Source: Spirochaetales bacterium
GTDB taxonomy: Bacteria > Spirochaetota > Spirochaetia > Treponematales > Treponemataceae
Length of the DNA stretch: 36,471 bases
Assembly (NCBI GenBank): GCA_003246765.1
Contig: QKDA01000132.1
Location: 1 to 36,471 of the forward strand
Direction of reading: 5' to 3'
Below the pieces are notes generated by a model. The model was not told where the DNA came from and did not search any database. It was given only the letters and a program-made list of their open reading frames with translations. This document shows, in pieces, positions 1 through 36,471 of this stretch (its first letter is position 1; each line of letters begins with the position of its first letter). A program made the position numbers and the translations under genes.

Positions 1-643
1 CCTCAACGGGAGCGGAAACCGGGAGGATCGACGAGTAATCCTTGGAAAGGGTACAGGTACAGGCAGTTTCGTCGATAAACGACAGGAGTCCCCCGCGGTT
101 AGACCTATCCATCGCCGGACCCTCCCGAAGGGAAACCAGAAACTCGAGGTTTCGGGCAGCCGCTGAGCTTTCCTGCGGGATTCCGAGACGTTGTGCCACC
201 TTAGCCACCCCTCCGGGATTCGAGAGAATTTTACCGGGATCCGAAAAGGCAGGTTCCAACGCGAACCAGGACGCGGGCTTGACCGCTGCCGTGCGACTAC
301 CGAAAGTGATGGTAACCACGGGGAGAGTTTGGCATATCTCCCTTATACCTTCCTTGAAGATATCGCTTCCTAACGCAAGGCGGATCTCTTGCCGCCCCGT
401 ACCGAGAGGAACCGGGGCGTCAAAGAAGACTCCCCGCTGACGATGGGAGAAAAAAACCCGAACGACTGAGCCTGAGGCAAAGGGAAGCGGACGGTCCAGG
501 AGCATCTCCTCTCCCAGTATCCTGTAGGCCTCCCCGGGAACCGCCGAGCATAGGCTGCCGCAAACAATAAGCAGAGGGGGTTTTTCTTCCTCCATGCTGG
601 AAATGACGTACTCCCTCTCAATCCGCGAAAGCGCCGGTTCCAT
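1..643 (-). CDS. Hypothetical protein, truncated by window edge (MEPALSRIEREYVISSMEEEKPPLLIVCGSL...)
   Basis: Manual minus-strand translation from ATG at 643..641 is open to base 1. It is absent from the ORF track because it has no stop in the window. It overlaps the 3' end of the upstream ORF by about 26 bp. Confidence 0.65.
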   Translation of the reverse strand, partial: MEPALSRIEREYVISSMEEEKPPLLIVCGSLCSAVPGEAYRILGEEMLLDRPLPFASGSVVRVFFSHRQRGVFFDAPVPLGTGRQEIRLALGSDIFKEGIREICQTLPVVTITFGSRTAAVKPASWFALEPAFSDPGKILSNPGGVAKVAQRLGIPQESSAAARNLEFLVSLREGPAMDRSNRGGLLSFIDETACTCTLSKDYSSILPVSAPVE

Positions 644-1280
644 TCCGTTCTCCCAGCAGCGTAAAATCAAGCACCTTCCACTGCCCTTCTTCCTCCGTAA
701 ATGACGCTCTCACGTACAGGGCAGCCCGTTCTTCTATAAAAGAAAGCCTGAAGACTATAGAGGGCTGGGAGGGATCGGAATTATCCGCCGCAGAAAACCT
801 AACCCCCTGGGGCTTGGGATACGACTGAAGCCGGTATTCCGAGAGCAAGGCAACCCATTGGGAACGGGAAGAACACCCCCGTAAATCGATTCTCTTTTCC
901 GTGAGGGAGGCCGCGACAGCCCGGGCAGCCTCAACTAAAGGTTGGTCCATTTCACCGTAATCGAGCATCCCGAGGCCGCTATATGAAGGAAAAATACCTT
1001 CACGGATTATCCCGTTGGAGCTTTCCAACAGGGGAAAGGTTTCATTACCCCCCGGAAGGCTTCTTCCCGGAAGTTCTTGGGCTTGAGCGCGGTTTCCTTC
1101 AGCCCAGGTGAGGGAATCGAACCGGCTTTCGGCTTCCTGCCGAATCGTTTGAGCCCCAGCGCCCCAAATGGCACAAAGGAGCAGGATCGAGGAAAGTAGT
1201 CTGTGCAGTGATGAGTTAACTTGGTTCACGGGGGCCGATTCTCCCGCAACAACTATAGCATGGCCCGCCGGTATGGACAA
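618..1280 (-). CDS. Hypothetical exported protein
   Basis: 220-aa ORF. The hydrophobic stretch HRLLSSILLLCAIWGAGAQ looks like a signal peptide, so the true start may be GTG at about 1229. Confidence 0.6.
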   Translation of the reverse strand: MSIPAGHAIVVAGESAPVNQVNSSLHRLLSSILLLCAIWGAGAQTIRQEAESRFDSLTWAEGNRAQAQELPGRSLPGGNETFPLLESSNGIIREGIFPSYSGLGMLDYGEMDQPLVEAARAVAASLTEKRIDLRGCSSRSQWVALLSEYRLQSYPKPQGVRFSAADNSDPSQPSIVFRLSFIEERAALYVRASFTEEEGQWKVLDFTLLGERNGTGAFAD

Positions 1281-1340
1281 TCTTGTTTTCTCGATATACA
1301 GTAGGGTTAAAGATTTTTACCTTAATTGAGGAGCCCTGCG

Positions 1341-3302
1341 ATGGCACTGACCCTTACCGAAAAAATACTAACCCAGCACCTTGTTGAAGGAAACGGAACG
1401 CTCCCCCCCCGGGGCGCGGATATCGCGATTAGGATCGACCAGACCCTTACCCAAGACGCAACCGGTACTATGGCCTACCTGCAATTCGAAACCATCGGCC
1501 TCGACCGTGTGAAGACCGAGCTTTCCGTCTCCTACATAGACCATAACACCCTTCAGGAAGACTTCAAAAACATGGACGACCACCGCTATCTCCAAAGCGT
1601 GGCTGCCCGGTACGGGCTCTGGTTCTCCCGCGCGGGAAACGGGATCTGCCACCAGGTCCACCTTGAGCGTTTTGGGGTTCCGGGAAAGACGCTCCTGGGT
1701 TCCGACTCCCATACGCCCACCGGCGGTGGGCTGGGAATGCTCGCCATAGGCGCCGGAGGACTAGACGTAGCGGTAGCCATGGGGGGAGGCGCCTTCCATT
1801 TAAGCATGCCCAAGGTGTTTGGCGTAAGGCTGAGCGGAAGGCTCCGCGCCGGAGTAGCCGCCAAGGACGTAATCCTTGAGGTTCTCAGGAGAGAAACGGT
1901 CAAGGGGGGCGTCGGAAGCGTCTACGAGTACTTTGGTCCGGGGGTAGCGAGCCTCACGGTGCCCCAGAGGGCTACCATCACGAATATGGGGGCGGAACTC
2001 GGGGCCACCTGCAGCGTGTTTCCCTCCGACGAGGTTACCCGAAGCTTTCTCGCCCAGATGGGCCGGGAGGAGTCGTACGAACCCCTGGTAGCCGACGAGA
2101 ACGCCAAGTACGACAAGATTATCGAAATTGACCTTTCCACCCTCGAAGCCATGGCGGCCCAACCCCACTCCCCCGACGCGGTTGCGCCCCTTTCAACCCT
2201 GACAGGCAAGAGCGTTACCCAGGTCGTCATCGGTTCCTGCACCAACAGCTCCCTGGCGGACCTCACGGCGGTCGCGGCTATCGTCAAGGGCCGCCACGTG
2301 GCGACGGGGGTTGAGGCCGGTATTGCTCCCGGAACCCGGCAAACCTTGATGGCCGCCGAGCGTTCAGGCGTTCTCGGGGAACTAATCCGCGCGGGATTCC
2401 GTATCCTCGAAAGCGCCTGCGGCCCCTGTATCGGCATGGGCTTCGCCCCCAATTCCGGCGGCGTTTCCCTGAGAACCTTCAACAGAAACTTTAAGGGACG
2501 CTCCGGCACCCCCGACGCCCAGGTATACCTTGTTTCTCCCGAAAGCGCGGCGGCGGCGGCCATTGCCGGAACTATCGTTGATCCGGTCACTATCGCCGAG
2601 GAGTTTACCCAAAACGAGAGGACCTTCAGCCTTCCGCCGGACTATTTCTTTAGGGACGACAACATGCTCGTTCCGCCCTTAAGCCCCGACGAGGCGCGGC
2701 AGGCCGAGATCGTCCGGGGCCCGAACATCAAGCCCTGTCCGGCGAGCCCGAACCTGCCCGACAGTCTCATCCTCCCGGTACTCCTGAAAACCGGCGACAA
2801 CGTCTCCACCGACGACATCATGCCTGCGGGGGCGAAAGTACTTCCCCTGCGCTCGAATATTCCTGAGATCTCAAAGTTTACCTTTGAGCGGCTGGACCAG
2901 GGTTTTTACGGCCGGGCTTCCGCGGCTTCCGGCTGCTTTGTAGTTGGCGGGGAAAACTACGGGCAGGGTTCCTCCCGGGAACATGCGGCTCTCGCCCCGA
3001 TGTACCTCGGGGTGCGGGCGGTAATTGTTAAGTCCTTCGCGCGAATACACAAGGCAAATCTCGTCAATTACGGGATCATACCCGTGGTTTTTGAGCATGC
3101 CGAGGACTACGACGCCATTGCCCAGGGTGACATCCTGGAGTTTTCCGGCATTCGCTCCTCCCTGCAGGAGGGAACGCCCTTCACTATCCGGCGCACCTCC
3201 GACGGAAAGGCTTTCGCCGCGCGAAACGACCTTGACGAACGCTCTCGGGGAGTCCTTCTGGCGGGAGGACTCGCGGCCTGGACTCGCGCGGGCGGACAGT
3301 AA
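1341..3302 (+). CDS. acn: Aconitate hydratase
   Basis: Aconitase motifs SDSHTPTGGG, VIGSCTNSS and ESACGPCIGMG (Fe-S cysteines), and the swivel-domain motif GGENYGQGSSREHAA. ATG at 1341 follows a GAGGAG SD. Confidence 0.95.
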   Translation: MALTLTEKILTQHLVEGNGTLPPRGADIAIRIDQTLTQDATGTMAYLQFETIGLDRVKTELSVSYIDHNTLQEDFKNMDDHRYLQSVAARYGLWFSRAGNGICHQVHLERFGVPGKTLLGSDSHTPTGGGLGMLAIGAGGLDVAVAMGGGAFHLSMPKVFGVRLSGRLRAGVAAKDVILEVLRRETVKGGVGSVYEYFGPGVASLTVPQRATITNMGAELGATCSVFPSDEVTRSFLAQMGREESYEPLVADENAKYDKIIEIDLSTLEAMAAQPHSPDAVAPLSTLTGKSVTQVVIGSCTNSSLADLTAVAAIVKGRHVATGVEAGIAPGTRQTLMAAERSGVLGELIRAGFRILESACGPCIGMGFAPNSGGVSLRTFNRNFKGRSGTPDAQVYLVSPESAAAAAIAGTIVDPVTIAEEFTQNERTFSLPPDYFFRDDNMLVPPLSPDEARQAEIVRGPNIKPCPASPNLPDSLILPVLLKTGDNVSTDDIMPAGAKVLPLRSNIPEISKFTFERLDQGFYGRASAASGCFVVGGENYGQGSSREHAALAPMYLGVRAVIVKSFARIHKANLVNYGIIPVVFEHAEDYDAIAQGDILEFSGIRSSLQEGTPFTIRRTSDGKAFAARNDLDERSRGVLLAGGLAAWTRAGGQ

Positions 3303-4600
3303 TGCCTCGGTCGAGCTCACCGCTCGATCGAGTTCGAGAGGGGCCGCGGTTCTCAGTTCCGGTCCGGGATCCCGTATGGAAGCATATCTGGCTCTCCGAA
3401 GGGCTTCGCGACGTGACCCTCTCCCCGGCCTTTCTCAGACTCTACCGGATCAAGCAACTGGGACCCACGGAGTACGTCTACCCCGGTGCTACCCATACGA
3501 GGGCTTCCCATTCCCTCGGGGTATACAGCGTGGCCCTCCGCATTCTTCGGACCCTTCTTGAGCGGGGGGCGGACCAATGGACCACCGCGCAAGGATGCGA
3601 CTCCTTCCTCGCCGCCGCCCTGCTCCATGATCTGGGCCATTTTCCCTTCACCCACGCCCTCAAGGAGCTTCCGCTAACGGAACATGAGGCCCTAACGGCA
3701 AACCTCATTAAGGAGCCCCCCCTCAGAGACCTCGTGGGTCTCTCCGGGGCTGACCCGGACATGACCGCCGCCATAGTCGATCCCGGTCCCGCGGACGGGA
3801 ACCTTCAAGACTCGGAAACGCTTTTTTTTCAGGCCCTTCTCTCCGGGGTTCTCGATCCTGACAAACTGGACTACCTAAACCGCGACGCCTTCTATTGCGG
3901 GGTTCCCTACGGGCTGCAAGACACGGATTTCGTGCTCTCCCGCATCCTGCCCCACCGGGAATTAGGAATCTACCTGGACGCCGAATCTTCTCAGGCCGTC
4001 GAGAGCGTGCTGTTCTCAAAATACCTCATGTATCGGTCCGTTTATTGGCACCGGCAGGTACGGGTCGCCACAGGGATGATGAAAAAGGCCCTTTACGCCG
4101 CCCTGACCTCCTCCACAATCGCGCCTGAAACGCTCTACAGCCTTGACGATGAGGGTATCTACCGATTGCTCGAAACCCTGCCTCATCCCTCAGCTCGATG
4201 GGCTGCGGGGATCAGGGAGAAAAGATTCTTCTCGATTGTCGCGGATATTCCCTTCGACACTCAGAACCCGAAACTTGCTGGCCTCGAAGGCCTGGACGAC
4301 CGGGTTAAAGCAGAAAAAGGCCTTGCCGAGGCCCTTTCACGAAAACTCGGAAGGCCTGTCCCTGAAGATTCGGTGATCGTGGACGTACCCGAACGCATCA
4401 GCTTTGAAATACCCCGCACCCACCCGTCCGTTTCGGCCGACGGGAACGGGGGTGCGACGGTTTTCACTCCGGCGGTCGTCAAAGGCTTCACGGCTTCCCT
4501 TCGGAGGCTGCGGATCGCGGTTGATCCAGGTCTCGCCGACTCGGTCCGCGGCGTACAAGACCTCAGCGAAATGCTTGCGGAATGCTCCCGGGTGCGCTAG
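3302..4600 (+). CDS. HD-domain phosphohydrolase (dGTPase/SAMHD1-like)
   Basis: RLYRIKQLG, ATHTRASHSLGVY, LLHDLGHFPFTHALK and DPDKLDYLNRDAFYCGV. The start overlaps the aconitase stop (TAATG). Confidence 0.85.
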   Translation: MPRSSSPLDRVREGPRFSVPVRDPVWKHIWLSEGLRDVTLSPAFLRLYRIKQLGPTEYVYPGATHTRASHSLGVYSVALRILRTLLERGADQWTTAQGCDSFLAAALLHDLGHFPFTHALKELPLTEHEALTANLIKEPPLRDLVGLSGADPDMTAAIVDPGPADGNLQDSETLFFQALLSGVLDPDKLDYLNRDAFYCGVPYGLQDTDFVLSRILPHRELGIYLDAESSQAVESVLFSKYLMYRSVYWHRQVRVATGMMKKALYAALTSSTIAPETLYSLDDEGIYRLLETLPHPSARWAAGIREKRFFSIVADIPFDTQNPKLAGLEGLDDRVKAEKGLAEALSRKLGRPVPEDSVIVDVPERISFEIPRTHPSVSADGNGGATVFTPAVVKGFTASLRRLRIAVDPGLADSVRGVQDLSEMLAECSRVR

Positions 4601-4637
4601 AATTAGGTGAACCTGATTATTTTATGCGGGAGTGCCC

Positions 4638-5351
4638 ATGAACGTTCATAACCTGATGGAAGAGCTCGTGTATACCCACGTGAACGACCTCTTTGACACC
4701 GCAAAACGCGACGGGACGGATTGGCTTAACTGTTCCTGCTCCCAATGCAGGCTCGACACCATCTGTTACGTCTTAAACCGGATGCCTCCCAAATACATCA
4801 AATCCGGGAGGGGCTTGGCTTACAACCAGGTCGAAGAATCCCTGGACAAGGCTCAACTCCAGGCTGATATCAACCGCATTGCCCTCGAGGGGATGAAACA
4901 GGTCCTGATGAGCAAACGTCCCCACGCGCTCGAGTCCGGAAACCTTCCGGAGGCCCCCGTTTTCAATCTGCCAACCATAATGGGGCGCATTCTCAACGGG
5001 CATACCTTTGAGCCCATGGCAGGGCTATCGGTGAAACTTCTCATGAACGGTACCCCCGCGCAGCCCATTGACACCTCGTGGGAAAACCCCTACACCATCA
5101 GCCCCCATACCCCCGGAACCTTCACCTTTTGGGTTATGCCCATTCCCTCGAAATCCGAAAAGGAAAACAGGGTTTTTAACTTCGAGGTACGCATTGAGGT
5201 TCCAGGCTACGAAGAAGTCCATCACTACTTCGAGATCGGGCTCACCGCCGAGTCGGTTATTCGGACTGCCTATAGCGCGGAGCATGCCTTCATCGTACCC
5301 GACATTCATTTGTTTCCGATCGATGACGACCTTGACTCGATGAGCGACTAA
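4638..5351 (+). CDS. ComFB-family protein
   Basis: MNVHNLMEELVYTHVNDLF...CSCSQCRLDTICYVLNRMPPKYIKSGRG matches the ComFB family pattern. A C-terminal extension follows. Confidence 0.8.
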   Translation: MNVHNLMEELVYTHVNDLFDTAKRDGTDWLNCSCSQCRLDTICYVLNRMPPKYIKSGRGLAYNQVEESLDKAQLQADINRIALEGMKQVLMSKRPHALESGNLPEAPVFNLPTIMGRILNGHTFEPMAGLSVKLLMNGTPAQPIDTSWENPYTISPHTPGTFTFWVMPIPSKSEKENRVFNFEVRIEVPGYEEVHHYFEIGLTAESVIRTAYSAEHAFIVPDIHLFPIDDDLDSMSD

Positions 5352-5358
5352 AATCCCA

Positions 5359-5385
5359 TTGACAGCGGAATTGGTTTTCTATAGA
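5359..5385 (+). promoter_or_regulatory. Putative sigma70 promoter for tRNA-Pro/tRNA-Arg
   Basis: TTGACA (5359-5364), 15-bp spacer, TATAGA (5380-5385), about 14 bp before the tRNA. The spacer is shorter than optimal. Confidence 0.5.
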
Positions 5386-5398
5386 CTGAAAAGCCTTA

Positions 5399-5471
5399 CG
5401 GGATGTAGCCTAGAGGCTAAGGCGTCTGGTTTGGGACCAGAAGATCGTAGGTTCGAATCCTATCATCCCGA
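5399..5471 (+). tRNA. tRNA-Pro (anticodon TGG)
   Basis: Acceptor CGGGATG/CATCCCG, anticodon stem-loop TCTGG-TTTGGGA-CCAGA, T-arm GTTCGAATC. Confidence 0.95.
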
Positions 5472-5474
5472 GCT

Positions 5475-5548
5475 GGGATCGTAGCTCATCCGGATAGAGC
5501 AACTGCCTTCTAAGCAGTAGGTAGGGGGTTCGAGTCCCTCCGGTCCCG
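5475..5548 (+). tRNA. tRNA-Arg (anticodon TCT)
   Basis: Acceptor GGGATCG/CGGTCCC, anticodon stem-loop ACTGC-CTTCTAA-GCAGT, T-arm GGTTCGAGTCC. Confidence 0.95.
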
Positions 5549-5555
5549 TAGAAAA

Positions 5556-5590
5556 CCTCCGCGCGTAGACACATCATATACCAGCGGAGG
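5556..5590 (+). promoter_or_regulatory. Putative SD-sequestering stem-loop upstream of the TGS-kinase gene
   Basis: CCTCCGC (5556-5562) pairs perfectly with GCGGAGG (5584-5590), which contains the SD of the ATG at 5595. Confidence 0.5.
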
Positions 5591-5594
5591 AATC

Positions 5595-7247
5595 ATGCAC
5601 CAGGTAACCGTCACTTTTCCCGACAACACAGTTAAGACCTTTGACCATTACGTTACGGGCAACGAGCTCCTGCCCTGGTTTACCCTGTCCGAGGGCTTTG
5701 TCGTCGCCGTTCGGGTGAATAACGAGCTGTATTCGCTCACCCGGGTCATTGACGTAAACGCAAGGGTTGAACCCGTAACGAACAAGACCAGCGAGGGATC
5801 CAACGTATACCGCCGGTCATTGTGCTTCGTTCTCGCAGCGGCCGCGAGAAGCCTGTATCCCGAGTTGAGACTGCTCGTCGGGCACAGCCTTGGGTATGGT
5901 TATTACTACACCCTTGAGTCAAGCGGCACGAAGATGTCGATTGACCTCGAGGCCCTCGAGGCGAAGATGGCGGAAATCGTGTCCCAGGATCTGCCGATCG
6001 AGACCCGCTACGTATCCTACGGCGAGGCCCTGGACATATTCCGCGAGACGAATCAACCCGAGACCTTCCGCCTCCTGAACCAGATCAGCAGGCCCAGGAT
6101 CATGATCAACGCCCTTGGGGACTTTTCGGATCTGTATTTTCAGCCGCTTCTCCCGCGGACCGGCTGCCTCAAGGTCTTTGACCTCCTTCAGTACGGCGAG
6201 GGTTTTTTACTCCGATTCCCGCCCACGGCCCATCCCGACAGGCTCACGTCTTTCGAGGACGTGCCCCAGCTCTTTTCCGTATACAACGAGTATAAGCGTT
6301 GGGGGAAACTCATCGGCGTTTCCTCCGTGGGACAGCTTAACGACCTGGTGGCCCAAAGGAAGGCGAAGGATTTCGTGGAGATCACCGAAACCCTGCAGAA
6401 TAAAAAGATAGCGGAAATAGCGGACCGCATCGCCGCGAGGGGCACGGTCAAGGTTGTGCTTATAGCGGGGCCTTCCAGTTCCGGAAAGACCACTACGTCG
6501 AAAAAACTTTCCATGCAGCTTAGGGTGCTCGGTTATGAGCCCCTGCTTATAAGCCTGGACGATTACTATCAGGGTCGGGATAAAACCCCCGTTGACGAAA
6601 ACGGGCAGCCCGACTTTGAGTGCCTTGAGGCCCTCGACGTACCCTACCTCAACGAGATTTTAGTCTCTCTTTTCCGCGGCGAGGAGGTAGACCTCCCGTC
6701 CTTCGATTTTAAAACCCAGACGAGAAAATATACCGGAAAGAAGCTCCGCATGAAGGAACGGACTATCCTAATAATGGAAGGCATTCACGGGCTAAACGAT
6801 CGACTGACGCCCTTGGTCCCGGCGGAATACAAATACAAGATATATCTCTCCGCCCTTACCCAGCTCAATCTGGATGACCATAACCGGATTCCCACGTCGG
6901 ACAACCGCCTTATCAGGCGAATCGTCAGGGACGCCCAGTTCCGCGGCAAGGGCGCCGCCGGCACCATATCCATGTGGGCCAGCGTACAGAGGGGGGAGCG
7001 GAACCACATATTCCCGTTCCAGGGTCACGCGGACGTAATGTTCAACACGGCGCTGGACTACGAGCTTTCCGTACTGAAGGTCTATGCCGAGCCGCTTCTC
7101 AGGGCGGTCAGGCCCACGGAAAGCGAATACAGCGAAGCCTCGCGGCTTCTGGTGTTTTTAAACGACTTTTCCCCGATTCCCTCTTCTTACGTGCCGGGGC
7201 AGTCAATTCTTAGGGAGTTTATCGGGGACAGCGAGTTCAAGTACTAG
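5595..7247 (+). CDS. TGS-domain/uridine kinase-like nucleoside kinase fusion
   Basis: N-terminal TGS-like MHQVTVTFPDNTVKTF, ThrRS-like middle (YRRSLCFVLAAAARSLYPELRLLVGHSLGYGYYY), then P-loop LIAGPSSSGKTTTSKKL and kinase core. Confidence 0.9.
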   Translation: MHQVTVTFPDNTVKTFDHYVTGNELLPWFTLSEGFVVAVRVNNELYSLTRVIDVNARVEPVTNKTSEGSNVYRRSLCFVLAAAARSLYPELRLLVGHSLGYGYYYTLESSGTKMSIDLEALEAKMAEIVSQDLPIETRYVSYGEALDIFRETNQPETFRLLNQISRPRIMINALGDFSDLYFQPLLPRTGCLKVFDLLQYGEGFLLRFPPTAHPDRLTSFEDVPQLFSVYNEYKRWGKLIGVSSVGQLNDLVAQRKAKDFVEITETLQNKKIAEIADRIAARGTVKVVLIAGPSSSGKTTTSKKLSMQLRVLGYEPLLISLDDYYQGRDKTPVDENGQPDFECLEALDVPYLNEILVSLFRGEEVDLPSFDFKTQTRKYTGKKLRMKERTILIMEGIHGLNDRLTPLVPAEYKYKIYLSALTQLNLDDHNRIPTSDNRLIRRIVRDAQFRGKGAAGTISMWASVQRGERNHIFPFQGHADVMFNTALDYELSVLKVYAEPLLRAVRPTESEYSEASRLLVFLNDFSPIPSSYVPGQSILREFIGDSEFKY

Positions 7248-7701
7248 GAGAGGCGTCCCGTTCCTCTTCCGCTTTCAAGGCCCGGTCATGGCCAGAGGCA
7301 ACGTCGTCAAGGATCGCGGCCTCGTCCGCAAGGTACTTACGGCGCCAGTCGGCCTCTTTTTTTTCCCGGAGACGGCTGAGCACGTTTCTGTCCCGGGACG
7401 CCTCAATGTACTTCTTCCGCCGCAGCTCCACCTCAAGTTCCGCCTTGGCGATAGACTCGAAAAGCCTATCCCGCTCACCGTCAAGGCGGCTTACGTAATG
7501 CTCTATCGAGAGAAGCTCGTTAACCGATAGGTTCTGAGTCCGCGAACGGGTAGCCTCCACCCTGCGGCGGGCCACCGAATCCAGTTCAAATTGAAGACGG
7601 TCCCGTTCGGCTACGGCCCGGCCAAGTTCAATCTCCGATTCCTTTTCCCTGAAGGACCTCAAGTTCAGCAGCCGATCCAGGGGCCATGAAAAGCGCTTCA
7701 T
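7237..7701 (-). CDS. fliJ: Flagellar export protein FliJ
   Basis: Short coiled-coil protein (MKRFSWPLDRLLNLRSFREKESEIELGRA) directly downstream of fliI. Confidence 0.85.
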   Translation of the reverse strand: MKRFSWPLDRLLNLRSFREKESEIELGRAVAERDRLQFELDSVARRRVEATRSRTQNLSVNELLSIEHYVSRLDGERDRLFESIAKAELEVELRRKKYIEASRDRNVLSRLREKKEADWRRKYLADEAAILDDVASGHDRALKAEEERDASPST

Positions 7702-9119
7702 TATTCCTGCCAGTCGCTCTGATCGTATTTATCCGACGCTGCCGATGCGGGATCGTACTTATGTCTCGCGCCGGGACCATGAAGGACCAGCTCCTCAGGC
7801 GGAATTTCCATACGCGCCACCGAACCGAGAGACTTAAGGGTATCCTCAATGGGCGCCCGGTCCGAAACTTCCTGGGTAAGGAATGCCTCGATCTTGTCGT
7901 GGAGGGAAATGGCCTCGTCAATCGCGGGATTGGAACCTTTTTGGTAAGCCCCGACATTAATCATGTCCTCGGCCTCGCGATACACCGCCATCAGCCGCCG
8001 CATATATCCCGCTGCTTTTTTTGCGGTCGCTCCGGAAACGCGGTTAGCAAGACGGGATATGCTTGAGAGGACGTCGATGGCCGGATAATGGTATTGCTGT
8101 GCCAACCGACGGCTCAGGATTATGTGCCCGTCTAGAATACCCCGAACCGTATCGGATATGGGTTCGTCCATGTCGTCGCCGTCCACGAGCACGGTATAAA
8201 ATCCCGTGATGGAGCCCTTGTCGCTGGTACCGCTCCTTTCCAGAAGCTTCGGAAGGTTTTCGAATACACTGGGGGTGTAGCCCCTGGTGGCCGGGGGTTC
8301 GCCGATGGCAAGGCCAATCTCCCTTTGCGCCTTGGCGTAACGGGTAACGGAATCAAACATGAGGGTGACGGACTTGCCCTGGTCCCGGAAATATTCCGCC
8401 ACCGCGGTGGCGACATAAGCTCCGCGAATGCGGGCCAAGGGCGGCTGATCCGACGTAGCCACGACGACGACTGAACGCTTGAGCCCCTCGGGGCCCAGGT
8501 CATTTTCGATGAAGTCTACCACCTCGCGTCCGCGTTCGCCGATCAGGGCGATAACGTTTACGTCGGCATTGGTATTGCGGGCTATCATTCCCAAAAGCGT
8601 AGACTTACCGACGCCTGAGCCCGCGAAGATCCCCAGACGCTGCCCCTTTCCCACCGCTAGAAGTCCGTCGATGGCTCGAATGCCCGTCACGATGCGGTCG
8701 CTGATGGGCTTGCGCTTGAGCGGGTCGGGCGGGGAGGCCAAGGCGGGATAATGCACCGAGGAATGAATCTCCTCCCCCTGGTCCGCGGCCCTTCCCAATC
8801 CGTCGAGAACCCTGCCGAGAAGCATGTTCCCCACCGGGACCGACAGCACGTCGCCGCTGGCGATGACAAGACAGCCTATCTCTATTCCCTGAATGTCCGA
8901 AAAGCTCATGAGCTGTACCGTGGAACCGGAAAGGCCAACGACCTCGGCGAAGACCGGAGCAGCGCCCCTGGAAAGGATTATCTGGCAAACCTCCCCAATA
9001 ACCGCCTGTGGGCCGTTGCTCTCGATGAGCATGCCCCGAACCCGGGAGACTACGCCGGTATACTTTATTGGATCCGTCTGGGAAACCGCGTTAACGTACT
9101 TATTGAAAATATCGATCAT
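7701..9119 (-). CDS. fliI: Flagellum-specific ATPase FliI
   Basis: Walker A GIFAGSGVGKSTLLGM, FliI-like ALIGERGREVVDFIENDLG and RGYTPSVFENLPKLLERSG. Confidence 0.97.
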   Translation of the reverse strand: MIDIFNKYVNAVSQTDPIKYTGVVSRVRGMLIESNGPQAVIGEVCQIILSRGAAPVFAEVVGLSGSTVQLMSFSDIQGIEIGCLVIASGDVLSVPVGNMLLGRVLDGLGRAADQGEEIHSSVHYPALASPPDPLKRKPISDRIVTGIRAIDGLLAVGKGQRLGIFAGSGVGKSTLLGMIARNTNADVNVIALIGERGREVVDFIENDLGPEGLKRSVVVVATSDQPPLARIRGAYVATAVAEYFRDQGKSVTLMFDSVTRYAKAQREIGLAIGEPPATRGYTPSVFENLPKLLERSGTSDKGSITGFYTVLVDGDDMDEPISDTVRGILDGHIILSRRLAQQYHYPAIDVLSSISRLANRVSGATAKKAAGYMRRLMAVYREAEDMINVGAYQKGSNPAIDEAISLHDKIEAFLTQEVSDRAPIEDTLKSLGSVARMEIPPEELVLHGPGARHKYDPASAASDKYDQSDWQE

Positions 9120-9123
9120 GGCC

Positions 9124-10059
9124 TCATTCCTGGGTCACAGGATTGGCCGTTTTCACCCGGGATCGGATGGGCGAAACCTCGAGTATCCTCTGTTCGATCT
9201 CGTTGAGCTGGCTGGATATTCTCGCGTCGATGGCTCCGAAGTCGGTCTCAATGACGCAGCCACCGCGGTCTACGGTGGAATCCTCGACGACGGTAATGTT
9301 CTTTACGTTTTCCGCGGACGAGAGGAAATCCTTGATATGCTGGGTCGTCATGGCCACGTCGGAGAGATTGACCCTGATGATAACGTCGCCCCTACCCTTA
9401 ACCTTCCTGAGGGCCTGCACCACGTTGGAGACCACTACGTTGCGCTGGTTCTCTGAAATAACCTTTACGATCTTGCGGGTCATGAGGAGCACGAGATCGA
9501 CGATTTGCTGCTCGGTCTCGGAGAGTATCTCTTGGCGCTTGTCCATCATCCTCTCGATGATCGTATGAAGACGGTCCGTAAGCCGCTGGGCCTCAAGGTT
9601 TCCTTCCTTAAAGCCGTCTTCCTGGCCCTTTTTGAATCCGTCGGTATAGCCTGTCTTTAGCTTGTCGTCCATGGAAGCCTGGGCTTCCTCCACGATTCGC
9701 TTGGCTTCCGCCTGGGCGTCGGCCTTGATCCGAACCGCCTCGTCCAGCGCCTGCTGCCGAATAACCTGGGCCTGGTCGGTCTTTCTCTTGACCTCGTCAA
9801 AGGCGGCTTTCTCCGCGTCCTTGAGAATCCGTTCCGCCTCCTCCCGAGCCTGGTCAAGCTTTTCTTCCTTGTCCCGTTCCCAGTCCTCCTGCCAGCGCTG
9901 CGCCTCAAGGCGTAAGTCGTCCACCGTAGGCCCTTCATACACGGGCTCCTCGATGATCTCCTCTACGGGCTCATCCTCCACGAATTTCTTCGAGAGCTGA
10001 AGAAGCACGAGGTTTTCGGACTGCTTGACTTCATTCGGCCTGAAAACGGTTTTTGCCAT
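9124..10059 (-). CDS. fliH: Flagellar assembly protein FliH
   Basis: Charged coiled-coil followed by a FliH-like C-terminus, located between fliG and fliI. Confidence 0.9.
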
Positions 10060-10073
10060 CCCTTACCTACCCA

Positions 10074-11138
10074 TTACACGACGAGCTCGTCCTCGCCGGA
10101 CCGGGCGATGACGATCTCGCCGGTGTCCTCGAGGTGACGTATGATGGAAACGATTTTTTGCTGGGCCTCTTCCACGTCTTTAAGCCGCACGGGGCCCATG
10201 TATTCCATATCTTCCTTGAGCATGCCGGCGGCGCGCTTGGACATGTTCCTGAAAATCTTGTCCTGAACCTCCGTATCCACCGCCTTGAGAGCCTTGGCCA
10301 ATTCCTGGGTGTCCACCTCCCGGAGAACCTTCTGGATCGCCCGGTCGTCGAGCATGACGATGTCCTCGAACACGAACATTCTCTTCTTGATTTCCTCGGC
10401 CAGGTCGGGATCCTCGTCTTCCAGGGCCTCGATGATAGATTTCTCGGAGGAACGGTCTACGAGGTTGAGGATCTCGACGATGCTCTCGACGCCTCCCGCC
10501 GCGGTGTAGTCCTCGCTGGAGAGGGTGGAAAGCTTTTTCTCGAGCACCCGCTCAACCTCGCGAAGAACGTCGGGAGAGGTGCGGTCCATGGTGGCTATAC
10601 GCCGGGCCACCTCGCTCTGAATCTCGTCGGGAAGGTTCTGGAGGATAATGGAGGCCTTGGCGGGTTCCAGATACGCCAGGATAAGGGCGATAGTTTGGGG
10701 ATGCTCCTGCTGGATGAAGTTCAGAAGGTGCGCGGGATCGGTGCGGCGTATGAAGTCGAAGGGGCGTACCTGGAGGGAGCTGGTAAGCCGGTTTATGATG
10801 TCGATGGCTTTCTGGCTGCCCACGGACTTTTCCAGGAGCTCCCGGGCATAGTCTATACCGCCGGTGGTTATGAAGTTCTGGGCCATCATGAGGTCCTGGA
10901 ACTCCTGAAGGATCGCGTCCTTGAATTCGGGTTCAACCGTCTCAAGGCGGGCGATCTCGAAGGTTAGGGTCTCTATTTCGTCTTCCCTCAGGTGCTTGAA
11001 AATTTCCGAGGATATCTCTGAACCGAGGGATACGAGAAAGATTGCCGCCTTTTGCCGGCCAGTGAGGGATTTAACGTCCTTCGCCTTCTTCCCCGTCGAC
11101 GAACCCTTGTCTTTAGACGATGCTGCTGCGGGTGCCAT
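10074..11138 (-). CDS. fliG: Flagellar motor switch protein FliG
   Basis: LTGRQKAAIFLVSLG, EHPQTIALILAYLEPAKA and the C-terminal FliG domain MFVFEDIVMLDDRAIQKVLREVD. Confidence 0.98.
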   Translation of the reverse strand: MAPAAASSKDKGSSTGKKAKDVKSLTGRQKAAIFLVSLGSEISSEIFKHLREDEIETLTFEIARLETVEPEFKDAILQEFQDLMMAQNFITTGGIDYARELLEKSVGSQKAIDIINRLTSSLQVRPFDFIRRTDPAHLLNFIQQEHPQTIALILAYLEPAKASIILQNLPDEIQSEVARRIATMDRTSPDVLREVERVLEKKLSTLSSEDYTAAGGVESIVEILNLVDRSSEKSIIEALEDEDPDLAEEIKKRMFVFEDIVMLDDRAIQKVLREVDTQELAKALKAVDTEVQDKIFRNMSKRAAGMLKEDMEYMGPVRLKDVEEAQQKIVSIIRHLEDTGEIVIARSGEDELVV

Positions 11139-11142
11139 GGGT

Positions 11143-12846
11143 TTATTCCTCCATCAGCCAGGTACGGATGAGAAGCGCCACGTCTTCCGGGTGCTCCTTA
11201 GCCATATTGATGGCGTTCTCCTGCAATTCGAGGCGCTTACGCTCCTCCACGGACATGGAAACCTCCATGCCCGCCTGTTCCGCTTCCCAGAGGGTTTTTT
11301 CGCGTTCCATCTGGTGCTTCCGCAGAAGTTCTTCTTCCTTAAGCCGGCGTCTCCTCTCGAGTTCCCGGGTAATCATGCGATAGATGATGAAGGCGACGAG
11401 AATGACCGCCAGGGCGATAAGGGAATAGAGGATCGTCTGTTCCGTCTGCTTCTTTTGCAGGTATGCGGCGTCTTCCTTCTCGAACTGGGCGCTTCGGTCA
11501 AACCTTATATTGAGTACGCTAACGGAATCGCCCCGGGCGCGCTGATAGCCGATGGCGTCCTGAACGGCCTTTGCCGCCGCTTGAAGCTCCTCAGCCTCAA
11601 TGGACTGGTATTCCCGCTCGATGGAACCGTTCTTAACGATAAATTGGCCGTTTTCGTCCCGTTTTTTAATCCAGGTTCCGTCAATATTCACCGAAACTGT
11701 CCTTCTTCCCATGGAGGGGCTGACGGTTTCGGTAGTATCCCTTTGACCCACAAGCTCGTTCTGTTTGACGATGGACTGCTCTGAAAGGCCGTAGAGATTT
11801 GACATGTCCTTGTAGGCCGGGGCGGTTTGCCCTTCCACCCCCGCAGGTCCCTCGGGATTGAAGCCGGACCCTTGCCACCGGGTGGTAGAGGTTTCCGAGG
11901 AGAGGGTAACGGAGGGAACGATCTGGGAATCGTCATAGGGGGTTTCCGGATTGTCCGGTTTTATGGTAGTGGGAAGGTAATCCCGCTGCTGCACGGACTT
12001 GTCGGACATGTCCATGTCGATCTTGATGTTGAGGTCCCGAACGCGGTCGATTCCGTAGATCTGCTGAAGGGCCCCGAGAATCTTCGCGCGGTACTGCGCC
12101 TCAAGCTGGGCAATGAGCTTTTGCTCCTTCTCGATCCTGGTAAGCCGGTCCCATTCCTTCATGCCCTCGAAATCGTTGAGCACGTTTCCCGAGCTGTCGG
12201 CAATGGTGATATTGGAATCCTGAAGGCCTTCAACCGCGAATTTGAGTATTTTCTGGATTCCTTCGACCTTTTTCCGGTTTGCGGTTATGTCGCTGCCCGG
12301 CTTCGGATAGAGAACGACGCTGGCGGTTACGGGATTCTGGTCTTCCGTGAACAGGGTGGTTTCGGGCATGTTTACGACCACGCTCGCGTCGTCCACGTCT
12401 TCCAGGGCCTTGATGTGCTGCCGTACTTCCTCAATGATCGCGCGCCGTTTATTCACGTTCCGCTCAAAGTCAGTAACGGTCCACCGCTCAATGTCGAACA
12501 ATGCCCAGGGATCGACGTTCTGGGGAATGAGGTCTTCCCGTATAAGAATGGAGCGCATCCGCCGGGCGGTGGCCTCGTCGGGAACGGAAATGATTCCGGT
12601 GGCGGATACGGAGCTGTGCACGTTTTCTTCGTTGAGCCGGACGATTATCGCGTCGCGTTTGGTCTCATCGGTGATGGGCGTGTCGATAAGGGGCACCATG
12701 GCGGGCGCCGATGAAACGGATAGGAGGACGACGATGCCGACGATCGCGGCAGCCGCTACGCCGCCGAGAATCAGCTTCTGGACGAGCGTCCACTTTCCCC
12801 ATAATCCGGTAATTTGCGAAACTATGCGTTTCACCCATTCGTTCAT
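11143..12846 (-). CDS. fliF: Flagellar MS-ring protein FliF
   Basis: N-terminal TM, YscJ/FliF region (VRQHIKALEDVDDASVVVNMPE), C-terminal TM, position upstream of fliG. Confidence 0.97.
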   Translation of the reverse strand: MNEWVKRIVSQITGLWGKWTLVQKLILGGVAAAAIVGIVVLLSVSSAPAMVPLIDTPITDETKRDAIIVRLNEENVHSSVSATGIISVPDEATARRMRSILIREDLIPQNVDPWALFDIERWTVTDFERNVNKRRAIIEEVRQHIKALEDVDDASVVVNMPETTLFTEDQNPVTASVVLYPKPGSDITANRKKVEGIQKILKFAVEGLQDSNITIADSSGNVLNDFEGMKEWDRLTRIEKEQKLIAQLEAQYRAKILGALQQIYGIDRVRDLNIKIDMDMSDKSVQQRDYLPTTIKPDNPETPYDDSQIVPSVTLSSETSTTRWQGSGFNPEGPAGVEGQTAPAYKDMSNLYGLSEQSIVKQNELVGQRDTTETVSPSMGRRTVSVNIDGTWIKKRDENGQFIVKNGSIEREYQSIEAEELQAAAKAVQDAIGYQRARGDSVSVLNIRFDRSAQFEKEDAAYLQKKQTEQTILYSLIALAVILVAFIIYRMITRELERRRRLKEEELLRKHQMEREKTLWEAEQAGMEVSMSVEERKRLELQENAINMAKEHPEDVALLIRTWLMEE

Positions 12847-12876
12847 GTTACCCTCCCGTTACAGAACGAACCTGTC

Positions 12877-12923
12877 GCTATATTAATGCGTTATACTATC
12901 ATACTATAACGCATTATTATAGC
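12877..12923. repeat. 47-bp near-perfect palindrome in the fliE-fliF intergenic region
   Basis: GCTATATTAATGCGTTATACTAT-C-ATACTATAACGCATTATTATAGC; 21 of 23 pairs complementary. Confidence 0.9.
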
Positions 12924-12928
12924 ACGTT

Positions 12929-13237
12929 TTACCGGGTTGTGGTAATTTCGTTCCAGCCTTTGATTACGCGGTCGATCACGGTCTGGGCAATCTTGAGGGA
13001 AAGATTGGCCTCGGCCATGGCGATCGTAACGTCATGCACGTCCACCGATTCCGGGTCGACAATCAACTGCTGCGCGATTTCCTCGCTCTTGGTCTGCTTC
13101 GCGTTCATGGCGTCGAAGGCGCCGAGGAGGGTTTGCTCAAAGCTCGCGGTTTCGCCGCGTACCGCCGTGTCGACCATGTCGGTGTTAGAAACCATGCGGC
13201 TGCGGAAATTGTCGACCTTTACGGGGGTGATTTCCAT
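12929..13237 (-). CDS. fliE: Flagellar hook-basal body protein FliE
   Basis: 102-aa protein with the FliE C-terminal pattern (VDVHDVTIAMAEANLSLKIAQTVIDRVIKGWNEI), in fli/flg context. Confidence 0.93.
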   Translation of the reverse strand: MEITPVKVDNFRSRMVSNTDMVDTAVRGETASFEQTLLGAFDAMNAKQTKSEEIAQQLIVDPESVDVHDVTIAMAEANLSLKIAQTVIDRVIKGWNEITTTR

Positions 13238-13243
13238 TTATGA

Positions 13244-13699
13244 CTACCTTCCGATCTCGAGGGCCCGGGAGAACATCTCCTTGGAACCCTGAATGACCGA
13301 TGAATTGGCTTCATAGGACCTAGAGGCGGAAATGAGATCCACCATTTCGGTCACGATATTCACGTTGGGATACTCGACGTAACCCGCCTTGGGACCGCTT
13401 TTAATGGCGTCGGGATGGGTAGGATCGTAGACGAGCCTAAGCTCGGAATTGTCCTTTTCCACCGCCGCGACCTTTACCCCGGAACCCAAACCCCGCTCGA
13501 GCTCCGAAGGGGTGAAGGGGGTTCTCCAGTCTATGCCCTCGTCGCGCTGGGATAGCACCACCCGTGCCCTTCGGAAGGCCCCGCCTTCCTGGGTGCGCGT
13601 GGTGGAAGCGTTGGCAATGTTGTCGGATATGACGTCGGTCCGCAGCCGTTCGGCGGACATTCCCGTGGCGGCTATGTTTATGCTGGTAAAAAGTCCCAT
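13244..13699 (-). CDS. flgC: Flagellar basal-body rod protein FlgC
   Basis: MGLFTSINIAATGMSAERLRTDVISDNIANASTTRT...VNIVTEMVDLISASRSYEAN. Confidence 0.97.
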   Translation of the reverse strand: MGLFTSINIAATGMSAERLRTDVISDNIANASTTRTQEGGAFRRARVVLSQRDEGIDWRTPFTPSELERGLGSGVKVAAVEKDNSELRLVYDPTHPDAIKSGPKAGYVEYPNVNIVTEMVDLISASRSYEANSSVIQGSKEMFSRALEIGR

Positions 13700-13715
13700 C
13701 CTCGGTTACCTCCGC

Positions 13716-14132
13716 TTACTTGAGCACTGAATTGACCTGGGAGAACTCAAAGCTCTCGATCTGGGTCATAAGCTGATAGTTCATCTGGATCTTGAGGAGA
13801 TTCATGGCTTCTTCCTCGGGATCCACGTTGTTGCCGTTCGCTTTTGCCGTGGTCAGGTAATCGAGAACCCGGCGGGGCTCCACCGAGCGGTAATCGATGA
13901 CCCCGTCGGATTTAATGTGCCTTTCGTCCGCGGTGGCAAGCTCAAACTGCCCCCTGGCGTTAACCTCCGAGTCGAGGGCGCGCTTGAGTTCGCTCTCGAA
14001 ATTGACCGAGGTGCGCTTGAAGTTCGGCACTTCCGAATTGGCCAGATTGTTGGCCGACACTGTATACCGGAGGGTATTCACGTCCAGGGCTCGGTGCAAG
14101 AGATCGGTGGTCTTGGTAAATCCGTTGATCAT
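13716..14132 (-). CDS. flgB: Flagellar basal-body rod protein FlgB
   Basis: LHRALDVNTLRYTVSANNLANSEVPNFKRTSVNFES...; position upstream of flgC. Confidence 0.96.
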   Translation of the reverse strand: MINGFTKTTDLLHRALDVNTLRYTVSANNLANSEVPNFKRTSVNFESELKRALDSEVNARGQFELATADERHIKSDGVIDYRSVEPRRVLDYLTTAKANGNNVDPEEEAMNLLKIQMNYQLMTQIESFEFSQVNSVLK

Positions 14133-14186
14133 GGCTTTCTCCCGTTATTATTGTCGGCTGCCGCGAGGGGGGGATTTAGCAAAAGA

Positions 14187-15581
14187 CTACAGGATATAGC
14201 GGGAAAGGTCTTGATCCTGCACGACACCCTTGAGTTTTTCGTCCACGTAGTCCACGGATACCCGTATCGTCTGACCCGAAAGCTCATTCGCCTCGAAGGA
14301 AACCTCCTCCAAAAGGGTTTCCATGATCGTGTGGAGCCTCCGGGCGCCGATGTTCTCCATGCGGGAGTTCACCTCCGCCGCGAGGAAGCTCATCCGGCGG
14401 ATGGCATCCTCCGAAAAATCCAGGGTTACGCCCTCGGTTGAAAGAAGTTCCGAATATTGGCGTATGAGCGCGTTTTTCGGTTCCGTGAGTATTCTCCGGA
14501 AGTCATCTTCGGAAAGGGATTCCAGCTCCACCCGAAGGGGAAAGCGTCCCTGGAGTTCGGGTATGAGATCGCTTGGCTTCGACACGTTAAAGGCCCCGGC
14601 GGCGATAAAGAGGATATGGGTGGTGTCTACAACGCCCCATTTTGTGTTTACGGCGGACCCTTCGATAATCGGGAGGATATCACGCTGCACGCCCTCCCGG
14701 GACACGTCTTGGCCACCTCCCCGGTCGCTCTTCCCCGCTATCTTGTCTATTTCGTCTATAAAGACGATGCCTGACTGCTCAACCCGGTTCTTCGCCTCGG
14801 CGGCAACCGTTTCATGGTCAACGATACGGTCCAGCTGTTCCGCTATCAGTATCTCCCGTGCTTCCCTGACCGTCGCGGATCTCCGCTTCGATTTCCCCCC
14901 CGTAATGAGGTTGGTTATATTGGCTACGCTCATTTCCAGGTCTTCCAGGTTGGAGGATCCGGCGAATACCTCGAACGACGGCATGCCGCCCTTCTGCACC
15001 GTGATTTCGACGGTTCTGTCCTCGAGCTTCCCTTCCCGAAGCATGGCCCTGAATTTCTCGCGGGTATGGTCCCCCTCGGTCCCGCTGCCTTGAACGCCGA
15101 CGGGGAGTTTTATCGCCGGGGAATCCCCCGTATCGGAACTGCCGGGCGCCTTTCTGAGGCCCGGAAGAAGCAGATCCAGAAGCTGTTCCTCCGCCCGGCG
15201 TTCGGCTTCATCCTTTAAATTGGCCTGCATCTCGGTCTTGACCATGCCGTATCCGACCGCCATGAGGTCCCTAATCATGGACTCCACGTCCCTGCCGACA
15301 TATCCGACCTCGGTATACTTGGTAGCCTCGACCTTCAGAAAGGGAGCTCCGCAAAGCTTTGCGAGACGCCGGGCAATCTCGGTCTTCCCCACGCCGGTAG
15401 GACCGATCATGAGGATGTTTTTCGGGGCAATCTCGTCCCGAACGTCCTCGCTCAGCCTAAGCCTTCGGGTTCTATTCCGCAAGGCGATGGCCACTGCCCT
15501 TTTAGCCTTGCCCTGACCGATAATATACCGGTCCAGCTCGGCCACGATCTCCCTCGGCGTCATTCCTTCCAGAGCTTCCAT
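14187..15581 (-). CDS. hslU: ATP-dependent protease ATPase subunit HslU
   Basis: MTPREIVAELDRYIIGQGKAKRAVAIALRNR, Walker A GPTGVGKTEIARRLA, GVQRDILPIIEGSAVNTKWG. Confidence 0.98.
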   Translation of the reverse strand: MEALEGMTPREIVAELDRYIIGQGKAKRAVAIALRNRTRRLRLSEDVRDEIAPKNILMIGPTGVGKTEIARRLAKLCGAPFLKVEATKYTEVGYVGRDVESMIRDLMAVGYGMVKTEMQANLKDEAERRAEEQLLDLLLPGLRKAPGSSDTGDSPAIKLPVGVQGSGTEGDHTREKFRAMLREGKLEDRTVEITVQKGGMPSFEVFAGSSNLEDLEMSVANITNLITGGKSKRRSATVREAREILIAEQLDRIVDHETVAAEAKNRVEQSGIVFIDEIDKIAGKSDRGGGQDVSREGVQRDILPIIEGSAVNTKWGVVDTTHILFIAAGAFNVSKPSDLIPELQGRFPLRVELESLSEDDFRRILTEPKNALIRQYSELLSTEGVTLDFSEDAIRRMSFLAAEVNSRMENIGARRLHTIMETLLEEVSFEANELSGQTIRVSVDYVDEKLKGVVQDQDLSRYIL

Positions 15582-15584
15582 GGA

Positions 15585-16124
15585 TTACAGTTCCTCCACC
15601 ATGATTGAGTCGTTCGTGTAAATGCAGATTCTCGCGGCGATTTCCAGGCTTTTGCGGGCAATATCCGCGGCGCTTAACTCGGAGTCCTCAAGATAGGCCA
15701 GGGACGCTGCGTAGGCGTAATTCCCCCCGGAACCTATGGCAAGCACGCTTTCCGCGGGCTCAATGACGTCGCCGGTACCGGAAATCAGCAGGGTTTTATC
15801 CTTGTCCGCCACCAGCAGAAGGGCCTGAAGGTTCCTCAGGGCCTTGTCGGTTCTCCAATCCTTGGCGAGCTCTACCGATGCCCTCGTTAGGTCACCCGCA
15901 TATTCCTTGATACGCGACTCGAACCGCTCAAGGAGGGTAAATGCGTCGGCAGTCGCTCCGGCAAAGCCCGTGAGAATTCTCCCGTCGTAAATCTTGCGTA
16001 TTTTTTTCGCGTTGGGTTTCACGACGGTTTCACCCATTGTTACCTGTCCGTCGCCGGCCATGGCAACCTTGCCGTTCTTGCGGACCGCGAGAACCGTGGT
16101 GCTTCGAATCTCAATGCCCTTCAT
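15585..16124 (-). CDS. hslV: ATP-dependent protease proteolytic subunit HslV
   Basis: [31 protein letters not shown]...[17 protein letters not shown]. The true start is within the longer ORF listed to 16604. Confidence 0.96.
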
Positions 16125-16135
16125 GGGTCGCTCCT

Positions 16136-17059
16136 TTATCCGTGGGGATGGGCCCGGTGATACAGCTTGCGAAGCCGTTCCCGGGAGACATGGGTGTATC
16201 GTTGGGTTGTGGAGACGCTGGAGTGCCCGAGCATTTCCTGAACCACCCTGATATCCGCTCCCCCCGCGAGGAGGGTCGTTGCGAAGCTGTGCCTGAGTGA
16301 ATGGGGGGTAATAGCGCGAAGGGAGGGATCCCCCTGGGTATAGGAGGCCAGAATGTACTGAATACCGCGTACCGAAAGGGGCCGTCCCCTGGCGGAAAGG
16401 AAGAGAGCCCTGCTGACCCTGTCGTTTTCCGAATGCTTGCGCGCCACGGAGGCGCGCTCCGCCAAATAGTCCCGAAGGGCTATCGCCGCCTGAGAGGAAA
16501 AAAAGACCCGCCGCTCCTTCTTTCCCTTTCCCATAACGACCGCGGAACGGTAATCGGGACTCAAATCGGCAAGCTTTAGCGACGCTACCTCTGACACGCG
16601 GCACCCCGAGGTATACATGACGAGGAAGAGGGCCTTATCGCGGGAAGGCCATGAAGAGGCCTTAACGTCGGATGACGGCACCCGATCGCTTAGGTTTTCC
16701 GGGAGGCTGCAGAGCCGGTTAGCCTCCTCGGGAAACAGGAAGCTCGGCAGTTTACGGTCGGTTTTAAGGTTTCCCACGTCCAATGCGGGGTTGTCCTTGC
16801 GGACCCCGAACCTAACCAGGTAGCGAAAGAAGCCGCGTACCGCCGCAAGGGTTCGATTGACGCTTCCGGGGTCGTAGCCGGATTCGCTTAGGCTCGCCAC
16901 GAAAAGCATGACGTTCCTCCCGTCCGCATCGGCGGGATCGTCGCTCCCGCAAAAATCCTCAAAGAGCCTTAGATCCCTCCGGTAGGCCGATAGGGTTCGG
17001 GGCGAGAGGTTCCTCACCCCTGCGAGGTAGGAAAGGTACTCCTCGACCCGGGCTTTCAT
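16136..17059 (-). CDS. Tyrosine recombinase, XerC/XerD-like (copy 1)
   Basis: N-terminal SAM-like domain [30 protein letters not shown]; catalytic [56 protein letters not shown] overlap with topA. Confidence 0.95.
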
Positions 17060-19209
17060 TCCTCTCCGTCCGTGTCCTGGGAGGTATCGGGAACCTCGTC
17101 GCTGGTGTGGAGATAATCGCACTCCGGGTTTATGCACGACTTAAAGGAACCGTTCTTCTTGTCGAATTTTTCCACGAGAAAGTGACCGCACTTCGGGCAT
17201 GTCGCATTGATGGGCTTGAAATGGGAAATAAAATCGCATTCGGGATACTTGGTGCATCCGTAGAATTCCTTGCCCCTTCCCTTGGTGCGACGGGCCACGA
17301 TCTCCCCGCCGCATCCCGGCCGGGGACATTTTGCCAAGGGGATTGAGCGCGTATTGCGGCACTCGGGAAATCCTGAGCAGGCGAGAAAGAAGCCGAAGCG
17401 GCCGAGTTTTTTCAGCATGGGCTTTCCGCATACCTCGCAAACGTACTCGGTGGACTCGTCAAGGCGTCCTTTCAGGCTCCCAAGGTTATTCATGACCTCA
17501 TCCACCCGGTCCTTGAAGGGACCGTAGAAGGTGCCGATCATGCTGGGCCATTCAATGCGGTCCTCCTCCACCTCGTCGAGGTCCCCCTCGATACGGGCGG
17601 TAAAATTGACGTTCACCACCGACGGGAAATACTCTACCAGGATCTCGTTGATGATCCTGCCAAGCTGGGTAGGAACGAGCTGCTTATTCGAGCGGGTTAT
17701 GTAATACCGCTCCAGCAGTACGGAGATGATGGGCGCATAGGTGGAAGGCCGACCGATCCCCTTTTCTTCCAAGGTTTTTACTATGGAGGCATCGGTGTAT
17801 CGGGCAGGACCCTGGGTAAAATGCTGTTCCGGCTGGAAATCCCTGACTTCCAGGGTCTCGCCCACCGAAATTTCCGGGAGGGTATGTTCCTTCTCTTCCT
17901 TGGAAATCAAGGTCTTCAGAACCTTATAGAACCCCTTCTCGAAGACCCGGGTACTGGAAATCCTGAATACCGCCTCCCCCGCGGCGATGTCTATGCTGGA
18001 GGTTCGGCTGCGGGCGTTTGCCATCTGACTGGAAACGAAGCGTTCCCAAATGATGGTGTAAAGCCTCAGCTGATCCCGGGTGAGATACTCTTTCACGTAC
18101 TCCGGGGTATAATTTACGTAGGTAGGTCGTATCGCCTCATGGGCGTCCTGGGCCTTCTTTTCCACGGAGTATTCAATCGCCTCGGGAGGGAGTTCGGCGG
18201 GGAATTTCTCCCCGATCCACTTTCGAACTTCCTCCAGGGCCACCGTCGAGATTCGCACCGAGTCCGTTCGCATGTAAGTAATGAGTCCCACCCGGGTTGA
18301 TCCGATATTGATGCCCTCATAAAGCTGTTGGGCGATTTGCATGGTTTTCTTGGAGGTGAAACCCAGGCGGTTCGCGGCCATCTGCTGAAGTTTGGACGTG
18401 GTAAAGGGCGCCTTGGGGCGTATGGTTTTCTCGCTGGTCTTTATGTCCGTCACGATGCAGTCGCTGTGCCTGATCTCCTCGATGATGGCAAGCACGGATT
18501 TCTCGTTGGCCAGTTCCGGCTTTTCGCCGCGGTAGAGCACTAACTGGGAGGTAAAGTTATGGCGCCCTTTGTGGAACTCCGCGTCCAGGGTCCAGTACTC
18601 CTCGGGAATGAAATTCTCGACCTCCGCTTCCCGCTCGCAGATAAGCCTGAGGGCTACCGACTGGACTCTCCCCGCGGATAGGCCGTTTTTCACTTTCTTC
18701 CACAACAGGGGAGAGAGGTTGTATCCCACCAGGCGGTCCAAAACCCGACGGGCTTTCTGGGCATTCACCTTGGACTCGTCTATGTCCATGGGATGCCGCA
18801 CCGCGTCCTTTATTGCCTGAGGGGTTATTTCGTTAAAGACGATCCTGTGGATGGGCACGTCGTTTTTAGCCGAGATCGAATTCCGCAAATGCCAGGCTAT
18901 AGCCTCCCCTTCGCGGTCATTATCACTTGCGAGAAGCACTTCCTTAGACTTCTTTGCGTCCCCCTGCAGTTCCTTAAGAAGTTTCGCCCTTCCCCTCACG
19001 GTAATGTACTCGGGCTGAAAGCCGTTATCGATATTTATGGCTATGCGGGACTTCGGCAAGTCGATCAGATGCCCCATGGACGCTTTTACCACATATCCCG
19101 AACCGAGATATTTCTCGATTGTTTTTGCCTTTGCCGGGGACTCCACGATAACGAGGGTCTTTGCCGCGGGTTTCTTCTTTTGAGCCGGCTTTTTTACCGC
19201 CATACGCAT
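17056..19209 (-). CDS. topA: DNA topoisomerase I
   Basis: KTLVIVESPAKAKTIEKYLG Toprim start, active site GLITYMRTDSVRIS, three C-terminal Cys4 zinc-ribbon repeats. Confidence 0.98.
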   Translation of the reverse strand: MRMAVKKPAQKKKPAAKTLVIVESPAKAKTIEKYLGSGYVVKASMGHLIDLPKSRIAINIDNGFQPEYITVRGRAKLLKELQGDAKKSKEVLLASDNDREGEAIAWHLRNSISAKNDVPIHRIVFNEITPQAIKDAVRHPMDIDESKVNAQKARRVLDRLVGYNLSPLLWKKVKNGLSAGRVQSVALRLICEREAEVENFIPEEYWTLDAEFHKGRHNFTSQLVLYRGEKPELANEKSVLAIIEEIRHSDCIVTDIKTSEKTIRPKAPFTTSKLQQMAANRLGFTSKKTMQIAQQLYEGINIGSTRVGLITYMRTDSVRISTVALEEVRKWIGEKFPAELPPEAIEYSVEKKAQDAHEAIRPTYVNYTPEYVKEYLTRDQLRLYTIIWERFVSSQMANARSRTSSIDIAAGEAVFRISSTRVFEKGFYKVLKTLISKEEKEHTLPEISVGETLEVRDFQPEQHFTQGPARYTDASIVKTLEEKGIGRPSTYAPIISVLLERYYITRSNKQLVPTQLGRIINEILVEYFPSVVNVNFTARIEGDLDEVEEDRIEWPSMIGTFYGPFKDRVDEVMNNLGSLKGRLDESTEYVCEVCGKPMLKKLGRFGFFLACSGFPECRNTRSIPLAKCPRPGCGGEIVARRTKGRGKEFYGCTKYPECDFISHFKPINATCPKCGHFLVEKFDKKNGSFKSCINPECDYLHTSDEVPDTSQDTDGEE

Positions 19210-20263
19210 AACTCCTGGGAACCCTGACCTCTGAGTCCTGTTGACTCGAAGGCAACGATTCCATTGGTTTACTTTCTATCGATTCAGGTTTGAGAAGACT
19301 CCCGAAGCAGCTTCCTGTCCCGGCAGAATCGCTCAAATCGAGAAGGAGCTGATTCTGTCCGATCCCGGCATAGGAGTCTACATCGACGCGGTTTCGGGGT
19401 CTTTCCAAAGCCGCGAGCAACTCCGATGCCCCCGACACCGCTTGCGCGCCCTGTTTATGGAGGCCCGCGGTGCCGGCGCCCCTCCTGCTCGACAGGGCTG
19501 CGGTACACACGAACACGTCGCGCCCCTGTTCCAGGGCGAAATCCGCCGTTATGAGCGCGCCGGACCTTTCAGGGGCCTCAACCACCAAAAGGGCCCGGGA
19601 CAGCCCCGCAATTATCCTGTTCCGCTGGGGGAACCGGTATTTCAGAGGAGCCTCTCCCGGAGGATACTCTGAAATCACGCAGCCGCCCCGGGCCAGCAGC
19701 GCCCCGGCCAAGCGTTGGTTGCTTCGGGGATAAAGCCGATCGGGGCCGCACGCGAGAACCGCCACCGAAGGCGCTCCGCCGTCTACGTTGCCCCGGTGCG
19801 CAAGGGCATCGATACCCCTCGCGAGCCCTGAAACGACGGCAACTCCCGCTTGAGCGAGCTCGGCGCCGAACCTAGCGGCGGCGAGAGCTCCGTCCCCTGA
19901 GGGACTTCGGGTTCCGACCACCCCTATGAGGGGTTTTTCCGGGTCCGGTAACGTCCCTCGGTAAAAGAGGGCAAAGGGCGGATCCGGTATCTCGCGCAAC
20001 AAGGGAGGGTACCATGAAGAAAGGTATCCCACCGTTCCGATTGAATACCGTTCCATGAGGGAAAGGTCCCGCTCGACAACCGCTTCGATATCAGAAGGCA
20101 GCCATTCCGAACGCCTTACCGGAGAACAGGTCAATTGCCGAATATCATCTATTGAAAGTACTGTAAGCGCTCGAAGATTGTCAAGTTTTTTCAGAAGTTC
20201 CACTTTCTGCGGCATCCGCAGCGAAGAGCGGACGAGACCAAGCAGCAACTCAAGGCTGGCCAT
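19025..20263 (-). CDS. dprA: DNA processing protein DprA/Smf
   Basis: Rossmann-like GVVGTRSPSGDGALAAARF...VVSGLARGIDALAH...FPQRNRIIAGLSRALLVVEAPERSGALITADFALEQGRDVF. The ORF continues 185 nt into topA out of frame. Confidence 0.93.
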   Translation of the reverse strand: MASLELLLGLVRSSLRMPQKVELLKKLDNLRALTVLSIDDIRQLTCSPVRRSEWLPSDIEAVVERDLSLMERYSIGTVGYLSSWYPPLLREIPDPPFALFYRGTLPDPEKPLIGVVGTRSPSGDGALAAARFGAELAQAGVAVVSGLARGIDALAHRGNVDGGAPSVAVLACGPDRLYPRSNQRLAGALLARGGCVISEYPPGEAPLKYRFPQRNRIIAGLSRALLVVEAPERSGALITADFALEQGRDVFVCTAALSSRRGAGTAGLHKQGAQAVSGASELLAALERPRNRVDVDSYAGIGQNQLLLDLSDSAGTGSCFGSLLKPESIESKPMESLPSSQQDSEVRVPRSYAYGGKKAGSKEETRGKDPRYRGVPGKGKNNREISRFGICGKSVHGASDRLAEVPHSHKYR

Positions 20264-20999
20264 AGGATTGTTCCAGGACGAAGGCCTTATTGTCTTGGGC
20301 TTCCTGCCGTTTCCCGTCGCTCTTCGTGGTCTCCAGAACCCGGTCGTACATGGCGACCGCGTCTTCCGCCCTTCCGACGGAATAATAAGCCCGGGCGAGA
20401 ATCATCATCCCGTCGGTATTCTTTTTTTCCACATCCAGAACGGTTTCCAACAGGGGTATGGCTTTCGAGGGTTCATCCCGTTCAAATACGTAGAGCACCG
20501 ACAGACCATAGAGGGCGCGGACAAACCGGGGTTCCAGTTCGATAGCCCGGCGATATGCCGACTCGGAAAGATCAAGATAGCGCAGTCGATCCCGTTCGGT
20601 TCCGGTAAGATCGTAGTCAAAGGCCGATTTCGACATAAAGCCTGCGCATAAACCGATATAGTAATAGAGATTTTGATTCTCGGGATAGAATTCCGCGGCG
20701 AGCCTAAAATTTTCCAGGGCTTTTCCGTACATCTTCGTGTCGAGGTACCGGATTCCCAGAAGCTTATACCATACCCCGACGCGAATGTCCGCATTGATAA
20801 TGTCCTCAACGCGGGATTGATACTTCTTGATGGCTTCCTCAAGCTCTTCTTTAGTGGAAGGATTGGAGACACCCTCCTCCAAGGCCTGCATTCGCCGGAT
20901 CTGATTTGAGTTCGGCCCGCAGGAAGTGAACGTTAGAAAGGCTGTCACGGCAGCTACAGCGGCTACTGCGAAAAGGGTATAGGGAGCGCTTTTCTTCAT
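20250..20999 (-). CDS. TPR-repeat lipoprotein
   Basis: Lipobox-like signal [30 protein letters not shown]-like helices (YGKALENFRLAAEFYPENQNLYYYIGLC, AEDAVAMYDRVLE). Confidence 0.8.
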   Translation of the reverse strand: MKKSAPYTLFAVAAVAAVTAFLTFTSCGPNSNQIRRMQALEEGVSNPSTKEELEEAIKKYQSRVEDIINADIRVGVWYKLLGIRYLDTKMYGKALENFRLAAEFYPENQNLYYYIGLCAGFMSKSAFDYDLTGTERDRLRYLDLSESAYRRAIELEPRFVRALYGLSVLYVFERDEPSKAIPLLETVLDVEKKNTDGMMILARAYYSVGRAEDAVAMYDRVLETTKSDGKRQEAQDNKAFVLEQSYGQP

Positions 21000-21925
21000 G
21001 GTTTTTCCTCCGAATCATTTATGTCCCCCAATTGGCGGGGTGCCTGAAAAGAATCGAAAATGTCCCGATGATAGAGTTCCAGGGTATCGTTCTCAAGATG
21101 GGTGTAGATCTGGGTCGTGGCCAGGTCCGCGTGGCCAAGAAGTTCCTGAACCGAGCGGAGGTCCGCCCCGCCCGACAGGAGATGGGTTGCGTAGGAGTGC
21201 CGCAGGGTATGAACCTTCGACGTGATACCGGTTTTTGCCTCCAGTTCCTGTAGCAGGTACCATATTCCCTTCCTGGACAGCCTGCCGCCCCTGGCGTTTA
21301 CGAAGAGTGCCTGAGACCGTTTTCGGCCCAAAATCACCTGTCGGGAATCCGAAAGGTACCGCTTCAGCCATTCGGCGGCGGCGGCGCCGAATGGCAGCAT
21401 CCGTTCTTTTCCGCCCTTGCCCCGCACGAAAACAAACCTTTCTTCCATGCGAATGTCGGACAACGAAAGGCTCACGGCCTCGCTCGAGCGGAGACCGCAT
21501 GAATAGATAAGCTCAAACAGGCAACGATCCCGGATACCGAGGGGACCCGTCGTGTCAATGGAGGAGAGAAGCGAATCAACCTGGTCGGGGGAGAGTACGC
21601 GCGGAATAGTGAACTCCCGCCGAGGGCTTTCAAGCGCCGCGGAGGGGTCTTCCTTACGATATCCGGAAACCTTAAGCCACCTGAAAAAGGAACGAACCGC
21701 CGCCGTATCGCGGGCCAGGGTCTTACCGGAAATTCCTGAGTTGGCGCGGGTTTCCATGAAGGCTACGCAATCCGAATCCTGGGCGGACAAGGGATCCCTT
21801 CCCCGCTCGCTGAGCCAAGAAACCAAAGATTCCGTTACCTGACGATAGGTAGCGGCGGTTAACGGGGCCCGTCCCCTTCCGGAGACGAGCCACGCTGCAT
21901 GAAGCCGCGGCAGGGGGTTCGTCAG
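20996..21925 (-). CDS. Tyrosine recombinase, XerC/XerD-like (copy 2); probable CTG start
   Basis: Catalytic motifs [17 protein letters not shown] and [38 protein letters not shown]. The first track start (TTG at 21826) truncates the N-terminal domain. The frame stays open to CTG 21925..21923, overlapping the ftsZ stop. Confidence 0.8.
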
Positions 21926-23127
21926 CTTTGTACCTTCTGCTGGATCCGAACCACCGTCGGCGTATCGAGATCGTCGTTCGCCCCGGGCAGCCCCACGGAT
22001 CCGTTGCCGATACCGCTTCGGGTACCGAGTCCGGCGGCGGGTTTGGGGTTGCTCTTATGAACCCGCTTCCATTCCTCATTGGACATAAAATCGCCGAAAT
22101 CCGCCGTAGCGGTGCGTTCCGCTGAGGCCTTTTGGGGAACGCGGTCGAAGGAGGTTTGGTATGCATTCGCCACGAATCCCGTAGCGATGACGGTCACGCT
22201 TATACGGTCTCCCATCGAATTATCAATGGCCGTCCCGTAGATAATGAGGGCGTCGGGATCCGCATTGGCGGTGACGATCTTGACGATCTCTTCAACCTCC
22301 ATGAGGGTCATATCCTCGTTACCGGTTATGTTGATAAGTATATGATTGGCGCCTTCGATATGGGAGTCTTCAAGAAGGGGGTTATTGATCGCGTCCGTAG
22401 CGGCGTCCACCGCCCGGTTGTCGCCCTCGCCCAGCCCGATTCCCATAATCGCGTCGCCCTGCCCTTCCATGGTCGTCTTTACGTCCGCAAAGTCGATATT
22501 AATAATGCCGGGGACGGTTATGAGATCCGATATTCCTTGAACGGCCTGTCTGAGAACGTCGTCGGCCATAACAAAAGCCTCCCGGATGGGAGTCTTGCGG
22601 TCCACGAGTTTCAATAGGTGTTCGTTGGGAATGACGATAAGGGTATCTACGGATTCACGAAGCTTCGCGATTCCTTCCTCGGCAAGTTTCTGCTTAGCCT
22701 TACCCTCAAAGTTGAAGGGCTTTGTCACGATTCCGACGGTCAGGGCCTTTTGCTCCCGGGCTATGCGGGCGATGATGGGAACGGCGCCTGTCCCGGTGCC
22801 CCCGCCCATACCGGCGGTAACGAATACCATATCCGACCCTCTGAGGGCATTGGCAATGGTTTCCGTATCCTCCACAGCCGCCTTTTCCCCCACCTCGGGC
22901 TTGCCGCCGGCGCCGAGACCGCCGGTTAACTTGGTTCCGATCGCGAGTTTCGTCGGAGCATTAGAGTAATTAAGGGCCTGCAAATCCGTATTCGCCACGA
23001 GGAAGTCCACATTTTGCAAGCCGCAGGCCATCATGCGGTTAACGGCGTTGGAACCGCCGCCGCCCGCGCCGACCACCTTGATTACGGTGGGACAGAGCTC
23101 CCGCTTTTCTACCACTTCAAAGTTCAT
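21922..23127 (-). CDS. ftsZ: Cell division protein FtsZ
   Basis: [15 protein letters not shown], tubulin signature [13 protein letters not shown]-terminal peptide [17 protein letters not shown]. Confidence 0.98.
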
Positions 23128-23163
23128 CAGTCTTCCCCTCCCAGAAAAAACCAGTACCTCAAG

Positions 23164-23169
23164 ATTATA
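23164..23169 (-). promoter_or_regulatory. Candidate -10 element for ftsZ in the ftsA-ftsZ gap
   Basis: Minus-strand TATAAT 37 bp upstream of the ftsZ ATG; no strong -35 seen. Confidence 0.35.
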
Positions 23170-23180
23170 CTATCGCGCTT

Positions 23181-24422
23181 TTAGAAAAATTCCTTCAGCC
23201 AGCCCTTAATCCGGCCCATCCAGGGCTGGGCTGGGGTTTCCGCGGGCTCGGGTTCCCTCATCTCGCTAACCGACCTCTCGTGGGCCGATAAGACAAGGCC
23301 GAGGACGGTCGCGTAATCAGGCCCCCGATATTCGCCGATAAGCCCCCCAAAATTCCCCGGAATGCCTATTCTTACCGCCTGGGTATTGAAGATGGTGGAC
23401 GCCAATTCCACGACGCCCGAAAGCTGGGCGCCTCCTCCGGTAATGATCACGTTGCCTGAAAGGGGGCGCGACTTGAGGATCGGGTCAATCTTGCTCTTGA
23501 TGATACGGAATATCTCTTCCATCCGGGGCTGCACGATCTCGCATATCTCGGAACGGGGAATAACGACGGGGGGGCGGCCGCCTACGCCGGGCAGAATCAC
23601 TTCCTCATGGTCCTCGATCAAGTCCATCCAGCAGCAGCCAGCCTCGAGCTTAATCCTTTCGGCGGTTTCCAGGGAAATGCCCTTCACCACCGAAATATCG
23701 TTGGTGACCTGAATGCCGCCGACAGGGATCACCGAGGTCATAAGCGGCGCCCCGCCGGAAATCACGAGGACATCGGTGCTCCCGCCGCCAAGATCGATCA
23801 GGACGGAGCCGAGCTCCCGTTCCTCCGGGCTCATTACCGCCTTCGCGGCTGCTAGGGAATGAAGCATATACTCGTCTACGGAAAGGGAGGCGCGGTTGAC
23901 GCATTTTACGACGTTTTGTATAGAGGTAACCGAGGCCGTGACGATATGGACCTCCGCCTCTAGCCGTACGCCGATCATGTTCCGCGGGTCCTTAATGCCC
24001 CGTTCGTCGTCTACTATATAGGATTGGGGGATGACGTGAAGCACCTGCCGATCCATGGGAATGACCACCGCCTTAGCGGCATCGATAACCCGGGTAATAT
24101 CGTCCGAACCGATGATCCTGTTATCGCGTCCCTTAGCGGTGACCGCGACTACCCCGCGGGAATTAATACCGTCGATATGGGTTCCGCCGACGCCTACCAT
24201 GCACCGCGAGACCTCGGTGCCGGACATAAGCTCCGCGGCCTCAACGGCCTGGGAGATTGCCCTGACGGTATTCTCGATATTTACTACCACGCCCTTCCGG
24301 AGACCAGTGGAAGGGCTGGTGCCCACGCCGGTAACCTGAAAGACGCCCGCATCGGTAACGTCGCCGATGACGGCCCTTACGCGGCTGGTTCCAATATCGA
24401 GACCGACGACGACGTCGCTCAA
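23181..24422 (-). CDS. ftsA: Cell division protein FtsA
   Basis: VVGLDIGTSRVRAVIGDV, LIDLGGGSTDVLVISGG, C-terminal amphipathic helix WMGRIKGWLKEFF. Confidence 0.97.
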   Translation of the reverse strand: MSDVVVGLDIGTSRVRAVIGDVTDAGVFQVTGVGTSPSTGLRKGVVVNIENTVRAISQAVEAAELMSGTEVSRCMVGVGGTHIDGINSRGVVAVTAKGRDNRIIGSDDITRVIDAAKAVVIPMDRQVLHVIPQSYIVDDERGIKDPRNMIGVRLEAEVHIVTASVTSIQNVVKCVNRASLSVDEYMLHSLAAAKAVMSPEERELGSVLIDLGGGSTDVLVISGGAPLMTSVIPVGGIQVTNDISVVKGISLETAERIKLEAGCCWMDLIEDHEEVILPGVGGRPPVVIPRSEICEIVQPRMEEIFRIIKSKIDPILKSRPLSGNVIITGGGAQLSGVVELASTIFNTQAVRIGIPGNFGGLIGEYRGPDYATVLGLVLSAHERSVSEMREPEPAETPAQPWMGRIKGWLKEFF

Positions 24423-24423
24423 A

Positions 24424-25233
24424 TCACGCCCCCTTCACCTTGTACGCGACCGTTCCCGCCCGAATATCAATTTCGTCGATGTCAAGGCTTAAATCGCCGA
24501 TCACGTCAAGTACAAGCATCATATACTGAATCGCGTCTTCATTCAACGCCTTATCCGTGAGAACCCTTACGGGGGCATGTACGGGATACAGCATGAGATC
24601 GTAGCCGCCGTAGGGTTTTTCCACGACCTTGATCTCGGAGAGAGACGAGAGAAGCACCGGACGATCCTGTTCCAGCGCCTCGATCTGGGCGAGCAGCGGC
24701 TTAAGGGCGGGATTGAGGCGTTGCCCCGCCACGGGATTGTCAAACCTGGGACCGGTCAGGAGAGGAAGATTAGAGGATTCTTCAGAGACCGCTCCGATGC
24801 GGAATGCGACGCCGTTCCGGTCGATTTCAACGGGAACGGTACGGCCGTCCCTGGTGCCATAGGTGAGCGCCACGGGAACCCGTTCAACAACCGTGAAAAG
24901 GACCTTATCGGGGAATCGCTTCTGCACCGTGACGGATTCGAAGAGCGGACAGGCGGCCAGCTTCGACGCCGCTTGCGCCGTATTGAATCGAAGCCATTTT
25001 TCCGTGCCCGTGATGCCCGCCAAGGCGCACAACTCATCCATTCCCACGGATCGAGCGCCCCTAACCTCCACCCGAACGTCCGCTCCCGAAGGAACCACTA
25101 CAAGGTAAAAGGCCATTTCGAGAGCGAGAAAGGCCATGAGCACGCCTGCCAAAACCTTCAGCAGCAAAGATTTGCCGTCGACTGCCTCGTTACCCGTCAG
25201 GCTTCCGCCGTATACAGCCTCATGCATATCCAA
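24424..25233 (-). CDS. ftsQ: Cell division protein FtsQ/DivIB
   Basis: Single N-terminal TM, POTRA-like domain (VRVEVRGARSVGMDELCALAGI...RFPDKVLFTVVERVPVA), position between ftsW and ftsA. Confidence 0.9.
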   Translation of the reverse strand: MDMHEAVYGGSLTGNEAVDGKSLLLKVLAGVLMAFLALEMAFYLVVVPSGADVRVEVRGARSVGMDELCALAGITGTEKWLRFNTAQAASKLAACPLFESVTVQKRFPDKVLFTVVERVPVALTYGTRDGRTVPVEIDRNGVAFRIGAVSEESSNLPLLTGPRFDNPVAGQRLNPALKPLLAQIEALEQDRPVLLSSLSEIKVVEKPYGGYDLMLYPVHAPVRVLTDKALNEDAIQYMMLVLDVIGDLSLDIDEIDIRAGTVAYKVKGA

Positions 25234-26365
25234 TCTCCTCCCCGGAAGGTTTCCGTGAAACGTTTATTACTAGCCCGCACAGGCTCAGCGTCACCAACAA
25301 AGACGACCCGCCGGATGAAAAAAACGGAAGCGGGATTCCCGTCGCGGGAAAGGCACGAACCACGACCCCGCAATTCAGTATCGACTGCAAGAATATGACG
25401 AGGGAGGCCCCAAGTCCCGCGAGGGTCCGAAAGCGATCAGAACTGGAAAGGCTAACCATTACGGAGCGCGCGAACAGGGCGATTAACGCGGAAAAATACA
25501 AGAGCACCCCCATAAACCCCATCTCCTCCGCCCACGCGGCAAAGATGAAGTCCGACTGAACTTCGGGAATGCCCGTAAGCTTACGTATACCGTTACCCAG
25601 GCCCAAACCCCAAAATCCCCCGCCAGAAAGGGCATCGAGAGAGGCTTTCACCTGATATCCGGACCCTAAGGGATCCCGGTCAGGGTGAAGGAAAGCCATT
25701 ATTCGTTCCATTCGGTATTCCCGGGTCAAAACCATAAGGGCCGCCATTGGAAGCGTGAGAATGAGGAACATACCAAACCAACGCAACCCTACCCCCCCTA
25801 AGAAGAACATCGAGAGGGCTATGACAAGGATAAAAAAGGTCGTGGAAAAATCATTCTCCAGGTAAATAAGCATGAGAAAAAGGGCGGTCATAAACGAGGC
25901 TGGATAAACCGATACCCTCGGATCGTCCAACCGGTCGTATTTTTTCGCGAATAGATTGGCCAGGAATAAAACCAGGGTGAGCTTTACCAATTCCGAGGGC
26001 TGGAAGGTATAGGAGCCAATGCCGAACCAGCGGGAAGCCCCGTTTTTCGTAATCCCCACCACCGGAAAGAACGGAAGGAGCAAAAAGACAATCGTGACCG
26101 CCACCATGAGAGGAAGCTGTTTACGGATCCAATCCAGGCTAATGGAGGCGAAGAGGGTCATGACCACGAGAGCGACACCTAGGTTTATAGCTTGCCTTAC
26201 GACGAAATAGAGAGGATCCCCGAAGACCCGTTCCGCGTAGCCCAAGCTTCCTGAATAGAGCGTCGTCAATCCCAAGCCGCAAAAGAAGAGAATAAGCAGG
26301 ATCAGGGGGACGTCGGCCCTTTCCCCATAGCGGTTTCGTTCCGCCGACAGGACCCTGTTACGCAT
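25220..26365 (-). CDS. ftsW: SEDS glycosyltransferase FtsW
   Basis: Polytopic protein; YTFQPSELVKLTLVLFLA and FPATGIPLPFFSSGGSSLLVTL SEDS motifs. Start MRNRVLSAERNRYG. Confidence 0.95.
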   Translation of the reverse strand: MRNRVLSAERNRYGERADVPLILLILFFCGLGLTTLYSGSLGYAERVFGDPLYFVVRQAINLGVALVVMTLFASISLDWIRKQLPLMVAVTIVFLLLPFFPVVGITKNGASRWFGIGSYTFQPSELVKLTLVLFLANLFAKKYDRLDDPRVSVYPASFMTALFLMLIYLENDFSTTFFILVIALSMFFLGGVGLRWFGMFLILTLPMAALMVLTREYRMERIMAFLHPDRDPLGSGYQVKASLDALSGGGFWGLGLGNGIRKLTGIPEVQSDFIFAAWAEEMGFMGVLLYFSALIALFARSVMVSLSSSDRFRTLAGLGASLVIFLQSILNCGVVVRAFPATGIPLPFFSSGGSSLLVTLSLCGLVINVSRKPSGEEIGYA

Positions 26366-27782
26366 GGGAGGAGCCTCCTGAGTACCCCGGAACAATCGAG
26401 GGCAGCGTCCTTTCAAGGGCCATACCCCGCGATCCCTTAAGGAATACCAAGTCTCCTTCTTCGATTACGGCTAACAGGATTCGATTTAGCTCTTCCATGG
26501 AACCGCAAAGTTCCACGTCCATGCCGGCCCAGTCGCAACGGCGCCCCGCGGATAACATGTCGTCCCCAAAAAGAAGCACCTGATCCGCGTCGGAACGGGA
26601 TACGAGGGCGCAGATTCGATCATGTTCACGCTCCGATTCGTCCCCAAGCTCAAGCATGGAACCTAGGACCAGCACCTTTTTCCCGCGCCACGGAAGGGAT
26701 GAATAGAACTCCAGGGCCTTTTCCATGGAATCGGGGTTCGCGTTATAGCAATCCACGATTACGGTACGTCCCTGTTCGCGGAGAACTTGAGCCCTTCCGA
26801 ACAGGGGGGTTACGCCTTCCAAGCCCTTCTTGATTTCATCCGGCTCAAGGCCCGCATGCTCCGAAACGGAGATCGCGCCCAGGGCATTCATCAAATTATA
26901 GGGTCCCGGCAGGGGGAACCGAATTTTTAATCCGCGATACGCGATAAGGGTTCCGTCAATTCCTAAATCCTCAGAACCTTCGAAACCCTGAGTGGAAAAC
27001 CTGCCGTAGGTTTCCACCCGGCCCGAGTGAACCTGAGAGAGGAATGCGGTCCACTCGTCTCTTTCAGGCACAAAACCCACGCAGGTATCGGAAAAAAAAC
27101 CAAATATGGATTTTTTTTCCTCAGCAATCGCTGCCTTTGAGCCGAGAATTCCGATATGGGCAGTGCCGATGTTTGTGATCAAGGCGAGATCCGGAGAAAG
27201 CACCTGCGCTATTTCCCTTATCTCTCCCCGGCGGTTCATTCCAAGCTCAAAAATACCGACCTCATGATGGTCTCTAATTGAAAAAACCGACAAGGGAAGG
27301 CCCGTCTCCGAATTAAGGTTGCCCTCGTTCATCACGACCTTATAACGCTGCTGAAACAGCGAGGCAAGGATCTCCTTGCATGTGGTCTTTCCGCTGGAAC
27401 CGGTTACGCCAATGCGGAGGAGATTAGGAAATTTTGCCCTATAGAACCTGGCGGCGTCCTGCAGGGCCCTTAGGGTATTCTCAACGGCGATAACGCACGC
27501 TGAATGACGAGCCGCAAGTTCGCGGTAGAGCCCTCCATCTTTCTTCGCGTGCAGGTTATCGATAAATACGGCTGAGGCGCCTGATTCGAGGGCGGTACGA
27601 ACGTAAGCGTGACCGTCCTGGAATTCTCCGATCAGGGGCACAAAAAGAGAGCCCGCGACTACAGCCCTGCTATCCGTGGCTACCGCAGAAATACCCACGG
27701 CGGAAGACCCGTTCGCGAGAATCGAGCCCTCCACCGCAGAGGCGAGTTCATCAAATGTCAAAAGGACGCTCGAATCACCCAC
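26358..27782 (-). CDS. murF: UDP-N-acetylmuramoyl-tripeptide--D-alanyl-D-alanine ligase MurF
   Basis: Mur ligase P-loop GVTGSSGKTTCKEILASL, MNEGNLNSETGLPLSVFSI, VDCYNANPDSMEKAL. Confidence 0.96.
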   Translation of the reverse strand: MGDSSVLLTFDELASAVEGSILANGSSAVGISAVATDSRAVVAGSLFVPLIGEFQDGHAYVRTALESGASAVFIDNLHAKKDGGLYRELAARHSACVIAVENTLRALQDAARFYRAKFPNLLRIGVTGSSGKTTCKEILASLFQQRYKVVMNEGNLNSETGLPLSVFSIRDHHEVGIFELGMNRRGEIREIAQVLSPDLALITNIGTAHIGILGSKAAIAEEKKSIFGFFSDTCVGFVPERDEWTAFLSQVHSGRVETYGRFSTQGFEGSEDLGIDGTLIAYRGLKIRFPLPGPYNLMNALGAISVSEHAGLEPDEIKKGLEGVTPLFGRAQVLREQGRTVIVDCYNANPDSMEKALEFYSSLPWRGKKVLVLGSMLELGDESEREHDRICALVSRSDADQVLLFGDDMLSAGRRCDWAGMDVELCGSMEELNRILLAVIEEGDLVFLKGSRGMALERTLPSIVPGYSGGSSHA

Positions 27783-28059
27783 CGAGGCCCCCCTTCTTCA
27801 AGGCAATTCTGAGAATTTCATCCTTCCTTGCCTTGCGCATGGAAAGTTCCGACTGGGCAACCCGCTCGATCCTCTCCGGGGTACTTAAAAGTGAAATACT
27901 GGAAATAAGATGCTTATTGGCCTTAATGACGTCATCCTGACTTTTTTCAACCCTGTAGATTTCCCGCTCTAGGGAGGCATAGCGGGAAGCCTGGACCGTG
28001 GCAAAAAAAAGCATGAGGGGTATGGATACTACGGCCAAGGCGGATACCAGATTTTTCAT
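27775..28059 (-). CDS. ftsL: FtsL-like cell division protein
   Basis: 94 aa with an N-terminal TM and a short coiled-coil, between rsmH and murF; assigned mainly by topology and synteny. Confidence 0.7.
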   Translation of the reverse strand: MKNLVSALAVVSIPLMLFFATVQASRYASLEREIYRVEKSQDDVIKANKHLISSISLLSTPERIERVAQSELSMRKARKDEILRIALKKGGLGG

Positions 28060-29012
28060 TGCGCTGCATTCTCCCCATAGGGTATCTTCCGAACCACCCG
28101 TAGATGGGCGCTTCTGGAAGGCGAGTTTCGGTCAATTTCATCCTGCGTGGCGGAAACGGCCTTCCGGGTCAATAACTCCACCTCGGGCTTACCCCCGCAC
28201 TTACATATCGGCACTTCGGGCGGGCAAGTACAGGCCTTGCTTTTGTCCCGGAAAAAGTTTTTCACGATTCGGTCTTCGAGGGAATGAAAGGTTATGACCC
28301 CCAGGCGGCCGCCGGGGGCGAGTACGGACAAAGCCAAAGAGAGCAGCCTTGGCAGGCGGTCAAGCTCTTCGTTGACGGCTATCCTCAAGGCTTGAAAGGT
28401 TTTTGTGGCAGGATGGATCCTTCCATGCCGGTACTGAGCCGGCACGGCTGAAAAAACGCAGTCCGCCAGGGATTTTGCCGTGGCGAAGGGGGCGTTTCGG
28501 CGCGATTCGCAGATTGCCCTCGCTATGCGCCGGGAGTACTGCTCCTCCCCGTATTGATAGATTAGGTCGGCCAACTCAGCCTCGCGCATACGATTGACAA
28601 GATCCGCGGCGCTTTCTCCCGAAGAGGGGTCAAGGCGCATGTCCAAGGGCTCGTCCGAGCGGAAGCTGAATCCCCTCCCGGATTTCTCGTAATGGAACAG
28701 GGATATTCCCAGATCGATGAGGATTCGGTCTGGCCTCTTCTCGTTTTCGGGATATTCGCGAAAAAAAACGTCAGACCAACCGGGATAAAAGACCATCCGA
28801 TCCCCGAATGGGGCGAGACGTTCACGGGCCCTGGCCTGTATGCGCACGTCCGCGTCAATTCCGATAATCCTGAGGTTTGGGTATGCCGAAAGGAAAGCCT
28901 CCGAATGCCCGCCCTCTCCCAGGGTACCGTCAACCATGAGCGAGTTCTCGGCGTCGGGGGCGAGATATTCGAGGCATTCGTTCAACAGGACAGAAGTATG
29001 AACTATTTCCAT
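28056..29012 (-). CDS. rsmH: 16S rRNA m4C1402 methyltransferase RsmH (MraW)
   Basis: HTSVLLNECLEYL, DGTLGEGGHSEAFL, LGVITFHSLEDRIVKNFFRDKSK. Confidence 0.98.
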   Translation of the reverse strand: MEIVHTSVLLNECLEYLAPDAENSLMVDGTLGEGGHSEAFLSAYPNLRIIGIDADVRIQARARERLAPFGDRMVFYPGWSDVFFREYPENEKRPDRILIDLGISLFHYEKSGRGFSFRSDEPLDMRLDPSSGESAADLVNRMREAELADLIYQYGEEQYSRRIARAICESRRNAPFATAKSLADCVFSAVPAQYRHGRIHPATKTFQALRIAVNEELDRLPRLLSLALSVLAPGGRLGVITFHSLEDRIVKNFFRDKSKACTCPPEVPICKCGGKPEVELLTRKAVSATQDEIDRNSPSRSAHLRVVRKIPYGENAAQ

Positions 29013-29018
29013 GTTTCC

Positions 29019-29468
29019 CTAGAGACAGATACTTCCCAAGCCCTCTGTGGCCTCGCGAAAATCCGCCTCGCTCTCCCCCAAGTACTTATCATATTCTTCC
29101 GAGTCCCAAAGCTCGAAATACTTGTTTATTCCCAAAAAAATGCATTCCTTCCCGAGGCCCGCAAACTCGCGAAGGCTCTGCGGGATGGAGATGCGGCCCG
29201 TTTTATCGATCTCGACTGTCTGGGCTGGCGCGATCAGACGTCTGAGAACCGACCGTGATTGGGACTGAAACAGGGATGCCGATTCCATGACCTTATCGGA
29301 CAGAATCTTCCACTGATCAGGGGGAAAGAGCCACAGACAGCGGTCTATTCCGCGCGTCAGGATAAGCGATGCCTCCGGTAGTTCCGACCGCAACTTGACA
29401 GGGAACATGATCCGTCCCTTTTCGTCTAAGGTGTTGCGATACTCTCCGGTCAACAGGTTAGCATCCAC
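29019..29468 (-). CDS. mraZ: Transcriptional regulator MraZ
   Basis: TGEYRNTLDEKGRIMFPVKLRSEL and KTGRISIPQSLREFAGL; two AbrB-like repeats; GTG start. Confidence 0.97.
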   Translation of the reverse strand: MDANLLTGEYRNTLDEKGRIMFPVKLRSELPEASLILTRGIDRCLWLFPPDQWKILSDKVMESASLFQSQSRSVLRRLIAPAQTVEIDKTGRISIPQSLREFAGLGKECIFLGINKYFELWDSEEYDKYLGESEADFREATEGLGSICL

Positions 29469-29501
29469 TTTTTACTACTTTCTCCCACTTTTTACCACGA
29501 T
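29465..29501 (-). promoter_or_regulatory. MraZ-type operator: four 10-bp-period boxes
   Basis: CCAC/CTAC cores on the plus strand at 29465, 29475, 29485 and 29495. The minus strand reads CGTGGTAAAAAGTGGGAGAAAGTAGTAAAAAGTGG. Confidence 0.8.
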
Positions 29502-29507
29502 TACTTC

Positions 29508-29535
29508 ATTTTACCACCAAAATTCCGAATGTCAA
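29508..29535 (-). promoter_or_regulatory. sigma70 promoter of the mraZ/dcw run
   Basis: Minus strand TTGACA (29535..29530), 16-bp spacer, TAAAAT (29513..29508). Confidence 0.75.
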
Positions 29536-29616
29536 CAGGTTTTGGAAAAATATGCCGAAAATCTCTACCACCCCTTGCGGTTTACGCATTCACCCCTTTC
29601 GGGATATAGTCTGACC

Positions 29617-29856
29617 ATGACCCTCTATGAGTTTTACGTCTCTTTTCCCGACGGCGATACTCGGGAGATCGATACCCCCCTATCCATGGCAGACCTGTTC
29701 GACGTTAATGCCGTACCCTTAACGCTGCCCCTCCCCTCTAACCGAATGCTTGCATATAGGATTGCCTCCCGGAGAACAAGAGAAGAGCGAGGGACTGTCA
29801 CGACTTTTTATTCTCTGGAACAGCTGTCTTCCGATGATCTTCTTGCTTATATATGA
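29617..29856 (+). CDS. Small hypothetical protein (79 aa)
   Basis: MTLYEFYVSFPDGDTREIDTPLSMADLFDV...; ATGA overlap with the next CDS supports a genuine two-gene unit. Confidence 0.65.
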   Translation: MTLYEFYVSFPDGDTREIDTPLSMADLFDVNAVPLTLPLPSNRMLAYRIASRRTREERGTVTTFYSLEQLSSDDLLAYI

Positions 29857-30518
29857 TCAATACCTGGAATGAGAGCTACCTGCATGAGGAGCTCAAAGAG
29901 CACTATCGAGGAGAAGGCGATGAGGCCGAAGCCCCTGTGGGAACAGCCATATGCGATATCCTTCATCAGGACGGCTCGATAACGGAAATTCAGACCACAA
30001 GTTTGGGAAAACTAAGACTAAAACTGGAACGGCTTCTTGAAGATCGCAAGGTAAGGCTTGTATACCCCATTGCCGAACGACTGGTACTGGAAACCAAAAC
30101 CGTCGACGGCAGCCTCATATCGTCGCGAAAAAGCCCAAAAAAGGGAACAATTTACCAGGTTTTCCGGGAATTAACGGGTATCTATCACCTTATACCCAAT
30201 GAAAGACTTACATTGGATATAGTTTTTGCAAATATTACGGAATTTCGCATCGCCGACGGCACGGGTTCCTGGAGAAGGAAGGGTGTCCGTATCGAAAATC
30301 GAAAACTCGACTCGATAAACCGTATTCTCAGTATAACCTCGCCGCGGGATCTCTTGAGTATCCTGCCGGAAAACCTTCCTTCAGAATTCACCACTGCAGA
30401 TCTGGAGGCGCGGGGAACAGGAAAACATGCGGGTCACATGGTTTGGGTACTCAGAAAACTGGGGCTAATCGAGAAGATCGGAACCAGATCCCGTCGTTAC
30501 GTGTACAGGATATCGTAG
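29853..30518 (+). CDS. Uncharacterised protein; putative PD-(D/E)XK-like nuclease domain plus C-terminal wHTH
   Basis: LHEELKEHY...ICDILHQDGSITEIQTTSLGKLRLKL, GSWRRKGVRIENRKL, and wHTH-like FTTADLEARGTGKHAGHMVWVLRKLGLIEKIGTRSRRYVYR. Confidence 0.7.
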   Translation: MINTWNESYLHEELKEHYRGEGDEAEAPVGTAICDILHQDGSITEIQTTSLGKLRLKLERLLEDRKVRLVYPIAERLVLETKTVDGSLISSRKSPKKGTIYQVFRELTGIYHLIPNERLTLDIVFANITEFRIADGTGSWRRKGVRIENRKLDSINRILSITSPRDLLSILPENLPSEFTTADLEARGTGKHAGHMVWVLRKLGLIEKIGTRSRRYVYRIS

Positions 30519-30524
30519 GGAAAT

Positions 30525-31715
30525 TCAGACAAAGACGGGCAAACGGATATTCACGGAGGTTCCCTTACCTACCTCCGAGACCACATTGACAGTTCCCCGA
30601 TGGGCTTCCACGATGTTTTTAATGATGATCATTCCCAATCCCGTTCCGCCCGCGGAAGACTTTGAGTAAAAGGGCTCAAAAATGTGTTCTAGAACGTCCG
30701 GAGGCATTCCCGATCCGGTGTCGGAAATGGAAAGAAGAAAGGAGTCGCCTTCCATTGAAGCATGCACCGTGAGAACCCCTGCGTCCCGCATTGCCTTACA
30801 TGCGTTTTCTCCGGCGTTTATTAATACCCGCAGCATTCGCTCCTCGTCTATGATTATAGGCCGCGTAACCTCATTGATAAGCCGGACCTCCGCGAATCCC
30901 GGGCATCGTTTCAGAGAAAGAACGTCTCGAAACCTGTCAAAGAGGCGGTCAATCGTACAAACCGTCATATGAAGACGAATGTCTCCGCGGGCGTAGTCAA
31001 GAAACTCCGCGGCGAGGGTTTCCATCCTGTTAAGATCCCCTTCGATCTTCTCTATGGATTGGGAAAAGTACTCAGGATCATCGCGATTGGCTTTCAAAAG
31101 CTCGACTCGGGTTTTTAATGCTGACAAGGGGTTTCGGATATCATGGAGAATTAAGGAAGAAAACTTTCCCAAAACAGAAAGCCTTTCCCTGCTGATCAAT
31201 TCCTCTTGGGCATCCCTAAGCTCCATATTTGCCCGGGCCAGTTCACGGTTTTGACGATCCAGATCGTTCACATGGGCTTCATTTGACTTGCGGACCATCA
31301 AGGTAACGGCCTTTAGAAGGCTTAGGCAGATCGAATTGTTATTGGCCAACAGTTCGTTAAAATCTGAAGCTTGAACCACAAGCGCCCGGATAGCGGTTTT
31401 TGCCCTGACCGTCGCGCTGCGGGGCCTATTGTCAATCAACGCCATCTCGCCGACCGGCTGCCCCTTACCGCTAACACCCAAAAGGATTGAATCCGGTTGA
31501 CCAAATCTCTTCCATATCTCGACTTCGCCCTCTAGGACGATAAAAAAACAATCCCCCGGCATATCTTCGAAAAAAAGTATCGACCCCGCGCTGTAGTTCC
31601 TTTCGGTACAGAGAGCTAGTATTTCTTTCAGGGAAGCCAGGGGCATAGCATGAAAGAAGTAGATATTCCTGAGATATTCGAGTCTGTCAGAGGGCATCAG
31701 GTCCGTATCGCTCAA
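30525..31715 (-). CDS. Sensor histidine kinase with N-terminal cyclic-nucleotide-binding-like domain
   Basis: CAP_ED-like YSAGSILFFEDMPGDCFFIVLEGEVEIW...VGEMALIDNRPRSATVRA; H-box SLILHDIRNPLSALKTRVELL; HATPase N-box INAGENACKAM, DTGSGMPPDVLEHIFEPFYSKSSAGGTGLGM. Confidence 0.93.
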   Translation of the reverse strand: MSDTDLMPSDRLEYLRNIYFFHAMPLASLKEILALCTERNYSAGSILFFEDMPGDCFFIVLEGEVEIWKRFGQPDSILLGVSGKGQPVGEMALIDNRPRSATVRAKTAIRALVVQASDFNELLANNNSICLSLLKAVTLMVRKSNEAHVNDLDRQNRELARANMELRDAQEELISRERLSVLGKFSSLILHDIRNPLSALKTRVELLKANRDDPEYFSQSIEKIEGDLNRMETLAAEFLDYARGDIRLHMTVCTIDRLFDRFRDVLSLKRCPGFAEVRLINEVTRPIIIDEERMLRVLINAGENACKAMRDAGVLTVHASMEGDSFLLSISDTGSGMPPDVLEHIFEPFYSKSSAGGTGLGMIIIKNIVEAHRGTVNVVSEVGKGTSVNIRLPVFV

Positions 31716-31749
31716 CGGTATCCCCTTGTTTAGTTAGCTGCACAAATCA

Positions 31750-31779
31750 GAAAAAAAAAGCCACCATTCCTGGTGGCTT
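31750..31779 (-). terminator. Rho-independent terminator after flaA
   Basis: Minus strand AAGCCACC-AGGAAT-GGTGGCTT followed by a T-run. Confidence 0.92.
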
Positions 31780-31799
31780 CAGTTTCAAAAACTCAAAGA

Positions 31800-32534
31800 T
31801 TACCAGTTATCGTACATATCGTCAGTATCGCGGGATTCCATTTCGTAAAGATCGGTTACGGCGCGAAGATCGTCGAAGTAGATATAGTAATTGCCATAAG
31901 CGTCTTCAGGATCGCAATCCACCCGGAAACCAACTACCCGCAGACCCATCTGCGTACTGTAATGATAATCCTTTTGGATAATGCCCGACTTTCCGTCAGG
32001 ATTCTGGGGGGGAATGGCGACAGTCATGAGCTTCCAGCCGGAATGGTTCAACTTACCGACATAGAGCTCAAACTGATGTCCCCAATAGTCTTCAAGAAGT
32101 AATTTCAGGGTATGATTGTAATTTCTTCCCACCACCCACACGCTTACGGTCTTGGTGATACCTTCGATAGGAAGGGGTTTAACCGTGGAAACGGTGAAAG
32201 AGTTATAGCCTCTCCTGAAAAAATCGACACGTACACCGAGAACCTTGGAATCGGGAAGATCAAGGCCCTCTTCCTCGGGAATCGGTTTCTTTCCGGCCGG
32301 AGAACCTTCAAAGAGACGGGCCTTGATTACGCCTTCATCTGCGGACATTGCCGCAACCCAAGAACCCTCGTTCTCATATTTATCGACCGATACTTCCTTG
32401 AGCTTTTGTATAGCAGAGTCAGCACCGATGAGAGCGGGATTGGCCGCATCGAGGTTAGGGGCTCCGTTCGACGCCTGAGCGAACACGACCCCGGAGAGAA
32501 TACACATTACAGCACCGAAAGCAAGCTTTTTCAT
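31800..32534 (-). CDS. flaA: Flagellar filament outer layer protein FlaA (paralogue 1)
   Basis: Signal peptide; TVSVWVVGRNYNHTLKLLLEDYWGHQFELYVGKLNHSGWKLMTVAIP; YYIYFDDLRAVTDLYE. Confidence 0.9.
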   Translation of the reverse strand: MKKLAFGAVMCILSGVVFAQASNGAPNLDAANPALIGADSAIQKLKEVSVDKYENEGSWVAAMSADEGVIKARLFEGSPAGKKPIPEEEGLDLPDSKVLGVRVDFFRRGYNSFTVSTVKPLPIEGITKTVSVWVVGRNYNHTLKLLLEDYWGHQFELYVGKLNHSGWKLMTVAIPPQNPDGKSGIIQKDYHYSTQMGLRVVGFRVDCDPEDAYGNYYIYFDDLRAVTDLYEMESRDTDDMYDNW

Positions 32535-32546
32535 CGATCGCGCTCC

Positions 32547-33275
32547 TTATTTTTTCTGACCGTCGGAAAAGTCCGCACCGACCAGCTCGAACCCGTCATA
32601 CGAAGGGGAGTACGTATCGGTCAAGGCCTTGAACTGATCAAAGAAGATGAAGAAATTATCAACCCGCTCGGTCGGAGCGGTTCTTAGGCGGAATGCTACG
32701 AAAGACATCTGCTGCAGCCCGTTCAGATAAGGCGAGGCCTGTTGAATTGAGGAAGGTATATTCACGGACATGTTCCGCCAGCCTTCATGATTTACGGGTC
32801 CGAATGAGAGCGTGTGAACCCTGCCGTTGCAATCCCTCAGTAGAATCTCGAGTTCGTAATTATAGTTTGCGCCCCAAACCCAGAGGTCAAGTCTCGTTAC
32901 CCTGCCCTTGAAGGGAATCTCATGCAGGGCATCGTTGCCCGATGAATCCTGCTTCATGGCTACGATATCGACCCAGTTATCTCCCTTTCGGTCAAATTTG
33001 ACCTCAAGACCCTTGATTTTATATGTCTTGTCCTGCTTTGCCTGCATCACGCGAATCGCGTTGGGCATGCCGTCGAAGTCCTTAATCACAGGATACCCAT
33101 CGGTGACAAATTTACTTCCAAAAGCTTTCCAGGTCCAACCGGTTGCATCGGAATTATCGAAATCGTCCACTATGTAGGTCTCGTAATTTACGGATTTCGA
33201 CTGTGCCGCGACGGGCATCAGGAATACCGAAAATACAAGGACCACGACCGCGATGAAAAAACCGCCTTGTTTCAT
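32547..33275 (-). CDS. Flagellar filament outer layer protein FlaA-like (paralogue 2)
   Basis: Signal peptide; LDLWVWGANYNYELEILLRDCNGRVHTLSFGPVNHEGWRNMSVNIP; FFIFFDQFKALTDTYSPSYDG. Confidence 0.9.
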   Translation of the reverse strand: MKQGGFFIAVVVLVFSVFLMPVAAQSKSVNYETYIVDDFDNSDATGWTWKAFGSKFVTDGYPVIKDFDGMPNAIRVMQAKQDKTYKIKGLEVKFDRKGDNWVDIVAMKQDSSGNDALHEIPFKGRVTRLDLWVWGANYNYELEILLRDCNGRVHTLSFGPVNHEGWRNMSVNIPSSIQQASPYLNGLQQMSFVAFRLRTAPTERVDNFFIFFDQFKALTDTYSPSYDGFELVGADFSDGQKK

Positions 33276-33325
33276 CCCAAACTCCTTTTATAGCTCAATC
33301 ATCGGACAATCTACAGTCAAACATT

Positions 33326-33354
33326 ATTATAGGGGGAAGAAATATCTTTGTCAA
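33326..33354 (-). promoter_or_regulatory. Consensus sigma70 promoter for the flaA genes
   Basis: Minus strand TTGACA (33354..33349), 17-bp spacer, TATAAT (33331..33326). Confidence 0.9.
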
Positions 33355-33372
33355 ACCGTTTATTTTCGCGTA

Positions 33373-33401
33373 TTGACCAAAAGACAGGATCTATCTATAT
33401 T
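33373..33401 (+). promoter_or_regulatory. sigma70 promoter for the aldolase gene
   Basis: TTGACC (33373-33378), 17-bp spacer, TATATT (33396-33401). Confidence 0.8.
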
Positions 33402-33436
33402 TAAATAACCATTTTTCAGTGAAAAAGGAGCTCTTA

Positions 33437-34429
33437 ATGACCAGCTATAAAGAACTCGGCCTTGTGAATACTAAGGATATGTTCGCCAAGGCAATGAAGG
33501 GCGGATATGCGATTCCCGCTTACAACTTCAACAACATGGAACAGATGCAGGCTATCATTCAGGCTTGCGTTGAGACCAAATCGCCGGTTATCCTCCAGGT
33601 TTCTTCCGGAGCCCGCAAGTACGCGAATTCGAACCTCCTGCGGAACATGGCCCGCGGCGCCGTTGAATATGCCCATGAGCTCGGCTACGACATTCCGATC
33701 GTCCTTCACCTCGATCACGGCGACAGCTACGAACTTTGCGTGGACTGCATCGAGAACGGTTTCTCGTCCGTAATGATCGACGGATCCCACCTTCCCTACG
33801 ACGAGAATGTGGCCCTCACCAAGAAGGTTTGCGATTATGCCCATAAGCACGGCGTAACCGTCGAGGGTGAGCTTGGTGTTCTCGCCGGCGTCGAAGACGA
33901 AGTTTCCCACGAGCACAGCAATTACACCCAGCCCGAGGAAGTAGAAGATTTCGTCAAGAAGACCGGCGTTGATTCTCTTGCCATCTCCATCGGAACCAGC
34001 CACGGCGCCACCAAGTTCAAACCCGAGCAGTGCACCAGAAACGCTGACGGCGTTCTCATTCCCCCGGAGCTTCGCTTTGACATCCTCGCGGAGATCGAAA
34101 AGCGCATCCCCGGGTTCCCCATCGTGCTTCACGGGTCTTCTTCTGTGCCGGTCGAATACACCAAGATCATCGAGCAGTTCGGCGGCGTCATGAAGGACAC
34201 CGTGGGTATCCCCGAATCCCAGCTCCGCAAGGCTGCCAAGAGCGCCGTCTGCAAGATCAATATCGACTCCGACGGCCGCCTTGCCATGACCGCCATGATC
34301 CGCAAGGTTTTCGCCGAGAAGCCCTCCGAGTTCGATCCCCGCAAGTACCTCGGTCCCGCCCGGGACGAGCTCAAGAAGCTCTACATGCACAAGAACAAAG
34401 AAGTCCTCGGAAGCGCCGGACAGGCTTAA
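33437..34429 (+). CDS. fba: Class II fructose-bisphosphate aldolase
   Basis: GYAIPAYNFNNMEQMQAI, VLHLDHGDSYELC, SVMIDGSHLPYDENV, FPIVLHGSSSVP; ATG at 33437 after AAAAAGGAG. Confidence 0.96.
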   Translation: MTSYKELGLVNTKDMFAKAMKGGYAIPAYNFNNMEQMQAIIQACVETKSPVILQVSSGARKYANSNLLRNMARGAVEYAHELGYDIPIVLHLDHGDSYELCVDCIENGFSSVMIDGSHLPYDENVALTKKVCDYAHKHGVTVEGELGVLAGVEDEVSHEHSNYTQPEEVEDFVKKTGVDSLAISIGTSHGATKFKPEQCTRNADGVLIPPELRFDILAEIEKRIPGFPIVLHGSSSVPVEYTKIIEQFGGVMKDTVGIPESQLRKAAKSAVCKINIDSDGRLAMTAMIRKVFAEKPSEFDPRKYLGPARDELKKLYMHKNKEVLGSAGQA

Positions 34430-34448
34430 CGAAGCTTATAAACGTAAA

Positions 34449-34488
34449 AGGGGCTGTCTAATAAGTAGGCAGCCCCTCTTGATTTTTA
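34449..34488 (+). terminator. Hairpin at left IS end, possible terminator for fba read-through
   Basis: AGGGGCTG (34449-34456) / CAGCCCCT (34470-34477), then CTTGATTTTT. Confidence 0.6.
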
Positions 34489-34516
34489 AATGTACGTTCA
34501 AGCGAATGAATGATAA

Positions 34517-34540
34517 AATTCCTCTATGCCTAGAGGAATT
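34517..34540 (+). promoter_or_regulatory. Perfect stem-loop over the transposase start codon
   Basis: AATTCCTCTA-TGCC-TAGAGGAATT; the ATG at 34526-34528 spans stem and loop. Confidence 0.75.
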
Positions 34541-36114
34541 AGTGACAAAATAACCTTCAAACCTTACGACCAAACCCAGCAATGGCTCATACCACCCAGT
34601 ATCGATGAACTGGTACCGAACCCACATCTGGTGAGAGTGGTAAGCGAAACAATCGATGAGCTCGATCTCGAAGAGATCCTAAAAAAGTATACGAAGGGAG
34701 GCGGCGCAAGCCGATACCACCCGGTCATGATGCTCAAAGTGCTCATCTTCGGGTACATGAGCAGTGTGTACTCGGCCCGACACCTCGCCCGTGCCTGCCG
34801 GGAAAACGTATTGTTCATGTGGCTCACCGGAGGACAGAAACCTGACTTCCGAACCATCAATTCGTTTCGAAGCGAAAAGCTCAATGGCGTAATCCAGGAA
34901 GTGCTCATCGCGACGGCAAAGATGCTGGAGGCCAAGGGCTATATCAAGCTGGAAAACTACTTCGTCGATGGGACGAAGATTGAATCGGCGGCGGGGAAAT
35001 ACACCTTCGTCTGGAAAAAGGCGACGGAAAAGAATGAGCGCAAAATGGACGACAAAATTCGTGCCTTCGTAACGGCGATCAACCACGTGTCGGCGGAGGA
35101 AAACGCCGAGTACGGAGATCGGGACCTGGAAGAGCTCGGCGAACAGGCGACCTTCACGAGCGAGGACTTGAAGACCTTGGTTTCGACATTGAACGAGCGG
35201 CTCGCGACGCTCGATGAAACACCGGATAATAAACCAGTAAAAAAAAACTGAAAAAGGACATCAAGCTCGTTGAGAAGGATTTCCTTGTCAGGAAAGAGAA
35301 ATACGAGTGCCACCGTGCCCAGTTCAAGGGACGAAACAGCTTTTCCAAAACAGATCCAGACGCGACTTTCATGAGGATGAAGGAAGATCACATGCTCAAC
35401 GGTCAGCTCAAACCGGGATACAACGTGCAGATAGGCTGTGAGAATGGTTTCGTGGTCGGGTACGACATATTCCCGAATCCTACGGACACGAGAACTCTTA
35501 TCCCGCACTTGGAGAACATGAAAACTAGGTTGGGGAAACTACCGAACGAGGTTATTGCGGACGCGGGCTATGGGAGCGAGGAAAATTACGCATACCTTGA
35601 AAACGAAAAAGTCGGTGCGACGGTCAAATACACGATGTGGCAGAAAGAGCAGTCACGATCGTGGACGAAGAATGTCTGGAATACGGATAACTGGAAATAC
35701 GATGATAAAACCGATGTCTACGAATGTCCTGCGGGGAAGCCGCTTACTTATTCGCATAACAGTACGCACAGAACCGTGACGGGCTATAAGCAGAATCTAC
35801 GAATATATACCTGTCACGATTGCGAGGGGTGTGAATTTCGAAATCAGTGTACGAAAGCTCAAGGGGGGAAAAGCATTCAACGGAATGAGGCGTTAACAAG
35901 ATTGAAAGACAAGGCACGAGACCGGCTTGCAAGTGATGAGGGGAAACGCCTTATGCGGCGTCGGGCATTTGAAGATGAAACGGTCTTTGGTCAACTGAAA
36001 GCAAATCAGGGCTTTCGGCGCTTCAGGCTACGGGGGACGGAAAAAGTGTCGGTTGAATGGGGATTATTGGTCCTCGGCTTCAATATGAGGCGGTTAATGA
36101 GGGTTGGAAGCTGA
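34526..36114 (+). CDS. IS1182-like DDE transposase, two ORFs joined by apparent -1 frameshift (34526..35251 and the -1 frame through 36114)
   Basis: N-terminal YHPVMMLKVLIFGYMSSVYSARHLA, FVDGTKIES; C-terminal VIADAGYGSEENYAYL and FEDETVFGQLKANQGFRRFRLRG. The -1 frame after the A9 run reads KKKLKKDIKLVEKDFLVRKEKYECHRAQFKGRNSFSKTDPDATFMRMKEDHM and joins the second ORF. Confidence 0.88.
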
Positions 36115-36183
36115 GGAAACGGGGGGCTCCCCTTTATTCAATCACTAATAACTGGGTTTCTGCACGAAGTAGTAAAATAAAAA

Positions 36184-36213
36184 GGGCAGTCTGGAATACT
36201 TACCAGACTGCCC
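36184..36213. terminator. Perfect 11-bp stem-loop at right IS end, terminator-like on the minus strand
   Basis: GGGCAGTCTGG (36184-36194) / CCAGACTGCCC (36203-36213); the minus strand continues CCCTTTTTATTTTA. Confidence 0.7.
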
Positions 36214-36240
36214 CTTTAACTTGGGTCAGGAGGCATACCT

Positions 36241-36471
36241 ATGAAAAACGAATTTGCCCTGCTGACCTGCGCCTTTTTTACGGCGACGGGATGCGCGGAA
36301 CCATGGAAATGTACCGGGAGAGAGGGAACGGCCATGATAGCGGATGCCCGGACCATTCCGGGGAAACACTGCGAAAGCTCCGCGATGATGAACGCCCTCG
36401 TGAATCTTGGATACCCGGTAACGGAACCCATGATTACCGGCGCGGGGGGCGCGCTTTCCTTCGGTTTCGAG
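36241..36471 (+). CDS. BtrH N-terminal-domain-like protein, truncated by window edge
   Basis: MIADARTIPGKHCESSAMMNALVNLGYPVTEPMITGAGGALSFGFE resembles the BtrH_N pattern. The start is either 36241 or ATG 36334. Confidence 0.6.
   Translation, partial: MKNEFALLTCAFFTATGCAEPWKCTGREGTAMIADARTIPGKHCESSAMMNALVNLGYPVTEPMITGAGGALSFGFE

Follow-up and report, generated by a model that had tools for sequence, protein, structure and literature searches.

A putative internal promoter and predicted leader hairpins between fliE and fliF in a Treponemataceae flagellar locus

Related systems and the fliE-fliF locus

In most descriptions, the motility genes of spirochetes form long constitutive operons, and control is exerted after transcription. 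Internal sigma-70 promoters of the extended -10 type lie upstream of a gene within an operon and combine TGnTATAAT with a -35-like element. The gap between fliE and fliF analyzed here is alike in all three respects. It differs in that the promoter is predicted from sequence and in that its -10 element forms part of an arm of a long dyad. In the same family, the flagellar genes of T. denticola have sigma-70-type promoters (P flaA and P flaB1), which were mapped experimentally and precede other genes (PMC9481697); the one for fliF is putative. The large motility operon of B. burgdorferi has been described as constitutive, with one sigma-70 promoter (PMC11607428), so that internal promoters are not a given. 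A search of an open-access library found no paper that describes, for any spirochete, a promoter of fliF or a hairpin in its leader.

Two types of RNA element are also comparable. Hairpins that sequester the Shine-Dalgarno sequence (RNA thermometers, CsrA-type leaders) resemble a hairpin predicted at the fliF start: the stem closes over the Shine-Dalgarno sequence and the AUG, GGA is in the loop, and CsrA is encoded. The fliF hairpin differs in being predicted only, in having no Rfam match and in a pairing that extends into the coding sequence. Intercistronic mRNA-stabilizing hairpins share with the dyad a stable fold between two operon genes and the lack of a U-tract. The dyad, however, is A+T-rich, unrepeated in the genome and not conserved in sequence.

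The window (the complete analyzed stretch of 36,471 nt from a Spirochaetales bacterium) has the gene order hslV-like, hslU-like, flgB-position ORF, flgC-like, fliE, fliF, fliG, fliH, fliI, fliJ. The names hslV and hslU are based on proteasome and AAA domains, and the flgB-position ORF, which has no Pfam hit, is named by position only. The original prediction placed the dyad between fliE and fliF. Pfam agrees with both assignments; that both genes are on the minus strand had been left unstated. Because of this orientation, the relevant RNA corresponds to the reverse complement, on which the gap reads TAA-AACGTGCTATAATAATGCGTTATAGTATGATAGTATAACGCATTAATATAGCGACAGGTTCGTTCTGTAACGGGAGGGTAAC-ATG. The features discussed below are:

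11143-12846, minus strand: fliF, MS-ring protein, 567 aa (PF01514, PF08345)
12837-12871, minus strand: predicted fliF start-site hairpin, in which GTTCGTTC (12871-12864) pairs with GAACGAAT (12844-12837) and encloses the Shine-Dalgarno sequence GGGAGGG and the ATG (12846-12844)
12877-12923, minus strand: dyad with 23-nt arms and a 1-nt spacer, 21/23 pairs, single copy; predicted hairpin in RNA read through from fliE
12903-12911, minus strand: P2, a degenerate second -10-like element, CGTTATAGT, recognized in the genus alignment, 13 bp downstream of P1
12916-12924, minus strand: P1, putative extended -10 element TGCTATAAT (TG-C-TATAAT, with TATAAT at 12921-12916), within the dyad's 5' arm; conserved in genus members and outside the genus
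12929-13237, minus strand: fliE, 102 aa (PF02049)
12940-12945, minus strand: weak -35-like TTACCA within the 3' end of fliE, 18 bp from the P1 -10

The dyad and its promoter-like elements

The near-perfect 47-bp palindrome is present exactly as originally described. Its arms (12877-12899 and 12901-12923, 1 nt between them) are complementary at 21 of 23 positions, which is far beyond chance: the best score for 23-bp arms in 5000 dinucleotide shuffles of the 82-nt gap was 17. The contrast in composition with the surroundings is also real (28% G+C in the dyad, 55% in the window). On the minus strand, which is transcribed, the dyad and leader together fold with -37.5 kcal/mol (z -7.0). No second copy was found in the organism's own genome (3.28 Mb, 91% complete), and a repeat family or mobile remnant was rejected on this basis. 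The suggested origin from a miniature element is also not supported in view of the genus relatives, in which the orthologous gap is about as long (67-83 nt).

A census of 852 kb of the same genome revealed six dyads reaching 18 of 20 pairs. Four of the five others have G+C-rich cores between A/T runs and resemble intrinsic terminators; the fliE-fliF dyad is the only A+T-rich one of its strength. It was rejected as an intrinsic terminator, as already anticipated, since it has neither a G+C-rich stem nor a U-tract 3' of it on the minus strand. A terminator scan of the window did not list it. An Rfam scan of the window matched only two tRNAs (tandem genes at 5399-5548) and neither the dyad nor the start-site hairpin. 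A terminator-like inverted repeat, AAATAAAAAGGGCAGTCTGG/CCAGACTGCCCCTTTAACTT, is found at 36175-36222 of the window.

In P1, TG stands one base ahead of a TATAAT hexamer, as in sigma-70 extended -10 promoters. This putative promoter within the dyad had been overlooked in the original prediction. The orthologous gap was inspected in 11 genus genomes and about 120 further loci. Each of the 11 genus genomes with the fliE-fliF pair has an extended -10 element ahead of fliF. In the genus alignment, the 5' half of the dyad consists of tandem -10 elements 13 bp apart, TGTGCTATAAT-aa-TGTGCTATA(A/G/C)T; at the P2 position, several relatives read TGTGCTATA(C/G/A)T. Each aligned genus genome keeps at least one of the two elements intact, as expected of a promoter that has a redundant second -10. 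In a survey of 90 leaders, among which a few genomes are represented twice without effect on the overall picture, 25 have an extended -10 element (TG and a hexamer with at least 5/6 matches), while 2.3 are expected from shuffles. In a second family sample, it is found in 26 of 37 among the leaders listed (chance at most 0.06 each). The counts from these leaders are not independent, because the sequences are related. A considerable share of the wider family lacks the element (e.g., T. putidum-type gaps). The conservation of TTACCA is inseparable from codon conservation, since this -35-like element lies inside fliE. The exact sequence TGTGNTATAAT was also tried as a genome-wide promoter signature but was uninformative, with one match in the genome, located elsewhere.

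The 3' arm of the dyad does not align within the genus and evolves fast. When the -10 was held fixed and the rest of the gap was shuffled, folding was clearly significant in the window (p 0.002, the lowest value that the test can give) and weakly so in two genus relatives (G002, 0.05; G001, 0.025) and in T. lecithinolyticum (0.027), these values being uncorrected for 29 tests. A significant fold of the gap was not seen in the other genus members by this test. In the FliF tree, G000 is firmly grouped only with G002, the sister genome, which has a much weaker dyad. A conserved RNA fold of the dyad was considered and rejected: RNAalifold, applied to the four best relatives, returned a weak and different structure with no compensatory pair. 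Because the 3' arm is not conserved, the fold is mostly non-significant in the genus and no compensatory change was found, the long dyad is a local feature of this lineage and a few close relatives, laid over a conserved putative promoter. Genome G080 (L226) has a near-perfect dyad, GACCTGTTCGATAACAGAGTTATCGAACAGGTC, in the gap upstream of fliF, where other members of its genus have TGTTATAAT.

Proposed explanation and its rivals

We consider it probable that the gap contains a conserved internal fliF promoter, the -10 and initial region of which became a long hairpin in this lineage. The 82-nt gap would then supply a fliF-fliG-fliH-fliI-fliJ sub-operon with its promoter and leader. Transcription would initiate within the gap from P1, a sigma-70-type extended -10 promoter with P2 as a degenerate tandem, and would start at about 12910. 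The resulting RNA would carry the start-site hairpin, which would cover the fliF ribosome-binding site. The 47-bp dyad would have arisen in this lineage when the stretch from P1 to the start point acquired a matching 3' arm. Transcripts that are initiated further upstream and continue through fliE may form the dyad hairpin between the two cistrons. Those from P1 would be devoid of the outer 5' arm and would retain no more than a short hairpin at their 5' end. P1 would allow fliF to be transcribed independently of the rod genes, and the start-site hairpin would limit fliF translation in both types of RNA unless it is opened. If this is true, expression of the MS ring, from which the flagellum is nucleated, would be set apart from that of the preceding rod genes, at the level of both RNA and protein.

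The dyad might instead act chiefly at the RNA level. As an intercistronic hairpin, it would protect or process the flgBC-fliE message or keep the translation of fliE and fliF separate. The strong fold of the transcribed strand is consistent with this, as are the folds in the window, G002, G001 and T. lecithinolyticum when the -10 is fixed, and the unrelated hairpins found in the same gap elsewhere (e.g., TGCAAGACTTT/AAAGTCTTGCA in T. putidum). We nevertheless regard it as rather unlikely, given that most genus members have no significant hairpin, that the alignment of the four best relatives contains no compensatory pair and that hairpins are enriched in other gaps, too. In the wider group, 32 of 86 fliE-fliF gaps fold at p<=0.05 (15 at p<=0.01), compared to 17 of 75 other gaps from the same loci (10 at p<=0.01) and 3-5 of 63 coding windows (p<=0.05). 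The hairpins of the fliE-fliF gaps are often unrelated in sequence. The control on other gaps weakens the notion that hairpins are special to this gap; because the excess is small, there is only a hint of selection for a hairpin specific to it. Of the mRNA hairpin between fliE and fliF that had been envisaged, a possible role in read-through RNA is left, as gaps fold better than shuffles, but other gaps do so as well. The T. putidum hairpin (L119; also L227) is a perfect one of 11 bp, with neither a U-tract nor an extended -10 element in the gap.

A realistic, if still doubtful, possibility is that the symmetry arose by chance and is neutral, through a snap-back or template-switch mutation that copied the promoter region into an inverted arm. 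This arm would now be decaying. Such an origin is compatible with the promoter explanation. In its favor, the 3' arm is fast-evolving and restricted to few relatives, and the dyad of G002 is much weaker; the weaker dyads of G001 and T. lecithinolyticum, which have other sequences, argue against it. According to the original prediction, a dyad without further copies and absent from relatives would be incidental. This would apply to the dyad itself but not to the promoter that is probably embedded in it. It is improbable that a repressor or activator uses the dyad as an operator to control the fliF promoter: a 19-bp symmetric core (TTATAGTATGATAGTATAA) does overlap P2 and the predicted start point, but the genome has no comparable site (one other at 2 mismatches) and the arms are not conserved in the genus. 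The operator suggested earlier is thus not sustained as a regulon site, while a site for a purely local regulator is compatible with this comparison. A bidirectional promoter, with -10 elements in both orientations, is very unlikely to be the source of the symmetry. Pseudo-symmetric promoters of this type have been reported as ubiquitous in prokaryotes (PMC12825309), and the plus strand of the dyad reads TATACT and TATATT. However, these elements lack a TG and are not kept in relatives, the 3' half being variable, and the symmetry far exceeds the length that two -10 boxes need.

The fliF start-site hairpin

Directly downstream of the dyad, the sequence reads GTTCGTTC-TGTAAC-GGGAGGG-TAAC-ATGAACGAATGG. 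A second hairpin is predicted here, GTTCGTTC...GGGAGGG...ATGAACGAAT, which had been overlooked originally. It has -14.4 kcal/mol (z -2.4), and its stem encloses the Shine-Dalgarno sequence and the start codon. This hairpin is more interesting than the dyad, which on its own is modest.

The sequence of the start-site hairpin is conserved. Among 41 distinct leaders with a CGTTC box, the outer stem has a predicted probability >0.5 in 34 (mean z -2.4). The distance from the box to the start varies from 17 to 42 nt, and the predicted pairing persists; some leaders have an extra hairpin in between. Codon 2 is AAC in 41 of 42 box leaders and codon 3 is GAA, also in 41 of 42, while 20.8 and 26.0, respectively, are expected from the gene's own codon use. 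The only AAT at codon 2 keeps the pair as G-U. Leaders without the box have AAC as codon 2 in 18 of 23 cases (14.2 expected). That codons 2 and 3 are used far beyond codon bias points to a nucleotide-level constraint beyond the protein in the start-site stem, with the caveats that the genomes are related and that early codons can be selected for other reasons. Compensatory changes were not found in 11 sequences; most pairs are invariant, and changes are one-sided (e.g., G-C to G-U). Support for the predicted hairpin comes from codon choice and variable spacing, not from covariation.

A covariance model of the leader (R1), with scores that are mostly sequence, has exactly one match per genome in 117 of 145 family genomes. 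The matches that were checked, in genus members and other loci with a previously established fliF position, lie at the fliF start. R1 was built from 11 alignable leaders, because MAFFT, when given all leaders, put the box at the wrong position in those that are shorter or longer. The lone genus member with neither fliE nor a leader match (G004, 92% completeness) may be non-motile or may have lost the locus.

We tentatively propose, at less than even confidence, that the start-site hairpin is an undescribed, single-copy cis-regulatory RNA found throughout the Treponemataceae. It would gate translation of the MS ring, the first step of flagellar assembly, perhaps via CsrA, and the dyad hairpin in the same leader would tell read-through from promoter-initiated RNA. 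The genome encodes CsrA, and GGA sits in the predicted loop of the start-site hairpin. For T. denticola, it has been proposed that CsrA sites lie close to the Shine-Dalgarno sequence of flagellin genes (PMC9481697); that CsrA might act at fliF is a guess by analogy.

The leaders of some relatives (L067, 2957-3016; L102, 2958-3016; L028; L030) have the arrangement GGAGG...CTCTCC...GGGAGG between the box and the start. The CTCTCC could pair with either G-rich piece, similar to a two-state switch.
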